A stretch of 64,000 nt of DNA. Origin: Anaerolineae bacterium. Lineage in GTDB: Bacteria; Chloroflexota; Anaerolineae; Anaerolineales; Anaerolineaceae. The stretch covers positions 1-64,000 of the forward strand of contig JABUFD010000007.1 of assembly GCA_013314735.1 (NCBI GenBank). The letters are read 5' to 3'. The notes under the pieces are model-generated. The model ran no database searches. It was not told the origin of the DNA and saw nothing but the letters and a program-made list of their open reading frames with translations. Both the position numbers and the translations under genes were made by a program. Numbering within the stretch: the first letter of the stretch is position 1; every line of letters begins with the position of its first letter. Of the stretch, positions 1-64,000 are shown piece by piece.

Positions 1-4
1 CGCA

Positions 5-57
5 CCCCTCCCCGCGCAGGCCAGGTGTTCCACGCCAATTTTTGTTGCGGGGAGGGG
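5..57. repeat. GC-rich inverted repeat, possible terminator of an off-window gene
   Basis: The arm CCCCTCCCCGC (5-15) pairs perfectly with GCGGGGAGGGG (47-57) around a 31-nt loop. There is no T-tract right after it on the + strand. It may end a gene lying left of the window; no coding sequence could be supported in bases 1-250. Confidence 0.4.
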
Positions 58-251
58 CCCGGGGTGGGGCAATGATGGCCAAATCGCGGTGAATGTGATC
101 ATTGGGTTCGAAAATGTTAAAACCCTGAGACCCCCGCAGTTTCAGCGCAGGCAGGCAATTTGGTGTACCTGCTCCAGTAAAAATCCCGTATAATGGTCAG
201 AGTACCTGTTTGCCCCCTCACCCGGTTCACGGTTTCATTGAAAGGAATCCC

Positions 252-1703
252 ATGGCCAGATTCATCGACCAGGTCAAAGCACTGTGGAGCAAAGAAAGCC
301 CGGATGGACGCCTGAGCAACCGCGCCAAACTCAACCTCGCTTTCCCGCTGATGCCTTCCTCGATCAGCAATGTGCTGATCCATAACGCCTACATCAAGTA
401 CTATTCCGACATCATCGGGTTGGATGTGCGCTTTGTCGGCATTATCTACCTCGTGTTCGGCATCTGGAACGCGGTCAACGACCCGATGCTGGGGGTGTTC
501 ATCGACCGCTTTCGCTATACCGAAAAACGCGGCAAATACGTATACTTCATGCGCGTTACCGCCCCACTGATCGTGCTGTCTTCGTTCGGGATGCTGTTCG
601 CCCAGCCCTCGTGGAATGAGTGGGTGATTTTCGGGGTGTTCCTGGCGCTGCTGTTCATCTTCGATACCGCCCAGACCGCCTACGGGATCGCATTATCATC
701 GTACATCCTGGTGGCGGCACCTTCCAAGGATGAGCGGGTGGATGTTTCGGTGCTGGTCACCTATATCGCCAACATCGGCGGTTTCTTTGGCACCATCATC
801 CCCACCCTGCTGCTGGTGGGGGAAAACAACAAACAGCTGACCATCCTGCTGTTTGGCGGGGTGCTGCTGCTGAATTCGGTGCTGTACTTCCTGGCCGTGC
901 GCAGCCTGAAGGACAAGGCTGAAATGTACCAGCGCGATGTCGAGTCCAGTGAGGGCGCGCTGGGACGCTTCATCGGCGCCGGCATCAAAGAAGCCTTCAC
1001 CTCGCGCGCTTTCCTGATGTACGTGCTGTTCCAGGTGCTGGGCCGCGGCCCGATGATGTTCTACTTCACGCCGTTCCTGTACCTGATGGACCATGTGTTC
1101 CAGTTCAACGGCGGGCAGGCAACCTTCATCGATGTGTCCTCCGGGCTGGTGATGTTCGTTGCCGCGCCATTTTTGGGCAGGCTGATCAAGAAAATCGGCA
1201 CCAAAAATTCCATCCTGGTGTCCTCAATTCCCTCCGCGCTGGCGTTCCTCGCGCTGGTGTTCGCGCAAAACTTCTGGCAGGTGATGCTGGCGTATTGGGC
1301 CATCATCAGTTTCCAGCAGGTGGGCAGCCTGGCTGGTTCACCGATGATGGGGGCGATCATCGATGAGGATGAACAAAAGAGCGGCGCGCGCAAGGCGGGG
1401 TTGTTCCTGGGACTGAACGCCCTGATCACGATCCCGATCTCCGGCATCCAGGCTTCGATCTTCACCGCCTTGATCAGCAATTACGGGTTTGTCAGCGGTG
1501 GCGGCGAGCAAACCGCGCGCGCCATGCAGGGCATCCGCATCGGCGCAGGGCTGATCCCATTCGTGTTTATCCTGCTGGGTATGCTGCCGATGTTCTTCTC
1601 GCCGATCACGTTAAAAAAGGAACACGCGCTCTCCGCCTTTTCCGAAGAGCGCCACCGCCTGCTGAACGGGCAGGCGCAGCCGGCACAGGCCGCGGAAGGC
1701 TAA
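252..1703 (+). CDS. GPH-family sugar:cation symporter (MFS, MelB-like)
   Basis: Predicted inner-membrane secondary transporter of the glycoside-pentoside-hexuronide:cation symporter family, which takes up sugars or glycosides with H+ or Na+. The 483-residue protein is highly hydrophobic with about 12 membrane segments, and carries the family signature WNAVNDPMLGVFIDR near residue 75 (the NDP..G motif). A second conserved loop lies in the middle of the protein after a polar linker. The ATG at 252 is preferred over an upstream in-frame ATG at 210 because AAAGGA (241-246) sits just before it. A TATAAT box lies at 189-194, without a good -35. The gene is monocistronic and converges on the next gene with a 4-bp overlap of stop codons. 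The substrate cannot be told from sequence; the hydrolases at the far end of the window suggest oligosaccharides or galactosides. Confidence 0.85.
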   Translation: MARFIDQVKALWSKESPDGRLSNRAKLNLAFPLMPSSISNVLIHNAYIKYYSDIIGLDVRFVGIIYLVFGIWNAVNDPMLGVFIDRFRYTEKRGKYVYFMRVTAPLIVLSSFGMLFAQPSWNEWVIFGVFLALLFIFDTAQTAYGIALSSYILVAAPSKDERVDVSVLVTYIANIGGFFGTIIPTLLLVGENNKQLTILLFGGVLLLNSVLYFLAVRSLKDKAEMYQRDVESSEGALGRFIGAGIKEAFTSRAFLMYVLFQVLGRGPMMFYFTPFLYLMDHVFQFNGGQATFIDVSSGLVMFVAAPFLGRLIKKIGTKNSILVSSIPSALAFLALVFAQNFWQVMLAYWAIISFQQVGSLAGSPMMGAIIDEDEQKSGARKAGLFLGLNALITIPISGIQASIFTALISNYGFVSGGGEQTARAMQGIRIGAGLIPFVFILLGMLPMFFSPITLKKEHALSAFSEERHRLLNGQAQPAQAAEG

Positions 1704-2311
1704 TCCGCGAAGCGCTGGTCCTTCCACACGTCGGCTTCGTTGTTGTAACCGCTGCGTTCCCAGTAGCCGGGGAGGTCTTCGGCGCTGAATTCCAGCCCGT
1801 TGAGCCATTTGGCACCCTTCCACAGGTAGACATCCTTCAGGTCATCCCGCCCGGGGATGGCACCGGGCAGACCGCGCAGCGGGAAGCCATGTTCGGGGGT
1901 GATCGGTTTGCCCTCGTAATGGGTGGCGAACAGGAAATTCTCAGCAACCACCTGGTTCAACGGCAGGTTGGTGGTGTAACCGGGGGCGTGCTGGATCACA
2001 AAGCGCGCCGTGGGCAGGGGGGTGACCCAGCCGCTGTCCAACAGGGTTTGCAGGGTAAAGCCGCGCCAATGGGTATCGTACTTGCTCCAACGGGTGACAC
2101 AGTGCAGGTCTAAGGTGCGCTCCGTGACGGGCAATTGGCACACTTCCTCCCAGCTGAGCGCCGCCGGCTGCCGCACCTCACCCCAAATGCGCAGGCGCCA
2201 GGTCGCCAGGTCAATCTGTGGAATGGTGCCGAACTGCAGCACCGGGAACTGCTCCGTGCGGGTCTGTCCCGGCGGGAGCCGGTCATCGGCGGATGGATCG
2301 CGAGGGGGCAT
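1700..2311 (-). CDS. Sulfite oxidase-like molybdopterin oxidoreductase
   Basis: A 203-residue protein matching the oxidoreductase molybdopterin-binding domain of the sulfite oxidase/YuiH-like group. Family features seen are LDLHCVTRWSKYD near residues 68-80, whose Cys is the expected Mo ligand, the GFPLRGLPG stretch in place of the usual GxPLRLVVP, and the C-terminal KDVYLWKGAKWLNGLEF. There is no Tat signal and no heme or dimerisation domain, so it is the short cytoplasmic type; its substrate is unknown. The start at 2311 is chosen for AAGGAG eight bases upstream; an in-frame extension to 2407 lacks such a site. No Mo-cofactor synthesis genes are nearby. The gene faces the symporter and overlaps its stop. 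Confidence 0.8.
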   Translation of the reverse strand: MPPRDPSADDRLPPGQTRTEQFPVLQFGTIPQIDLATWRLRIWGEVRQPAALSWEEVCQLPVTERTLDLHCVTRWSKYDTHWRGFTLQTLLDSGWVTPLPTARFVIQHAPGYTTNLPLNQVVAENFLFATHYEGKPITPEHGFPLRGLPGAIPGRDDLKDVYLWKGAKWLNGLEFSAEDLPGYWERSGYNNEADVWKDQRFAD

Positions 2312-2420
2312 GGTACACTCCTTGGACAGGTTCAGGATCGGTCGCTTACTGATTGTATCAAAAAACCATGCCGCCTGACCTGATTGTTTCCTTATTTGTA
2401 CGGCCAAGTCGGGGACGGGA

Positions 2421-5108
2421 TTATTTCATGTTGTCGAGCAGTGACTGGATATACGGGATCGCCGCCCGCAGGGCACGGGCACGGTGGCTGATGAGGTTCT
2501 TATCCGCTTCGCTGATCTCGGCCATGGTCTTTTGCCGGTCGGGCAGCAGGAATACCGGATCATAACCAAAGCCGTTGGTGCCGCGTTCTTCCGAGATGAT
2601 CTCCCCTTCGCAGGTGCCGTCATAATAGCGGATGGTACCGTCTGGCCGTGCCAGGGCGATGGTGCAGGTAAAGTGCGCAGACCACGGCTGGGTTTTGCCT
2701 TTCAGTTCGCCCAGCAGGTAACGGCGCCGGTCGGCATCGGTGGCGTTGGGGAACGGCGCATACCGGGCGGAGCGAATACCCGGCCGGCCATTGAGCAATT
2801 CCACCTCCAGGCCGGAATCATCCGCGATCACGATCAATGGTTCCAGCAGGTCTTTGGCGGCTGCGAAAAAGGCGCGCGCTTTCAGGGCGGCATTTTCCGC
2901 GTAGGTGGCACCGGTTTCCTCCACCTCCAGGTTCAACCCCAGGTCCGAAGGCTGGTAAAACTCCAGCTGGTCAAAAAGGGGCATTTCCTGGAAGATGGCC
3001 TGAATTTCATTGAGCTTGCCTTTGTTATTGGTTGCCACCAGCAACGGCACCTTGCGGCGGATACGCTGCTGCACCGTGCTTTCAGTCAGCGCGCCGCTGA
3101 TGCCGTTCAGGCTGCGGGTTTGCCGATAGAGGTTGCCGGTGCGGTCCTTGGGCGCGATGCGCACCTGGTTGCGGCCATGGTTCTTCGAGGTGTACAGCGC
3201 ATGGTCGGCGGCACGCAGCAGTTCCGGCGGCTGGTCGCCGTGGATTGGGTAGCTGGAAATGCCGATCGACAGGCTCAATCCACTGATCTTGAACTCGCGG
3301 ATGAGGGGGTCACGGTAAATTTCTTCCACCGCTTTGCGCAGCACTTCAGCGCGGTGATAGGCGTCGGTGGGGTGCGCCTGGGGCAGGATGATCACAAATT
3401 CATCGCCACCGTAGCGGCAGATGATATCTTCCTGGCGCAGGTGATGTTTCAAAAAGCGGGCAATCGCCTTCAATACCAGGTCACCAATCTCGTGGCCAAA
3501 GGTATCATTCACATTCTTAAAATGGTCCACATCCATCATGATCACCGAGAGCGGTTCTTCCTGGCGCAAGGCACGGCGCATTTCATTCTCAAAAACATGC
3601 TCCATAAAGCGGCGGTTGTAGAGATCGGTGAGAGGATCACGGATGGAATGGTAGTGCAGGTCTTCGCGCAGCTGCAGATTGGCAATCGCCAGCGCCACCC
3701 GTTCGGAAAAATTGGATGCCAGCGATTTCACCGCCGGGGTGACTTCGTAATCTACCGGGAAGAACATCCCGCACAGACCCAGGGTTTCGGTCTGGGCGTA
3801 CAGCGGCAGGCATACCGTGGTAACATTCGTGTTGGTGGCAGCCACCTGGCTGCCCAATCGCTTGCAAATAGTGTCCATGTCTGACCTGCGCCCTTCGCGC
3901 CGGGCCTCTTCGTGGATGTTGTTAAATACCTGTTCCACTGCCACCAGCAGGCTGAACGGCCATTCGCCCCATTGGGTCATCGGCTGGTTTTCCTCAACCT
4001 TGTTGGTGATCTGCAGCATGCCGACCGCGGCGGGGAATAATTCAAGGGCCACCTGCTCCACCACCCCGAACAGTTCGGTCAGGTTTTTACTACGCTGCAG
4101 GCGCACACCCATCTGGTTGATGCTGGAAACCTCCACATTGCGCTGCTTGAGCGCTTCAACCGTACGCCGCAGGTTGGTCAGGTCGCGCCAGCGCAGCAGC
4201 ACAGCCGTGAACAGGTCTGCGCAGGAACGGGCGATTTGGATTTCGGTTTCATTCCAGGCGCGCGGTTTTTCAAAGGTCGACAACCGCAGGAACCCGCGCA
4301 GCCGGTTCTGAATGCGCAGCGGCATCATGATCGAGGACAGGGTTTTGGCACGCAGAATTTCCTCGCGCTCCACCGCCGCTTCGGGCGGCAGATCCTCCAG
4401 CCCCGCCATGATCACTGCCCGCCCTTCGCGCAATTCGTTGACCGACCAGATATCGCGCTCAAACTGCAATGGGCCGCGGTCGAGGTAATGCGAGGTATCA
4501 TATTCAGGTTTGCGCGCCCAGTTAAAGTAGTTTTCAGCAGCCAGTTCGCCGTTGTCTGACAGGAACCCCACACTGACCGCATCCACCGCCACCAGGTCGC
4601 CGATCTGGCGCAGGATTTCGATCACATCTTCCCGCTGGATTTCCTCCAGGGAAACCGAGCGGATCATAGTATTGGTGAGGGAAGCGAACATATGCTGGAA
4701 ATTCAACATCGAGCGCTGCGTACGTTCCAGGTCAGATTTGACCGAACGCACTTTGCGCAGCATCCATTTATTGAGAAGCGCGGTCAGCAGTTCCTCCGCG
4801 GAGATGACATCCGAAGGAATAATGAAATCCTGCGCACCCATCCGGAGGGCATCCAGGGCATCTTCAATCGTATCGGTCAGGTATACCACCGGCAGCAGCG
4901 GCCAATCCCGCACAATGTCAGCCACCACATTCAAACCCTGGTGGTGGTCCAGCAGCAGCAAATCTGCACTGCCCAGCGCCGAATGGTTTTGGGCATCCTC
5001 CGGGCTGGCGAAGAACTCCAAATCCAGCCGCAGGCCGCTGCCGGGCAGCGTACCCCGCACCTTCTCCCAATCCAGGTAATCGATAGCGATGCTAACCATC
5101 CGAAACAT
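2421..5108 (-). CDS. REC-like/GAF/GGDEF protein fused to a full-length RdgB/Ham1 XTP/dITP pyrophosphatase
   Basis: An 895-residue protein with two unrelated enzymes in one frame. Residues 1-120 look like a receiver domain (LLLLDHH at the phospho-acceptor position and VVYLTD later). Two GAF-like domains follow (about 150-295 and 320-480). A GGDEF domain spans about 486-660, with intact GGDEF at 567-571 and an RQED inhibitory (I-site) motif five residues before it, so an active, product-inhibited diguanylate cyclase is expected. From residue 687 to the end lies a complete RdgB/Ham1 domain (209 residues, normal length) with TNNKGK, DDSGLEV, GTNGFGYDPVF and SHRARAL, the residues of house-cleaning NTP pyrophosphatases that remove dITP/XTP. 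The ATG at 5108 has GGAG upstream; a TTG at 5132 is possible. There is no Shine-Dalgarno at the domain junction (GTG at 3050), which argues for real fused translation. Confidence 0.9.
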   Translation of the reverse strand: MFRMVSIAIDYLDWEKVRGTLPGSGLRLDLEFFASPEDAQNHSALGSADLLLLDHHQGLNVVADIVRDWPLLPVVYLTDTIEDALDALRMGAQDFIIPSDVISAEELLTALLNKWMLRKVRSVKSDLERTQRSMLNFQHMFASLTNTMIRSVSLEEIQREDVIEILRQIGDLVAVDAVSVGFLSDNGELAAENYFNWARKPEYDTSHYLDRGPLQFERDIWSVNELREGRAVIMAGLEDLPPEAAVEREEILRAKTLSSIMMPLRIQNRLRGFLRLSTFEKPRAWNETEIQIARSCADLFTAVLLRWRDLTNLRRTVEALKQRNVEVSSINQMGVRLQRSKNLTELFGVVEQVALELFPAAVGMLQITNKVEENQPMTQWGEWPFSLLVAVEQVFNNIHEEARREGRRSDMDTICKRLGSQVAATNTNVTTVCLPLYAQTETLGLCGMFFPVDYEVTPAVKSLASNFSERVALAIANLQLREDLHYHSIRDPLTDLYNRRFMEHVFENEMRRALRQEEPLSVIMMDVDHFKNVNDTFGHEIGDLVLKAIARFLKHHLRQEDIICRYGGDEFVIILPQAHPTDAYHRAEVLRKAVEEIYRDPLIREFKISGLSLSIGISSYPIHGDQPPELLRAADHALYTSKNHGRNQVRIAPKDRTGNLYRQTRSLNGISGALTESTVQQRIRRKVPLLVATNNKGKLNEIQAIFQEMPLFDQLEFYQPSDLGLNLEVEETGATYAENAALKARAFFAAAKDLLEPLIVIADDSGLEVELLNGRPGIRSARYAPFPNATDADRRRYLLGELKGKTQPWSAHFTCTIALARPDGTIRYYDGTCEGEIISEERGTNGFGYDPVFLLPDRQKTMAEISEADKNLISHRARALRAAIPYIQSLLDNMK

Positions 5109-5254
5109 GCGATGTGTTTTCTCCAGCCCCAAACAGCAGTGAATGACAAAAAAGTCCTGTTATCAATCGATCATCAATTGTTTGATTATACCTGATATTT
5201 TCAAACGTCAAATTAAAATTTCCTGCGTCCCCGTCATGGCAGCAGGTGCCATGC

Positions 5255-5280
5255 AAAAAAGCCGGCGAACCGGCTTTTTT
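5255..5280. terminator. Bidirectional rho-independent terminator
   Basis: AAAAAAGCCGG (5255-5265), CGAA loop, CCGGCTTTTTT (5270-5280). It is symmetric, so it has a T-run on both strands. It lies just downstream of the sigma factor gene and upstream of the GGDEF-RdgB gene, so it should separate these two minus-strand units. Confidence 0.9.
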
Positions 5281-5324
5281 GACATCAGTGAAACAACGCG
5301 AAAGGATGGCGGTATGGATACAGG

Positions 5325-6641
5325 TCAATAATAGCCGCGCAGTTTGCGCGCGCGGCGCGGATGGCGCAGGCGGCACAGCGCCTTGCCTTCGATCTGGCGG
5401 ATGCGTTCGCGGGTGAGACCGAATTTTTCACCGACCTCCTCCAGGGTGTAAACGCGCCCGTTCTCCAGTCCGAAACGCAAGCGCAGGATGCGTTCTTCCC
5501 GCGGGGGCAGGGTGCGCAGCACCTCGGTGATCTTCTCCTGCAACAGGTCATCATGGGTCGATTGGATCGGGTTGGGGGACAGTTCATCTTCCACGAACAT
5601 GCCCAACTCGGTTTCCTCCTCACCGTTGCCGTCATTGACCGGGCTTTCGAGCGAGAGCGGCAGCCACGAAACCTTCAGCATCCAGTTCACCTTGCCGAGG
5701 GATACATTCATTTTGGCGGCCAGTTCTTCGGGCGTGGGCTTCCGGTCCAGTTCCTGTTCCATCTCCTGCATCAGGCGGTACATGTTGCGGATGCGGTCGA
5801 TCATGTGCACCGGTACGCGGATCGTGCGGCCCTGATCGGCGATGGCACGGGTGATGGTCTGGCGGATCCACCAGGTGGCGTAGGTGGAAAAGCGGAAGCC
5901 GCGCCAGTACTCGTATTTTTCCACGGCTTTCATCAGGCCCAGGTTGCCTTCCTGGATCAGGTCGAGGAAATGCACGCCGCGCCCCACGTAGCGCTTGGCA
6001 ATACTCACCACCAGGCGCGTGTTGGCCTTGATCAGGTGTTCGCGGGCAGTGCAGCCTTCATCGATGACCTGTTCCAGTTCCGCGCGGTGCTGCTCGGCCA
6101 GGGGGCCGCGTTCGAACACATCCAGTTCCACCCGGGCCTGTTTGCCGGCCTCAATGCAGCGCGCGATCGCCAGTTCCTCATCCTGGTTGAGCAGGGGCAC
6201 TTTGGACATTTCCCGCAGGTAAATTCCCACGGTATCGCTGCCGATCACAGTGTCGCTTTCGAGCGATTCCAGTTCCTCTTCACTGGGTTCTTCCATGTCC
6301 AGATCTGGCAAATCGAGGAGCGATTCGATGAAGCTGTCTTCGTCAAAATCCTCATCTTCATAATCAACGTCAAATTGATCGCCTTCCGCATACCGCCCTC
6401 GGCTGTACCGGTCCAGGGCTTCGTCATAGCGCTCGTCGATCAGTTCAACATCCCGGCTGGCAGCGGCTGTGCGGCGTTTGCCGCGCAGGGCGACCATGGG
6501 AACTTCCGTACGCTCCTCATCGTAAGAAAGGTCCGGGTCTGCCAGTGTCTGGCCGGTCCGATAATGGTGTGCGGATTGGTCCAGCCTGTGGTCCAATCCA
6601 TCAGCACGGCTGGTGCTGTCGCTCAATTTCCCCTTGTTCAC
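5325..6641 (-). CDS. rpoD: RNA polymerase primary sigma factor RpoD/SigA
   Basis: The 438-residue housekeeping sigma-70 factor. Region 1.2 is at about 130-165 (DTVGIYLREMSKVPLL). Region 2 is at about 205-275 with NTRLVVSIAKRYVGRG, DLIQEGNLGLMKAVEKYEY and FSTYATWWIRQTITRAI, then RTIRVPVHM at the start of region 3. Region 4 ends with LTRERIRQIEGKALCRLRHP, the -35-binding helix-turn-helix. The first 125 residues are acidic and poorly conserved. The start is GTG at 6641 with GGGAGG nine bases upstream. The gene stands alone between two intergenic signals. Candidate promoters in the window with near-consensus TTGACA and TATAAT boxes fit this factor. Confidence 0.96.
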   Translation of the reverse strand: MNKGKLSDSTSRADGLDHRLDQSAHHYRTGQTLADPDLSYDEERTEVPMVALRGKRRTAAASRDVELIDERYDEALDRYSRGRYAEGDQFDVDYEDEDFDEDSFIESLLDLPDLDMEEPSEEELESLESDTVIGSDTVGIYLREMSKVPLLNQDEELAIARCIEAGKQARVELDVFERGPLAEQHRAELEQVIDEGCTAREHLIKANTRLVVSIAKRYVGRGVHFLDLIQEGNLGLMKAVEKYEYWRGFRFSTYATWWIRQTITRAIADQGRTIRVPVHMIDRIRNMYRLMQEMEQELDRKPTPEELAAKMNVSLGKVNWMLKVSWLPLSLESPVNDGNGEEETELGMFVEDELSPNPIQSTHDDLLQEKITEVLRTLPPREERILRLRFGLENGRVYTLEEVGEKFGLTRERIRQIEGKALCRLRHPRRARKLRGYY

Positions 6642-6696
6642 AGTAAAGTCCTCCCTCTGGTTCTTTGTACCAATGAAACGTGTTGAGCTGCAAATA

Positions 6697-7182
6697 CTAT
6701 TCAGTTGTTATGGTTGGTTCGGTCTCGTGCTGACAGGTTTCCTTGTTGCGATTGGCCCCGCAGATGGGGCACAGGCCTTTGCACTCGGCGTTGCAGATGG
6801 GTTGGATGGGGATTTCCATTATGAAGTATTCCCGCAGCAGCGGTGCCAGATCGATGTGGCCGTCCTCGGGGAGGATCAGCTCCGACTCGGTCATATGGCG
6901 TTCGTCAAATGCGTATAATTCTTCAAATGTGGTCCGGATGGGGTAGGAAAAGGTTTCGAGGCAACGGGTGCATTCCTGGTCAAGCCACGCTTCAAAGTCT
7001 CCCCGGAGCAAAATGCCCTGCCGCGTTCGACCAAAGCTTGCGACGCCCTTGAAATTTTTCATCTCAAGCTCTGGTGCCAGGGTCAGCGATGCAAAATGAA
7101 AATCCATTTCGCGGCTGTCGCCTGGTTGTAAAGTCAGGGTGAACCCGACATTTACCCGCAGTGGAAAACGACTTTGACGCAT
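6697..7182 (-). CDS. YceD/DUF177 family metal-binding protein
   Basis: A 161-residue DUF177 protein, related to E. coli YceD, which is linked to 23S rRNA and ribosome biogenesis. It has the family pattern of a CTRCLE motif in the middle (near residue 75) and a C-terminal Cys cluster, CNAECKGLCPICGANRN, followed by CQH, probably a zinc site. The start at 7182 is chosen for GGGAG ten bases upstream; a GTG at 7206 is an alternative. In many bacteria yceD is followed by rpmF (ribosomal protein L32); here rpmF is absent and the next gene downstream is rpoD. Confidence 0.82.
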   Translation of the reverse strand: MRQSRFPLRVNVGFTLTLQPGDSREMDFHFASLTLAPELEMKNFKGVASFGRTRQGILLRGDFEAWLDQECTRCLETFSYPIRTTFEELYAFDERHMTESELILPEDGHIDLAPLLREYFIMEIPIQPICNAECKGLCPICGANRNKETCQHETEPTITTE

Positions 7183-7292
7183 TTTTAAATTGCTCCCGTG
7201 CAACACAAGATGTCACTTGTGAAACATTATAGCACGAACTTCTTAAGATTTCTACAGGGAATTTCTGAAAAGCCTGACAAATTTGTTAAGAA

Positions 7293-7308
7293 CTGTGATT
7301 AATCACAG
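7293..7308. promoter_or_regulatory. Palindromic operator candidate CTGTGATTAATCACAG
   Basis: A perfect 16-bp palindrome in the gap between the divergent yceD-like and korA genes. A near copy lies at 41573-41598 in another divergent gap. It resembles a CRP/FNR-type site, but with spacing too short for either classical consensus. The binding factor is unknown. Confidence 0.5.
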
Positions 7309-7352
7309 GAAATTGCAGCTCAACAGTGAGTTTACCCCCCATTCCTGCCTAT

Positions 7353-7401
7353 GGGAACGTTCCCGCCCCTATAGAGAGGGGTAGCGCTGGAAACGTTTTC
7401 C
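7353..7401. promoter_or_regulatory. Two LacI-type operator candidates
   Basis: GGGAACGTTCCC (7353-7364, perfect palindrome) and GGAAACGTTTTCC (7389-7401) both centre on AACGTT, as LacI/GalR family operators do. Their centres are 36 bp apart. Between them is CCCCTATAGAGAGGGG, a short hairpin. No LacI-family gene is in the window. The rest of the 7183-7779 gap holds one other palindrome (7293-7308) and a promoter (7623-7651). Confidence 0.5.
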
Positions 7402-7622
7402 GCTTTACCAGGCTGCTTCTTTCTTTAATACAGTCGCAGTTTTATCAGAACACTCCTTAAGTTTTTGTTCATGTTTCACAGCAGGATACGATTGCGATGA
7501 AAATGGCTGCAAGTTCCATACCCGCAGCCGGCCCGGTAGCAGCCATTAACAGGGTTGTCCCGCTCCCAGGTCTCTCCCCGCAGCACGCCCCGGGTAAGCC
7601 ATTGACCCATTTTTACTTGACC

Positions 7623-7651
7623 TTGACGCTCCCCTGTGCTGGTGCTATACT
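7623..7651 (+). promoter_or_regulatory. Sigma-70 promoter of the korAB operon
   Basis: TTGACG (7623-7628) and TATACT (7646-7651) are separated by exactly 17 bp. Transcription should start near 7658, giving a 5' leader of about 120 nt before korA. Confidence 0.75.
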
Positions 7652-7779
7652 GCCACTACCAACCCAATCACAAGAACACAATGCCGCCCTTCGACACCCG
7701 CAGATATACAGCAGCGCGTCCCCGCTGTTGCTTGCATGCCTGCGAACCGGAACCGGCAGCCCAACCACAAGGAGTTTTT

Positions 7780-9618
7780 ATGCAGCCACACCAGCCGCAG
7801 GAAGACCAAAAAAAGATCAACGATTTCTGCATCACCTTCTGCAATGAGAACGGCACCGGCAGCTCCACCGCTAATACCTGCGTGATGCGCGCCATTTTCA
7901 AAATGGGCATCCCGGTGGCCGGACGCAACATCTTCCCCTCCAATATCAAGGGCCTGCCCACCTGGTTCACCGTGCGCGTCAGCAAAGACGGCTACCTGGG
8001 GCGGCTCGAAAAGGACGATATCATCGTCGCCGTCAACCCCGAAACCCTGCGCAAAGACCTGGATTTCCTCAGCAACAATGGCATTGTGGTATACGATGCG
8101 GACATCGCCTACCCCGAAGAAAGCCACGGGCACATCCCGCATTTTGCCGTGCCCATCCGCCGCCTGGTGACGGAACTCAACACCGATAAGAAATTGATCA
8201 ATTACATCGGTAACATGATTTATGTCGGCGTGCTGGCATACCTGCTCGAGATCGACATGCGTGCCGTGGAAGAAGCGCTGGTGTTCCACTTCAAAGGCAA
8301 AACCGATGCCGCCCGTCTGAATTACAACGCCGTGGTCTACGCTGCCGAATGGGCGGCTGCCAACCTCGACCGTTCCCGCGTGCCATTTGCCGTGCGCCCG
8401 ATGGACAAAACCCGCGGCTGCATTATGACCGATGGCAACCATGCCGCCGCCCTGGGCACGCTCTACGGCGGCTGCCAGTTCTCCGCCTGGTACCCGATCA
8501 CCCCCGCCTCCTCCGTGATCGAGGATATGAACGAAGTTCTCCCCCAACTGCGCAGCGATCCGCTGACCGGCAAGATGACCTGTGCGGTAGTGCAGGCGGA
8601 AGATGAGCTTTCCGCCGTTGGGATGATCATCGGCGCGGGCTGGGCCGGGCTGCGCGCGATGACCGCCACCAGCGGGCCGGGGCTTTCGCTGATGGCGGAA
8701 TACCTCGGCCTGGCCTATTACGCCGAAGTGCCGGTGGTGATCTGGGATGTGCAGCGCGTGGGGCCTTCCACCGGCCTGCCCACCCGCACCGCCCAGTGCG
8801 ACCTGCTGTTCGCCGCCAACATCAGCCACGGCGATACCCAGCAAGTGATCCTGATCCCCGGATCAGTCAACGAATGCTTCGACTTCGGCTGGCAGGCGTT
8901 TGATATTGCCGAACGCCTGCAAACCCCGGTGCTGGTGCTGAGCGATCTCGACCTCGGCATGAACCTGTGGATGGCAGAACCGTTCCAGTACCCCGAAAGC
9001 CCGATGGACCGCGGCAAGGTGCTGTGGGAGGAGGAGATCACCCGGCTGGTGCAGGAAGGCAGGCAGTTTTCCCGTTACAAGGATGTGGACGGTGATGATA
9101 TCCCCTACCGCACCGTGCCCGGCAACCGCAACCCTGCCGGGGTGTACTTCGCGCGCGGCACCGGGCATGATGAAAACGCCCGTTATTCCGAAGACCCCGA
9201 TACCTGGGAAAGCAACCTGCAGCGCCTGCGGCGTAAATACCGCCACGCGCGCAAGTTGGTGCCGGGTCCGGTCTTCCGGCGCGGCAACCATGCCCGCATC
9301 GGGCTGATCACCAGCGGTTCAACCCAGATGCCCGTCCTCGAAGCCCAGGATGTCCTCGCCCAAAAAGGGATCGATACCGATTTCATGCGCATCCGCGCCC
9401 TGCCGTTCAACGCCGATGTGATCGAATTCATCAACGAACACGACCACTGCTACGTGATCGAACTCAACCGCGACGGCCAGCTGAAAGAAATGCTGACCCT
9501 CGAAGCCCCCCACCTGGCCTACAAACTGCGCCAACTCTCGCACATCGACGGCATGTCACTTACCGCTGACTGGATCACCCGCCGCATCCGCGAACAGGAG
9601 AACGCCTGCAATGACTGA
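7780..9618 (+). CDS. korA: 2-oxoacid:ferredoxin oxidoreductase, alpha subunit (gamma-alpha fusion)
   Basis: Subunit of a thiamine-pyrophosphate, Fe-S enzyme that oxidatively decarboxylates a 2-oxoacid (2-oxoglutarate or pyruvate type) to an acyl-CoA while reducing ferredoxin. The N-terminal 190 residues are the gamma-type domain (MGIPVAGRNIFPSNIKGLPT), followed by the alpha domain starting near residue 210 (DGNHAAALGTLYGGC, YPITPASS). The length of 612 residues fits KorA proteins that carry the gamma domain at the N-terminus. The ATG at 7780 is chosen for AAGGAG (7769-7774); an upstream in-frame start at 7636 would overlap the promoter. The stop overlaps the beta-subunit start by 8 bp, indicating translational coupling. 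The enzyme suggests ferredoxin-based anaerobic metabolism. Confidence 0.9.
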   Translation: MQPHQPQEDQKKINDFCITFCNENGTGSSTANTCVMRAIFKMGIPVAGRNIFPSNIKGLPTWFTVRVSKDGYLGRLEKDDIIVAVNPETLRKDLDFLSNNGIVVYDADIAYPEESHGHIPHFAVPIRRLVTELNTDKKLINYIGNMIYVGVLAYLLEIDMRAVEEALVFHFKGKTDAARLNYNAVVYAAEWAAANLDRSRVPFAVRPMDKTRGCIMTDGNHAAALGTLYGGCQFSAWYPITPASSVIEDMNEVLPQLRSDPLTGKMTCAVVQAEDELSAVGMIIGAGWAGLRAMTATSGPGLSLMAEYLGLAYYAEVPVVIWDVQRVGPSTGLPTRTAQCDLLFAANISHGDTQQVILIPGSVNECFDFGWQAFDIAERLQTPVLVLSDLDLGMNLWMAEPFQYPESPMDRGKVLWEEEITRLVQEGRQFSRYKDVDGDDIPYRTVPGNRNPAGVYFARGTGHDENARYSEDPDTWESNLQRLRRKYRHARKLVPGPVFRRGNHARIGLITSGSTQMPVLEAQDVLAQKGIDTDFMRIRALPFNADVIEFINEHDHCYVIELNRDGQLKEMLTLEAPHLAYKLRQLSHIDGMSLTADWITRRIREQENACND

Positions 9619-10648
9619 CGAAAAGAAAACCACCAACGCCATCGGCCTCACCCGCCAGGAATACCAGGGCTCGCCCAGCACGCTGTGCAAGGGCTGCGGC
9701 CACAACGCCATCGTCAACCAGCTGATCCAGGCCTGCTATGAGCTGGACCTGCGGCCGGAGGATATTGTCAAATTCAGCGGCATCGGCTGCTCGAGTAAGG
9801 CACCCACCTACCTGCTGCGCAACTCGTTCGGCTTCAACGGCCTGCACGGGCGCATGCCCTCCCTCGCCCTCGGCGCGCTGTTTGCCGACCGCACCCTGCT
9901 GGGCCTGGGCATGAGCGGCGACGGCGACACTGCCAGCATTGGCATGTCACAGTTCAAGCACATTTGCCGCCGCAACCCGCCCATGCTCTACATCGTTGCC
10001 AACAACGGCGTCTACGGCCTTACCAAGGGGCAGTTCAGCGCCACCACCGAACCCGGGGTGCGCTTTAAGCGCCAGGGCACCAGCCGTTACCAGCCGGTCG
10101 ATATCTGCCTTGAGGCACTCGCCTCCAACGCCAGCTTTGTGGCGCGCAGTTTTGCCGGCGATCCCAAGCAGATGCGCTCGCTGTTCAAGGCCGCCTTCCG
10201 CCACAAGGGCATCGCCGTGATCGATATCATCAGCCCGTGCGTTTCCTTCTTCAATTTCGCCCAGAGCCTGCACAGCTACGAATACGGCATGCAGCACGAA
10301 ATTCCCCTGCACGAACTGGAATTTGTCCCCAACGAAAACACCCCCCTGGTGCTGAAGGACTTTGAAAAAGGCACCGTGCGCGAGGTGCAGCTGCACGACA
10401 AATCCTCGATCCGCCTGAAGAAACTCGACAAGGATTACGACCCCACCAACCGCTGGGAAGCGTTCAAGATGCTGCAGGAAGCCGAGGAAAAGCGCCTGAT
10501 GGTTACCGGGTTGATCTACCTGGACCCCGACCCGCCCCTGATCTTCGATCGCTACAACCTGGTGGAAGAACCCCTCAACCGCCTGCCCGAAGAACGCCTG
10601 CGCCCCTCCCGCGAAAGCCTGGAGGCACTCAACCGGAGCATGATGTAG
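9611..10648 (+). CDS. korB: 2-oxoacid:ferredoxin oxidoreductase, beta subunit (TPP-binding)
   Basis: The 345-residue partner of the preceding subunit. The thiamine pyrophosphate motif is MSGDGDTASIG (101-111) followed by NNGVYGLTKGQ (131-141). Four cysteines at the expected [4Fe-4S] positions are visible: C26 and C29 (LCKGCGH), C60 (GIGCSS) and C210 (SPCVSF). The length is typical of KorB with a C-terminal extension. Its first codons overlap korA by 8 bp. No separate ferredoxin-type delta subunit is next to it. The exact 2-oxoacid cannot be fixed from sequence; 2-oxoglutarate is the best guess from architecture. Confidence 0.9.
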   Translation: MTDEKKTTNAIGLTRQEYQGSPSTLCKGCGHNAIVNQLIQACYELDLRPEDIVKFSGIGCSSKAPTYLLRNSFGFNGLHGRMPSLALGALFADRTLLGLGMSGDGDTASIGMSQFKHICRRNPPMLYIVANNGVYGLTKGQFSATTEPGVRFKRQGTSRYQPVDICLEALASNASFVARSFAGDPKQMRSLFKAAFRHKGIAVIDIISPCVSFFNFAQSLHSYEYGMQHEIPLHELEFVPNENTPLVLKDFEKGTVREVQLHDKSSIRLKKLDKDYDPTNRWEAFKMLQEAEEKRLMVTGLIYLDPDPPLIFDRYNLVEEPLNRLPEERLRPSRESLEALNRSMM

Positions 10649-10689
10649 CCGCCGGCAGCGGTTACCCCAACAACCAGCTGATAACAAGA

Positions 10690-10805
10690 GGCTGTCCCAA
10701 AAGTTACCTGGAAAGCCATCGAACCGCCAGATCTGGCGGTTCGATTCTTAATTTAAGATCAGGTGCAGGGGCGAGGCTAAGCCGCGCTGGACTTTTGGGA
10801 CAGCC
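10690..10805. mobile_element. MITE-like element with 15-bp terminal inverted repeats (copy A)
   Basis: A 116-bp non-coding unit bounded by GGCTGTCCCAAAAGT (10690-10704) and its exact reverse complement (10791-10805). Inside is a perfect 28-bp palindrome (10718-10745, arm ATCGAACCGCCAGA) and a second hairpin, GCGAGGCTAAGCCGCGC. The whole unit aligns with 28261-28380 (copy B). It encodes nothing; terminal repeats of this kind are typical of elements moved in trans by a transposase. No transposase lies in the window. It may also act as the korB terminator. Confidence 0.7.
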
Positions 10806-10881
10806 CACAGGCCAATGGCTTATTCGATTATCGAGATCGTGCGATATGCCGTCGAATGACGGACTTCGTCTGTCAAAGGGG

Positions 10882-10904
10882 AGAATCTGCCGTTGGCAGA
10901 TTCT
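10882..10904. terminator. Triloop hairpin downstream of the BspA-like gene
   Basis: AGAATCTGCC, GTT, GGCAGATTCT forms a perfect 10-bp stem just past the stop of the minus-strand BspA-like gene. The T-tract on that strand is weak (CCCCTTTG). Confidence 0.45.
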
Positions 10905-10917
10905 GCAGAACAATGAC

Positions 10918-12816
10918 TTACTCTACAATGTTAATTGTTCTGTACGCTGTCCATCTGCCAAAGTTGCGGCCGTTCTTGGCGCGCACATGCCATTTGTACT
11001 CACCCTGCGCCAACGCGGGATTGACATCCCAAGTGCAGGTGCTGCCGTCGCAGTAGGTCGCATCACTCACCAGCACATTGCGCACAAAAGTGTCATCCGG
11101 CAGGCGGAAGTTCACCAGGTACATCGTCGCCCCGGTGATATCAGCCCATTGCAGAGTCGGGGTGGTATTGGTTGTGATTAACCCTGTTGCTGTCAATTGG
11201 GTTGTTCGTGCCAGCTGGGTGTAGGTAAAGGTGCGCAGGTCCGACCAGGCGCTTTCCAGGCTTGTGTCGGTATTGCGCGCGCGCACCCGCCAATCGTAGC
11301 TGCCGTAGGCGCTTTCGAAGTCAAACGGGATGCGGTATTCGCAGTAGGTGGTACATGCCCCAATCCCTTTGGTCCATGTGCCCAACAACTCATCACTGAG
11401 GCCGTACATTTCGACATCATAGACGGTGGCGTCATCCACCGGGTACCACTTATAGGTCGGACGTCCGCCATAGACGATGGCATCCACGCCCGGGCTGCGC
11501 AGGACAGGGGTGTCTAGAGCTGGAAGGGGGCAGTCTTTCCCGCCATCCGTGATCGTCCAACCATCGGAACTGATCATGTGAGCACGGGCGGTTTCTCCGA
11601 GGCAGTAGGTGCTGTTCCCACCGCTGAACGGGACATTACTTTGTAATACCTGGGCATCCCAGCCGATCAAGAGGGCGTCATAATTCGCGGTGGAGAGGGT
11701 CACACCAATAAACATGTCTTCCGGCCAGTATAGGCCGCTGACATCCCATCCACCAAGGTTCTGGTCAAAGGAAACCGCATTCTTGAACATCTCATCCATA
11801 TCGTATACATTGACGGTATCCCAACCGCTAATATCCTGGTTGAAAGACGAAGCATCCTTAAACATGTAGTCCATATCGTATACATTGGAGGTATCCCAAT
11901 CGCCAACGTCCTGATTGAAGGCTGAGGCACCGCAAAAAAATCCGGTCATATCAGTGACATTGGAGGTATCCCACTCGCCAATGTCCTGGTTGAAGGCGGA
12001 GGCATTGTAGAATATCCAGCGCATATCGGTAACATTGCCGGTAACCCACCCGCTTAGATCCTGATTAAATGAGGAGGCATTCCAGAACATGCCGTACATA
12101 TTGGTGACACTGCTGGTATCCCACGCACTTAGATCCTGATTGAATGAGGAGGCATTCCAGAACATGCCGTACATATTGGTGACACTGCTGGTATCCCACG
12201 CGCCAATGTCTTGGTTGAAGGAGGAGGCACCTTTGAACGTGCTCCCCATATCAGTGACATTGGAGGTATCCCAATCACCGATATCTGTGTTGAAGGATGT
12301 GGCATTATAGAACATACCATGCAGGTCGGTGACATTGGAAAGATCTGGCGCGTCCGAAGCATTCACTACCAAATTGGAGCAGCCATAGAAAGCATATGCC
12401 ATGGATGGCCACTTCCCTGTGCCCCATTGGTCAACTGAAAGGAGTTTCAGCGCATCACCATCGGGGGCATTCGTGATATGAGGGAAACCTGTTCCATCTG
12501 TGGTGTTATCGTTGATGCGGATGGTGTAGGTGCCTGCCGCAGCATAATCGCAGAGGTAATTATCGGTTTGCCCGGTGGCTTCATAATTGCCATCATTGTT
12601 GCAATCCACGTTGTAGTTATACCCATTGCCATTCGTCGATATATGATATTGGGTATTGGTCGACCAACCAGGGTTATCGGTTTTCACCGTGATGACGAAG
12701 TCATCAGTTGCAATATTCAGCGGCGCGGCAGTGACTGCTTGCTGCTGTGGCGAAAGCAAGAATAGAAAGCCTGCCATAAGCACAACAGTGATAAAAAGGT
12801 GGTAAAGTTTATTCAT
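10918..12816 (-). CDS. Secreted BspA-type (DUF285) repeat protein with Fn3-like C-terminus
   Basis: A 632-residue exported protein. An N-terminal signal peptide ([21 protein letters not shown]) ends at an Ala-rich site near residue 30. Residues 160-360 hold eight tandem 25-residue units of the DUF285/BspA kind, pattern [21 protein letters not shown]; such lectin-like repeat proteins sit on cell surfaces and bind host or matrix partners. Repeats 3 and 4 are almost identical in DNA. The last 200 residues are two Fn3-like domains (PVLRSPG..., then [10 protein letters not shown]...) ending in [14 protein letters not shown]. That C-terminal module also ends the neighbouring gene. The ATG at 12816 has GGAG six bases upstream; TTG at 12828 is less likely. 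No LPXTG or membrane anchor is seen, so the shared module may be a sorting or cell-envelope domain (inference). Confidence 0.85.
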
Positions 12817-12838
12817 GGGATTCTCCAATCAAATTCTG

Positions 12839-15800
12839 TTATTCGTCAATCGTGATCGTCCGGTACGCCGTCCAGCGTCCGAAATTTCTACCGTTCTTGG
12901 CCCGTACATGCCATTGGTAATTGCCTGCAACCAATGGCTGATCCAGGTCCCAGGTACAGGTGCTGCCGTCGCAGTAGGTGGCATCACTCACCAATCGTTC
13001 CAGCACAACCGCGTTGGAATCATCCCGCAGCTGGAACAGGTACTGCGTGGCACCGGTGACATCTGTCCATGAAAAGGCAGGGGTGGGATCACTGGTGGCA
13101 AAACCGTCGGCTGGACTGACCTGCGCCGTGCGCGCCAGTTGCTGGTAGGTGAAGGCGAACGGAGCCGACCAGTCGCCGGCATCGGCATCGGCGCGGGCAC
13201 GTACGCGCCACTGGTAACTGCCGTAGTCCGCTGCCAGGTCATAGGCCGATGGCAGGCGGAATTCGCAGTACGTCCCACACGCCCCATTTTCCACCGACCA
13301 GACCCCCACCTGCTGGTCGAGGCCGTCGAGCAGTTCCAGCACATATTCGGTTGCTTCGCTGACCGGATACCACTTGAAGGTCGGACGCCCGCCGTAAACC
13401 ACCGCGGCATCGCCCGGGGAACGCAGCACAGGTGTGGGCAGCCGCCGGGTGAAGGTGTTCCAGGCGCTGAAAATGCCGCGTTCGCCGCAGGCATGCCACG
13501 CCACCACATGCCACTTGTACAGGCCGCGCGGCAGCGCCTCCGCGAGGGTGACACTGCAGGTATCGCCGCTGCAGCGCACCGCGTGCGCAAAGCGCGCCTT
13601 GTATACCACGCTGTTGTCACTGACCTTCTTGACCTCGAGCGTGTACAGTTCAGCTTCCGCCACGCTGTTCCATTGGAATGTTACCAGTGGGTCAGTAGCT
13701 GCTGTAGATTGTGCCGGGCTGAGCAGAACTGGGGCAGGCAGCGGCCCCAGGGTGAAGTGCCAGGCTGCGCTCCAATCGCTTTCATCCGTGTCCCGCACGG
13801 TTTTCACCCGCCAATACCAATCGCCCATCGCCAGTGCTGAGGCTGGCGTGAAGCTGGAACCAGTTACACTTTCCTCGGCAGGGCTGGTAAAGCTGTCATC
13901 CATGCTGATTTGCAATATATAGCCGGTGGCACCGCTGACATCCGCCCAATCAAAGGCCGGGGTGGTATCATACACCGCGGCATCATCCGCCGGGGAAAGC
14001 AGGTCCGGTGCGGCCAGATCAGACAGGGTGAAGGACCACACACTGCTCCAACCGCTTTCTGCGCCAGCGTGTACCGTTTTCACCCGCCAGAACCATTCCC
14101 CTGCCGCCAGGTTTGCTGCCGGCGTGAAGGTGGAGGTGGTAACGCTTTCCTCGCTGGGGCTGGTAAAACTGTCATCCGTGCTGAGTTGCAGCACATAGCT
14201 GTCAGCACCATCGGCATCTTCCCAATCAAACGTCGGCGTCAGATCGCTCAGTGACGCGCCGTCTGCCGGTGAGGTCAATGTGGGCACACCGATCGGGTTG
14301 GTGTCGAAGGTCATATCCTCCCCGTAGGTGGTGCCAGTGCTGTTCTGTGCCACTACCCGGTAATGATAGGTGGTGTAATAAGCCAGGCCGGTGATCTCAA
14401 CCGAAACAGCACTGTCACTGCCGCCGCTGAGCGGGCTCTGCACGGCAGTGGCGGTGGAGCCGTAGGCTATGGTCAGGCCGTATTCAAAGGTAACCGTGGT
14501 GCTGTCGTTATTGGCATTCACTGTGCCATTGAGCGTGGCGCGGGTGACCCCCACACCACTGGCGGCAGTGGTGACAGCCGTGGGTGCCAGCGCGCCGGTG
14601 GTATCGTTGGCCGTTGGCGGGGTGCCGTCGGTTTTATAGTCGATATCACTGCCGCGGTTGTTATACGGGTATATGGTGAAATAGTAAGGGGTCAGGGCGG
14701 TTAACCCACTCCAGGTGTAGCTTTCCATCGACTGGTCCACATGGACCACACCGCTGCCATCGGCGCACTGGTTGTCATCGGCGGGATCGGTGCCGTCCAC
14801 CGGGGCGGTGAAACTGTCGGCCGTGGAGCACAGCAGCAGGTAGCCGTCGGGATAGAGGTCGCTGAGGGCATCTGTCCAGGTGTTGGTGATCGTGCCGGCG
14901 TCAGCTGCCGCGCCGAAATCAGCCGGGTAGTCGGCGGGTTGAACGAGGGGATAGTTGTCATTGCGGTAAATGATCGCCAGGCGGTCATACGTGCTGTCGG
15001 GGCGGGTATTGCCGCGCCCGGTGCGCAGAATATCCACGTCACCGTCGTTGTCATAATCGCCCCACACCGCCATCCCGTCAGAGCTTTCCACCAGATCGAG
15101 CGCCACTTCGATGAAAGTGCCGTCGTCATTTCGATACAGCTTCATCACCCGGCTGGTGTTGGTATCACGCCCGGTGAGGATCACATCATAATCACCGTCG
15201 TTGTCATAATCACCCCAGGCAGCATTGCCGGTGGCGGTGGGGGTCAGGCCCGCAGCGATATCATAAAAGGTGCCGTCCTGGTTGTTGCGATAAATAACGG
15301 TGTGACGCACGGTTCCATTCTGTCCGGTCATCAACAGGTCCAGCCAACCGTCATTGTCATAATCACCCCAGGCGAGAGAACCCGAAAAAGCGGCGACAAA
15401 CCCGGCAATGGTGTTTTCGGTGAAGGTTCCATCGGCATTATTACGCCACAGGGTGGTCAGGGCAGTCCCGGACAGATCTGTCCCCTGGATGACCACATCC
15501 AGCCAGCCGTCATTATCGTAATCACCCCACGCCATTCTCCCGCGTGCCGCGCCGGTGATGCCGGCGCTGCTGTTGAGGCTGAAGGTGCCGTCGCCATTGT
15601 TCTGGTACAGTTCTGAGAGAACTGCCGCTGTTGGCGTAAATACCTGGTACGTGATCAACACATCCAGCCAGCCGTCGTTGTTGTAATCGCCCCAGGCCGC
15701 GCCGCTCATCGAAACGCTTGTGGGCAAGCCGGTACCGGATACAACAGAGAAATCACCGCTGCCATCATTCTGGTAGAGGAGTATTCCGGGGTTCAGGGTT

Positions 15801-16486
15801 GCCATGGTGGCCATCAGCAGGTCCAGATCGCCGTCGTTATCATAGTCGGCAGGGGCAACCGTCGCGGTTGTCGGCATGCTGATCACATTGCCCGCGGACG
15901 TGAATGTGCCATCGCCATTGTTAAGCTTTAATTCAGAAGAATACGCACTCGAGGGGTCGAGGCCGTGGACGAGGAAATCGAGCCAACCATCGTTGTTAAA
16001 ATCGGCCCACACCCCGCTCCCGCTGACGCCGGAGCTGTCTTCATACATCTCACTGAAGCGCGCCATCGTGCGGGTGATGTAGGTGTTGGCGCTGAATTGC
16101 CACTGGGTGCCACTGGCAGGATGTTCGCCTTCGGTATCCGCCACACCATTGGTGGCGATCACATACACCACATCACCCCCGAAGAAGTTCTGGTCCGGGT
16201 CGATTGTCACCACGCTGCCGTCAGCGCTGTAAGCGCCCGGCACCACGCCGCGCATGTTGCTGTGGATGACCACTGTCTGACCGGTCACGCTGCTGGCATC
16301 AATCGGTTGGTCGTAGGTGAGGGTGATGCTGCTGTCCAGCGGCGCGTTCATCACATTGCGCCCTGGGCTGAAATCTGTCAGCACCACATCATCTCCGGTG
16401 GCTGCCACCGCCTGCTGCGTTGGCAGTGCCAATACGAGACCCGCGACCAGCAGGACCGAAAAAATACAACGGTTGGTTCGTCTCAT
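12839..16486 (-). CDS. Large secreted protein: Big_5 domain, seven FG-GAP/VCBS repeats and Fn3-like domains
   Basis: A 1215-residue exported protein. Signal peptide at residues 1-28. Residues 35-130 resemble an SbsA/Big_5 Ig-like domain (NAPLDSSITLTYDQPID). Seven FG-GAP/VCBS-type units follow at about 140-510, each with a calcium-binding-like core such as WGDYDNDGWLDVLI; seven units would make one beta-propeller. After a spacer come an Fn3 domain (TRATLNGTVNANNDSTTVTF) and five Fn3-like domains beginning SPADGA, SPADDA, SPAQST, RSPGDA and SPADGF. The end, [14 protein letters not shown], matches the downstream gene. Strong SD: AGGAGG, six bases before ATG 16486. The 22-bp gap to the next gene makes an operon very likely. 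The role is probably adhesion or surface coat; no catalytic motif is seen. Confidence 0.85.
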   Translation of the reverse strand: MRRTNRCIFSVLLVAGLVLALPTQQAVAATGDDVVLTDFSPGRNVMNAPLDSSITLTYDQPIDASSVTGQTVVIHSNMRGVVPGAYSADGSVVTIDPDQNFFGGDVVYVIATNGVADTEGEHPASGTQWQFSANTYITRTMARFSEMYEDSSGVSGSGVWADFNNDGWLDFLVHGLDPSSAYSSELKLNNGDGTFTSAGNVISMPTTATVAPADYDNDGDLDLLMATMATLNPGILLYQNDGSGDFSVVSGTGLPTSVSMSGAAWGDYNNDGWLDVLITYQVFTPTAAVLSELYQNNGDGTFSLNSSAGITGAARGRMAWGDYDNDGWLDVVIQGTDLSGTALTTLWRNNADGTFTENTIAGFVAAFSGSLAWGDYDNDGWLDLLMTGQNGTVRHTVIYRNNQDGTFYDIAAGLTPTATGNAAWGDYDNDGDYDVILTGRDTNTSRVMKLYRNDDGTFIEVALDLVESSDGMAVWGDYDNDGDVDILRTGRGNTRPDSTYDRLAIIYRNDNYPLVQPADYPADFGAAADAGTITNTWTDALSDLYPDGYLLLCSTADSFTAPVDGTDPADDNQCADGSGVVHVDQSMESYTWSGLTALTPYYFTIYPYNNRGSDIDYKTDGTPPTANDTTGALAPTAVTTAASGVGVTRATLNGTVNANNDSTTVTFEYGLTIAYGSTATAVQSPLSGGSDSAVSVEITGLAYYTTYHYRVVAQNSTGTTYGEDMTFDTNPIGVPTLTSPADGASLSDLTPTFDWEDADGADSYVLQLSTDDSFTSPSEESVTTSTFTPAANLAAGEWFWRVKTVHAGAESGWSSVWSFTLSDLAAPDLLSPADDAAVYDTTPAFDWADVSGATGYILQISMDDSFTSPAEESVTGSSFTPASALAMGDWYWRVKTVRDTDESDWSAAWHFTLGPLPAPVLLSPAQSTAATDPLVTFQWNSVAEAELYTLEVKKVSDNSVVYKARFAHAVRCSGDTCSVTLAEALPRGLYKWHVVAWHACGERGIFSAWNTFTRRLPTPVLRSPGDAAVVYGGRPTFKWYPVSEATEYVLELLDGLDQQVGVWSVENGACGTYCEFRLPSAYDLAADYGSYQWRVRARADADAGDWSAPFAFTYQQLARTAQVSPADGFATSDPTPAFSWTDVTGATQYLFQLRDDSNAVVLERLVSDATYCDGSTCTWDLDQPLVAGNYQWHVRAKNGRNFGRWTAYRTITIDE

Positions 16487-16722
16487 GATGCCCTCCTATA
16501 CATGGCAAATTGATCTCATCGCAAGACTGTTATTCGATTGTTGAAGGATTAAAGGATTGATACTGCTGCCGCGGAAATACCACAGCCCGCACAATTGGCA
16601 GTATATTGTAATCATACTGGCAAAATTTACAATTAAAATTAATAATTTTTTAATGTTATTCCAATTCCATCCAGCGCCTTGTTTTTCAGATGCTTTCATG
16701 TGCAAGATTTTTTCATCTTCCC

Positions 16723-16751
16723 TTGACAAATCTTTTTTTTGCCATTAAAGT
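16723..16751 (+). promoter_or_regulatory. Promoter of the amino-acid transporter leader
   Basis: TTGACA (16723-16728, exact consensus) and TAAAGT (16746-16751) are 17 bp apart. Transcription should begin near 16758, leaving about 420 nt of leader before the binding-protein gene. Confidence 0.6.
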
Positions 16752-16757
16752 TGTACC

Positions 16758-16917
16758 CATTATGATGAACATCTTGACCATGACTCCGCAACACGACAAG
16801 AAGGCTAAGCATACCCTCCTGTAACAGGAAGGAGCCTTTTGCGTTGGATCAGCATCAAGAAACACCCCTAGACCGCGTATAGAGAGACCTTCCTGGAAGC
16901 AGGAGGGTCTTTTTCTT
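16758..16917 (+). ncRNA. Candidate short structured leader RNA with tandem terminators
   Basis: The RNA starting near 16758 holds two similar hairpin-plus-T-run units. One is at 16803-16840 (core CCTCCTG, TAA, CAGGaAGG, then AGCCTTTT). The other is at 16885-16917 (AGACCTTCCTG, GAAG, CAGGAGGGTCT, then TTTTCTT). A 20-codon ORF (16762-16824, MMNILTMTPQHDKKAKHTLL) starts four bases after the predicted start of the RNA and stops inside the first hairpin. This fits attenuation or a free-standing small RNA. It matches no riboswitch class I recognise. Confidence 0.4.
16885..16917 (+). terminator. Rho-independent terminator within the transporter leader
   Basis: An 11-bp stem with a single T-G wobble, a GAAG loop and TTTTCTT. 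It lies 260 bp upstream of the amino-acid binding-protein gene, between the promoter and that gene. Confidence 0.75.
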
Positions 16918-17035
16918 ACCACGACCCGTTCTTTGGCGGGTTACGCGGACACCATTTCCAAAACAAGACATACCCCATACGAAAAATCAGAGCCAGGCGC
17001 AGCGAACCAAAACCACGCTGCCGGAGGAGGATGAA

Positions 17036-17077
17036 ATGCTGCTTGTTCACAAACATCAGCAGTGCTATAAGGCATAG
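17036..17077 (+). CDS. Possible 13-residue leader peptide
   Basis: The reading frame MLLVHKHQQCYKA starts at 17036 after a very strong SD (GGAGGAGG, 17023-17030), a better site than that of the gene it precedes. A hairpin (GCAGCG...CGCTGC) lies just before it. It is too short to judge by composition and may be chance; a regulatory role for the downstream transporter is speculation. Confidence 0.25.
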   Translation: MLLVHKHQQCYKA

Positions 17078-17176
17078 GAAACCATACTGCCCTGAACACA
17101 AACCGAAGAAGAATTGAATTTCCCTGTAAATTGTCCGAAAAAAATATTGTTACGAAAGTTAGAAGGTAAATGAAAA

Positions 17177-18016
17177 ATGAATACTCGCAATTTCCTTACC
17201 ATTGTTACGTTATTGGTCCTTTCGGCCCTGGTGCTGGTTTCCTGCGGCCAACCGGTACAGGCCGCCGGCTGCCTTGGCACTGCCGATGATGCCATCGTTG
17301 ACCTGGAATGCCGTGAGATCACCTTTGCGGTCGAGAATGCCTACCTGCCCTTCAACTACGTGGTTGCGTCCACCGGTGAACCCGGCGGTTGGGACTACGA
17401 TACGATGAACGAAATCTGCACCCGCCTGCACTGCACCCCCGTGTACCAGGAAGCCGCCTGGGACGGCATGATCCAGGCCGTGGCCGATGGCCAGTTTGAT
17501 ATGGCCGGCGACGGCATTACCATCACCGAAGCCCGCGATGAGATCGTGGATTTCTCCATCGGTTACATCGCCATCGAACAGCGTTTGCTGGTCCGTGTCG
17601 GCGAAGACCGCTTCAGCTCGATCGAAGAATTTGCCGCCAACCCGGAATGGATCCTCGGTACCCAGGTGAACACCACCAACTACGAAACCGCGGTGCAATA
17701 CCTGCCCGAAGACCGCATCCAGGCTTACGAACAATACCCCTTCGCGGTACAGGCCCTCATCAGCGGTGACGTTGATGCCGTGATCCTCGACATGGTGGTC
17801 GGCCTGGGATATATGGGTGAAAACGCCGACGCGGTGGAGATGATGGGCGACGGCATCACCAGCGAAGAACTGGGCTTTGCCTTCCCCAACGGCTCCGACC
17901 TGGTGGACCCGATCAACCAGGCGCTGCAATCGATGATGGCAGACGGCACCCTGCAGGAGATCAATACCCGCTACTTTGGCCCCAACTTCACCCTCACCTA
18001 TGATGATGTCGAATAA
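17177..18016 (+). CDS. Polar amino-acid ABC transporter, substrate-binding lipoprotein
   Basis: A 279-residue solute-binding protein of family 3 (SBP_bac_3). The lipobox LVLVSC ends at Cys23, so it is anchored as a lipoprotein facing outward. The mature part begins around residue 47 with REITFAVENAYLPFNYV and GGWDYDTMNEICTRLHC. FDMAGDGITITEARDEIVDFS is the classical family motif (bases of the ligand cleft), and the fold ends with LQEINTRYFG. The SD AGAAGG precedes the ATG at 17177. It is the first gene of a binding-protein, permease, ATPase set. The ligand is not determinable; Gln, Glu, His or Arg class is likely from family membership. Confidence 0.9.
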   Translation: MNTRNFLTIVTLLVLSALVLVSCGQPVQAAGCLGTADDAIVDLECREITFAVENAYLPFNYVVASTGEPGGWDYDTMNEICTRLHCTPVYQEAAWDGMIQAVADGQFDMAGDGITITEARDEIVDFSIGYIAIEQRLLVRVGEDRFSSIEEFAANPEWILGTQVNTTNYETAVQYLPEDRIQAYEQYPFAVQALISGDVDAVILDMVVGLGYMGENADAVEMMGDGITSEELGFAFPNGSDLVDPINQALQSMMADGTLQEINTRYFGPNFTLTYDDVE

Positions 18017-18033
18017 CTGAAGCCGTCTGAAGC

Positions 18034-18066
18034 CTCCTGCCGGCAGCGGCGGGATGCTTCTTCCTC
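18034..18066 (+). terminator. Hairpin between binding-protein and permease genes
   Basis: GAAGC...GCTTC enclosing CTCCTGCCG...CGGCGGGA forms a strong stem after the binding-protein stop, with no long T-run. Such intercistronic hairpins commonly give more binding-protein than permease mRNA; here that is inference. Confidence 0.4.
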
Positions 18067-18188
18067 CAACTTTCCCGGGCACACCGGCGGAACCGCTCAC
18101 CGCCGGGTGCCCCGGGAACAACCTCACTTTATTGGTAGTTGCACCCATTTGAATTTAGGCTCAAACGAAACACAGGAGTTTTATTGTT

Positions 18189-19085
18189 ATGGCAAGCTCA
18201 GATCTGGAAAGAACAAGTTTACTGGATGCCCCTGCCTTTGAGGGACTGAAACTGCGCCGCTTCTCCCTCAAAGAGGTTAACTGGCGCGAATTTCCCTGGT
18301 GGTTCGCCGCGCTGATCCTGATCGCAGTCGTCACCCTGGTGACGGTGCTCACCAGCCCTACCTTTAATGAAGCCTTCTTCTTCATCATCGCCGGGCTGGG
18401 GGTCACGGTCAGCGTCACCCTGGCGGCGTTCGTGGTGGCGGTGGTGCTGGGATTGATCACCGGCCTGGGGCGCATTTCAGACAAGGTGCTGCCCAAAAAT
18501 GCCGCCACCCTGTACGTGGAACTGGTGCGGGGTGTGCCGATGCTGGTGTTGATCTTCTTCATCGCGCTCGTGCTGGTGCCGGGGATCATCAACGGCATCA
18601 ATGCCCTGGGTGCGGCGCTGAGCAATATCGGCATTGGGAGCATCGGTTCCTTCTTCAGCGCGGTTGCCATCCGTGATATCCCAATGGCGCTGCGCGCGGT
18701 GATTGCGCTTTCCATCACCTACGGCGCGTTCCTGGCGGAAGTGTTCCGCGCGGGCATTCAATCCATCAGCCGCGGGCAGATGGAAGCCGCCCGTTCACAG
18801 GGGATGAGCTATGGCCAGGCAATGCGCTACGTGATCCTGCCGCAGGCGGTCCGCAATGTGCTGCCGGCGCTGGGCAACGACTTCATCTCGATGCTGAAAG
18901 ATTCCTCGCTGGTTTCGGTGCTGGCGGTGCGCGATATCACCCAGGTGGCGAAACTGTATGCCGGGCACAGTTTCCGCTTCCAGCAGGCCTACATCAGCCT
19001 GGCGATCCTCTACCTGGTGATGACGGTCAGCCTTTCCCTGCTGGTGAAAGTGATCGAAAGGCGGTATTGCCATGACGGGCGCTAA
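18189..19085 (+). CDS. Polar amino-acid ABC transporter, permease
   Basis: A 298-residue membrane protein of the HisM/GlnP family. A 40-residue polar N-terminus precedes about five or six membrane segments. It has the typical entry motif [28 protein letters not shown], and the cytoplasmic EAA loop [25 protein letters not shown] (near residues 197-220) that contacts the ATPase, followed by [24 protein letters not shown] upstream (18173-18177). A 172-bp gap separates it from the binding protein. Its end overlaps the ATPase gene by 14 bp. Confidence 0.9.
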
Positions 19086-19842
19086 TCCGGCCATGCAACC
19101 AGCTGCCGATCCCATCATTGAGCTGCGCCGCATTTCCAAAACCTTTGGCGAGGTCGAAGCCCTCAAGGACGTTTCCCTGGCCATCGGGCGCGGCAAGGTG
19201 GTGGTGATCATCGGCCCCAGCGGTTCGGGGAAATCAACCCTGCTGCGCTGCATCAACCGCCTGGAGGAACCCACCGCCGGCGAGGTATGGATCGATGGTG
19301 AGCGCATCACCGGCAGCGATGAGCAGATGAACAAGATCCGCGCCGATATCGGGATGGTGTTCCAGCATTTCAACCTGTATCCGCACCTGAGCGTGCTGGA
19401 GAATATCACCCTGGCACAGAAGATTGTCCGCAAGCGCGAGAAAAAAGCAGCGCAGGCGATTGCGATGGAACAATTAAAACGGGTGGGCATTGCCGAAAAG
19501 GCGGACGCCTTCCCCAACCAGCTGTCGGGCGGACAGCAGCAGCGCGTGGCAATCGCGCGTGCCCTGGCGATGCAGCCCAAGATCATGCTCTTTGATGAAC
19601 CGACCAGCGCGCTGGACCCGGAGATGATCAAGGAGGTGCTGGATGTGATGCTGATGCTGGCGGAAGAGGGCAGCACGATGGTGATCGTGACGCACGAGAT
19701 GGGCTTTGCCCGTGCCGCCGCCGATGAGATCATCTTCATGGATTACGGCGAGATCGTGGAGCAGACCACCCCGGAAACGCTCTTCACCCACCCCACCCAT
19801 CCGCGCACAAAGCTGTTCCTCTCGCAGATTTTGCAGAAGTGA
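19072..19842 (+). CDS. Polar amino-acid ABC transporter, ATP-binding protein
   Basis: A 256-residue ABC ATPase of the GlnQ/HisP family. Walker [10 protein letters not shown] is near residue 45, the Q-loop at [10 protein letters not shown], signature [15 protein letters not shown], Walker [15 protein letters not shown] and H-loop VTHEMGFA. It couples ATP hydrolysis to the permease just upstream, whose stop it overlaps. The first ATG at 19072 follows GAAAGGCGG; an internal ATG at residue 8 is an alternative. A large hairpin at 19910-19967 follows the operon. Confidence 0.92.
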
Positions 19843-19909
19843 CCAGCATACGGACAGCCATTCCAGGTTCATCTGAACCTGACGGTAAAACTCCTGAGAA
19901 ATGATTTGG

Positions 19910-19967
19910 TTAAACCCCCGGCAGGAATCGCCCTGAGCAAGCCCTTCCTGCCGGCGGGGGGGTTTAA
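19910..19967. terminator. Large hairpin after the amino-acid ABC operon
   Basis: TTAAACCCCCGGCAGGAA (19910-19927) pairs with 19945-19967, which is its reverse complement with a five-base insertion. The long GC-rich stem is likely a transcription end, though a T-run is lacking. Confidence 0.5.
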
Positions 19968-19973
19968 TCCAGG

Positions 19974-20050
19974 CTTATTCACACTTTCAGGCAAAAGTGA
20001 GAATATGGCTTCCTCCTTATTCACACTTTCGGCCCAAAATGTGAATAAGG
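19974..20050. repeat. Tandem pair of AT-rich inverted repeats upstream of a lipoprotein gene
   Basis: Two 33-bp copies of CTTATTCACACTTTC...AAAGTGA.AATA (19974-20006 and 20016-20048) are arranged 42 bp apart. The second forms a perfect 11-bp stem, CCTTATTCACA with TGTGAATAAGG. They sit 55-130 bp upstream of a TATAAT box (20105-20110), a position suited to operator function. Confidence 0.55.
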
Positions 20051-20144
20051 AACAACGCCATCCTCGCCACCGCCAATCCTGTTTTCGTACGCCGCGAAAG
20101 TCTGTATAATGGAGGCATGGTTTTTCGCATCCAGGAGGGATGGC

Positions 20145-20798
20145 ATGCTGAAACGACAAAGGATGTTCGGGATTGTTTTGTACCTGCTGCTGTTTAGCCT
20201 GCTTTCCGCCTGCACCGCGGGCGATGACCTGCCCTGCCCGATCCCGCAAGCGCTGATGGACACCCCCCCGGCGGATGCGGTAACCCTCACCATAACGAAC
20301 AACACCTGCACCACCTTTTGCGCGGTCTACGTTGCCCCCAAAACCTGTGATGACTGGGGCCTGGATTGGCTGGGCTTGACGACGCTGCGCAGCGGGGAAA
20401 GCGCGGTGTATTCCCTGCCGGCCGGGTGCTATGACCTTTCGCTGGAATCCTGCACCGGGCTGGCTTACAATTTTTCCAACTACCGCCTGACCGGCGACCG
20501 CGAGCTGACCCTCGACAGTCGCGATGCGCAGACCCGCGGGGTGTGTGATGCCTCCGTCACGGTTGTCAACCACGCCGCTGTGCCAATCTGTTATCTGTGG
20601 ATGGCGACAGCGGAGAGCGAATCCTTTGGCGGGAACTGGCTGGGCGCAGATGATCCGCTGCTGCCCGGTGAGACAGCCGTTTTCCCAATCTTCCCCGACA
20701 CCTACGACCTGAAAGTCGAGGACTGCGACTTCAATATCCTGCGCCTGGAACTGGGTGTTGCGGTGGATGAACCGCTGGTGTGGGAGGTGGGGGAATAG
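20145..20798 (+). CDS. Hypothetical lipoprotein with an internal duplication
   Basis: A 217-residue predicted lipoprotein (lipobox LLSAC, Cys near residue 21). The mature protein is made of two similar halves. VTLTITNNTCTTFCAVYVAP with SGESAVYSLPAGCYDLSLESC is in the first. SVTVVNHAAVPICYLWMA with PGETAVFPIFPDTYDLKVEDC is in the second. Each looks like a beta-rich domain of about 85 residues with paired cysteines, probably disulfides outside the membrane. AGGAGG (20133-20138) sets the start at 20145. I do not recognise the family by function. It stands alone between inverted repeats and a terminator. Confidence 0.7.
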   Translation: MLKRQRMFGIVLYLLLFSLLSACTAGDDLPCPIPQALMDTPPADAVTLTITNNTCTTFCAVYVAPKTCDDWGLDWLGLTTLRSGESAVYSLPAGCYDLSLESCTGLAYNFSNYRLTGDRELTLDSRDAQTRGVCDASVTVVNHAAVPICYLWMATAESESFGGNWLGADDPLLPGETAVFPIFPDTYDLKVEDCDFNILRLELGVAVDEPLVWEVGE

Positions 20799-20804
20799 AA
20801 ACAA

Positions 20805-20838
20805 AAAACCTGAGGGCTCCCCAGGAACCTCAGGTTTT
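20805..20838. terminator. Bidirectional terminator between convergent genes
   Basis: AAAACCTGAGG (20805-20815) pairs with CCTCAGGTTTT (20828-20838). It serves the lipoprotein gene on + and the thioredoxin-like gene on -. Confidence 0.85.
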
Positions 20839-20863
20839 CTTCACAGACTGTTTTCTTCTCGCT

Positions 20864-21445
20864 TTACACCAAATCGCACGCGTCGGCGGGCATCCAGTGG
20901 GCGTCCTGGTCGTTCCATTTCACGTTGCAGCCAATCGGGTTGGTGAGCGGGGTGCGGATGGCCTTGCCGGCCAGCAGGTCGCTCAGGGCGTTGTCGAGGT
21001 CGTTGACCGTCATCTTGCTGGTGTCACGCGGGTTGTCCACACCGCGCCCGGTGTAGACCAGCTTGCGTTCGCGGTCGAAGACGTAAAAATGCGGCGTGCG
21101 CAGCGCGCCGTAGGCGAGCGCCACCTGCTGGCTCTCATCCCGCAGGTACTTCCACGGGAACTGGTGCTGCTCCATGCGCGCCACCATCGTGGCAAAATCA
21201 TCTTCGGGGTGGGTGGCTTCGCTGTTGGCGTTGATGCCGACGAACGCCACACCCTGCGCGGCAAATTTCTCCGCCGTGGCGCGGGTGACCTCATCCGAAC
21301 CGATCACGAACGGGCAGTGGTTGCAGGTGAAGAACACCACCAGCACAGCGGCATCATCAAAATCATGCAGGGAATAGGTTTTCCCATCGGTGGCGGGGAG
21401 GGAAAAATCGGGGGCTTTCTGGCCAATTTGTAAGGTAAATGTCAT
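20864..21445 (-). CDS. Thioredoxin-fold AhpC/TSA-type redoxin
   Basis: A 193-residue cytoplasmic thioredoxin-like protein. The N-terminal [14 protein letters not shown] and [14 protein letters not shown] (near residues 32-45) place a CNHC active site in the usual position for redoxins, and [17 protein letters not shown] and [17 protein letters not shown] are typical of the AhpC/TSA 'thioredoxin family' group. It could be a peroxiredoxin or thiol oxidoreductase; the substrate is not known. The start at 21445 is set by AAGGAG seven bases upstream. No signal peptide. It converges on the lipoprotein gene. Confidence 0.82.
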
Positions 21446-21804
21446 AAAAATCTCCTTGAATACCCGCATTATAGCACAGGAGAACAGCGGGGTTCCAGGC
21501 CAACCGGCAAGCTGGTACTGACATCACTTTCTGCAAACATTCACATGGTCCTTTTTTTGGACCCCTATGCCGGAAATTGAGAAATGAATTGGTAAATGGC
21601 TGGACGATTCTGAAATCGTGTATAATGAGTTCACCAATATCTTCACCCGTTCCCCCAAAAACAGGATGGAAAATAATTGCAAACCAACCCGGAGATCAGC
21701 ACTTTCGGGCGGAGTGTTTTTTTCAGCAAATCGTCCTGGCGCTTGCCATGATTTGTAACGCATTTCCGTTTTGAAACAAGCAGGATTCAATCGAGGAGGT
21801 TCAC

Positions 21805-22779
21805 GTGGTTGATTGGTTTCGTGTATTTGTCGGCACAGTCGGGGTGATCAATACGGCTGCGAATCTTTCCACCAGTGCCAGCAGCTATGAAATTGCCCAA
21901 TTACAAAAAGATGCGGCCACAATAGAAATGGTGCGCAACCTGGCGAGGGATATCATTTTTTCCACGCGCAGAACTGCCGAAAAACTGGCGCCGCTGGCTG
22001 AAGACCGGCCATTCCTCGGGTATGTGGTTGCCGAACTGCTGGAAATTCGCTTTCGTGATCTTGGCATCACCAGTGAATTTTTCCCGGATTTTCAGGAAAA
22101 GACATACCTGGCGGATACAGAGGATATCATCGGCAACCTGAAACGGACGGCTGCCGCAATATTGACGAAAGAACAATTGGCCGATGCAAAGAAAGCCGTC
22201 AAGATCGTCCTGACAGACGGACTATTGGAAGCATACATTCAGCATCTTGATAAAGTCGAGCAGCTTCAGGACCTGAAGCAATCGATAACGGCATTGGAAT
22301 CCAGGCGCAATGAAATTAACGCAGCGGACAAAAAGGGGAAAATTGGCACACAGCGGACCATGTTCGGCCTTGTTTTGGGGGTCGGGGTGGTATTGGCTTG
22401 CGTGGTGCCTTTGATTGGCATGATCTTCGGCAGTTTCCTGCGGGACACGTTGGGACAGACGGTCGCAGATATCTACAACCTGATCATTTGTTTGATCCCC
22501 ATCATCGGAGCGATCATGATCATCGTTGGCGCCCTGTTCATGTTCCAGAAGTCTTCAGCGCGAAAAGAAATTGATTCAAAAATCGATGCCTTGAAAAAGC
22601 AATTCCAGGCAATCAAGAAAAATTTGGCAACGGATGAAGACCTCCAGAAATTTGTTGCCGAATTTGGGAACCTGACCCATGCAGAAGCCGTGCAATTGAA
22701 CCTGGAAAATGATGCGTTCATCTCCCGCCTGACAACTGAAGAAGAGTTTGAACAATATTTCAAAATCACACCCAGTTAA
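21805..22779 (+). CDS. Unrecognised membrane protein with coiled coils
   Basis: A 324-residue protein I do not recognise. Residues 1-25 hold a short hydrophobic stretch, residues 30-185 are largely helical and charged, and two strong membrane segments lie at about 190-215 (GLVLGVGVVLACVVPLIGMIF) and 228-252 (LIICLIPIIGAIMIIVGALFMF). A second coiled-coil-like region, rich in Lys and Glu, follows from 255. The gene starts with GTG at 21805 after AGGAGG, five bases away. It is less GC-rich than its neighbours. It lies alone, with a TATAAT-like box at 21621-21626 far upstream. The topology, two helices flanked by long cytoplasmic helices, might suit a membrane sensor or scaffold, but this is a guess. 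Confidence 0.65.
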   Translation: MVDWFRVFVGTVGVINTAANLSTSASSYEIAQLQKDAATIEMVRNLARDIIFSTRRTAEKLAPLAEDRPFLGYVVAELLEIRFRDLGITSEFFPDFQEKTYLADTEDIIGNLKRTAAAILTKEQLADAKKAVKIVLTDGLLEAYIQHLDKVEQLQDLKQSITALESRRNEINAADKKGKIGTQRTMFGLVLGVGVVLACVVPLIGMIFGSFLRDTLGQTVADIYNLIICLIPIIGAIMIIVGALFMFQKSSARKEIDSKIDALKKQFQAIKKNLATDEDLQKFVAEFGNLTHAEAVQLNLENDAFISRLTTEEEFEQYFKITPS

Positions 22780-22797
22780 AAACACACCCACCAAACT

Positions 22798-22831
22798 ATG
22801 GGCGCTTTCCATGCAGAAGGATGGCGCCCAT
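22798..22831 (+). terminator. Hairpin after the membrane protein gene
   Basis: ATGGGCGC (22798-22805) pairs with GCGCCCAT (22824-22831). No T-run follows, so termination is uncertain. Confidence 0.4.
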
Positions 22832-22866
22832 TGTATGCCGGCAGGATACCCCTCTAATACAACTCT

Positions 22867-22908
22867 TACACAGCGCGTGTAGAATCCGCACGCTGAATAT
22901 GTTATAAT
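22867..22908 (+). promoter_or_regulatory. suf operon promoter region with palindrome
   Basis: TATAAT (22903-22908) lies 67 bp before sufC. No consensus -35 precedes it; instead the palindrome TACACAGCGCGTGTA (22867-22881) occupies the region just upstream. This suggests control by a DNA-binding protein, possibly a Fe-S or iron sensor. Confidence 0.45.
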
Positions 22909-22974
22909 TCCTACTAAATATTCGGATATATCACACCAATGCCCGCGCGGCATTGCGGTTCTACAGAGGTGAAC

Positions 22975-23748
22975 ATGGCGCAATTAGAAATCAACAACCT
23001 GCATGTCAGCATCGAAGGCTCGGAGATCATCAAAGGCCTCAGCCTGGTGATGCGCACCGGCGAAATTCATGCCATCATGGGCCCCAACGGCACCGGCAAA
23101 AGCACCCTGGCGTATACACTGATGGGACACCCCAATTACGAGGTCACCGCCGGCAGCGTCACCCTGGATGGTGAGGATGTGCTGGCGATGGAACCCAACG
23201 AACGCGCCCTGGCCGGGCTGTTCCTGGCGTTCCAGTACCCTTCGGCGGTGCCGGGGGTCAGTATTGCCAATTTCCTGCGCACAGCCATCAACAGCAAGCG
23301 CCGCGCGCTCGATCCCGATGACAAGGGCATTGCCCTGCTCGATTTCCGCCGCCTGCTGATCGACAACATGAACCGCCTCAAGGTCAGCCAGGATTTTGCC
23401 GGGCGCTACCTCAACGACGGTTTTTCCGGCGGGGAGAAAAAGCGCGTGGAAGTGCTGCAAATGCTCACCCTCCAGCCGCGCTTCGCCATCCTCGATGAAC
23501 CCGATTCCGGCCTCGACATCGACGCGATCAAGATCGTCGCTGACGGCGTGAACCTGATGCGCGGCGAAAACTTCGGCGGGCTGATCATCACCCATTACCA
23601 GCGCATTCTCAACTACGTCACGCCCGATTTCGTGCATGTGATGCTGGGCGGGCGGATTGTCGCCTCCGGCGGCGCCGAACTGGCGCTGGACCTGGAAGAG
23701 AACGGCTACGAGGGGTTCGAGGAACGCTGGGCGCAGAAAGCCCGCTGA
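22975..23748 (+). CDS. sufC: Fe-S cluster assembly ATPase SufC
   Basis: A 257-residue ABC-type ATPase of the SUF system, which drives conformational change in the SufBCD scaffold. Walker A GPNGTGKST is near residue 37. The SufC-type signature FSGGEKKRVEVLQML and Walker B ILDEPDSGLDIDAI follow, then H-loop THYQRIL. These are classic SufC features, including the KKR variant of the signature. The start at 22975 has GAGGTGAAC just upstream; an ATG at 22939 is in frame but has no SD. It heads a cluster in the order C, B, D, S, U with tiny gaps. Confidence 0.95.
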   Translation: MAQLEINNLHVSIEGSEIIKGLSLVMRTGEIHAIMGPNGTGKSTLAYTLMGHPNYEVTAGSVTLDGEDVLAMEPNERALAGLFLAFQYPSAVPGVSIANFLRTAINSKRRALDPDDKGIALLDFRRLLIDNMNRLKVSQDFAGRYLNDGFSGGEKKRVEVLQMLTLQPRFAILDEPDSGLDIDAIKIVADGVNLMRGENFGGLIITHYQRILNYVTPDFVHVMLGGRIVASGGAELALDLEENGYEGFEERWAQKAR

Positions 23749-23775
23749 CCCCACCCCCACCAGAAAGGAGCTGCC

Positions 23776-25197
23776 ATGCCATCCTACATTGATGAACGCA
23801 AGCTGGTCGAAAACCTCGATCACCTCGACCAGTATGACTTTAAAGACCCTGATAAACATTATGTCTTCCGCACCCAGAAGGGCCTCAGCGAAGACGTCAT
23901 CCGCCAGATTTCGGCGATGAAAGGCGAACCGCAATGGATGCTGGAATACCGCCTGCGGGCCTACCAGCACTTCATGAAGCGCCCCATGCCCAACTGGGGC
24001 GCCGACCTGAGCGGCCTGAACCTGAACGAGATTTACTACTACGTGCGCCCCACCGAAGGCTCCAGCGGCAACTGGGATGACGTGCCGGATGATATCAAGC
24101 GCACCTTTGACCGCCTGGGCATCCCTGAAGCCGAGCAGAAATTCCTCAGCGGCGTGGGCGCCCAGTACGAAAGCGAAATGGTCTACCATTCGGTGCAAAA
24201 GCACCTTGAACAGCAGGGTGTGGTCTTCCTCTCGATCGAGGACGGCCTGCGCCAGTACCCGGACCTGTTCCGTGAATATTTCGGCACGGTAATCAGCTTT
24301 GCCGATAACAAGTTTGCCGCCCTCAACAGCGCGGTATGGTCGGGCGGCTCGTTCGTCTACATCCCCAAAGGCGTCAAGGTCGATATGCCGCTGCAGGCAT
24401 ATTTCCGCCTGAACGTGGCGGAGATCGGGCAGTTTGAACGCAGCCTGATCATCGCCGATGAAGGCGCGCAGGTGCATTACGTGGAAGGCTGCACCGCCCC
24501 GCGCTACACCACCAACTCGTTCCACTCCGGTGTGATCGAAATTGTGGTCAAGAAAAACGCGCGTGTGCGCTATTCCACCATCCAGAACTGGTCCAAGAAC
24601 GTCTACAACCTGGTGACGCAGCGCGCCTATGTGCACGAGGGCGGCACGATGGAATGGGTCGACAGCAACATGGGTTCGCAGGTGACAATGAAGTACCCCT
24701 CGTGCATCCTGGCCGGTGAAGGCGCCCACGGCGAGATCCTCTCGATGGCGTTCGCCTCCGATGGGCAGGTGCAGGATGCCGGCAGCAAAATGATCCACCT
24801 GGCACCCAACACCTCCAGCAAGGTCACCAGCAAGTCGATCTCCAAGAACGGCGGACGGGCTTCGTACCGCGGGTTGGTGAGCGTCAAGCCGGAGGCCGAG
24901 AACGTTAAATCGAACGTGGTGTGCGACGCGCTGATCCTCGACGCGCAATCACAGTCCGACACCTACCCCTATATTGACATCAACAACAGCAGCGTCAGCA
25001 TCGGCCACGAGGCTTCGGTCTCCAAGGTATCAGAAGAGCAGCTGTTTTACCTGATGAGCCGCGGGTTGAATGAAGAAGAAGCACTCGGCATGATCGTTTC
25101 CGGCTTCATTGAGCCGCTGGTAAAGGAACTGCCGATGGAATACGCGGTGGAAATGAACCGCCTGATCCAGCTGCAGATGGAAGGATCGGTGGGGTGA
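23776..25197 (+). CDS. sufB: Fe-S cluster assembly scaffold SufB
   Basis: A 473-residue scaffold protein on which Fe-S clusters are built, with beta-helix core. Typical stretches are [55 protein letters not shown] and [11 protein letters not shown], where the last Cys is the conserved one close to the expected cluster site. [13 protein letters not shown] and [21 protein letters not shown] form the C-terminal helical part. AAGGAG precedes the ATG. The 27-bp gap from sufC and the 3-bp gap to sufD indicate one operon. Confidence 0.95.
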
Positions 25198-25200
25198 ACC

Positions 25201-26484
25201 ATGGCAGACAACAAAGAGATCAAGGAAGTGATCGACCTCAACAGCGCCAACAACGGCGCCTCGGTCTACATCAGCAACGAACAGGCACAATCAACCCCCT
25301 ACCTCTCGGGTGAATTTGACGTAACCGACGCGCTCTCCCCCGCCCTGCCCGGGCAGGCTGAAGCGCGCGCCCTGCTCACCGGCATGCCGTTCCCCGGCAA
25401 CAAGGACGAAGCCTGGCGCAAGACCAGCCTGCGCGAACTGCCGCTGGCACAGCTCAGCCTGGCCTCCAATACCCGCGTCGACCTGGGGAACGCGCCCGAA
25501 GGCGTGGTGTTCCTGCCCGTGGCCGAAGCGCTGCGCAGCCCCCACGGCAAGCTATTAAAGGAAAAGCTTAACCGCCTGGTGCCGGCCGATACCGACAAGT
25601 TCACCGCACTGGCTGCCGGTTATGCCCAGAACGGCTTTGTGCTGTATGTGCCGCCCAATACCCGCGTGCCGCATGACCTGACCGCCGCCGTCCGTATCCG
25701 TGAGAACGGCACGATCCAGAACTCCCGGATTTTGGTGGTGGTCGACCGCGGCGCGGATGTGACCCTGCACCTGGACCTGCTTGGTGCCGGAGGCGATCAA
25801 CCCGCCCTGCACGCCAGCATCGTTGAGGTGTTTGTGGAAGACAATGCCCGCCTGCACCTGGTGGAAACCCAGCAGCTGGGGCGCGGCACCTGGCACTTCA
25901 GCCACGAAAAAGCCGCCGTGGGCGCCAACGCCCTGCTCGATTGGGTGTATTTCGCCTTCGGTTCACGCCTCAGCAAGTCGTTCCTCAGCGTGGCGCTGAC
26001 CGGCAAGGGCAGCGAAGCCCATCTCGACGGACTCAGCATCACCAACGGCGGCCAGCACCTGGACCTCGATACCCAGCAGGACCACCTGGCGCCGCACACG
26101 ATCAGCAACCTCAATTTCAAAGCCGCCCTGCTGGGCAAAAGCCGCTCGGTGTGGCAGGGGATGATCTACGTCGATCCCGCTGCCGTGCAGACCGACGGCT
26201 ACCAGACCAGCCGCAACCTGCTGCTGGATGACCGCGCCCATGCCGACGCGATCCCCGGGCTGGAGATCAAAACCGATGATGTGCGCTGCTCGCACGGCGC
26301 CACCATCAGCCATGTCGATGAGGAAATGATCTTCTACCTCAAATCGCGCGGATTGGATGACCACACCGCGCGCGAACTGATCGTCAACGGTTTCTTTGAA
26401 GAGATCGTTGGCAAGGTGCGCGATGAAGCCGTGCAGGAATCCCTGCGGGCGCACATCAGCCGCAAACTGGCACAGGAGAATTGA
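25201..26484 (+). CDS. sufD: Fe-S cluster assembly protein SufD
   Basis: A 427-residue SufB paralog. Early parts include GMPFPGNKDEAWRKTSLREL (typical of SufD 'E-W-(K/R)-T' start). The beta-helix contains ARLHLVETQQLG and KGSEAHLDGLSITNGGQHLD, and the C-terminal half has NLLLDDRAHADAIPGLEIKTDDV and CSHGATISHVDEEMIFYLKSRGL. These match SufD, whose role is to bind SufB and SufC and accept iron/cluster. It starts three bases after sufB and ends five bases before sufS. Confidence 0.94.
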   Translation: MADNKEIKEVIDLNSANNGASVYISNEQAQSTPYLSGEFDVTDALSPALPGQAEARALLTGMPFPGNKDEAWRKTSLRELPLAQLSLASNTRVDLGNAPEGVVFLPVAEALRSPHGKLLKEKLNRLVPADTDKFTALAAGYAQNGFVLYVPPNTRVPHDLTAAVRIRENGTIQNSRILVVVDRGADVTLHLDLLGAGGDQPALHASIVEVFVEDNARLHLVETQQLGRGTWHFSHEKAAVGANALLDWVYFAFGSRLSKSFLSVALTGKGSEAHLDGLSITNGGQHLDLDTQQDHLAPHTISNLNFKAALLGKSRSVWQGMIYVDPAAVQTDGYQTSRNLLLDDRAHADAIPGLEIKTDDVRCSHGATISHVDEEMIFYLKSRGLDDHTARELIVNGFFEEIVGKVRDEAVQESLRAHISRKLAQEN

Positions 26485-26488
26485 GCGC

Positions 26489-27718
26489 ATGGCGTGGGAT
26501 GCAGCACGGCTGCGGGATGATTTCCCCGCACTGGCGCGTGAAGTGCGCCCGGGTGTGCCCCTGGTGTACCTCGACAGCGCCGCCACCGCCCTCATCGCGC
26601 GCCCGGTGCTGGAGGCGATGGCGGACTTTGAAACCCGCCACCGCGCCAACATCCACCGCGGGGTGCATACCCTGGCGGAGGAAGCCACCGCACTATATGA
26701 ACAGGCCCGCGCCGATATCGCCGCCCTGATCCACGCCCCCGACCCGCGCGAGATCATCTTCACCCGCAACGCCACCGAGGCGATCAACCTGGTGGCGCGC
26801 ACCTGGGGGCAGGCCAACCTCAAGGCAGGCGATACCGTGCTGCTGACCGAGATGGAACACCATGCCAACCTGGTGCCGTGGCAGATGCTGGCGCAGGAAA
26901 AAGGCATCCACCTGGAATTCATCCCGGTCACCGGTGAATACTTGCTCGACCTGGACGCGATGCAGCGCCTGCTGGAAACCACCCGCCCCAAGCTGGTGGG
27001 CGTGATGCAGGTTTCCAACGTGCTGGGCACGGTCAACCCCGTGCGCGAGATCATCGCCGCAGCCAGGGCTGTCGGCGCGGTAACACTGGTGGATGGCGCC
27101 CAGGCCGTGCCGCATATGGCAGTGGATGTGCAGGCAATCGGCGCGGATTTCTACGCCTTTTCCGGCCACAAAATGTTCGGCCCCACCGGCATCGGCGTGC
27201 TGTGGGGACGGGCGCAGCTGCTGGAAGCCATGCCCCCCTTCCTCGGCGGGGGCGATATGATCCGCAGCGTGAGCCTGCGCAGTTTCAAGACCAATGACAT
27301 CCCCTACAAGTTCGAGGCTGGCACCCCCGCCATCGCCCAGGCAATCGGGCTGGGGGCGGCGGCGCGTTACCTGCAGGAGATCGGCATGGAAAATGTGGAA
27401 GCCCACAGCCGCGCACTGGTCGATGAAACCATCAACCGCCTGGCTGCGGTGCCGCAGGTGCGCCTGTTCGGCCCCGGCACGGGGCGGCAGCTGGCCTCGG
27501 TCAGTTTCACCATCGATGGCCTGCACCCGCATGACATTTCCCAGGTGCTCGATACCCGCGGCGCGGCGGTACGCGCCGGGCACCATTGTGCCATGCCGCT
27601 GCATACCCGTTTCGGTCTGCCCGCCAGTACGCGTGCCAGTTTTTCCCTGTATAATCAAAGAGAAGAGATCGATGTGCTGATCCAGGGTATCCTGCTTGCC
27701 ATCGACCTGTTCCTGTAG
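26489..27718 (+). CDS. sufS: Cysteine desulfurase SufS
   Basis: A 409-residue PLP enzyme that removes sulfur from cysteine for Fe-S assembly. The PLP Lys is K228 in FYAFSGHKMFGPTG, and the catalytic persulfide Cys is C367 in RAGHHCAMPLHTRFG, the type II short active loop. LVYLDSAATAL near residue 26 and HRANIHRGVHTLAEEA are also canonical. The start at 26489 follows AGGAG in the end of sufD; an upstream in-frame start would overlap sufD widely. It passes sulfur to SufU, encoded next. Confidence 0.95.
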   Translation: MAWDAARLRDDFPALAREVRPGVPLVYLDSAATALIARPVLEAMADFETRHRANIHRGVHTLAEEATALYEQARADIAALIHAPDPREIIFTRNATEAINLVARTWGQANLKAGDTVLLTEMEHHANLVPWQMLAQEKGIHLEFIPVTGEYLLDLDAMQRLLETTRPKLVGVMQVSNVLGTVNPVREIIAAARAVGAVTLVDGAQAVPHMAVDVQAIGADFYAFSGHKMFGPTGIGVLWGRAQLLEAMPPFLGGGDMIRSVSLRSFKTNDIPYKFEAGTPAIAQAIGLGAAARYLQEIGMENVEAHSRALVDETINRLAAVPQVRLFGPGTGRQLASVSFTIDGLHPHDISQVLDTRGAAVRAGHHCAMPLHTRFGLPASTRASFSLYNQREEIDVLIQGILLAIDLFL

Positions 27719-27806
27719 TTTGAAAAATGGCGCATGTCAAACCACAACATCAACCAGAACACAACCGCGAGTCTCGTATATTTACACCATTCCGGCCAAA
27801 CCGTAA

Positions 27807-27833
27807 GGGTTGAAAAGCGAAGCATTTCAACCC
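27807..27833. repeat. Inverted repeat between sufS and sufU
   Basis: GGGTTGAAA (27807-27815) and TTTCAACCC (27825-27833) form a 9-bp stem in the 158-bp gap. It could tune sufU expression. The gap holds nothing else that I can support. Confidence 0.4.
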
Positions 27834-27876
27834 GAAATTAGCACCACCAGAACGATAGAACCAGAGGAACCAAACC

Positions 27877-28257
27877 ATGGATGATCTCTACCGCCAAATG
27901 ATCGTGGAACGCCACAAGCACCCCCTGCACCGCGGGGAGCTGCCGCATGTCGATTTTGAGTTTGAAGATGAGAACCCCTTCTGCGGCGACCATCTGCATG
28001 TGATGGTGCAGGTGGACGAGAACAACATCATCACCGATGCCAAATTTGACGGCAGCGGCTGCGCCATCTCGACCGCCTCGGCCGATATCCTGATGGAGTA
28101 CGTGATCGGCAAACCGCTGGATGTGGTCAAAGGCATGGACAAGGAAGAACTGCTCGACCTGATGGGGATCGAGTTCGGCCCCGTGCGCCTGAAATGCGCC
28201 CTGCTGTCATTGAAGGTCCTCAAGGGGGCCGTATATGGACTGGAAGAAGGGGAGTAA
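27877..28257 (+). CDS. sufU: SufU/IscU-like sulfur transfer scaffold
   Basis: A 126-residue NifU-N/IscU family protein. The three conserved Cys and Asp are C36 and D38 (NPFCGD), C62 (GSGCAISTAS) and C107 (RLKCALL). It lacks the LPPVK loop of true IscU, and its spacing before the last Cys is shorter than in Bacillus SufU, so it may be an intermediate type. It is thought to take sulfur from SufS, with Zn held by the C/D/C/C set in SufU proteins. A repeat element sits right after its stop. Part of the sequence of its C-terminus (VYG.LEEGE) is seen again downstream of this element. Confidence 0.9.
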   Translation: MDDLYRQMIVERHKHPLHRGELPHVDFEFEDENPFCGDHLHVMVQVDENNIITDAKFDGSGCAISTASADILMEYVIGKPLDVVKGMDKEELLDLMGIEFGPVRLKCALLSLKVLKGAVYGLEEGE

Positions 28258-28260
28258 CAC

Positions 28261-28380
28261 GAGGCTCCCCACCAAATTATCTGGAATAACAACGAACCGC
28301 CATGTCTGGCGGTTCGTTGCGTAATGCAGGCCCAGGTGTAGAGGCGCGGCTCAGCCGCGCGGGACTTTTGTCATCGCCTC
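28261..28380. mobile_element. MITE-like palindromic element (copy B)
   Basis: This unit aligns end to end with copy A at 10690-10805. It has the same central hairpin (AACGAACCGCCA, 28291-28302, with TGGCGGTTCGTT, 28307-28318) and the second hairpin GCGCGGCT, C, AGCCGCGC (28344-28360). It ends GGGACTTTTG like copy A. Its terminal repeats have decayed to GAGGC...GCCTC. It lies 3 bp after the sufU stop and probably ends that transcript. Confidence 0.65.
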
Positions 28381-28406
28381 GATTTTGAATGGCGAAGCCA
28401 TTCATT

Positions 28407-28440
28407 CGTATATGGCTCGAAGAAGGGGAAACCGGGGAAT
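28407..28440 (+). pseudogene. Possible duplicated remnant of the sufU 3' end
   Basis: Bases 28407-28430 resemble the last codons of sufU (28230-28253): both start CGTATATGG and end GAAGAAGGGGA, with about three differences. The remnant reads LEEGETGE then stop, while sufU reads LEEGE then stop. Element copy B lies between the two. Insertion with duplication of the target is the simplest explanation, but it is inferred only from this pair. The rest of the gap (28441-28601) holds little except a possible promoter (TTGCAT 28544, TATACT 28565). Confidence 0.4.
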
Positions 28441-28601
28441 AACCCGCCTAAGGCAAGGAGGTACCAAATCCTGCAACAGCGCTTGCAGGCGCATCCGCGA
28501 AACCACCTGGCGCAGGAGGATTCCTGCCGCCGAACTGCCAGTATTGCATATGCAAAATTTATGATATACTTGACAAAATTCTGCAAAAAGGATGAAACAG
28601 C

Positions 28602-29084
28602 ATGGCAAAACAGGTGTTCGATGACCGCCAGCAAATGGAAACCGTGATCCGCCGCGCCACCTATTGCCAGGTGGCGTTCGCCGAAGGCAGCCAGCCGTAC
28701 GTGGTGCCGCTCAATTTCGGCTACGAGGCGGGTTGCTTTTACTTTCACTCACGCAACAGCGGGAAAAAACTGGCCTTGCTGCGCGGCAATCCGCGGGTGG
28801 CGTTCAGCCTGCAAAGCGATGTGGAAACCCTGCACAACGCCGAACAGGCCGAGAACTGTACCATGCGCTACGCCAGCGTGATCGGCAGCGGCAGCGCTGC
28901 CATGATCGAGGACCGCGATGAGAAAATCGCCGCGCTGGACGCGATCTGCCGCCAATACGGCTTGCAGCCGTATCCCTACAGCGATGCCATGCTGAATGCC
29001 ACCGCCCTGTTCAAGGTTGTCGTCTCGCAAATGACCGGCAAGATCGCCAACATCGACTGCGGTACCCTGTTCGCAGAAGTTTAA
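28602..29084 (+). CDS. Pyridoxamine 5'-phosphate oxidase-family flavin-binding protein
   Basis: A 160-residue split-barrel protein (PNPOx-like, NimA-like). YVVPLNFGYEAGCFYFHS and GKKLALLRGNPRVAFSL (residues 32-70) are the typical FMN-phosphate and dimer-interface motifs. CTMRYASVIGSGSAAMIED is the next conserved strand. Such small proteins are flavin reductases, or resistance proteins for nitroimidazoles, or heme/F420 binders; which one cannot be decided. The SD is AAAGG. The gene is followed by a rhodanese-like gene 34 bp away, so an operon is likely. Confidence 0.82.
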   Translation: MAKQVFDDRQQMETVIRRATYCQVAFAEGSQPYVVPLNFGYEAGCFYFHSRNSGKKLALLRGNPRVAFSLQSDVETLHNAEQAENCTMRYASVIGSGSAAMIEDRDEKIAALDAICRQYGLQPYPYSDAMLNATALFKVVVSQMTGKIANIDCGTLFAEV

Positions 29085-29118
29085 ACGGATACTGGTATTA
29101 AAAATCAAGAGGTACACA

Positions 29119-29565
29119 ATGAAAATGACAAGTAAAACCACCTCCCCGCGCTGGCTGCTGGCTGTTGCCCTGGTGCTGCTGTTCGCGGTTTCCGCCTGTG
29201 CCCCGGCAGCGGAAGCCGCTGTGGCTGTGCCAACCGCGGTCTTTGAACCACTCGATGCCGAGGTCAGCGTGGGCGGAGCTGCCCTGCTGCGCGACGGTGG
29301 CGCCTTCATGCTGGATGTGCGCGAACCCGATGAATGGCAGGCCGGCCATATCCCCGGAGCCACCCTGATTCCCCGCGGTGAACTCGAAGCGCGCCTGGAT
29401 GAACTGCCCACCGATCGGCCGATTGTGGTTTACTGCCGCTCGGGCAACCGCAGCGCCGTCGGGCGTGATATCCTGCTGGATGCCGGCTTCCTTTCGGTGA
29501 CCAGCATGGCAGGCGGGTTCAACGCCTGGGCACAGGCCGGCTATGAGACCGAAAAGGGTGAGTAA
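29119..29565 (+). CDS. Rhodanese-domain lipoprotein
   Basis: A 148-residue exported rhodanese-like sulfurtransferase. The lipobox VSAC ends near residue 29, so it should be lipid-anchored outside. The single rhodanese domain runs from about 50 to 145. It has MLDVREPDEWQAGHIPGA, IPRGELEARL and VVYCRSGNRS, where Cys is the active-site residue of the six-residue loop CRSGNR. GGFNAWAQAGY closes the domain. The natural substrate is unknown. The SD AGAGG precedes the start. It may be transcribed with the upstream flavoprotein gene. Confidence 0.88.
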   Translation: MKMTSKTTSPRWLLAVALVLLFAVSACAPAAEAAVAVPTAVFEPLDAEVSVGGAALLRDGGAFMLDVREPDEWQAGHIPGATLIPRGELEARLDELPTDRPIVVYCRSGNRSAVGRDILLDAGFLSVTSMAGGFNAWAQAGYETEKGE

Positions 29566-29742
29566 TTTTTCACCGTTTGCTATACAATGCTGGCGCTAAA
29601 ACTGTCCCATCCTTGACAATCCACCATGCGTTTAGGATAATCGCAGATAAACCCGGCGGCAGCGTTGCCACGGGCACGCACAATGCGGGGGCGCGTGCAT
29701 CTTTTCCATCATCCATAATAGTAGAAAAAATAGAGGTTGAAT

Positions 29743-30606
29743 ATGTCGAAAATTGCAATCGTCACCGACAGCACTGCCGCATTCCCCTATGAAACCCTGG
29801 GCGATGTCCCGATCATCTCGGTTCCCCTCAACGTGATCTGGGGAAACGATACCCTCAAGGATGGGGTTGATATCCAATCCGGGGAATTTTACCAGCGCCT
29901 GCACACCGCCACCGGCGCCATGCCCACCACTTCGCAGCCATCCCCCAAGGAATTCCTGGATGTGTTTGAAAAGCTGCTGGCCGAGGGCTACGAGATCATT
30001 TGCCTGGTGATCTCCGGCGCGCTTTCCGGTACCTTCAATTCAGCGGTACAGGCGGTACACATCCTCGGCGATGTGCGCATCGAAGTGGTCGATACCAAGG
30101 TCACCAGCATGGCATTGGACCTGGTCATCAACGAGGTCGGCAAGGCGATCAACAGCGGCGCCAGCCTGCTGGAATGCGTCGAGGTCGCGGAATCGGCCGT
30201 GCGGCGGGTGGGATTGTACTTCACCGTCAACACCCTCGAATTCCTGATCCGCGGTGGACGCCTGAGCGTGGTGGCCGGTGCGGCCGGTACCCTGCTGCAT
30301 ATCCGTCCCATCCTCACCCTGCAGGACGGCCGGATCGTTTCGAAGGACAAAACCCGCACCTTTAACAAGGCTGTGCGCCTGCTGAAGGACAAGGTGCTGG
30401 AAGATGTGCGTCAGGGCAAGCTGCTCAACATCGCCGGCGCCTACACTGACAACGAGGAGTTCGTGGTGGGGATCATGCATGAGCTGTGCGAAGAGCTGGA
30501 AATCCCCATGCCGGGTGATTCCTACATCCTCCCGCTCAGCCCGGTGATCGGCACCCATACCGGCCCCGGCGCGTTCGGCATTGCCTACCTGCTGGCGGAA
30601 GAATAA
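29743..30606 (+). CDS. DegV family fatty-acid-binding protein (1)
   Basis: A 287-residue DegV/FakB-like protein, which binds a single fatty acid and presents it to the FakA kinase for phospholipid synthesis. Typical parts are KIAIVTDSTAAFP at the start, MPTTSQPSP (residues 62-70), GALSGTFNSA and FIRG..RLS-like FLIRGGRLSVVAGAAGTLLHIRPIL, ending VIGTHTGPGAFGIAYL. The ATG at 29743 (SD AGAGG) is preferred over a TTG six bases earlier. A paralog follows after a clear terminator. No fakA gene is visible here. Confidence 0.9.
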   Translation: MSKIAIVTDSTAAFPYETLGDVPIISVPLNVIWGNDTLKDGVDIQSGEFYQRLHTATGAMPTTSQPSPKEFLDVFEKLLAEGYEIICLVISGALSGTFNSAVQAVHILGDVRIEVVDTKVTSMALDLVINEVGKAINSGASLLECVEVAESAVRRVGLYFTVNTLEFLIRGGRLSVVAGAAGTLLHIRPILTLQDGRIVSKDKTRTFNKAVRLLKDKVLEDVRQGKLLNIAGAYTDNEEFVVGIMHELCEELEIPMPGDSYILPLSPVIGTHTGPGAFGIAYLLAEE

Positions 30607-30621
30607 CGCCAAAGTGAAAAC

Positions 30622-30655
30622 AACATCCCCGCGCGCGCGGGGATGTTCTCTTTTT
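30622..30655 (+). terminator. Terminator of the first degV gene
   Basis: A perfect 26-bp palindrome (30622-30647; arm AACATCCCCGCGC) followed by CTCTTTTT. Confidence 0.9.
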
Positions 30656-30690
30656 AAGGAACTTGTTTGTGCTGAAAATAAGAAGGGGGA

Positions 30691-30717
30691 TTGTTTTTTC
30701 TTTTTTTTCGGTATAAT
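30691..30717 (+). promoter_or_regulatory. Promoter candidate for the second degV gene
   Basis: TTGTTT (30691-30696) and TATAAT (30712-30717) are 15 bp apart within a T-rich stretch; the short spacing lowers confidence. AGGAG precedes the ATG at 30761. Confidence 0.45.
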
Positions 30718-30760
30718 TTTGGATATACCTGTTGGATCAACCAGTGAATAGGAGTTTTGG

Positions 30761-31621
30761 ATGGCAAAGATTGCGATTGTGACCGACAGCACCGCCGCTT
30801 GTTTCATGCAAGCAATCGGCAGCGTGCCGCTGATCTCAGTTCCGTTGGACGTGGTGTGGGATGGCCGCACCTACCGGGACGGGGTGGATATTTCCGCCGC
30901 GCAATTTTACGAGCAGATTAAGACAGCCAGGGTGATGCCCACCACCTCGCAGCCTTCCCCGGCGGCTTTCCAGGAAGCCTACCAGAGGCTACTGGATGAC
31001 GGCTACCAGGTGCTTTCGATGCACATCTCCGAAGGCATTTCCGGAACCGTCAATTCCGCGCGCCAGGCAAAGCAGCTTCTGGGTGAGAATGCCCCGATCG
31101 CGATCCTCGATTCATACGTGACGGCGATGGTGCTCAAGATGCAAATCCTCGAAGCCGCCGAAGCCGCCAACCAGGGCGCTTCGTTCGCGGAGTGCGTGCA
31201 ATTGGTCGAGTCGGTGCGCCAGCGCTGCGGGGTGTACTTCACCGTCAGCACCCTCGATTACCTGGAACGCGGTGGGCGCATGACCAAGGTGCAGGCATTT
31301 GCCGGCAACCTGCTGCAAATCCGCCCGATCCTCACCTTCATTGACGGCAAGATCCACGCCATCCACAAGGCGCGCACCTTCAACGGCGCATTGAAATCAC
31401 TCAAGGAACATTTCCACGCCGCCGTGGCCGGGCGCACCATCCGCAACATCAGCGCCACCTACACCGACAACCAGGCGTTTGTGGAAAGTTTTGTGGCCGA
31501 GGTATTGGAAGAACTCAAGATCGAGCGCCCGGCGAAGGCGTTCGTGGACCCGCTCACCCCGGTGATCGGCACCCACACCGGCCCCGGCTGCGTGGGCCTG
31601 GCGTATTTGTTGGAAGAATAA
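30761..31621 (+). CDS. DegV family fatty-acid-binding protein (2)
   Basis: A 286-residue paralog of the gene just upstream. Shared features are KIAIVTDSTAACF, MPTTSQPSPAAFQ, EGISGTVNSARQ, and LDYLERGGRMTKVQAFAGNLLQIRPIL, ending VIGTHTGPGCVGLAYL. The two proteins differ most in residues 10-20 and in the lid region, so they may bind different acyl chains, as FakB1 and FakB2 do. It has its own promoter and AGGAG site. A hairpin follows at 31708-31739. Confidence 0.9.
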   Translation: MAKIAIVTDSTAACFMQAIGSVPLISVPLDVVWDGRTYRDGVDISAAQFYEQIKTARVMPTTSQPSPAAFQEAYQRLLDDGYQVLSMHISEGISGTVNSARQAKQLLGENAPIAILDSYVTAMVLKMQILEAAEAANQGASFAECVQLVESVRQRCGVYFTVSTLDYLERGGRMTKVQAFAGNLLQIRPILTFIDGKIHAIHKARTFNGALKSLKEHFHAAVAGRTIRNISATYTDNQAFVESFVAEVLEELKIERPAKAFVDPLTPVIGTHTGPGCVGLAYLLEE

Positions 31622-31707
31622 CGAAGATCACAACTGGTATCCTTAAGAATACTGGCTGGACCACCAGCTCCTATTGACGCGCTTATCGAAATCATGCATG
31701 AAAAACA

Positions 31708-31739
31708 AGATTCCAGGGTGTTTGAAAACCCTGGAATCT
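31708..31739. terminator. Terminator between convergent genes
   Basis: AGATTCCAGGGT (31708-31719) pairs perfectly with ACCCTGGAATCT (31728-31739). It is usable on both strands and lies between degV-2 and the minus-strand ATPase. Confidence 0.75.
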
Positions 31740-31809
31740 ATTTCTGCACGTGTCTGCTCCCTGAACCCGTTTACCCTGTACCCAGACACCCGGTCGTTGA
31801 CGAAATCCC

Positions 31810-33507
31810 CTAATTGCGGAAAATCCGCACCTTGCGGTTGGGTTCGTTGCCGTAAGAATGGGATACCAGTTCCGCCTGGCGCGCCATATCATGCTGCATG
31901 CGGCGGATGTGCGCCGGCGCTGCCGGCAGGTCAACCCAGCTTTCACCGTTCAGCACCGATTTGATCGCCGCCTCCGTGATGCGCACCAGGTCTTCCTCCG
32001 AAGGCAGTGAATAATCGACGTACGACAGGTTGAACATTTCCACCAGGGCTTTTTCCATCTGCGCGCTGGTATTGGAGCGCAGGATATAGATCGGCATCCC
32101 GCTCGATTCCGCGTCCATCACCACCTGCTGGCGGTTGCGGTAATAGGAGCGCAGCGTCACCAGCACATCGGCCTCGCCCACGCTTTTGGCGAGGAAGGCA
32201 GGCACGCCCAGCTGCTGCGCGGCCTGCGCCATGCGGTTGCGCGCCACCCCGTAGGCATAGATATGCACCGGCTTGAGGGTGGTTTTGTTGCTCTTTTTCA
32301 CCCGGGCTTCGCCCAGGCCGGCAGTGGCAGGATCCAGCGCCGCGGAGCGGCTGCCCGTACTTTCGGCGCGCTGCGGGCGCGGACTGCCGCCCTCCTGGTA
32401 GGGCACGGCGGGACGCACAGTACCGGTGGCGTTGCCGCCGCGGGCGGAAAGCCCGGTGCTGCGCGAGAAGCCCTGTACGTTCTGCCCCACCTGCGGCGCG
32501 ATGCGTGTTTTTTCCACCGTGATCTTGCCATTGGCTTCCCGCCGCCGGATTTCCGGCTGGAGCGGGTAGCCGCGCACCAACTCATCCACCGCGGTTGCCA
32601 CATCGGGGTGCACAATCAACTGGTCGCGCTCCTCGATCTCGATCAGCACATCAAAGGTGGGCGGCGAGCGGCGTTCCAGCACGGTTTTCTGCGTACCGCG
32701 GCGGCGCGCTTCTTCATCGGATAGCGTCACCGATTCGATCCCGCCGATCAGGTCAGAGAGGGTCGGGTTGAGCATCAGGTTTTCGAGCGAGCGCCCGTGG
32801 GCGGTGCCGATCAGCTGTACACCGCGTTCGGCAATGGTGCGGGCAGCCTGGGCTTCCAGTTCACGCCCGATCTCATCGATCACGATCACCTCGGGGTTGT
32901 GGTTTTCCACGGCTTCGATCATCACCTCGTGCTGCAGCGCGGTTTTCGCCACCTGCATGCGCCGCGCGCGGCCCACCGCCGGGTGCGGCACATCACCGTC
33001 CCCGCCAATTTCGTTGGAAGTGTCCACGATCACCACACGCTTGTTTTCCGCCAATACCCGCGCAGCTTCGCGCAGCATGGTAGTTTTGCCAATCCCCGGT
33101 TTGCCGAGGATCAGGATACTTTTGCCGGACTCCACCAGGTCCTGGATGATATCGAGTGTGCCGTACACGGCGCGCCCCACCCGGCAGGTCAGCCCGACAA
33201 TATCGCCGCGGCGTGAACGGATGCCGGAGATGCGGTGCAGTGTGCGCTCCAGCCCGGCGCGGTTGTCGTCATCAAAATCGCCGATGTTTTGCACCACCTG
33301 GTTGATCTGTTCGTGGGTAACTTCCTGTTTGTCCAGCTGCACCTCGCCATCGGTATAGCGCGCAAAGGGCACCCGTCCCAGGTCCATCACAATTTCCACC
33401 AGTTTGTGGTCGTTATTCAGTTTTTCAAGCGCTTTCCGCATTTCGGCGGGCAGCACTGCCAGCAAAACATCCAGGTTATCAGTAATTTTTTGTTGTTGGT
33501 TACTCAT
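31810..33507 (-). CDS. AAA-type ATPase with C-terminal R3H domain (Ycf45/SpoIIIAA-like)
   Basis: A 565-residue protein of the cyanobacterial/plastid Ycf45 family. The ATPase core (about 110-300) has Walker A LILGKPGIGKTTMLREAAR and Walker B NPEVIVIDEIGRELEA, with RRMQVAK and LIGTAHG between and after. This core resembles SpoIIIAA. Residues 340-430 are a low-complexity linker with many Gly, Arg and Ser. The C-terminal R3H domain (about 490-565) has IRRMQHDMARQAELVSHSYG, followed by RKVRIF, the usual single-strand nucleic-acid-binding pattern. The function is not established. It is followed on its strand by no partner; upstream lies a GNAT gene facing the same way, 171 bp off. Confidence 0.85.
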   Translation of the reverse strand: MSNQQQKITDNLDVLLAVLPAEMRKALEKLNNDHKLVEIVMDLGRVPFARYTDGEVQLDKQEVTHEQINQVVQNIGDFDDDNRAGLERTLHRISGIRSRRGDIVGLTCRVGRAVYGTLDIIQDLVESGKSILILGKPGIGKTTMLREAARVLAENKRVVIVDTSNEIGGDGDVPHPAVGRARRMQVAKTALQHEVMIEAVENHNPEVIVIDEIGRELEAQAARTIAERGVQLIGTAHGRSLENLMLNPTLSDLIGGIESVTLSDEEARRRGTQKTVLERRSPPTFDVLIEIEERDQLIVHPDVATAVDELVRGYPLQPEIRRREANGKITVEKTRIAPQVGQNVQGFSRSTGLSARGGNATGTVRPAVPYQEGGSPRPQRAESTGSRSAALDPATAGLGEARVKKSNKTTLKPVHIYAYGVARNRMAQAAQQLGVPAFLAKSVGEADVLVTLRSYYRNRQQVVMDAESSGMPIYILRSNTSAQMEKALVEMFNLSYVDYSLPSEEDLVRITEAAIKSVLNGESWVDLPAAPAHIRRMQHDMARQAELVSHSYGNEPNRKVRIFRN

Positions 33508-33678
33508 AGATGTTGTTATCTTCTTCAGGTTTGTTGTTAAATTTCTATTTCGTTTTCATTCTCCACGGTTGGAGTTTCCAATACTTTATTGATCATTGTC
33601 AATCCAGATCATCGTTACACCACCTTTCCGGCCGCTGCCGCTGTGGCAGGACGGGCCGCTGTTGATCGCATGGCCGCC

Positions 33679-34620
33679 TTATTTCCGCCCGGGTGGGCTG
33701 AAATGCGTGGGGCGCATGCGCACGTGTTCCAATTTTCGCAGGGCGGTTTCGGTTTCCATCACCCGCAGCGGTTGGGCGAGATAGCGCACCATCATTGTAC
33801 GCAGCGAAGCCGCCTCCGCTTTCATTTCATACAGCGTCGGTTCGATCCAGCTCTGGTAGGAAGGAACCGCCACGTACACCGGGCGCCCCAGCAGCGGGAT
33901 GGTGTACACCAATGCTGCCTGCAGCACCGCCGCGGGATGCTCCAGCGCCGGGTGCAGCAGGGGCTTGAGGAAAACCCCGTTCGGCCCGCTCACCATCTGC
34001 AAATATCCCAGCACTTCGCCGTCCTGCCAGTATACCAGACCATCGAGGGTTTCGGGCAGCAGCGGCTGGGCGGCCTGCACCAGGGGCGGCACCAGGCTGT
34101 AAAACAGGTGGCGCACAGCAATCTGGTCCATATCCATCACATGCTCCCAGCCGTGGTGGCGCAGCGCCAGGTGGTGCAGGGATACATGCGCCGGTACCTG
34201 CCACACGCGCTGCCGGTCATAGACCTGGAAGCCGCAGCGGCGCAGGGTGCTGAAGACAGGGTCGCCCACCTCGACCTCGGCGCGCACGCTGACCGCACCC
34301 CATTCGCCGGCCTGGCGGCAAAAATCGTTTACCAGGTCCCCCATGATGATCGTGCCGCTGAGGGGTTGGGGCATGAGGAAACTGAGCGAGGCGCTGCGCT
34401 CCTCGCTGTGAAACGCCATCCGCCCCAGCAGCTTCTGCTGGTAACGATCAGAGTACGCCACCGCCAGGACCGATTCCCGTTCGGGAACCAGATGGTCGAG
34501 CAGAACGCCAGGTGCCAGAAAGCCGCTGCCGCGGGTCAGGTCATAAGCACAATCCAGGCTGATGACCTGGTCGCGGTAGGCATGCAGGGCGGGCAAATCA
34601 TGGAGATTGAACGGTCGCAT
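33679..34620 (-). CDS. Tandem GNAT-like acetyltransferase
   Basis: A 313-residue protein that looks like two GNAT folds in a row. The first half (1-150) has AVAYSDRYQQKLLGRMAFH and VRAEVEVGDPVFSTLRRCGFQVYDRQRVW, typical of GNAT strand-helix ends. The second half has GLVYWQDGEVLGYLQMVSG and a weak acetyl-CoA region before ASLRTMMVRYLAQPLRV. The acetyl-CoA loop is not clear in either half, so one or both may be inactive. The family match is by eye; it is best called GNAT-like. The start at 34620 lies in a 250-bp gap shared with the divergent lyase gene. Confidence 0.6.
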   Translation of the reverse strand: MRPFNLHDLPALHAYRDQVISLDCAYDLTRGSGFLAPGVLLDHLVPERESVLAVAYSDRYQQKLLGRMAFHSEERSASLSFLMPQPLSGTIIMGDLVNDFCRQAGEWGAVSVRAEVEVGDPVFSTLRRCGFQVYDRQRVWQVPAHVSLHHLALRHHGWEHVMDMDQIAVRHLFYSLVPPLVQAAQPLLPETLDGLVYWQDGEVLGYLQMVSGPNGVFLKPLLHPALEHPAAVLQAALVYTIPLLGRPVYVAVPSYQSWIEPTLYEMKAEAASLRTMMVRYLAQPLRVMETETALRKLEHVRMRPTHFSPPGRK

Positions 34621-34876
34621 GCGCGATCACCTAATACACGAAATACAAGTCACATTTTTTCTTTATCCGCTGCCGCGCGCACACCGTTCACGCCGCAGGA
34701 TTCAATTAAACTGATTGTAACACAGCCCTTTGCCATTCACCATCGAATTGGCGCGGATTAAGAAATGATTAGCCCCCAACAACGCCCGGAATGTGGTCTT
34801 TCGTTTGCGCCGGCAAGCGCCAAACCGGACGCTCTCTGCTATAATACCTGCAATCCTGTCGATTGAGGTGATGGAT

Positions 34877-36043
34877 ATGAGCCAATTTGATACCTGCCCG
34901 TCCCGCCGCGGCACGGGTTCCTATAAATGGGACCAGCATGATGATGATGTTCTGCCGATGTGGGTGGCAGATATGGATTTTCAGTCGCCCGAACCAGTGA
35001 TCCGCGCCCTGCGTGAGCGCGTGGAACACGGTGTGTTCGGCTACACCATGGCACCGCCGGACCTGAAGGCGATCCTGGTGGAACGCATGGCGCGCCTGTA
35101 CCAATGGCAGATTAGCGAGGAGGAGATTGTGTTTGTGCCAGGGGTGGTGCTGGGGTTCAACCTCGCCATCCAGGCGCTGCTGCAGCCCGGTGAAGGCGTG
35201 TTGATCCAGCCGCCAGTGTACGGGCCGTTTCTGTATACAGCGGCGCACGCCGGTGGAGAAACCCACGAAGCCCCGCTGCAGATCGGCAGCGATGGACAGT
35301 ACTTCGCTGACCCCGCAGCCTTCCGCGCCGCGATACAGGCCAACACGCGCGCCTTTTTGCTGTGCAACCCTCACAACCCCAGCGGGCGCGCCTTCCGCCG
35401 CGATGAATTGCAGGCGATGGCCGATGCCTGCCTGGAACGTGACCTGCACATCGTATCCGATGAAATCCACTGCGATCTGGTATTCCGCGGCCACCGCCAT
35501 ATCCCGATTGCTTCACTGTCGCCGGAGATTGCCGCACGCACTGTGACGGTGATGGCACCCTCCAAAACCTTCAACATCGCCGGATTGGGGGCGTCCTTCA
35601 TGATTGTGCAGGACGAAGCCCTGCGCAAGCGCATCCAGCAAGCCGGGCGCGGCATTGTAGCCCATATTGATTTGCTGGCGTACACCGCCATGCGCGCCGC
35701 CTACGCCGAAGGCCAGCCCTGGCTGGACGAACTGCTGGTGTACCTGGAAGAAAACCGCGATATCACCACCCGCTTCGTGAACGAAGAACTGCCCGGCTGT
35801 TCGTTGGCGTTGAATGACGCCACTTACCTGGCATGGATTGACTGCCGGTCTGCCGGCATCGGCAGCGGCGATGACCCCCAGAAATTCTTCCTGGAACAGG
35901 CAAAGGTGACGCTCAACCCGGGTTCGTTCTTTGGCAGCGGCGGGGAAGGCTTTGTGCGCTTCAACTTTGGCTGCCCCCGCAGCCAGCTGGAAGAAGCCCT
36001 CCAGCGCATGAAAACCGCCCTGGCAGTCAATTCCCTGCGCTGA
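34877..36043 (+). CDS. patB: PatB/MalY-type PLP C-S lyase
   Basis: A 388-residue fold-type I PLP enzyme of the MalY/PatB class (cystathionine beta-lyase-like). Features: VLPMWVADMDFQSPEPV (residues 22-38), PPVYGPF, NPHNPSGRAF, SDEIHCDLVF (the Asp-Glu pair that holds the pyridine ring), and the PLP Lys in MAPSKTFNIAGL. It likely splits cystathionine or S-alkylcysteines into a thiol, pyruvate and ammonia. The start at 34877 is set by GAGG eight bases upstream; earlier in-frame starts overlap the promoter (TATAAT near 34840). No Met genes adjoin it. Confidence 0.88.
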   Translation: MSQFDTCPSRRGTGSYKWDQHDDDVLPMWVADMDFQSPEPVIRALRERVEHGVFGYTMAPPDLKAILVERMARLYQWQISEEEIVFVPGVVLGFNLAIQALLQPGEGVLIQPPVYGPFLYTAAHAGGETHEAPLQIGSDGQYFADPAAFRAAIQANTRAFLLCNPHNPSGRAFRRDELQAMADACLERDLHIVSDEIHCDLVFRGHRHIPIASLSPEIAARTVTVMAPSKTFNIAGLGASFMIVQDEALRKRIQQAGRGIVAHIDLLAYTAMRAAYAEGQPWLDELLVYLEENRDITTRFVNEELPGCSLALNDATYLAWIDCRSAGIGSGDDPQKFFLEQAKVTLNPGSFFGSGGEGFVRFNFGCPRSQLEEALQRMKTALAVNSLR

Positions 36044-36150
36044 TGGTGTACCGTTCAGCCTGCGGCCGGTTTCAACACCGCATGCCAGCGTAGCCCTTTC
36101 GCCGCCGCGTTGCAGGGCTGCGGTCATGGTGTGTTCGGATGGGGGTAGCG

Positions 36151-36156
36151 TATAAT
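36151..36156 (+). promoter_or_regulatory. TATAAT box immediately before a DUF218 gene
   Basis: TATAAT at 36151-36156 places transcription start at or next to the ATG at 36164, implying a leaderless mRNA. There is no SD between them. The -35 region is weak. Confidence 0.5.
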
Positions 36157-36163
36157 CGAACCC

Positions 36164-36877
36164 ATGGCCAATGCTTCGATTCCATCTTCCCCCCATCACG
36201 GGGAAAAAAACCGCCGCACAGGCTGCCTGGTGTGGGTTTTGGCCGTAGTGGCGATCCTCACCGGGCTGCTGGCACTGCCGTACCTGCTGGGGCGGGTGCT
36301 GCTGGTCAACGATCGATTGCGTCCGGCGGATGCAGCGGCCGCGCTGGGCGGGGATGCCGGGTCGGCGCGCATGGAACAGGCGGCGGCTTTGTACCGCGAA
36401 GGATTGGTGCAATCTGTCATCATCCCCGAAACCAACGGCGTGGCCGATAACGGGATGCGCGAAAGCCAGTACCTGCTCAACCAGGCATTGGCGCAGGGCG
36501 TACGCTACCGCGACATCGTCATCACCGAGGTCGACGCCACCAGCACATGGGGCGAAGCCGTGGCGGTGCGCAAGCTGATGCTGCAAAAAGGCTGGACTTC
36601 CGTGATCGTGGTTACCGACCCCTACCACACCCTGCGCGCCAAACTGGCGTTCCAGCGTGATTTCCATCCCCACGACCTGCGGGTCAGCGTGATCCACACC
36701 CGCGGCCACTGGTGGCGCCCATCCACCTGGTTCCTGAGCGCGGAAGGGCGTGACGTGACCGTGCGGGAATGGATCAAGTTGTTGGGGCAGGTGCTGCGCC
36801 TGGAGCAATACGAGTGGGAAGATTTCAGCGCAGTGCGCGGATGGGTGCGGCTGGCATTTCCCGAATCACCCGGTTAA
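36164..36877 (+). CDS. YdcF/SanA/ElyC-family (DUF218) membrane protein
   Basis: A 237-residue protein with one N-terminal membrane segment at about 22-45, and a DUF218 domain after it. The characteristic parts are ALGGDAGSARMEQAAALYREG, then VDATSTWGEAVAVRKLM and VVTDPYHTLRAKLAFQRDF. Family members SanA and ElyC affect envelope integrity and peptidoglycan, but the biochemical activity is unknown. The N-terminal 20 residues are polar and could come from a too-early start, but the TATAAT box just before ATG 36164 supports this one as a leaderless start. Confidence 0.8.
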   Translation: MANASIPSSPHHGEKNRRTGCLVWVLAVVAILTGLLALPYLLGRVLLVNDRLRPADAAAALGGDAGSARMEQAAALYREGLVQSVIIPETNGVADNGMRESQYLLNQALAQGVRYRDIVITEVDATSTWGEAVAVRKLMLQKGWTSVIVVTDPYHTLRAKLAFQRDFHPHDLRVSVIHTRGHWWRPSTWFLSAEGRDVTVREWIKLLGQVLRLEQYEWEDFSAVRGWVRLAFPESPG

Positions 36878-36895
36878 GCCTGCGGCCAGCGATGG

Positions 36896-37057
36896 TTACT
36901 GCGGTGTGCCCTTTTTTGCCTGGCGCGCGTCCCAGCATTTGCGGCACAATTTCAGCACGCCCAGGGTTGGGTCTTCCACCCGGTAGGCGGCATGGAATTG
37001 CCCGCATGCATCACAGCGCTGCAGGGTTCTACCTTTGGGGTTGGCACCTTTGCGCAT
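36896..37057 (-). CDS. Small zinc-ribbon-like protein (53 aa)
   Basis: A 53-residue basic protein with two CxxC knuckles: CDAC at 15-18 and CRKC at 38-41. Spacing of 20 residues suits one bound zinc, as in small zinc ribbons. It begins MRKGANPKGRTLQRC and ends AKKGTPQ. It starts nine bases after the stop of the DUF4287 gene on the same strand, so it is probably co-transcribed. The ATG at 37057 has only a weak GGTAGG upstream. It could be a nucleic-acid-binding or ribosome-associated protein; this is unproved. Confidence 0.65.
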   Translation of the reverse strand: MRKGANPKGRTLQRCDACGQFHAAYRVEDPTLGVLKLCRKCWDARQAKKGTPQ

Positions 37058-37066
37058 CGCCGCAGC

Positions 37067-37642
37067 CTACCCGGCGCCCTCAAACGCGGTGCGAATCCAA
37101 CCGAGCAGTTCCGCGTCGACTTCTTCTGGTGCGGTGAGGTACACCTTGTACTGGCACATGCCCCCCGGCGCCTGCGCCTGCAGGCGTTCATTGTCTGGCA
37201 GGTCGCGCACATTCAATCCCACTTCCACGCGGCCTTTGCTGGCCGGGCCAACCATGGCGAACTGCTTCTTGCGCCGCAGGCTGAGGTAGGTTTTCTTGGG
37301 GGCAATCTCGAACTCGCCCAGGTCCTGGATGGCTTCCATGAAGGCAATGTGGATCGGCAGCAGAGGAGCTTTGGAGGCGGTATAGATACCGGCGAGGATA
37401 TCTTCCATCGAGGCCGCGGATGCTTCCGCCGCGCTCTGGCCGTCGCTGGCAAGCGCCAGGTGCACCAGGGTGTTGGCGTCACCGTAACCAAGACCGAGTG
37501 TGTCGATCAGCATCTGGCGGATTTCGCTGTGCCTGGTGAGGCCGCTATCGGCGACCAGCACACGCAGCTCATCCAGGGTTTTCCCGGTTTTCTTCTGGAT
37601 ATTGTCAATCTGGGTTTGTCGGGCCTGTTCAATACTGGACAT
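37067..37642 (-). CDS. DUF4287/DUF5655 domain protein
   Basis: A 191-residue cytoplasmic protein with two uncharacterised domains. The N-terminal helical part TGKTLDELRVLVADSG and GYGDANTLVH (residues 20-65) fits DUF4287, often seen next to AHSA1 or phage-like proteins. The C-terminal part IAFMEAIQDLGEFEIAPKKTYLSLRRKKQFAMVGP fits DUF5655 (a small alpha/beta domain). Function unknown. AGGAGG lies seven to eight bases before the ATG at 37642. It is the first gene of a pair with the zinc-ribbon gene downstream. Confidence 0.72.
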   Translation of the reverse strand: MSSIEQARQTQIDNIQKKTGKTLDELRVLVADSGLTRHSEIRQMLIDTLGLGYGDANTLVHLALASDGQSAAEASAASMEDILAGIYTASKAPLLPIHIAFMEAIQDLGEFEIAPKKTYLSLRRKKQFAMVGPASKGRVEVGLNVRDLPDNERLQAQAPGGMCQYKVYLTAPEEVDAELLGWIRTAFEGAG

Positions 37643-37733
37643 GATGAACCTCCTTGGTTAATTTATATAAATTTATTATAATAAATTATCAGGCCCAATG
37701 CAAACTGCCAGAAAGTACACCCCCGCCCGGCAC

Positions 37734-38369
37734 TCAGCGTTCCTCGCCAGCGGGCAGGATCTGCCACTGGTCGCGGGGATGTTCGAGATTGGCGAGCATC
37801 TGGTCGATCAGTCGGTCGGTGACTTTTTCAAAAATTGGTTCCTCTGCCATCAGCGTCTGGCGCAGGGTGATCACGCCATGCATGCAGGTCCACAATTGCA
37901 GCACCAGCAGTTCCACGGTGAAACCCTCCGGCAGGTTGAGTAGGTTGGCACGTTTGGCGAGCCTGAGGCGGTCCTGCATGTAGCGGAAGTGGAAGGTGTT
38001 GAAAATTTGCTTGTAGTTGGGGCGGCTGCCGTTTTGGCGCTCATAGATCAGCTGGTAGAGCTGCGGCTGGGCTTCGGCAAAACGGATCATCGTGCGGCAG
38101 GCGGCACGCACCTTGTCCAGCTCGTTGGCGGCGCCGGCTTCACCCTCCACAAAAGCATCCGCCATGCATTGCAGGGCATGGGCGCGCACCGCTTCGAGGA
38201 TGGCTTCCTTGCCCGCAAAATATTTATACAGCGCAGCCGGGCTGCGCTGCACCTGTTCCGCCAGCACGCGCATCGAAAGCGACTCTGGTCCCTGCCGCGT
38301 GACGATCTCGATGGCTTTCGCTATGATCAGGCGGCGGGTTTGTTCCCTGCGGGTGATCTTCGGGTCCAT
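37734..38369 (-). CDS. TetR/AcrR family transcriptional regulator
   Basis: A 211-residue repressor. The N-terminal helix-turn-helix region is RRLIIAKAIEIVTRQGPESLS, then VLAEQVQRSPAALYKYFAGKEAIL (residues 12-58), which is the TetR_N pattern. The C-terminal ligand-binding part is of a group with conserved QLYQLIYERQ. It is alone between divergent or unrelated genes, so its targets are not obvious; its own promoter or a neighbouring enzyme are candidates. Upstream at 38435-38463 a GC-rich inverted repeat (AAAACGCGGCAAAAG... CTTTTGCCGCGTTT) lies between it and kbl, and could be an operator or terminator. Confidence 0.88.
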   Translation of the reverse strand: MDPKITRREQTRRLIIAKAIEIVTRQGPESLSMRVLAEQVQRSPAALYKYFAGKEAILEAVRAHALQCMADAFVEGEAGAANELDKVRAACRTMIRFAEAQPQLYQLIYERQNGSRPNYKQIFNTFHFRYMQDRLRLAKRANLLNLPEGFTVELLVLQLWTCMHGVITLRQTLMAEEPIFEKVTDRLIDQMLANLEHPRDQWQILPAGEER

Positions 38370-38428
38370 GGTTGATCCTTCCGGGTTGGTAAGGTGAACA
38401 GCGTTTACGCTTTCTTATACTATAGGAA

Positions 38429-38464
38429 AAAACGCGGCAAAAGTCAATCCTTTTGCCGCGTTTG
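38429..38464. terminator. Hairpin between kbl and tetR
   Basis: AAACGCGGCAAAAG pairs with CTTTTGCCGCGTTT around TCAATC. On the minus strand it lies downstream of kbl (stop at 38503), and would end that transcript. Confidence 0.7.
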
Positions 38465-38502
38465 CGGTTGATTGGTGCGGTGAAATGTTCAGGAAGGGAA
38501 CA

Positions 38503-39687
38503 TCAGGCAATCACGCCCAACGATTTCCCCACACGCTCGAAGGCTGCCAGGCCCTGCTCGAGGTCGTCCTGGCTGTGCTCGGCCGAGATCATCACGCGGA
38601 TGCGGGCCTTGCCCTGCGGCACGGTGGGGAAGCCCAGCGCCATGGCGAAGATGCCCTCCTCGTACAGCGCGCGGCTGAACTGGCGTGCCAGGGTGGCCTC
38701 ACCCAGCATCACCGGCGTGATCGGGGTCACGCTGGAACCGGTATCGAAGCCAAGTTTCTTCATCTCCTCCTTGAAGAACCTGGCGTTGGCCCACAGGCGG
38801 TCCACCAGTGCGGTTGATTCCTCCAGCAGGTCGACGGCGGCCAGGCAGGCGGCAACATCGGCCGGTGTGGCGGCGGAAGAGAACAGGAACGGGCGACCGC
38901 GCTGGCGCAGCCACTCGATGATTTTGGCGTTGCCGGCCACCACCCCACCCATCACGCCGAAGGCCTTGGAGAAGGTGCCGATCTCGATATCAACCTTGCC
39001 GTGCAAGCCGAAATGGTCCACAATCCCGCGCCCGCCACGCCCCAGCACACCTTCGCCGTGGGCGTCATCCACCATCAGCATCAGGTCATGGCGCCGGGTA
39101 ACCTGGTAGAGTTTGTCCAGCGGGGCGATGTCGCCGTCCATGCTGAACACACCGTCAGTGATCACCAGGCCGCGGCGGTAATCGGAGAGGTTCTCACGCA
39201 CCACCCGCTCCAGGTCGGTGGGGTCGGCGTGCTTAAAACGCAGGATCTTGGCCCCGCTCAGGCGGCAGCCGTCGATGATCGAGGCATGGTTGAGTTCATC
39301 CGAAAAGATCACGTCCTCCTTGCCCACCACCACCGGGATCACCGCCAGGTTGGCGGAAAAGCCCGATTGCAGCGTGACGGCGGCTTCCACGCCCTTGAAG
39401 CGCGCCATACGTTCTTCCAGACGCAGATGCAGGTCCATTGTGCCGGCGATGGTGCGCACCGCCGCCGGGCCGACGCCGTAGGCATCGACCGCGTCCTTAA
39501 CCGCCTGTACCAGGCGCGGGTGGTTGGCAAGGCCGAGGTAATTGTTGGAGCAGAAATCAAGCACGCGCCGCCCGTCGACGGTGAGCCACGCGCCCTGCGC
39601 CGAGGAAATGGTGCGGATGGTGTTGTATAAGCCGCTGGCTTTGAGGGCATCCAGTTCATCCTGGATCCAATCGAGTTTGTGGGACAT
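38503..39687 (-). CDS. kbl: Glycine C-acetyltransferase (2-amino-3-ketobutyrate CoA ligase)
   Basis: A 394-residue PLP enzyme of the alpha-oxoamine synthase family. It turns 2-amino-3-ketobutyrate and CoA into glycine and acetyl-CoA, in threonine breakdown. Features are [44 protein letters not shown] and the PLP Lys in [12 protein letters not shown]. The start at 39687 has AAGGAG eight bases upstream; a longer frame to 39840 has no such site and overlaps the divergent Nudix gene's promoter. No threonine dehydrogenase is next to it. Confidence 0.9.
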
Positions 39688-39869
39688 GGGAACACTCCTT
39701 GTGTGAGATGGTTTCTTCCTTATTATACGATGGTTCGCAGACCGGGCGGAGCGGCAGGTTTTTGTTTTTATTTCCTGGCAGCATTCATCCTGATTCCGCC
39801 GCAATTGACTGATCTCTCCAGGTTGTGCTTTATAATTCACTCATCACACCATCCCCAAGGAGCATTCCC

Positions 39870-40418
39870 ATGATCGAAATCCTCAACCAGGAAACCCACT
39901 ATACCGGCAAGGCCTTCAATGTGGATCGCGTCAAGTTCCGCATGCCCAACGGCAAGGAACCCACCTACGACCTGGTGGTGCATCCCGGCGCGGCGGTGGT
40001 GATGCCGGTGGATGCCGAGGGAAATATCCTGTTTGTGAAGCAATTCCGCCTGGGGGCGCAGCGCGAGCTGCTGGAGCTGCCGGCCGGTACGCTCGAGGCC
40101 GGGGAACCGCCGATCGAATGCGCCGCGCGCGAGGTGCGCGAGGAAACCGGCTGTGCCGCTGCCGAGTTGATCCCGATCGGGGAGTTCTGGCTCACGCCGG
40201 GCTATTCCAACGAGTACCTGTACATTTTCCTGGCACGCGGCCTGACCCCCGCCCCGCTGGCGCAGGATGATGATGAGCTGATCGAGCTGGTGCGGGTTCC
40301 GCTGGAACAGGCCTATCAGATGGCGGCGCAGGGGTTGATCCAGGACGGCAAGACCCTGGCAACGTTGTTCCTCGCTTCCACTGCGCTGTACGAGGATGAC
40401 GAGGAGGACGAAGAATAA
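39870..40418 (+). CDS. Nudix hydrolase, ADP-ribose pyrophosphatase type
   Basis: A 182-residue Nudix protein. The Nudix box G.....E.......REVREETG is complete in GTLEAGEPPIECAAREVREETG (about residues 73-95), and the flanking VKQFRLGAQRELLELPAG is typical of ADP-ribose pyrophosphatases. It likely splits ADP-ribose into AMP and ribose 5-phosphate. The start at 39870 is set by AAGGAG. A TATAAT box lies at 39831-39836. The C-terminus is very acidic (EDDEEDEE). A perfect terminator follows. Confidence 0.88.
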   Translation: MIEILNQETHYTGKAFNVDRVKFRMPNGKEPTYDLVVHPGAAVVMPVDAEGNILFVKQFRLGAQRELLELPAGTLEAGEPPIECAAREVREETGCAAAELIPIGEFWLTPGYSNEYLYIFLARGLTPAPLAQDDDELIELVRVPLEQAYQMAAQGLIQDGKTLATLFLASTALYEDDEEDEE

Positions 40419-40419
40419 G

Positions 40420-40443
40420 CACCGGCGCCGGTGATTTTTTCTT
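40420..40443 (+). terminator. Terminator of the Nudix gene
   Basis: CACCGGCGCCGGTG (40420-40433) is a perfect palindrome followed by ATTTTTTCTT. Confidence 0.85.
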
Positions 40444-40586
40444 CGTGCCTATGTGCGTTAATCCCGGTTGATTTCCCCCTCCGCAGCCGTGGCACAACTT
40501 CACGGCCCCAAATGTACACACAGGCCCCAGCGGGTTTTCATGTATAATCATCCACAGAACAACCTGGGATTGCACTTCGGAGGCCC

Positions 40587-41087
40587 ATGAAATTATCCAA
40601 ACGCGGTGAATACGGCCTGCGCGCCATGATTTACCTGGCCGACCCACAGCGGTCCGGCGACAAGGTGCAGATCAAGGAAATTGCGGCGCACGAGCAGATT
40701 CCGGTGAAATACCTGGAACAGATCCTGCTGAGCCTGAAAAATGTGGGGCTGCTGCAAAGCCGTGCGGGACTGGGCGGCGGCTACGCCCTCGGCCGCCCCG
40801 CCGGCCTGATCACCCTGGGCGAAGTGATCCGTGTTTTGGACGGTCCCCTCGCGCCGATCCGCTGCGCCAGCCAGACCGCCTACGAACCCTGCTCATGCCC
40901 CGATGAAGAAACCTGCGGCCTGCGCCTGGTGATGGTGGACGTGCGCCAGGCCGTGGCGGACATCATCGACCACACCACCCTGGCGGATGTGGTGGAGCGT
41001 TCGCGCCGGGCTGAGCAACAAAAACACAACCGCCTGTTCACCGCCCCGGCAAACAGGCAACCAGAACCACCGCTGCCAGATGCCTGA
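40587..41087 (+). CDS. Rrf2-family Fe-S transcriptional regulator
   Basis: A 166-residue IscR/NsrR/CymR-like regulator. The winged helix-turn-helix includes KRGEYGLRAMIYLA (5-18), VQIKEIAAHEQIPVKYLEQILLSLKNVGLL and SRAGLGGGYALGRP. Cysteines C93, C102, C104 and C110 sit in the loop that binds [2Fe-2S] or [4Fe-4S] in related proteins (C93 and C104 fit IscR positions). A TATAAT box lies at 40541-40546. The gene is 12 kb from the suf operon, and may be the sensor that controls it, but no site was matched. The GGAGG before ATG 40587 is clear. Confidence 0.88.
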   Translation: MKLSKRGEYGLRAMIYLADPQRSGDKVQIKEIAAHEQIPVKYLEQILLSLKNVGLLQSRAGLGGGYALGRPAGLITLGEVIRVLDGPLAPIRCASQTAYEPCSCPDEETCGLRLVMVDVRQAVADIIDHTTLADVVERSRRAEQQKHNRLFTAPANRQPEPPLPDA

Positions 41088-41148
41088 ACCCAGCCGGTGA
41101 TTAATTCTTCTATTCTTGCAGTGAATACCCGGGAAGCAGGTCGGCGGA

Positions 41149-41415
41149 CTACTCCTTGCAGGATTGAATCGACATCTTGATCGCGGTGCGGACCTTGCCG
41201 TCAATATCGACATCGACGAATTCCGGGATGCAGCAAATATGGATCCCATCCTCATCCAGATATCCTTTGGCCAGCACAATGGCTTTGATTGCCTGGTTGA
41301 CCGCGCCCGCGCCGATTGCCTGCACTTCGGCATGGGCATCCTCGCGCATCACCCCGGCAATTGCCCCCGCAACAGCGGCAGTACGGGAATTGGCTTTCAC
41401 TTTAATGATTTCCAT
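41149..41415 (-). CDS. spoVS: Stage V sporulation protein S (SpoVS)
   Basis: An 88-residue small protein of the SpoVS family: MEIIKVKANSRTAAVAGAIA, QAIGAGAVNQAIKAIVLAKGYL and RTAIKMSIQ are the conserved stretches. In Bacillus it affects stage V of sporulation; homologs occur in non-sporulating lineages such as Thermus and Chloroflexota, so a broader role is likely. Here no other sporulation gene is seen. The ATG at 41415 has GGGAG nine bases upstream. The gene diverges from a heparinase-like gene across a palindrome-rich gap. Confidence 0.9.
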   Translation of the reverse strand: MEIIKVKANSRTAAVAGAIAGVMREDAHAEVQAIGAGAVNQAIKAIVLAKGYLDEDGIHICCIPEFVDVDIDGKVRTAIKMSIQSCKE

Positions 41416-41572
41416 GTTATGAACTCCCTGTTCGATCGTCTTATCCATCCCGTTGATCCGGAGATGGTTCCTGGGGGCAGGAATGACCATTTGTTTTCGA
41501 TTGTACAATGTTCACAGGCAATCTGCAATAGGTGCCGCCGGGTTTGCCAACCCTTCCGCCCCCGAGCCACGC

Positions 41573-41598
41573 AAAAACTGTGATTAATCATAGTTTTT
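41573..41598. promoter_or_regulatory. Palindromic operator candidate related to that at 7293
   Basis: A 26-bp near-perfect palindrome (arms AAAAACTGTGATT and AATCATAGTTTTT, one mismatch) sits between divergent spoVS and the heparinase-like gene. Its core TGTGATTAATCA is the same as in the 7293-7308 site. This shared sequence suggests one regulator for both places. Confidence 0.5.
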
Positions 41599-41686
41599 GT
41601 ACCCATTTTCATTCTGCAAACCACCGTCCGTGCCGCCGCTTTGTGCTACACTGGTGCAAGAAACGGTTGAGAACCAGGAGTTGCCC

Positions 41687-43405
41687 ATGAACCCGTACCT
41701 GTCCCCACTGACATTGCCCTCTGTCCTGCGCCTGCTGGCGGTCCGCGTGGATGAATCCCTGCGGCGCCAGGTGATGGATCCCGCTTCCCCCGCCTATGGC
41801 GGCTGGATCAATCCCGAACATGGATTGGATGAACACGGCGCCGCGCCAGGTGTGCTGTCGGGCGTGCTGGGACTGCTGTGGGGTTCTGCCGCCCACGCCA
41901 TCCCCCTGCCGGTGGCGGAAACCGAGTTGCTGCGCCATGCCGCCGCCGCGGCGGCGTACCAGCTGCGCATGCAGGATGCCGACGGCCTGTTCGACCTGAA
42001 AAGCTGCAACTATGCCTCCAGCCCCGATGCCGCGTTTGCCGTGCATCGCCTGGGGTTGGGAATGGTTCTGTTGCGACCCTTGCTGGCGGAACACCCCGCC
42101 TGGCAGCCGCTCTACGACCAGTGCGCCTTGTTCCTGCGCCGGGCTGTGCATGGCATCTGCGTCGGCGGGTTCCACACCCCCAACCACCGCTGGGTGACCT
42201 GCGGCGCGCTGTCCATTGCCAATGACCTGCTGCCCGACCTGGCGGTGGAGGAGGTGCTCCACGCCTACCTGGCGGAGGGGATCGATGTGGATGCCGACGG
42301 CGCCTATACCGAGCACAGCAGCGGCGTATATGACGCCGTCTGCAACCTGTGCCTGCTGCTGACGGCACAATTTCGCCAGAACGAAGCGCTGCTGCCGGCG
42401 GTGAAAGCCAACCTGGATTTCAACCTGCACATGCTCAACGCTGACGGCACAGTGGAAACCGGCCTGTCGCACCGCCAGGATTTCGGGCAGCGCCCGGTCC
42501 CGCTGGAACTCGGCGCGGCTTATGTGCTGTACCAAATTTTCGAACCACAACCGGAGTACAGCGCCGCGGCGCAGGTGCTGTGGCGCGGCCGCGAAGTTCC
42601 CTCGCTGAATGAACTGCTGTGGCTGGCATATGCCTTCCACCACGGCGCCCCGCAATCCATTGCGCCGCAATCGATTGCGCCGCAACCTGAAGTGTCGGAA
42701 ACGGGGCTGCCGGATTTCGCGCGCCTGTTCCCGCACAACCGCTTCTGGCGTTTGCGCCACGAGGGGTTTTCGCTCTCTGCCTTTGCCGGCAGCGAATGCC
42801 TGTTGAACGCCGCCCAGGGCGCTGCCTGCCTGGGCAGGGTCAGCATCAGCCACAGCTATTTTGGCGTGGGGCACTTCCGCGCGGAACGCATCGAAGCGGT
42901 GCCGGGCGGGGTGCGCCTGCATTCCAGCGGCGAAGGGCATTTGACGCACCGCCCCGGCTATGATTTCCCGCTCGCACGGGCAGTGGAGGATGTGTACGCC
43001 TCGCGCGCCGAACGCGACTGGCGCCCCATGCCGCCCGCCCAGGGCAGCCTCACCGTGCGTGATGAAGGCGGCGGGGTCGAGCTGCTCTACGAAACCATCG
43101 ACAACTACCCCGGCGTGCTGGCGCAGATCGCACTGGATTTCCTGCCGGGGGGCACCTGGGAATGCGAGGGCGGTTGTTTTCAGCCGCAGGCCGGGCAGGT
43201 GATCTTCCTCACGCATGGGTTCGGACGGATGCGCTTCGGCAATGACGTGCTCGAGATCGGTCCCGGCGCGGATGCCCACCGCTACTGGCACATGCGCGAC
43301 ACCGATCCCGCCCCACAGCATGTGCGCGTGATCATCCCACTCATCACCCCGGTGTCCCACCGCTTGTGGGTACGGGGGTACAGCAGCCTGTCCGGGATGT
43401 TTTGA
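41687..43405 (+). CDS. Heparinase II/III-like (alpha/alpha)6 protein
   Basis: A 572-residue protein with an N-terminal helical domain, (alpha/alpha)6-barrel-like, followed by a C-terminal beta-rich part from about residue 370. NHRWVTCGALSIANDLLPD and VDADGAYTEHSSGVYDAVCN (near 170-235) resemble the barrel of polysaccharide lyase/heparinase II/III relatives. No signal peptide is seen, so a cytoplasmic role on unsaturated or uronic sugars is likelier. The catalytic residues are not certain. Residues about 330-345 (PQSIAPQSIAPQ) come from a 15-bp tandem duplication (42649-42688). The ATG at 41687 has AGGAG ahead of it. Confidence 0.6.
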   Translation: MNPYLSPLTLPSVLRLLAVRVDESLRRQVMDPASPAYGGWINPEHGLDEHGAAPGVLSGVLGLLWGSAAHAIPLPVAETELLRHAAAAAAYQLRMQDADGLFDLKSCNYASSPDAAFAVHRLGLGMVLLRPLLAEHPAWQPLYDQCALFLRRAVHGICVGGFHTPNHRWVTCGALSIANDLLPDLAVEEVLHAYLAEGIDVDADGAYTEHSSGVYDAVCNLCLLLTAQFRQNEALLPAVKANLDFNLHMLNADGTVETGLSHRQDFGQRPVPLELGAAYVLYQIFEPQPEYSAAAQVLWRGREVPSLNELLWLAYAFHHGAPQSIAPQSIAPQPEVSETGLPDFARLFPHNRFWRLRHEGFSLSAFAGSECLLNAAQGAACLGRVSISHSYFGVGHFRAERIEAVPGGVRLHSSGEGHLTHRPGYDFPLARAVEDVYASRAERDWRPMPPAQGSLTVRDEGGGVELLYETIDNYPGVLAQIALDFLPGGTWECEGGCFQPQAGQVIFLTHGFGRMRFGNDVLEIGPGADAHRYWHMRDTDPAPQHVRVIIPLITPVSHRLWVRGYSSLSGMF

Positions 43406-43465
43406 CGTTTTTTTGATGTCCCGCAGCTATGATTACCTTACCGATCGATTCCCGGAGGTGATCCC

Positions 43466-44179
43466 ATGAATATCCATAAATCCAGCTGGACGATAGGCCT
43501 GGCATTGCTGCTGGCGTTTTCACTGGCCTGCGCCTGTCCCCTTTCCTCGCTCTTCCGGCAGGAGGCCGCAACCGCCGTCCCTGCCGCGGCGCAGATGAAG
43601 CCTTCGGCAACCACCGCCGCGCCAACCCGCCCCCCGACGGAAACCCCATCGGCTGCGCCCACCGCCAGCCCGTCGCCGACGGAACCCATTCTGCCAACCG
43701 CGGTGGCATTCAGCTTTGACAATCGCTGGCACCATTACCTCGATCTCTACGAATTACTGGACCCGCGCTATGATTTCGGCAGCACTTTCTCCGTCCAGTG
43801 GGAAAGCATGAATGCGCTGGGGGAGATCAGCGAAAGCAATGGCTCGGAATGGATGGCCGTGCCTTACGACGAGGAACAGGTCGCCCTCGATTTCATCTCA
43901 CCGGATACAATGAACCTGTGGTCGATCACCTGGCCACTGAACCAGCCACCGGGCACACGCCTGCTCAACCCCTATGATCCCGCTGTTGCCAAAAGCGCCC
44001 CGAGCGCGGTGCTTTACCTGGGCGATGAATTTTATGCCGGGCAGGAAGGGATCATTGAAGTCTATGAGAGTGCTCCCGGCACCATTACCGCCAAAATGCT
44101 ATTGTTCCTGGTTTCCACCGATGATCCCGCCCGTGATGCGGTGGTGATGGCCTTCTTCAACCAGCTGCCGTTGGAGTAA
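43466..44179 (+). CDS. Hypothetical lipoprotein with Pro/Thr-rich linker
   Basis: A 237-residue exported protein. The lipobox SLAC ends near residue 22 (FSLACAC). A 55-residue Pro, Thr, Ser and Ala-rich linker (APTRPPTETPSAAPTAS) leads to a C-terminal globular domain from about 85. That domain (FSFDNRWHHYLDLYELLDPRYDF) is not one I can name. Such linkers are common in surface lipoproteins of this kind of bacterium. GGAGG precedes the ATG. It lies 60 bp after the heparinase-like gene on the same strand and may be co-transcribed. Confidence 0.75.
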   Translation: MNIHKSSWTIGLALLLAFSLACACPLSSLFRQEAATAVPAAAQMKPSATTAAPTRPPTETPSAAPTASPSPTEPILPTAVAFSFDNRWHHYLDLYELLDPRYDFGSTFSVQWESMNALGEISESNGSEWMAVPYDEEQVALDFISPDTMNLWSITWPLNQPPGTRLLNPYDPAVAKSAPSAVLYLGDEFYAGQEGIIEVYESAPGTITAKMLLFLVSTDDPARDAVVMAFFNQLPLE

Positions 44180-44232
44180 CACAGGCAATGCGAAACTCAG
44201 CAAGGCCATTCATCATGTATTCGGACCCATCA

Positions 44233-44261
44233 TTGACTTTTATACGCCATTGGCGTATACT
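44233..44261 (+). promoter_or_regulatory. Promoter and operator of the higBA toxin-antitoxin operon
   Basis: TTGACT (44233-44238) and TATACT (44256-44261) are 17 bp apart. The spacer holds the perfect inverted repeat TATACGCC, ATT, GGCGTATA (44241-44259), which overlaps the -10 box. Antitoxin binding here would block RNA polymerase, the normal autoregulation of such pairs. The transcript starts about 7 nt before the toxin ATG. Confidence 0.8.
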
Positions 44262-44274
44262 TTAAGAAGATTGG

Positions 44275-44598
44275 ATGGAAATTATCGAGACATCCATTTT
44301 TACAAAACAGGTAACTGAATACCTGACCGAAGATGAATACTTGGCATTCCAAATGGACATGATCCGACGCCCGGATGCCGGAAATGTCATCAAAGGCAGT
44401 GGTGGATTAAGAAAAATCCGCTGGGCATATCATAAACAGGGAAAAAGCGGTGGTTTACGGGTGATATACTATTGGTTCACTGCCGAAAAATTGATTCTGC
44501 TGCTGCTGATGTACCCGAAAAATGTGCAAGATGATCTTACCCATACCCAGTTAAAATTACTCCGTCAGATCGTGGAAAGAGAATTCAATCATGGATGA
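44275..44598 (+). CDS. higB: HigB-like type II toxin (RelE superfamily)
   Basis: A 107-residue toxin. MEIIETSIFTKQVTEYLTEDEY is its start; KGSGGLRKIRWAYHKQGKSGGLRVIYYWF and LLLLLMYPKNVQDDLT (residues 40-88) match the RelE-type mRNA interferase fold of HigB. It would cut mRNA in the ribosome. It is the first gene of the pair, the reverse of the usual antitoxin-first order, as expected for higBA. The stop overlaps the antitoxin start by 8 bp. The short 5' leader leaves no strong SD. The codon use is less GC-rich than in neighbouring genes, in line with gene transfer. Confidence 0.88.
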   Translation: MEIIETSIFTKQVTEYLTEDEYLAFQMDMIRRPDAGNVIKGSGGLRKIRWAYHKQGKSGGLRVIYYWFTAEKLILLLLMYPKNVQDDLTHTQLKLLRQIVEREFNHG

Positions 44599-44893
44599 AA
44601 AGTTGTTCAACGAATTACTTGCCAGTGTGCAGGAAGCCGGTTCCATTTTGCGCGATGAGGCCAGCCCCGCACGTTCTTTCCAGATTGACAACCTGGATGT
44701 GAAGAAAATCCGTGAAACACTCGATTTGAGCCAGCGTGAGTTTGCACTGATGTTGAGCATCAGTGTGCGCACTCTGCAAAATTGGGAACAGGGCAGGCGC
44801 GAGCCAACCGGTCCGGCACGGATCTTATTGCTGGTTGCTGAACAGCATCCTGACATTATCCTGCAAACTGTTCATTCCTCCGGGTTGGAGTAG
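44591..44893 (+). CDS. higA: HigA-like XRE antitoxin
   Basis: A 100-residue DNA-binding antitoxin. The helix-turn-helix region is VKKIRETLDLSQREFALMLSISVRTLQNWEQGRREPTGPA (36-75), a standard XRE pattern with the recognition helix at VRTLQNWEQ. The N-terminal 30 residues would neutralise the toxin. It probably binds the inverted repeat over the promoter at 44241-44259. It overlaps the toxin gene by 8 bp and is followed by a terminator. Confidence 0.88.
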   Translation: MDEKLFNELLASVQEAGSILRDEASPARSFQIDNLDVKKIRETLDLSQREFALMLSISVRTLQNWEQGRREPTGPARILLLVAEQHPDIILQTVHSSGLE

Positions 44894-44896
44894 GAT

Positions 44897-44925
44897 AAAA
44901 AAATCCCCTGTCACGGGGATTTTTT
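44897..44925 (+). terminator. Terminator of the higBA operon
   Basis: AAAAAAATCCCC (44897-44908), loop TGTCAC, GGGGATTTTTT (44915-44925). It is nearly symmetrical, so it may also serve the minus-strand fucosidase gene. Confidence 0.9.
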
Positions 44926-44959
44926 CGTTCATAAGATACCATCCGCCGCAACCGGCACT

Positions 44960-46219
44960 TTAACCGGTCACCAGCCTGACCACCGTATCCACGGGGTCGA
45001 GTTCAACCGCCGGCAGCTGCAGGGTCAGCCGGCCGCAGCGCTGCTTGAAGCCCACTGCCGCGCCGTTCATCAGCAGGCTGGCTTCCTTCACTTTGGCCGC
45101 CAACGGCAGCTTGACCACCCCGTCTGCGGGTAGGTTGAAGATGTGCAGGTAGACCACGTCGCCCTTTTGGGTCGTGCGCAGGCCCTCCGCGTTTTGCAGC
45201 GGGCCCGCCCCGCAGCCGTAGATGCTCTCCCCGTTCACCCGCAGCCAGTCCCCCATCGCCAGCAGGCGCTCCACGCTTTCCGGCGGGATCACCCCTTCGG
45301 CGGTGGGACCCACGTTCAGCAGGTAATTGCCATTTTTGGAAACAATGTCCACCAGTTTGTGCAGCATGTCTTCCGCGGATTTCCAGTTGTGGTCATTCAC
45401 CTTGTAGCCCCAGGTATCGTTGATCGTGGCGGGGGTCTCAAAATCACCGCCCACCATCGCCTCGGGGATCAGGTTATCACCGGCGGAAGCATAATCGCCT
45501 TTGGCGTTGCCCACCCGCCCCGACACCAGGCAATTGGGCTGCAGGCGGTGTACCAGCTCCGCCAGTTCTTCGCTTTGCTGTTCCGGGATACTGTAGGGGG
45601 TGTCAAACCAGATCAAGCCGATCGGACCGTAGTTGGTCAGCAGTTCGGTCACCTGCGGCTTGACATAATGATCAACATAATCGATGAAGGCATCCAGGTC
45701 ATAGGTGTAATCCCAGGTATTGCCATACCCGCCGGGGTGGTGCCAGTCCTGGTCCTGCGAGTAATAGAAGCACATCGTCAGCCCCTGACGGGCACATTCA
45801 TCCGCCAGTTCTTTGCACACATCGCGCCCGAAGGGTGTGGCATCGACCACGTTATAATTGGTCACGGCACTCTTGAACAGGCAAAAGCCGTCGTGGTGCT
45901 TGGCGGTGATGGTGATGTACTTCTGCCCCGCCGCTTTGGCCAGGCTGACCCATTCACGGACGTTGAATTTCACCGGGTTGAACTGCTGTGCCAGCGGTTC
46001 ATATTCCGCTACGGGAATCTGAAAGCGGTGCATCAGCCATTCGCCGATCCCCGCGGTTTCCTCGCCTTTCCAGATGCCGGCCGGGATCGCGTACAGGCCC
46101 CAATGGATGAACAGGCCAAAGCGTGCTTCGCGGAACCAGTGCAGGCGTTCCGCCTGGCTGGCGCCTTCGCGCGCCGCGCGGTTTTGGGGAATGGGGACAA
46201 TATCATATTCGTGGGGCAT
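44960..46219 (-). CDS. Alpha-L-fucosidase, GH29
   Basis: A 419-residue GH29 retaining alpha-L-fucosidase without a signal peptide, so probably cytoplasmic. Family signatures: RFGLFIHWGLYAIPAG (near 32), YITITAKHHDGFCLFKS (near 85), and GLIWFDTPY (near 205), where Asp is the nucleophile. A short beta-sandwich domain ends the protein. ATG at 46219 is set by AAAGGA upstream; an in-frame extension to 46393 would cross a terminator hairpin and lacks conserved sequence. It probably removes fucose from oligosaccharides imported by the cell. Confidence 0.92.
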   Translation of the reverse strand: MPHEYDIVPIPQNRAAREGASQAERLHWFREARFGLFIHWGLYAIPAGIWKGEETAGIGEWLMHRFQIPVAEYEPLAQQFNPVKFNVREWVSLAKAAGQKYITITAKHHDGFCLFKSAVTNYNVVDATPFGRDVCKELADECARQGLTMCFYYSQDQDWHHPGGYGNTWDYTYDLDAFIDYVDHYVKPQVTELLTNYGPIGLIWFDTPYSIPEQQSEELAELVHRLQPNCLVSGRVGNAKGDYASAGDNLIPEAMVGGDFETPATINDTWGYKVNDHNWKSAEDMLHKLVDIVSKNGNYLLNVGPTAEGVIPPESVERLLAMGDWLRVNGESIYGCGAGPLQNAEGLRTTQKGDVVYLHIFNLPADGVVKLPLAAKVKEASLLMNGAAVGFKQRCGRLTLQLPAVELDPVDTVVRLVTG

Positions 46220-46268
46220 GGGTTTCCGTATTCCTTTCAGTGATTGATCTTTCCAGTGTATCATACTG

Positions 46269-46305
46269 AAAGCGCCCATGGGGTGTTTTCCCATGGGCGC
46301 TTTTT
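46269..46305. terminator. Terminator after the MacAB-like operon
   Basis: AAAGCGCCCATGGG (46269-46282), loop GTGTTTT, CCCATGGGCGCTTT (46290-46303). It lies between the permease stop and the fucosidase start, both minus strand. Confidence 0.75.
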
Positions 46306-46313
46306 GGTTATGG

Positions 46314-47531
46314 TTATTCGTAGCGCAGGGCTTCCACCGGCGGAAGTTTGGCGGCACGACTGGCGGGATATACACCAAAGACGATACCCACAAAAGCCGA
46401 GGTCAGCGTCGCCAGCAGAATCGCGTCCAGCTGGATCACCGATTGCACGTCCACCAGGTTGCCGAGGATGGTCGAGAGCAGGTAACCGAGGATGATGCCG
46501 ATGATACCGCCGATCAGGCTCAGCACCACCGATTCACTCAGGAACTGGGTGAGGATGATGCGCTGGCGCGCACCCAGGGCCTTGCGCAGGCCGATCTCGC
46601 GCGTGCGTTCGGTCACACTCACCAGCATGATGTTCATGATCCCGATCCCGCCCACCACCAGCGACACCGCGGCAATCGCACCCAGAAAGGTGGTCATCAA
46701 GCCGGTGATCTGCTGGGCAATATCGAGGATCGATTGCTGGGTGAACAGGTTGAAATCATCCGGGTCGTCGCCCTTCAGCCCGTGGCGGTCACGCAGGATG
46801 AAAGTGATATACGATTGCGCCAGGTCAATCTCTTCGGCCGTGACTGATTTGGCATAGATCACATCCACCTGGTCAGGGTTCTGGCGTGAGATCAGCCGCT
46901 TTTGGGCGGTGGTGATGGGAATGATGGCGCTGTCATCTTCAGTGCCGGCAGCGGTATACCCCATCTCCTCCAGCACACCGATCACCTGGAAGGTCTGGCC
47001 CGAGATGCGGATGCTTTTGCCCAGGGCAGCTTCACGGCTGGTGAACAAATCATCCGCCACCTGTGAGCCGATCACGACCACGGAGGCATTGTTGCGCACA
47101 TCGAGGCCGGTGAAGAATACGCCGTATTCGACGGTATACTCGCGCAGCGGCTGCAATTCAGCGGTGCTGCCGCTGATCGATACCTGGGTATCGTTGCCGT
47201 CATAGCTGGCCACGCCGCCGCCGCTGAGCACCGGCGCCACGTATTCGATGCCGGTGTAAAATTCACGCGTGGCAAGGGCTTCGGCATCCTGCACCGTGAG
47301 CGGCTGCGGGTTGCGGATCTCCTCGCTGGGGGATTCGGCAAACAGGAAGATCAGGTTGCTGCCAGCGCTGCTGATCTGCCCGACAATTTCTTCCTGCACG
47401 CCGTTGCCCAGTGCCATCAGGGCGATCACCGCCCCGACCCCGATCACGATCCCAAGGATGGTAAGCAGGGAACGCGACTTGTTGGCCCACAGGCTGTCAA
47501 AGGCTTCACGAAGGATATGGACGAAGTTCAT
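46314..47531 (-). CDS. MacB-like ABC transporter permease (FtsX family)
   Basis: A 405-residue FtsX/MacB-type permease. One N-terminal membrane segment (LLTILGIVIGVGAVIALMALGNG, about 20-45) is followed by a large external domain (about 50-275), then three C-terminal segments (about 280-400). GIMNIMLVSVTERTREIGLRKALGARQ is the cytoplasmic loop that contacts the ATPase. With the adaptor and ATPase genes it would make a tripartite-type pump for drugs, peptides or lipids, or a mechanotransmission system. ATG 47531 has AAGGAGG; it overlaps the ATPase stop in ATGA. Confidence 0.92.
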   Translation of the reverse strand: MNFVHILREAFDSLWANKSRSLLTILGIVIGVGAVIALMALGNGVQEEIVGQISSAGSNLIFLFAESPSEEIRNPQPLTVQDAEALATREFYTGIEYVAPVLSGGGVASYDGNDTQVSISGSTAELQPLREYTVEYGVFFTGLDVRNNASVVVIGSQVADDLFTSREAALGKSIRISGQTFQVIGVLEEMGYTAAGTEDDSAIIPITTAQKRLISRQNPDQVDVIYAKSVTAEEIDLAQSYITFILRDRHGLKGDDPDDFNLFTQQSILDIAQQITGLMTTFLGAIAAVSLVVGGIGIMNIMLVSVTERTREIGLRKALGARQRIILTQFLSESVVLSLIGGIIGIILGYLLSTILGNLVDVQSVIQLDAILLATLTSAFVGIVFGVYPASRAAKLPPVEALRYE

Positions 47532-48259
47532 GCCGCCACCTCCTTCTCCACCAGGCCGTCCATCAGGTGCACGGTACGTTCGCACTGCGCGGCAATATTG
47601 GGATCATGCGTGACGATGATCACGGTGGAACCGTTGTCGCGGTTCATGCGCAGCAGCAATTCCATCACCTCGTGGCCCGATTTGCTGTCGAGGTTACCGG
47701 TGGGTTCATCCGCCATGATGATGGCGGGATCATTGACAATCGCACGCGCCATGGCCACACGCTGCTGCTGCCCACCGGAAAGTTCATTGGGGTGGTGGTG
47801 CATGCGGTCCGCCAGGCCAACGGCCTCCAGCGCCCGCACGGCACGCTCACGGCGCTCACGGGCGGGGGTACCGGCATAGCGCAGCGGTAGTTCCACATTG
47901 CCCAGCGCGGTCAGGTTCGAGAGCAGCATAAAGCGCTGGAACACGAACCCCACCTTGCGGTTGCGGATATCCGCCAGCTGGTTGTCGTTCAATTCCGAAA
48001 CGCGTTCGCCGTCGAGGAAGTATTCCCCGCTGGTGGGGATATCAAGGCAGCCAAGCATGTTCATCATCGTCGATTTGCCTGAGCCGGATGGACCCATGAT
48101 CGCCAGCAGTTCGCCGCGTTCCACCTCCAGGCTCACACCGGCGAGGGCATTCACCTGGATGTCGCCCATCTGGTAGACCTTGGTCATCTCGCGCACATCA
48201 ATCACCAGGTCGCGGCCGTCCGGGTGGGACGGCGCGGGGGTAGGTTTCGGGGATTTCAT
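47528..48259 (-). CDS. MacB/LolD-type ABC transporter ATP-binding protein
   Basis: A 243-residue ATPase. Walker A is [18 protein letters not shown] (near residue 56), the signature [15 protein letters not shown], Walker B IIMADEPTGNLDSKSG and H-loop VTHDPNIA. The Q-loop FVFQRFMLL carries R where most relatives have N. The order adaptor, ATPase, permease is the standard MacAB-like operon. It starts with the ATG at 48259 next to the adaptor stop and ends over the permease start, so all three are coupled. Confidence 0.93.
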   Translation of the reverse strand: MKSPKPTPAPSHPDGRDLVIDVREMTKVYQMGDIQVNALAGVSLEVERGELLAIMGPSGSGKSTMMNMLGCLDIPTSGEYFLDGERVSELNDNQLADIRNRKVGFVFQRFMLLSNLTALGNVELPLRYAGTPARERRERAVRALEAVGLADRMHHHPNELSGGQQQRVAMARAIVNDPAIIMADEPTGNLDSKSGHEVMELLLRMNRDNGSTVIIVTHDPNIAAQCERTVHLMDGLVEKEVAA

Positions 48260-49729
48260 TTAATCATCTCCGAAGAAACCGCGCTGCCCGGCGGGGCTTT
48301 GCATCATCATCTCGCGCACGCCGTCCGTCACGTCCGGCAGGTTGAGCAGCAGTTCATCGCCGTCCTTGACATCGCCGGATAATACTTCGGTGTAGGAATT
48401 GGCGGTCTTGCCAATTTCAATGGTGACATCGCGCACGCCGCCAAGGGCGTTGACCACATTCACATGCACCGTGCCGTCCTCATTGAATACCAGCGCCTGG
48501 TTGGGTACCAGCAGGGCATTCTCGACCGCACCGGTCGTAATGGTGATCTCGGCTGTCATACCGGGTTTCACCGCCGCATCAGCATCGAGAATCTCAATCG
48601 TCACCTTGAACTGCACCTGGTTGGTGATGCGCTCGCCGATTGAAGACACCGTGTTGACCACACCCTGGTAGGCGACGCCGGGAATGGCATCGAACACCAC
48701 CGCCACTGGCTGGCCGATGTACACACTGTTGATGTCGATTTCCAGCACGTAGGCATCCACGTACAGGTGGTCAAGGTTGTCGATACGGAAAGCCTGGCTG
48801 CCGGCACTGACGAAATCACCGGGCTTGCTGTTGACATCGGTCACGGTGCCGGCAAAGGTGCTTTCGAGGTAAGCCAGTTTCAGGGTGGCTTCCGCGGCTT
48901 CGAGGCGGGTTTGCGCGGTGAGGATATCCTCCGCGGCAGGGCCTTCCTTCAGGCGCTCCCATTCGCGCTGGGCGTCTTCCAGGCGGGCCTGGGCCACCGC
49001 CACCACCGCATCCGCTTCATCAATTTCCAGTTCATCCGGGCCGCCGAGGGCATAATAGTAATTGGCACGGGCGCGTTGCTCATTCTTACGGGCGGTGGTC
49101 AGGCGTGAAAACACGCTCAGGCGTACCGGGTCATCTTCCGGGCGGTCTTCGTAATTGGAGTAGAACTCCTCGGCATCCTCCACTTCATTCTGCGCCAGCA
49201 GCCAGTCGGCATACAGCTGGTCGAGGGTCAGGTCACTGACGCGCTGGTAGTTCTTGCTGCCGCGGTCTTCCACGGCTTCATCATACGCTTGCTGGGCGCG
49301 CACCAGTTCCAACTGGGCGGCCGCGGCCGGGCTGTTGGAACTGAGCAGGTCATCGAGGGCTTTTTGGGCATTGACCTGTTCAATCTGGGCGTTGATGATC
49401 GCCTGTGAGAGCGAAGTGCCATCGAGTTCGGCCAGCAATTCACCGTCTGAAACGGTATCACCGGTATCGACCAGCACCTGGTCCACAATCCCGCTGGTCT
49501 GCCAGAAGATCAGGGCGGATTGTTCAGCACGCACCGTGCCGGTGGCGCTGACGGTCGAGGTCAGGGTATCGATCCTGGCAAAAACGGTGTTTTCCAGGAT
49601 CGCCGCGGCCGATCTTTCCATCTGGCGCTGGGTGATGCGTTCCACCACCAGCGGCGCACCGAAGATGATGCCGGCAATCACCAGCAGAATGATCAAAATT
49701 GTCAGGCTCGTTTTCATCCACTTCTTCAT
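48260..49729 (-). CDS. HlyD/MacA-family membrane fusion protein
   Basis: A 489-residue adaptor with a single N-terminal membrane segment (LTILIILLVIAGIIFG, near 8-30). Residues 45-100 form a lipoyl-like domain (TVSATGTVRAEQSALIFWQTSG, then VLVDTGDTVSDGELLAELDG). A long alpha-helical hairpin lies at about 110-265, unusually rich in Asp and Glu. Beta-barrel and membrane-proximal domains follow. AGFGTVTDVNSKPGDFVSAGS-like text near 300 (AGTVTDVNSKPGDFVSAG) is typical of RND/ABC adaptors. With no outer-membrane channel here, it may act in a Gram-positive-like or monoderm envelope. Confidence 0.88.
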   Translation of the reverse strand: MKKWMKTSLTILIILLVIAGIIFGAPLVVERITQRQMERSAAAILENTVFARIDTLTSTVSATGTVRAEQSALIFWQTSGIVDQVLVDTGDTVSDGELLAELDGTSLSQAIINAQIEQVNAQKALDDLLSSNSPAAAAQLELVRAQQAYDEAVEDRGSKNYQRVSDLTLDQLYADWLLAQNEVEDAEEFYSNYEDRPEDDPVRLSVFSRLTTARKNEQRARANYYYALGGPDELEIDEADAVVAVAQARLEDAQREWERLKEGPAAEDILTAQTRLEAAEATLKLAYLESTFAGTVTDVNSKPGDFVSAGSQAFRIDNLDHLYVDAYVLEIDINSVYIGQPVAVVFDAIPGVAYQGVVNTVSSIGERITNQVQFKVTIEILDADAAVKPGMTAEITITTGAVENALLVPNQALVFNEDGTVHVNVVNALGGVRDVTIEIGKTANSYTEVLSGDVKDGDELLLNLPDVTDGVREMMMQSPAGQRGFFGDD

Positions 49730-49870
49730 TGTTCTTTACCTTTATTATTCTGGAATTCAAGGCTGCTGCCGGTTACCGGGAACAGCCGTACAGTACGTAT
49801 TTTTTTAACAATATCATTATAATTTTGTTTTATTAATGTGTTGTCCTTTCTCTGTTAATTCCATGTTAGA

Positions 49871-50018
49871 ACCCTTCGACAGGCTCAGGGACCCGCTCGA
49901 TAACCGGGTCGAACCAGGTTGGTGCATCTCGACCCTTCGACGTTGCTCAGGGACCCGCTCGATGACCGGGTCGAACCAGGTTGGTGCATCTCGACAGGCT
50001 CGATGACCGGGTCGAACC
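49871..50018. repeat. Tandem array of about 61-bp GC-rich repeats
   Basis: Unit 1 (49871-49931) and unit 2 (49932-49993) differ at few positions; a 25-bp partial unit 3 (49994-50018) follows. Each has ACCCTTCGAC, CTCAGGGACC, CCGGGTCGAACC, then GGTGCATCTCG. The rest of the 438-bp gap (49730-50167) holds only a T-rich stretch (49800-49850) and a hairpin-like TGACAGCTGTCATG at 50099-50112. Confidence 0.75.
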
Positions 50019-50167
50019 ACAGGCGGTGGGGTAATGTACTGCCCCAAGGGTACCCCACCAACGCTGAAGGCGAAAGTGCAGGCGATAATAACCCGGCATG
50101 ACAGCTGTCATGCCGGGCGTGAGCAGCGGCAATGGCAAAGCGCGCCGCTTTCTGCTATGATGGACGC

Positions 50168-51475
50168 ATGGCCAACTTCAAGCTGTTCGAACGTATCCGC
50201 AGCCGCGCCGCCCAGGCGCGCCGCTACGGCTATGCCGAGGAAATCGAACCCGGGCTGCTGCAGCTGCTGCGCAGCTACGTAATCTTCCTGGCGGTGCTGT
50301 TCCTGTTCAACCTGCTCGGGCTTGGCCTGGTGGGAGAACTGGCGTTTTCACCGCTGGTGGTGCTGTACCTGCTGCTGATGGCCGGATTGCTGGTGTACCT
50401 GTTCAGCCGCTGGCTGCGCGAACACCTGAAAGCTTTCTACCTGGCAGGCGGCCTGTTCCTGTTCCTGCTGATCGCCCTGTCACAGCTGCGCTTGGGCCTG
50501 CAATTGACGCCGGAATTGTCGCTGGCAGAATGGACGCGGCTGTATTTCTCCAACGGCTTCACCCTGCTATTCATCCCACTCCTGGTCGCCGCCTGGCAGT
50601 ACGGCCTGCGCGGGGTGGCGGGGTTGATCGTGATTGCTTCGCTGGGCGAGGTGGGGGTGTTCCTCGCCGCCCAGCCGCCGCAGGAAGACCTCTACCTGCT
50701 GGCCCTGATCCTGCTGCGTGACCTGAATTTTTTCCTGATCGGCGCGGTGGTGGCACGCCTGATGATGGCGCAGCGCCGCCAGCGGCATGAACTGAAAGCA
50801 GCCAACCAGCAATTGGCGCAGTACGCCGCCACGCTGGAGCAGCTGGCGGTCAGCCGTGAACGCAACCGCCTGGCGCGTGACCTGCATGACACCCTGGCCC
50901 ACACCCTCAGCGGGGTTTCGGTACAGCTCGAAGCGGTGCGCGCCCTGTGGACACAGAACCCCGCCCAGGCGCATGACCTGCTCGACCGTGCCCTGAATGA
51001 CACCCGCAGCGGCCTGTCGGAAACCCGCCGCGCCTTGCAGGACCTGCGCGCCGAACCGATTGAAGACCTCGGCCTGCTGCTGGCATTGGAGCAACTGGCG
51101 CAGGCCTTCCAGGAGCGTTCGGGCGTGGCATGCGACGTGCGCCTGCCCCAGCCAGCCGGGACAATTTCCCCCGCCCTGCAGAACGCGCTCTACCGCAGCG
51201 CCCAGGAAGCCCTGCTCAACATTGACCGCCATGCTGGCGCCCGTCGCGCCTGGCTTTCCCTCGACTGGCGCCGGAACGATGAGGCCCAGATGTTGACACT
51301 CACCATCCGGGATGATGGGCAGGGGTTTGACCCGGCGCTGGATGATGCCGCTGCCGGGCATTACGGCCTGCGCGGCCTGCGCGAACGCGCCGCACTGCTG
51401 GGTGGCAGCTGCCGCGTCGAAAGCCAACCCGGCAGGGGTGCAACTGTGGTTGTCCAGATCAAGGAGACCGTATGA
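50168..51475 (+). CDS. NarL-type sensor histidine kinase
   Basis: A 435-residue kinase of the HisKA_3 (NarX/DesK) group. Five or six membrane segments fill residues 35-205. A coiled-coil leads to the phospho-acceptor: RNRLARDLHDTLAHTLSGVSVQLEAV, with His in DLHD. The ATP-binding domain has NIDRHAGARRAWLSL, DDGQGFDP and GHYGLRGLRERAALLGG. The membrane part has no obvious sensor domain, so the signal is unknown. The ATG at 50168 lies seven bases after TATGAT (50156-50161) and may be leaderless. It overlaps the regulator gene by ATGA. Confidence 0.9.
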   Translation: MANFKLFERIRSRAAQARRYGYAEEIEPGLLQLLRSYVIFLAVLFLFNLLGLGLVGELAFSPLVVLYLLLMAGLLVYLFSRWLREHLKAFYLAGGLFLFLLIALSQLRLGLQLTPELSLAEWTRLYFSNGFTLLFIPLLVAAWQYGLRGVAGLIVIASLGEVGVFLAAQPPQEDLYLLALILLRDLNFFLIGAVVARLMMAQRRQRHELKAANQQLAQYAATLEQLAVSRERNRLARDLHDTLAHTLSGVSVQLEAVRALWTQNPAQAHDLLDRALNDTRSGLSETRRALQDLRAEPIEDLGLLLALEQLAQAFQERSGVACDVRLPQPAGTISPALQNALYRSAQEALLNIDRHAGARRAWLSLDWRRNDEAQMLTLTIRDDGQGFDPALDDAAAGHYGLRGLRERAALLGGSCRVESQPGRGATVVVQIKETV

Positions 51476-52122
51476 CCATTCGCATGATCCTCGCTGATGA
51501 CCAGGACGTGGTACGGCTGGGACTGGCCGCGATCCTTTCCACCGAACCGGCGCTGCAGGTACTCGACAGTGCCGCTGACGGCGCAGAGGCCGTGTACATG
51601 GCCGAAAAATACCAGCCCGACCTGGTGCTGATGGACCTGAAAATGCCGGTAATGAACGGCATCCAGGCCACCCGCATCATCCGTGAACGCTTCCCCGCGG
51701 TAAAGGTGTTGGTGTTAACCACATATGATGCCGACGAATGGGTATTTGATGCCATCCGCGCCGGCGCCTCCGGTTACCTGCTGAAGGACAGCACCCGCGA
51801 AGACCTGGTGAAGGCCATCCGCCTGACGGTGGAAGGGCAGACCGCGGTTGACCCGCACATCGGCGGGAAGTTGTTCGCGCATGTGATGCAGAATGTGGGC
51901 AGCGCCGACAGCCGCTTTGCCGAGCACCTCAGCGAGCGCGAGGTGGAAATCCTCAAGCTGCTGGCGCGCGGGTTGAACAACCACGCCATCGCCGAACACC
52001 TGCACCTTTCCGAGGGCACCGTACGCAACTACGTCAGCAGCATTCTCTCCAAACTGGATGTTTCCGACCGCACCCACGCCGCCATCCTCGCCCTGCGCCA
52101 CGGCCTGGTGGAACTGGAGTAA
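51472..52122 (+). CDS. NarL/LuxR-family response regulator
   Basis: A 216-residue regulator. The receiver domain has DD near residue 9, phospho-acceptor Asp in LVLMDLKMPVMNG, T in VLVLTTYD, and K in GYLLKDSTREDL. The C-terminal LuxR helix-turn-helix is LSEREVEILKLLARGLNNHAIAEHLHLSEGTVRNYVSSILSKL. The partner kinase is the gene just before, overlapping by 4 bp. Targets are unknown; the MacAB-like operon nearby on the opposite strand is an obvious candidate, by analogy with many Firmicutes and Chloroflexota pairs. Confidence 0.92.
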   Translation: MTIRMILADDQDVVRLGLAAILSTEPALQVLDSAADGAEAVYMAEKYQPDLVLMDLKMPVMNGIQATRIIRERFPAVKVLVLTTYDADEWVFDAIRAGASGYLLKDSTREDLVKAIRLTVEGQTAVDPHIGGKLFAHVMQNVGSADSRFAEHLSEREVEILKLLARGLNNHAIAEHLHLSEGTVRNYVSSILSKLDVSDRTHAAILALRHGLVELE

Positions 52123-52152
52123 CCCGCGCCCGCAGCAGGGAATTCCCAAAAC

Positions 52153-52177
52153 TCGCCCTCCCACGGGCGATAATTTT
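52153..52177 (+). terminator. Terminator of the two-component operon
   Basis: TCGCCC (52153-52158), loop TCCCAC, GGGCGA (52165-52170), then TAATTTT. Just after it, TACAAT (52181-52186) and GGAGGAGG lead into the next gene. Confidence 0.6.
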
Positions 52178-52205
52178 CGGTACAATCAAGGGAGGAGGAA
52201 CCGAT

Positions 52206-52865
52206 ATGAAAAAGAAATTGAACCGCTTTGAACGCTTTTCAGTGTTCTTTACCCTGTTTGCCCTCTACCAGGTGATCCTGCGCGTGGTACGGCGGCGCTG
52301 GCATTTTCCCGCCCCCACCATCATCGCTGTCTTCCTCGACAGCCCCATCCGCCGCAAGCTCCAGCCGCCCGTGCAGGTGTTGGAACGCAGCGGCCTCTCC
52401 AAAGGGATGAAGGTGCTTGAGATCGGCTGCGGCAGCGGCATCTTCATTCCCACCGCCGCGCGCATGGTGGGTGAACTGGGCCACGTGCACGCGCTGGATG
52501 TCCAGCCGAAGATGCTGGAACTGCTCAGGCTCAAGCTGGAACAGCCAGAAAACGCCAATCTGCGCAACATCACCATCCACCAACAGGATGCCCTTGCACT
52601 CCCTTTCGAGAACGGCAGCCTCGACCTGGTATACCTGTGTGCCGCCCTGTTTGAAATTCCCGATCTCCCCGCCGCCCTGGCGGAGATCCACCGCGTACTG
52701 AAACCGCACGGCATCCTGGCCGTGACCGAATTCCTCCCCGACCCCGATTACCACCTGGAAGGCGAAGTGATCCGAGCGGCAACCCGCGGCGGGTTCACCT
52801 ACCATACCGCTGCCGGTAATTTGCTGAATTACACTGTGCAGTTCAAGAAACCCGCGGCAAACTAG
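52206..52865 (+). CDS. Class I SAM-dependent methyltransferase
   Basis: A 219-residue methyltransferase. A hydrophobic stretch (VFFTLFALYQVIL, near 15-27) could touch the membrane. The SAM-binding region is KVLEIGCGSGIFIPTAARM (motif I near 75), then ALDVQPKMLELLRLKL and LVYLCAALFEIPD. The substrate is unknown. It has a strong SD (GGAGGAGG). It lies 22 bp before the GH36 gene, so the two may be co-transcribed, but their functions do not obviously connect. Confidence 0.85.
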   Translation: MKKKLNRFERFSVFFTLFALYQVILRVVRRRWHFPAPTIIAVFLDSPIRRKLQPPVQVLERSGLSKGMKVLEIGCGSGIFIPTAARMVGELGHVHALDVQPKMLELLRLKLEQPENANLRNITIHQQDALALPFENGSLDLVYLCAALFEIPDLPAALAEIHRVLKPHGILAVTEFLPDPDYHLEGEVIRAATRGGFTYHTAAGNLLNYTVQFKKPAAN

Positions 52866-52887
52866 CCGGCGTCCACGGAGAATCCCC

Positions 52888-54900
52888 ATGCCCCAGCCCT
52901 GGCAATGCCTGCATTCGCCCCCGCCCGGCACCGATATCCTGCGCGCCGGCAGCCTGCCGGTTTCGTTCAGCCAGATGCAGTTGGAGGTCGCCTGGCGCGG
53001 CAGCTTGCGGCCGGAACGCGAAGCCCTCCCGCTGGCGCTCGATCCCCTGGCCAGCACCGAAGACGTGGCATTTTTCCGCGCCCGTTCCACGCTGTTCGCG
53101 GTGGAACTGCGCTTTTACCTCAACAAGCCGCGCCTGCTGCTGAACACCCGCCTCACCCCGCTGGGCAGTGAAGCGCCCCTGCTGGAAACACTTACCCTCC
53201 GGGTGGGCACCGCCAGGGTCGGCGCGCACGGGCGGCGCATGCGCGTGTTCAAACAGGGCCACCAGAGCTGGTCGGAAACGCGCAGTTTTGACAGCCGCGA
53301 ACGCGAAGGGCGCGCCGTGATGCGCTGGCTGGATGTGATGCAGGCCAACCCGCGCAACCGCGCCGCCAACCGCCGCGGCGAATTCACCTCGGAAATGATG
53401 GTACTGTTCCACAACCCGGAACAAAACACCGCCCTCCTACTGGGCCAGCAGGCACCCTTCGGGCAGATGCTCAGCTTCCGCAGCGGCTTCCCCGCGGAAA
53501 GCGCCGCCCAGAACGAGTTCGCCCTTGCCGTAACCTGGGACCTGAACGGGCAGCGGCTGGAACCCGGCAAACCCCACGAACTGGACCCCGTGGCCTGCCT
53601 GGTGGGTGCCGACCCGGCGGCGCTGATGGCGGCCTACATGGACAGCCTCCAGCAGCGTTCGCTGCCGCAGCGCCAGCTGCCTTCGGGCTGGTGCTCGTGG
53701 TACTACTATTACACCAGGATCAATGCCGAAGAAATGCGCGCCAACGCCGACTGCGCCGCTGAACACCAGGTGGACTGGCAGTTTTTCGTACTCGATGATG
53801 GCTACCAGCGCGCGATCAGCGACTGGCTGAAGGAAAACGAAAAGTTCAGCGAAGGCCTCAAACCACTGGCGGCGCACATCAGCGCCAGAGGGTTCCGCCC
53901 CGGCATCTGGACTGCGCCGTTCATCACGATGAAAAACAGCCGCCTGGCGCAGGACCATCCCGATTGGCTGCTGCAGCAGCCCTACCGCGAACGCCCGGTG
54001 GTTGCCGGCTGGAACCCCAACTGGGGCGGCACCTTTTACGCCCTCGATGTCACCCACCCCGGCGTGCAGGACTACCTGCGGCAGGTGTACCGCACCCTGG
54101 TGAAACACCACGGCTTCCGTTTTTTGAAACTCGATTTTGTGTATGCCGCCAGCCTGGCGGGACGCCCCTACAACCCCAATCTCTCCGGCGCGGAACGCCT
54201 CAGCCTGGGCTATCATATCATCCGCGAGGAAGCCGGGGAAGATACCGTCATCCTCGGCTGCGGCTCGCCACTCACCCCCGCCATTGGTTACGTGGATGCC
54301 ATGCGCATCGGGCCGGATGTAGCGCCCTACTGGCAGGACTGGCTGCGTACCGTGCTGACGCGCGACAGCAACGCGCTTTCGACCAAAAATGCCATCCGCT
54401 CGATCCTCAACCGCGCCGCGATGCACCGCAAATTGTGGGTCAATGATCCCGACTGCCTGATGCTGCGCGATACCGAAACCCGCCTGAACCGCGATGAGCG
54501 CCTGTGCCTGGTCAACGCCGCCATCATCACCGCCGGGATGGGCGTCTTTTCCGACCGGCTCTCCGCCCTGCCGGATGGCACCTGGGAGGAGATCGCCCGT
54601 ATCCGCGAACTGACCCTCGCCTGCGACAGCGGGCAGTGCTTCCCGCTGGATTTCATGGAGCGCCCCATGCCGGAACTGGTCTACAACGATGCCGGCTTCC
54701 TGGCGGTGTTTAATTTCGCCGATTGGGCGGCAGAAAAGGAAATTCCCTTGCACGGTCTCCTGCGCCACGCCATCCCCGCCGGTTCGCGTCTGCACGAGCA
54801 ATGGAACGGGCAAACCCTGGCGGCGGCGGAAGACCACCTGGCACTCGGCGTGCTGCCACCGCACGCTTCCCGCCTCTATCGGATTGAAGTGCCCGTCTGA
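52888..54900 (+). CDS. Alpha-galactosidase, GH36-like
   Basis: A 670-residue enzyme of the GH36/melibiase type, with no signal peptide. The N-terminal beta-sandwich occupies 1-240. The catalytic barrel starts at about 250: LPSGWCSWYYYYTRI, VDWQFFVLDDGYQ, GFRPGIWTAPF and HGFRFLKLDFVYAAS, where the KLDF Asp is the expected nucleophile. IGYVDAMRIGPDVAPYW follows, with the acid-base Asp expected in MRIGPDV. It should release terminal alpha-galactose from raffinose-type sugars or glycolipids. GGAG precedes the ATG. It fits a GH42, GH29, GH13 set that degrades plant or microbial oligosaccharides. Confidence 0.9.
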   Translation: MPQPWQCLHSPPPGTDILRAGSLPVSFSQMQLEVAWRGSLRPEREALPLALDPLASTEDVAFFRARSTLFAVELRFYLNKPRLLLNTRLTPLGSEAPLLETLTLRVGTARVGAHGRRMRVFKQGHQSWSETRSFDSREREGRAVMRWLDVMQANPRNRAANRRGEFTSEMMVLFHNPEQNTALLLGQQAPFGQMLSFRSGFPAESAAQNEFALAVTWDLNGQRLEPGKPHELDPVACLVGADPAALMAAYMDSLQQRSLPQRQLPSGWCSWYYYYTRINAEEMRANADCAAEHQVDWQFFVLDDGYQRAISDWLKENEKFSEGLKPLAAHISARGFRPGIWTAPFITMKNSRLAQDHPDWLLQQPYRERPVVAGWNPNWGGTFYALDVTHPGVQDYLRQVYRTLVKHHGFRFLKLDFVYAASLAGRPYNPNLSGAERLSLGYHIIREEAGEDTVILGCGSPLTPAIGYVDAMRIGPDVAPYWQDWLRTVLTRDSNALSTKNAIRSILNRAAMHRKLWVNDPDCLMLRDTETRLNRDERLCLVNAAIITAGMGVFSDRLSALPDGTWEEIARIRELTLACDSGQCFPLDFMERPMPELVYNDAGFLAVFNFADWAAEKEIPLHGLLRHAIPAGSRLHEQWNGQTLAAAEDHLALGVLPPHASRLYRIEVPV

Positions 54901-54992
54901 AAATTGGCTCCCACGTACAGGTTCATCACAAACAGCAGGCTGCGGCTGCTCGAGAATCCCCCGTGCTTGTCTGACATTTTCACGCTGCCGGC

Positions 54993-55020
54993 TTGAGAAA
55001 AGGCGGAATTTGGTTATAAT
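54993..55020 (+). promoter_or_regulatory. Promoter of the serC-serA operon
   Basis: TTGAGA (54993-54998) and TATAAT (55015-55020), 16 bp apart. Start near 55027, leaving about 97 nt of leader before serC. No riboswitch is recognised in the leader. Confidence 0.75.
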
Positions 55021-55123
55021 CAAAGGTGAAGGCTGAACCCAAAATTCACGCGCAAAGCCGTGCTTTTCACACCAGGCAACGCTTTGTGAACCAAAAAATC
55101 ACGCAATCGAAGAGGATGGAAAC

Positions 55124-56191
55124 ATGAAAAAACATAATTTCTATGCCGGCCCTTCCATACTGCCGGAATCTGCCATTAAGGCCACAGCCGAAGCCGTGCT
55201 GGACTACGAAGGCACCGGCCTTTCGGTGCTGGAGGTATCGCACCGCGGCAAGGAATTCGTCGCCACCATGGCGCAGACCGAAGCCCTGTTCCGCGAACTG
55301 CTGGGAATTCCCACCGGCTACGCGGTGATCTTCGTGGGCGGCGGCGCCAGCACGCAGTTCTTCCATGTGCCCTACAACCTGCTCGAAACCCAGGCCGCTT
55401 ACCTCGATACCGGCACCTGGGCTTCCAATGCCATCAAGGAAGCGAAATTGTTCGGTGAAGTGCTGGTGGTTGGTTCTTCAGCGGATAAAAATTACACCTA
55501 TATTCCCAAAGGCTACACCATCCCCGCCGATGCCGATTACTTCCACATCACCACCAACAACACCATCTACGGTTCCGAGATCAAGACCGACCTTGCCTCA
55601 CCTGTGCCGCTGGTGGCCGATATGTCCTCCGACATCTTCAGCCGCACGCTGGATGTGAGCAAGTACGGGCTGATCTACGGCGGCGCGCAGAAGAACCTCG
55701 CCCCCGCCGGCCTGACCTTCGTGATCGTCAAGGAAGACCTGCTGGGCAAGGTCAGCCGTCCCCTGCCGACCATGGTGGATTATCGCACCCATATCAAAAA
55801 GGAATCGATGTTCAACACGCCCCCGGTCGTGATCGTCTACACCGCGCTGCAGACCCTCAAATGGATCAAGGAAATGGGCGGCGTGGCGGCGATGGAACAA
55901 CGCGCCATCCTCAAATCAGGCATGCTGTATGACGAAATTGACCGCAACAGGCTGTTTGTGGGTACGGTGGCGGAGGAAGACCGCAGCCGCATGAACATCT
56001 GCTGGGTGATGAAACCCGAATATGCCGAACTGGAGGCGGAATTCAATACCTTCGCCGCAACGCATGGCATGGTGGGCATCAAGGGCCATCGTTCGGTGGG
56101 CGGTTTCCGCGCCTCGAACTACAACGCCCTGCCGGTGGAAAGCATGCAGGCTCTGATTGAATGCATGCAGGAATTTGAGAAAAGCCATTAA
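55124..56191 (+). CDS. serC: Phosphoserine aminotransferase
   Basis: A 355-residue PLP enzyme (class V aminotransferase) that forms 3-phosphoserine from 3-phosphohydroxypyruvate and glutamate. Features are [12 protein letters not shown] at the start, [63 protein letters not shown], with the PLP Lys in AQKNLAP. The end has [20 protein letters not shown]. It is followed 59 bp later by serA, separated by a hairpin repeat, and both make serine from glycolysis. Confidence 0.95.
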
Positions 56192-56198
56192 GTAGAGC

Positions 56199-56233
56199 CA
56201 GACTTCCGAAGTCTTAACGACTTCGGAAGTCTG
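56199..56233. repeat. Hairpin repeat between serC and serA (GACTTCCGAAGTC family)
   Basis: CAGACTTCCGAAGTC (56199-56213) and its exact complement (56219-56233) form a 15-bp stem with loop TTAAC. Each arm is itself almost palindromic. The same motif occurs at 62738-62770 and 62841-62873. Confidence 0.7.
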
Positions 56234-56250
56234 ATCGGAAAGGAACCCCC

Positions 56251-57174
56251 ATGACCACCGTACTGGTTGCAACCGAAAAACCATTTGACCCGCAGGCCGT
56301 GGATGGCATCCGTGCCATCGTGGAAGAGGCGGGATTCACGTTTGACTTATTGGAAAAATACACCGACCCCGCGCAGCTGATGGCGGCCGCCGCCCAGGCT
56401 GACGCGCTGATTGTGCGCTCCGACAAGGTTACCGCCGCGCTGCTGGATGCCGCCCCCAACCTCAAGATCGTGGTGCGCGCCGGTGCCGGGTACGATACGA
56501 TCGACCTGGCCGCCTGCACCGCCCACAGCGTGGTGGTGGAAAACACCCCCGGGCAGAACGCCGATGCCGTGGCGGAACTGGCGATCGCGATGATGCTGTA
56601 CCAGGCGCGCGGCCATTTTGACGGCGGCACCGGCACAGAGCTGAAGGGCAAAACCCTCGGCATCCACGCCTTCGGCAACGTCGGCAGCCGCGTGGCGCAC
56701 CTGGCGAAGGGCTTCGGGATGACGGTCTACGCCTTTGACCCGTTCCTGGCCGATGATACGATCGAAGCCGCCGGTGTGATCCCCGTCCACAGCGTTGAAG
56801 AACTATACAGCGCCTGCCAGTATGTTTCGCTCCACATCCCCGCCACACCCAGGACGATCGGCTCGATCAATTACGGCCTGCTCTCGCGCATGCCGGGCAA
56901 GCCGGTGCTGGTCAATACCGCCCGCGGCGAGGTGATTGATGAAACGGATTTGCTGAAAATGTTTGCAGAAAATCCATTTTTCCAGTATATTTCAGATATC
57001 GCACCGGGCTGCAAAGCACAACTCATCGAAACCTACCCGGACCGCTGTTTCTTCACGCCCAAGAAGATGGGCGCGCAGACACTGGAAGCCAATGTCAATG
57101 CCGGCCTGGCCGCCGCTGAACAGATCGTCCAATTTTTTACCGCGGGCGATACCCGCTTCCAGGTCAACCGCTGA
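56251..57174 (+). CDS. serA: D-3-phosphoglycerate dehydrogenase, short type
   Basis: A 307-residue D-isomer-specific 2-hydroxyacid dehydrogenase that starts serine synthesis by oxidising 3-phosphoglycerate. The NAD-binding Rossmann loop is KTLGIHAFGNVGSRVA (near 133-148). The catalytic Arg is in VNTARGEVID. No regulatory ACT domain is present. The position of the usual catalytic His (in TPH) is Lys, in FFTPKKMGAQTLEANVNAG. The Lys form is known in a separate PGDH group (as in Entamoeba, where Lys takes this role), so activity is expected. Its place next to serC supports the assignment. Confidence 0.92.
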   Translation: MTTVLVATEKPFDPQAVDGIRAIVEEAGFTFDLLEKYTDPAQLMAAAAQADALIVRSDKVTAALLDAAPNLKIVVRAGAGYDTIDLAACTAHSVVVENTPGQNADAVAELAIAMMLYQARGHFDGGTGTELKGKTLGIHAFGNVGSRVAHLAKGFGMTVYAFDPFLADDTIEAAGVIPVHSVEELYSACQYVSLHIPATPRTIGSINYGLLSRMPGKPVLVNTARGEVIDETDLLKMFAENPFFQYISDIAPGCKAQLIETYPDRCFFTPKKMGAQTLEANVNAGLAAAEQIVQFFTAGDTRFQVNR

Positions 57175-57430
57175 ACCCGGCGGACAATCCATTGTGAAAT
57201 GGGTGGTGAGCAATCACCTCCTTTCTACTCCTTTTTTCCCTGCAGACAGGCATCAAGCAATTGGTGCCTGTTCTGCGTTACCGGTGCTGACCGGCCCATC
57301 CAACTGCTCAATATCAGGGCGGTATCATCAAAATCAGCACCGCTGAATCGCTGGTACAATTGAGGCGAAACCGATCCGTATTCTGCAATACCCGCCTGTA
57401 CCATTGTGATGTGATCCCTGGAAATGAAGA

Positions 57431-58897
57431 ATGAACCCTGAAACCTGTGATGTCCTGATTGTCGGCGCCGGTCCGAGCGGTATCTTCACCGCGTATGAAG
57501 CGAAGAAAACCAACCCCGCGTTGAAGATCCTGCTGCTTGAAAAAGGCCATTCCATCGAAAAGCGTATCTGTCCCAAGCGCAAGACCGGGGTATGCCGCAA
57601 CTGCGACCCGTGTGTGATCACCACCGGCTTTTCCGGCAGCGGCAGCTTCAGCGATGGCAAGTTGTCCATCAGCCATGATGGTGAAGTCGGCGGAGAACTG
57701 AACCGCTATTTGCAACCACGGGCCTTTCAACAATTGCTGCAATACACCGATGATCTGTACGTCCAGTTTGGTGCCGATCCACAGGTGCATGGCCTGGAAA
57801 GCAACCCCACCCTCGACAGTATCCGCCGCCGTGCCGCACAGGCCCATTTGAAATTGATCGAAGCCGGTGTGCGCCACATGGGTACCGAAAAGGCGTACGA
57901 CATCTACTCCCGCATCCAGCAGGCGCTTGAAGCACTGCGGATCGAAATGCGCTTCAACACCGTGGTGGAAGATTTCATCATCGAAACCTCACCCGCTGGC
58001 GGGAGCGAAATCCGCGGCGTGATCACCACCAAAGGCGAAACCATCCTGGCCAGCAAAGTCATCGTTGGCATCGGGCGCGAAGGCAGCAACTGGCTCAGCG
58101 GGATGTGCCGCAAATACGGCATCGCCTCCGGGGTGGGGCAGGTGGATATTGGCGTACGTGTGGAAACCGATGCCAATGTGACCCAGGAAATTGATCGCAC
58201 CCTCTACGAAGCCAAACTGGTGTACTACACCAAAACCTTCGAGGACCGGGTGCGAACCTTTTGCTGGAACCCGCGCGGTGAAGTGGCAGAGGAACGATAC
58301 GGCAGCCTGGCGGTGGTCAATGGGCACAGCTACAAGGATGAGGCACTCAAAACCCGCAACACCAACTTTGCATTGCTGGTTTCCAAATCCTTCACTGATC
58401 CTTTCAAAACCCCGATTGAGTACGGTCGCTACATTGCCGAACTGGGCAACATGCTTTCCGGCGGGAAAGTGCTGGTGCAGCGCTACGGCGACCTGACCCG
58501 CGGACGCCGCACCACCGCCGCCCGTCTGGCGAAAAACCTGGTGCAGCCCACCCTGAAAGATGCCGTCGCCGGCGACCTCAGCCTGGTGCTGCCGCACCGC
58601 CTGATGGTGGACATCATCGAAACCCTCGAAGCACTCGATACGATCATGCCCGGCATTGCCAGTGACGGCACGCTGCTGTACGGGGTGGAGGTTAAGTTCT
58701 ATTCCAACCGCATTGTGGTTACACCGGAGTTTGAAACCAATATCAAAAACCTGCATGTGCTGGGCGACGGCGCCGGTATCACCCGCGGCCTGATGCAGGC
58801 CAGCATGAACGGCGTCGCCATGGGGCGCATCCTCACCGGCCAAGCGCTGTCCCTTTCCAATGCCCCGCAACCCGCCGGGGAACAACCAGACCTGTAA
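57431..58897 (+). CDS. FAD-dependent dehydrogenase (COG2509-like)
   Basis: A 488-residue flavoprotein. The N-terminal dinucleotide motif is DVLIVGAGPSGIFTAYEA (residues 8-25), then a Cys-rich insert, CPKRKTGVCRNCDPC (near 45-60), which is a mark of the COG2509 group. GFSGSGSFSDGKLS and VGIGREGSNWL, and C-terminal VLGDGAGITRGLMQASMNGVAMG are FAD-binding parts. The substrate is not known. It has no close functional neighbour; the GH42 gene starts 21 bp after. The 256-bp gap before it holds nothing that I can support. Confidence 0.85.
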   Translation: MNPETCDVLIVGAGPSGIFTAYEAKKTNPALKILLLEKGHSIEKRICPKRKTGVCRNCDPCVITTGFSGSGSFSDGKLSISHDGEVGGELNRYLQPRAFQQLLQYTDDLYVQFGADPQVHGLESNPTLDSIRRRAAQAHLKLIEAGVRHMGTEKAYDIYSRIQQALEALRIEMRFNTVVEDFIIETSPAGGSEIRGVITTKGETILASKVIVGIGREGSNWLSGMCRKYGIASGVGQVDIGVRVETDANVTQEIDRTLYEAKLVYYTKTFEDRVRTFCWNPRGEVAEERYGSLAVVNGHSYKDEALKTRNTNFALLVSKSFTDPFKTPIEYGRYIAELGNMLSGGKVLVQRYGDLTRGRRTTAARLAKNLVQPTLKDAVAGDLSLVLPHRLMVDIIETLEALDTIMPGIASDGTLLYGVEVKFYSNRIVVTPEFETNIKNLHVLGDGAGITRGLMQASMNGVAMGRILTGQALSLSNAPQPAGEQPDL

Positions 58898-58918
58898 CCA
58901 CGGAGCAAGAGTACCACC

Positions 58919-61126
58919 ATGAAACCACTTCACCCCTCTTTTACCAACGCTGACCGCTTTCCGTTCCTGTTTGGGGCGCAGTATTACCGCGCGCCAACCC
59001 CCGAAGCGGACTGCTGGGAAACCGATTTTCAGCATATGCAGGCGCTCGGTTTCAACGCCGTCAAGCTGTGGGTGCAGTGGCGCTGGTCGCACCGCACCCC
59101 GGGGCGCTTCGTCTTTGATGACCTCGACCGCCTGATGGACCTGGCCGCCGCGCACCGGCTTGGCGTCACGCTGAACGTGATCTTCGATGTCGCCCCCCAC
59201 TGGCTCTATCAACGCTACCCGGACGCGCGCCAGGTTGATATTCAGGGGCGGCACGTGCAACCTTATGTCGTTTCCCACCGCCAGATCGGCGGGCACCCGG
59301 GACCCTGCTACAACCATCCCGGCGCCCTGGAAGACCGCCAGCGCTTTTTGCGGGCTACCCTCGAACATTTCCGCGGCCATCCCGCCCTCCAGCTGTGGGA
59401 CCTGTGGAACGAACCCGAAATGAGTTTTCCCTCCCGCACCCCCAGCATGGAAAACCTGGTGTGTTATTGTGACCACTGCCGCAAAGGCTTCCTGGGCTGG
59501 CTGCAAAACAAGTATGGGACGTTTGACCGCCTGAACACGGTCTGGGGGCGCTGTTACGAGGATTGGTCCCAGGCGGAGCTGCCGCGCGGTGTCGGCGGGG
59601 TGATCGATTTCATCGATTGGCGCGAATTCCACCTCGATACGATGAGCGCGGAGGCGCGCTGGCGGCTGGAACTGACGGCCAGCCTCGATCCCGCCCATGG
59701 GCGTTACCTGCACGTGGTACCCAACACCTGGTTCAGCGCCGTCACCTGCGCCGATGATTTCGCCATGGCCGAACCCTGCGAATGTTTCGGCGGCACCATG
59801 GCCGGCAGCAAGCCTTCCTCCACCGCCCAGGTGCTTTCTGCCGGGAACGGGCGCGTATGCTACAACGCGGAATGCCACATCAACTTTGGCTCCACCGCCC
59901 TGCACCAGCCGGAAGTGACCTTTGAGCGCCTGCTGGCGGAATTCCTGCCGCAGATCGGCAAGGGGATCAAGGGCTTCCTGTTCTGGCAGTTCCGCCCCGA
60001 GGTGCTGGGACTGGAATCCCCGGCGTGGGGACTGGTCAACCTGGATGGTTCCGAGCGCTCCGCCACCCGCGCCGCGCGGGATTTCTGGGCCAAATTACAG
60101 CCCGTCCTGCCGCAGCTGCGCGCCGCCGCTCCCGCCCCGGCCCAGGCCGCGGTGTGGCGCAGCCGCCGCAACGAGATCTTCCACTTCTGCCAGCGCGACG
60201 AAGTGGAAAGCTTCAACCGCGCGCTGGATGCCTGGCAGGAAGCGCTGTACGCGAAAAACATTCCCTACCGCGTGATTTCGTCAGAGCATTTGGAACAATC
60301 GCAATTGGAACAATCGCAATTGGAACAATCGCAATTGGACGGCGTCCGCCTCCTGATCCTGCCCATGCCGTACCTGCTCAGCCAGGCGGAAGCGGATGCG
60401 CTCCAGCAATGGGTGGCCGCCGGAGGCACCCTAATCACCGAAGCGCACCTGGCGGGCTACCACGCCGATACCGGGCGCCACAGCCGGGTGCTGCCCGGCG
60501 GCGGACTGGCGCAGGCCTGGGGCTTGCGCGAGGTATTTTCCACCGCCGCCCGGCACATTTCCGCCGCTGCGGAAAGTCAGCAAGCATTGGAAGCCCTGCC
60601 GCCCGATGTGCGCAAGGCGCTCGCTGCCAGCGGAACGCAGGGCAGTGATTTCTTCGCTTTCACGCTCGCCAACGGGCGCGGTGCCCTCGGCGCGCAGCGC
60701 TACGCGGAACTGGAAGGGAACGGGATGATTCCCGAAGGCGGGATTGACCAGCGAAAGCCCTGCATCGCTTCCATCGCGGTCGGCAGCGGGATGGTGCTGT
60801 ATGCCGGTACGCACCTTTCTGAGGCTGCCGCGCGCGACGATAGCGGGCTGCAAACCCTGCTGGAGCAAGGCATCCGGCACAGCGGGGTAACAGCGGAATG
60901 TGAGGCACCAGACGCGCCTCCCGCGTTCCACGTGGATGTGTTGTGGTCGGAAGGCCAACCCGCCTTTGCCGCGGTGATCAATCCCGGCGATGCACCGGTG
61001 CGGCTGCGCCTGCCCCAACCCGGCACCTGGCAGGGGGTGTTCGGCGGTAACACGTTCCCCACCGATGAAAGCGGCCTGCTCATCATCCCCGCCGGGTGGA
61101 TGGAACTGCTGCAATCCCCGCGTTAA
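58919..61126 (+). CDS. Beta-galactosidase, GH42
   Basis: A 735-residue GH42 enzyme with no signal peptide. The barrel begins FLFGAQYYRAPTPEADCWETDF and FNAVKLWVQWRWSHRTPG. The acid-base Glu is in LQLWDLWNEPEM (near 165). VCYNAECHINFG is probably the stretch with the nucleophile Glu. A C-x2-C pair in CYCDHCRKGF suits the zinc site of GH42. Residues 455-475 hold a perfect triple repeat, LEQSQ LEQSQ LEQSQ (60287-60341), a 15-bp tandem expansion in the linker before the trimerisation domain. It should cut beta-galactosides inside the cell. Confidence 0.9.
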   Translation: MKPLHPSFTNADRFPFLFGAQYYRAPTPEADCWETDFQHMQALGFNAVKLWVQWRWSHRTPGRFVFDDLDRLMDLAAAHRLGVTLNVIFDVAPHWLYQRYPDARQVDIQGRHVQPYVVSHRQIGGHPGPCYNHPGALEDRQRFLRATLEHFRGHPALQLWDLWNEPEMSFPSRTPSMENLVCYCDHCRKGFLGWLQNKYGTFDRLNTVWGRCYEDWSQAELPRGVGGVIDFIDWREFHLDTMSAEARWRLELTASLDPAHGRYLHVVPNTWFSAVTCADDFAMAEPCECFGGTMAGSKPSSTAQVLSAGNGRVCYNAECHINFGSTALHQPEVTFERLLAEFLPQIGKGIKGFLFWQFRPEVLGLESPAWGLVNLDGSERSATRAARDFWAKLQPVLPQLRAAAPAPAQAAVWRSRRNEIFHFCQRDEVESFNRALDAWQEALYAKNIPYRVISSEHLEQSQLEQSQLEQSQLDGVRLLILPMPYLLSQAEADALQQWVAAGGTLITEAHLAGYHADTGRHSRVLPGGGLAQAWGLREVFSTAARHISAAAESQQALEALPPDVRKALAASGTQGSDFFAFTLANGRGALGAQRYAELEGNGMIPEGGIDQRKPCIASIAVGSGMVLYAGTHLSEAAARDDSGLQTLLEQGIRHSGVTAECEAPDAPPAFHVDVLWSEGQPAFAAVINPGDAPVRLRLPQPGTWQGVFGGNTFPTDESGLLIIPAGWMELLQSPR

Positions 61127-61132
61127 GATCGC

Positions 61133-61170
61133 CGATTCAACGCCTGGTGCAGAGGCGCGCCGCAGCCGCA
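61133..61170. repeat. Partial copy of the palindromic element (copy C)
   Basis: CGATTCAACGCCTGGTGCAG then AGGCGCGCCGCAGCCGC matches the 3' half of copy A (TCGATTC... GGTGCAG...AGCCGCGC). No terminal repeats. It lies just after the GH42 stop. The rest of the gap to 61280 has a TACAAT box (61233-61238) as the only other signal. Confidence 0.45.
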
Positions 61171-61280
61171 CAACCCCCTGCCCGTAACAGATCGGCAGGC
61201 CGTTTCCGTCCGCCGACGGCACGCTTATCGGGTACAATAAGGGTATCTCCCCCGTTTTCCTTCCCCCCAGGAACAGCACA

Positions 61281-62738
61281 ATGCAGGTGAAATCCCAGCT
61301 CGGTCTGACAGGCACATCGTTTGGACGCTACCGCATCGATGAATTTATCGGTTCCGGCGGGATGGCGGCAGTCTACAAGGGCTTCGATACCCGCCTGGAG
61401 CGCCACGTGGCAGTAAAGGTGCTGCCGCAGTATACACAGACCGAGGAATACATCGCGCGCTTTGAACGCGAGGCCAAGGCGATGGCGCGCCTGTTCCATC
61501 CCCATATCGTGTCGGTGCATGATTTCGGGCAGCAGGAAGGCAACCTGTACCTGGTGATGGACTTCATCAGCGGCGGCACACTCGAGAAGCGCCTCAAAGG
61601 CATCCCGGTGCCGTGCCTCGAAGCGGTGCGCTTTTTGCTGCCGGTGGTGTACGCTCTCGGCTACGCCCACAGCCAGGGGGTGATCCACCGCGACGTGAAA
61701 CCCGCCAACATCCTGATGGATGCCGACAAGCGCCCGGTGCTTTCCGATTTCGGCATCGCCAAGGTGGTGATGGGGGAGAACGTCAAGCCGGTCACGCGCA
61801 CCGGGGTGGGACTGGGCACCCCCGATTACATGGCGCCGGAGCAGGGCCTGGGGCGCGAGGTCGACGGGCGCGCGGATATTTATTCGCTGGGGGTGATCTT
61901 TTACGAGATGCTGGTGGGTGAAAAACCCTACCCCCAGGGGCACGGAATGCAGATCATGATGATGCACATCATGGACCCCTTCCCGCATCCGTGCAGCAAG
62001 TACCCGGACACGCCGCAGCAGGTGGAACGGGTGCTGATGAAGATGGTCGAGAAGGACCCGCGCGACCGCTACCAGTCGATGGCGGAACTGGCGCAGGCGC
62101 TGCAGGAGCTGCAGCCCGGCAGCGCCGCCGTCAGCAATGTCAGCGGTCTGTTCAGCGAAGAATCGATGATGTTCAGGATCGAAACGCCGGATGCCGCCCC
62201 GCGCAGTTGCCCCGCCTGCGGGCAGCCGGTGCGCCAGGGCGATAAGTTCTGCGCGCAGTGCGGCAGCGCGCTGGAAGCTGATACGCGCGAAAAGCAGCCG
62301 CAGCCGGCGGAGGCGCAGCCCGCCCCGCCCCAACAGACGGTACGCCCCGGCGCGGCACGCTCCGGCGTGGTGCGCAAGGCGGAGGCCGAAGCCGAACCTG
62401 CCGCGGCAAGGCCAGCGCACCGCGAACCCACCAAACCCCTGCCCGGCGGCTGGGAACTGGAGGTGATCAGCGGTACGCACCCCGGACGCCGCATCCCGCT
62501 GACAGAAAAGATGATCGCCGGGCGCAGCCAGGGGAATGAGATCTGGGTCAACAACAACAACGCCTCACGCCGCCACGCCGAAATCCTGCACGTGGGTGAT
62601 GCCTACCAGGTGCGCGACCTGGGTTCCACCAACGGCACGTGGGTCAACAGCAAACGCATCGAGGGGCCGGTGCTGTTGAAAGAAAACGACACGATCATCA
62701 TCGGCGATACCGAGTTCATCCTGCGCTCCGCCTCTTAA
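61281..62738 (+). CDS. Soluble Ser/Thr protein kinase with zinc ribbon and FHA domain
   Basis: A 485-residue signalling protein. Residues 14-275 are a Hanks-type kinase: GRYRIDEFIGSGGMAAVYKG (P-loop), HVAVKVLPQ (Lys), HRDVKPANILM (catalytic loop), SDFGIAKV (DFG) and GTPDYMAPEQ (APE). A zinc ribbon is at about 310-335 (SCPACGQPVRQG, CAQCGSAL). After a Pro/Ala-rich linker, an FHA domain occupies 390-485 (AGRSQGNEIWVNN, ASRRHAEIL, LGSTNGTWVNSKRI). There is no membrane segment, unlike most bacterial kinases of this type, so it is cytoplasmic. No substrate gene is beside it. Confidence 0.93.
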   Translation: MQVKSQLGLTGTSFGRYRIDEFIGSGGMAAVYKGFDTRLERHVAVKVLPQYTQTEEYIARFEREAKAMARLFHPHIVSVHDFGQQEGNLYLVMDFISGGTLEKRLKGIPVPCLEAVRFLLPVVYALGYAHSQGVIHRDVKPANILMDADKRPVLSDFGIAKVVMGENVKPVTRTGVGLGTPDYMAPEQGLGREVDGRADIYSLGVIFYEMLVGEKPYPQGHGMQIMMMHIMDPFPHPCSKYPDTPQQVERVLMKMVEKDPRDRYQSMAELAQALQELQPGSAAVSNVSGLFSEESMMFRIETPDAAPRSCPACGQPVRQGDKFCAQCGSALEADTREKQPQPAEAQPAPPQQTVRPGAARSGVVRKAEAEAEPAAARPAHREPTKPLPGGWELEVISGTHPGRRIPLTEKMIAGRSQGNEIWVNNNNASRRHAEILHVGDAYQVRDLGSTNGTWVNSKRIEGPVLLKENDTIIIGDTEFILRSAS

Positions 62739-62873
62739 GACTTCCGAAGTCTGTGAGACTTCGAAAGTCTATATTTGAGCGGTTCGATTCCTGATTCACA
62801 CCCCGATTCAGAGGCGCGGCTGAGCCGTGCCGTATGTTTCAGACTTCGGAAGTCTTAAAGACTTCCGAAGTCT
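62738..62873. repeat. Repeat cluster: four GACTTC-type palindromes flanking element copy D
   Basis: AGACTTCCGAAGTCT (62738-62752) and a near copy (62756-62770) are followed by a degenerate palindromic-element copy (GCGGTTCGATTC at 62779, GAGGCGCGGCTGAGCCGTGC at 62811-62830). Then come AGACTTCGGAAGTCT (62841-62855) and AGACTTCCGAAGTCT (62859-62873). The two repeat families are nested together. The region separates the convergent kinase and GH13 genes and could act as their shared terminator. Confidence 0.65.
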
Positions 62874-62885
62874 GTGGTTGGTTAA

Positions 62886-64000
62886 CTACTGCACCCTGTA
62901 AATGCCGCCGCTGACGCCGGGGAGGGTCAGTTTCCAGCCGCTTTCGGTGCGGTGCAGGCTGTCAGGCGCGCCCCACAGGCATTCCGCGCTGTGGATCCCC
63001 TCCGGCAGGGCATCGGCGGGCAGATCGACCGCCGCCGCCGATGCGGACGGGTTGAGTGCCACCAGCACGCTTTCGCCGCCGCCCTGGCGCAGGTACGCGA
63101 ACGGGTAGCGCCCCGCCCTGGCATACACCACCTGGAAATCGGTGTGATTGAGCAGCGCGGGGTGCGCCAGGCGCAGCCGGGTGAGGGCGCGGATCGTGTT
63201 CAGGAGCGAATCCGGGTCGGATTCCTGGTCCGCCACGGTGCGGTGGTCGAGGTCGGCTTCCACCGGCAGGTAGAGCTGGTCCGCCGGGGCGTCGGAAAAA
63301 CCGGCATTCTTTGCATGGCTCCATTGCATCGGGGTGCGCACCTCGGTGCGCATGTAGCCGCCCTCTTTGGAAGGCAGCCCCGCCACACCCACCATGCCGA
63401 CCTCGTCGCCGTAGTACACCTTGGGCACACCCGGCATGGTCATCAGGAAGGCATACGCCAGCTTGAGGTCCTCAAAATCACGGCCCTTGCCCAGGCGCGG
63501 GGTGATATCGTGGTTGCCGGAGAACAGGCACAGGTAGCCGGCCTTGCGGGTGGCGTTGAAGCGCTGCTGGTATTCGGTGACGAACTCCATGATGTTGCCC
63601 AGGCCTTCGCGGTCGAAAAAGCTGAAGCCGCCGCCGCCAAAGCCCATCATGCTGTGGTGTTTGCGGAACAGCGCCCGCATCCCCGCCCCGGCGAAATCGA
63701 GGTAGAGGTCCACGTGGAACCCGGCCTTGATCGCCCGGTCGGGGCGGCCCCATTCGGAAATCAGCACCGCTTCGGGGTGTTCGGCATCCAGCCAGGTGCG
63801 GATTTCCTGCCACAGGGCGATGGTGGCGCGTGAGCCGGGGTCATCCTTCACCAGCGATGCGGCCATATCCACGCGGAAGCCGTCGGCGCCCATTTCGAGC
63901 CAGAAGTGGATGATCTTGCGCAGTTCGGCGCGCACCGCTTTCGGGCCGGGCGCGTCCACCGCCTGCTGCCAGGGCTGGTCGGGATCAGGATTGGCAAAGC
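62886..64000 (-). CDS. GH13 alpha-glucosidase/amylase-type enzyme (partial, start beyond window)
   Basis: The C-terminal 371 residues of a GH13 glycoside hydrolase; the 5' part lies beyond the right end. The frame is open to base 64000 and reads FANPDPDQPWQQAVDAPGP before the first visible in-frame GTG. The nucleophile is in GADGFRVDMAA, the acid-base Glu in VLISEWGRPD, and the third carboxylate in FSGNHDITPR. A C-terminal beta domain starts near SLLNTIRALTRLR. The class resembles alpha-glucosidases or trehalose-synthase-like enzymes that act on malto-oligosaccharides or related sugars. It points toward the kinase gene. Confidence 0.88.
   Translation of the reverse strand, partial: FANPDPDQPWQQAVDAPGPKAVRAELRKIIHFWLEMGADGFRVDMAASLVKDDPGSRATIALWQEIRTWLDAEHPEAVLISEWGRPDRAIKAGFHVDLYLDFAGAGMRALFRKHHSMMGFGGGGFSFFDREGLGNIMEFVTEYQQRFNATRKAGYLCLFSGNHDITPRLGKGRDFEDLKLAYAFLMTMPGVPKVYYGDEVGMVGVAGLPSKEGGYMRTEVRTPMQWSHAKNAGFSDAPADQLYLPVEADLDHRTVADQESDPDSLLNTIRALTRLRLAHPALLNHTDFQVVYARAGRYPFAYLRQGGGESVLVALNPSASAAAVDLPADALPEGIHSAECLWGAPDSLHRTESGWKLTLPGVSGGIYRVQ

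Follow-up and report, generated by a model that had tools for sequence, protein, structure and literature searches.

The window, a stretch of 64,000 nucleotides from the start of contig JABUFD010000007.1 of an Anaerolineae bacterium, carries on its minus strand a single open reading frame in which a sensor diguanylate cyclase is followed by an RdgB/Ham1 pyrophosphatase domain (Table 1). The rpoD stop codon lies 216 bases upstream of the gene start. An earlier note on this DNA had described it as one uninterrupted frame, and both the coordinates and the reading frame bear this out: no stop codon occurs across 895 amino acids counted from ATG 5108, or across 903 if translation starts at TTG 5132. 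Upstream, a promoter-like site and a terminator-like hairpin were recognized by eye; a promoter scan that considered spacers of only 16–18 nt did not list the promoter-like pair, whose spacer is shorter. Because the hairpin lies between rpoD and the fused gene, the latter probably has its own transcript, separate from that of rpoD, as far as can be judged from sequence.

Table 1 Features of the fused gene and its upstream region in the window.
Feature	Residues	Position	Strand	Basis and remarks
Fused ORF, REC-like - GAF - GAF-like - GGDEF - linker - RdgB/Ham1	1-895	2421..5108	-	895 aa
Terminator-like hairpin AAAAAAGCCGG-TTCG-CCGGCTTTTTT		5255..5280	-	by eye; between rpoD and the fused gene
Promoter-like site, TTGACG (5211-5206), 15 nt, TATAAT (5190-5185)		5185..5211	-	by eye
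GGAG, Shine-Dalgarno (SD)-like		5121..5124	-	12 nt before ATG 5108; best duplex -6.4 kcal/mol
REC-like region	1-125	4734..5108	-	Response_reg below cut-off; weak PDB receiver matches
GAF domain	164-300	4209..4619	-	Pfam 34.5 bits, above cut-off
Second GAF-like domain (probable)	318-470	3699..4157	-	AlphaFold model; no Pfam match
GGDEF domain	489-648	3165..3644	-	Pfam 164.8 bits, above cut-off
I-site RQED (RxxD)	558-561	3426..3437	-	sequence; 5 residues before GGDEF
GGDEF active-site motif	567-571	3396..3410	-	sequence; intact
Linker	652-687	3048..3155	-	36 aa; coding in frame 0; all start codons without SD
RdgB/Ham1 domain	689-884	2457..3044	-	Pfam 195.9 bits vs 22.5

The C-terminal domain is a full-length RdgB/Ham1 with all of its motifs, as had been claimed. 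The Pfam match spans positions 1–184 of the 186 in the profile (PF01725), TIGR00042 scores 160.4 bits against a cut-off of 145.35, and all residues that are invariant in an alignment of 22 RdgB relatives are present, including those of the conserved motifs TNNxGKxxE, EExGxTYxENAxxKA, ADDSGLEV, GFGYDPxF and SHR. Solved proteins of the family agree with this: E. coli RdgB and S. aureus Ham1 can both be aligned to the domain, and both match its predicted structure (mean pLDDT 94), the E. coli protein with ITP bound. A single Ham1 match was found in the genome, which is 95.5% complete; the check for another rdgB that the earlier note had proposed thus returned none besides the fused copy. The RdgB part of the gene (window positions 2421-3110, minus strand) and the RdgB of a congener also have in common a 5-residue insertion before ADDSGLEV that is absent in 20 relatives.

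On the cyclase side, TIGR00254 recognizes the GGDEF domain with 182.5 bits against a cut-off of 37.4 (NCBIfam), and the structural matches of this part are solved cyclases such as DgcR, PleD and WspR. Profile match and sequence together confirm what had been noted here, an intact GGDEF domain with the I-site RQED. The description of the N-terminal region as REC-like plus two GAF domains holds in part. The first GAF domain stands, whereas the REC assignment is weaker than had been stated: Response_reg reaches 22.1 bits against a cut-off of 30.2 (E=1.8e-4, Pfam), the position of the conserved receiver Lys reads 'dfiips' in the best PDB alignment, and a Response_reg match above cut-off combined with a phospho-acceptor pocket containing the Lys is not found in the N-terminus, which is probably a pseudo-receiver. 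The second GAF domain is likewise weaker than stated, lacking a Pfam GAF match; the region is probably GAF-like, judging from its position, from relatives that share aa ~312-655 and from the AlphaFold model, in which it forms an alpha/beta domain of moderate to high confidence with a long signalling helix (aa 458-489) behind it. For aa 1-300 the pLDDT is mostly below 60 and the sensor fold is poorly modelled.

The earlier note had named a frameshift at about 3000-3100, where the two halves meet, as a finding that would undo the fusion, and we see no sign of one. A score of codon usage, for which the remaining long ORFs of the window served as the training set, gives frame 0 of the linker +0.45 bits per codon as opposed to -0.49 and -0.48 for frames 1 and 2, and throughout the gene frame 0 is positive and the other two are negative in nearly every 30-codon stretch, so that frame-0 codon usage runs on continuously across the linker. 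The GTG at 3050, singled out earlier as a junction codon without an SD, is present and its best duplex is +0.9 kcal/mol; that of GTG 3074 is +0.4 kcal/mol, and the scan of the linker start codons found an SD at none of them. The in-frame coding signal and the missing start signals make both a simple frameshift and a separate RdgB start unlikely, in agreement with what had been concluded about separate translation.

Two other accounts of the junction deserve consideration. In the first, an assembly or sequencing error has joined two overlapping genes. The complete fusion is known from one example in a single draft assembly of 13 contigs and, as a stop comes soon in both of the other linker frames, one indel would be enough to split the gene; yet the coding signal crosses the linker without a shift, the linker contains no long homopolymer, a split-off RdgB would depend for its start on GTG, TTG or a non-standard codon with no SD before it, and the congener discussed below likewise lacks an ATG or GTG start. 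We consider such an error very improbable. In the second, the fusion is translated and RdgB is also released, either by proteolysis of the linker or by weak internal initiation, comparable to the NIb-HAM1 of UCBSV, which makes some free HAM1 besides the joint product (PMC8893687). The linker is modelled without a confident fold outside one short helix, as such release might lead one to expect, but the want of an SD at every linker start codon speaks against initiation there, and we regard this possibility as unlikely. We favor, with reasonable though not full confidence, a genuine GGDEF-RdgB gene fusion whose product is one polypeptide, in which RdgB has kept its house-cleaning role and is tethered to a dimeric cyclase.

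Ham1 is present in 124 of the 147 genomes of the family, and a long frame containing it occurs only in the genome of the window, all the others having at most 267 codons. When the search was widened to the order, class and phylum, ~800 genomes more, a second GGDEF-RdgB fusion was not seen among the matches listed; for the order (400 genomes) the best ~150 matches were examined, and for the class and phylum sample most long frames were inspected. When the order was searched using a query with the last part of the GGDEF domain, the only genome to match from the first residue, among the matches listed, was that of the window. Long frames around Ham1 in 19 genomes were rejected as GGDEF fusions because their upstream parts are low-complexity or wrong-frame and give no GGDEF match, several of them resembling, by eye, ribonuclease PH in another frame. 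One further candidate (G740) was also discarded, as its alignment had entered GGDEF residues across stops and its rdgB is free. In GC-rich relatives (G576, G703, G815, G821 and others), rdgB lies within stop-free stretches of 400-650 codons that arise from reading the upstream DNA in the wrong frame, so open-frame length by itself is misleading in these genomes.

In all relatives with enough flanking sequence (13/13), rdgB stands alone and is divergent from yceD, with rpoD beyond; relative to these, the rdgB of the window is on the opposite side of rpoD. This divergent arrangement of rdgB and yceD-rpoD is conserved across the family and order and has been lost in the genus of the window. The earlier note had allowed that homologs that are always two genes would count against it. 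This is so in part: rdgB is separate in every fully readable relative, where it adjoins yceD-rpoD and not a cyclase. The fusion thus appears to have arisen recently and in one lineage, and not to be a conserved system.

In the congener, G001 (69% complete), rdgB lies at a contig end, and the frame remains open to that end, through the 19 codons that precede RdgB. These codons contain no ATG or GTG, leaving TTG as the sole possible start. The RdgB domains of G001 and the window are about 56% identical, have insertions in common that are absent in the other 20 rows of the alignment, and cluster together in the tree with 100/99 support. The 19 residues are similar to the linker of the window (shuffle p about 0.04 to 0.19), too short a stretch to prove a shared linker, and it is plausible from these sequences that G001 has the fusion too. 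A cyclase-like tail, 'KNQHRRIA', in another frame upstream of the G001 rdgB was rejected, being at chance level (p 0.78). Elsewhere in the G001 assembly, yceD-rpoD is without a neighboring rdgB, which instead lies on a different contig, next to a gene for an MFS-like transporter. As rdgB is missing beside yceD-rpoD in this genome as well, it has been relocated in this genus; no cyclase follows rpoD in G001, and the neighborhood of rdgB therefore differs between the two genomes.

Several of these observations would also fit a neutral event in which the two enzymes are joined yet independent, the joining having supplied a promoter to a relocated rdgB without any functional coupling: among the matches listed, the fusion does not extend past a single species or genus, rdgB no longer lies where it did ancestrally, and the fused gene apparently has its own promoter. 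Against this, both domains and the 36-aa linker retain a normal coding signature and, if G001 shares the fusion, it has persisted while the RdgB domains diverged to the extent given above. We hold a neutral origin to be quite possible, if somewhat short of probable.

In the reading that we favor, rdgB has departed from the ancestral arrangement, divergent from yceD-rpoD, and has been joined in frame to the 3' end of the gene for a sensor diguanylate cyclase just downstream of rpoD. The N-terminal sensor domains would set the activity of the GGDEF dimer, which would make c-di-GMP from GTP and be limited by product binding at the I-site, and the C-terminal RdgB would hydrolyze ITP, dITP and XTP to monophosphate and PPi as an ordinary RdgB does. 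GGDEF cyclases, acting on GTP, and RdgB, acting on ITP, dITP and XTP, both work as homodimers, so that a chimera with two-fold symmetry makes physical sense. The halves would most likely be linked by shared expression and by tethering, through which the RdgB dimer may hold the GGDEF domains together or stabilize their dimer, and ITP and XTP may be removed near the GTP-using active site. We infer both activities, the dimer geometry and the local clean-up from what is known of the two families; the cyclase and RdgB halves may also be functionally coupled. Coupling as tight as a single allosteric machine, in which c-di-GMP output would depend on RdgB being occupied by dITP, ITP or XTP, or clean-up on c-di-GMP, so that nucleotide damage would be tied to lifestyle signalling, seems quite improbable.

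RdgB might instead serve as a sensor, with GGDEF activity changing when the RdgB domain binds (d)ITP or XTP or turns them over, so that c-di-GMP reports nucleotide damage. The outputs of GGDEF proteins are commonly set by attached domains, and the structural matches of the RdgB domain include entries of KomBC, among them a dITP complex with NAD fragments, which give the sensor idea a structural precedent. However, the sensor domains of GGDEF proteins are usually N-terminal to the cyclase and act via the preceding helix, whereas RdgB is C-terminal here and lies behind a 36-aa linker. The fused protein itself has no match to defence models in PADLOC (PADLOC-DB from 2023), and with all conserved residues kept in the only copy found, the domain is most simply an enzyme. 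We think a sensory role for RdgB decidedly doubtful and retain the enzymatic one.

Compared with known systems, the C-terminal part resembles RdgB/HAM1 (PF01725, TIGR00042) in its complete domain, conserved residues and predicted fold, but RdgB/HAM1 is normally a free protein of ~200 aa rather than the C-terminus of an 895-aa signalling protein. Similarly, GAF, long helix, GGDEF, RxxD I-site and canonical motifs are those of sensor diguanylate cyclases (GAF-GGDEF, or REC-GGDEF as in PleD, WspR and DgcR), yet here the GGDEF domain has a further enzyme behind it, one that processes nucleotides. PRK02491/NF002698 also combines RdgB with an extra N-terminal region and is matched at positions 129-315 of the 328 in the model; to our knowledge that extension is not a GGDEF domain. 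KomBC (PDB 9v0g, 9xvc) offers a Ham1-fold protein with a dITP ligand that works with another enzyme, but there the proteins are separate, the partner is NAD-linked and the sequence is distant (24% or less). In UCBSV and related potyvirids, HAM1 is covalently bound to the viral polymerase NIb and its ITPase activity is needed in an ITP/XTP-rich host (PMC8893687). This is alike in that an ITP/XTP pyrophosphatase is attached to a nucleotide-polymerizing enzyme, but that enzyme is a viral RNA polymerase and the product is partly cleaved; common descent of the two fusions is not implied. The literature searched held nothing relevant on GGDEF with Ham1, RdgB or inosine triphosphate pyrophosphatase, nor on cyclases with ITP/XTP, in line with the earlier note, to whose author this architecture was not known as a described system. 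As far as tested, the GGDEF-RdgB architecture is new, and its parts are known and ordinary.

As a housekeeping enzyme RdgB is nearly universal, and few signalling enzymes of bacteria are commoner than GGDEF proteins. With its sole detected rdgB located inside a cyclase, this bacterium provides a natural test of whether c-di-GMP signalling is affected by non-canonical purine nucleotides, and the arrangement has a parallel in some plant viruses, where HAM1 and the polymerase are covalently joined. Were the halves coupled, c-di-GMP signalling would have gained a new kind of input; were they independent, it would be a curiosity of gene fusion. Finally, another in-frame Ham1 combination was seen in a draft genome of the same class (G526; locus L107, 2050-3417, plus strand), where a 456-aa frame with strong Pfam matches has Ham1 followed by ribonuclease III and a dsRNA-binding domain.
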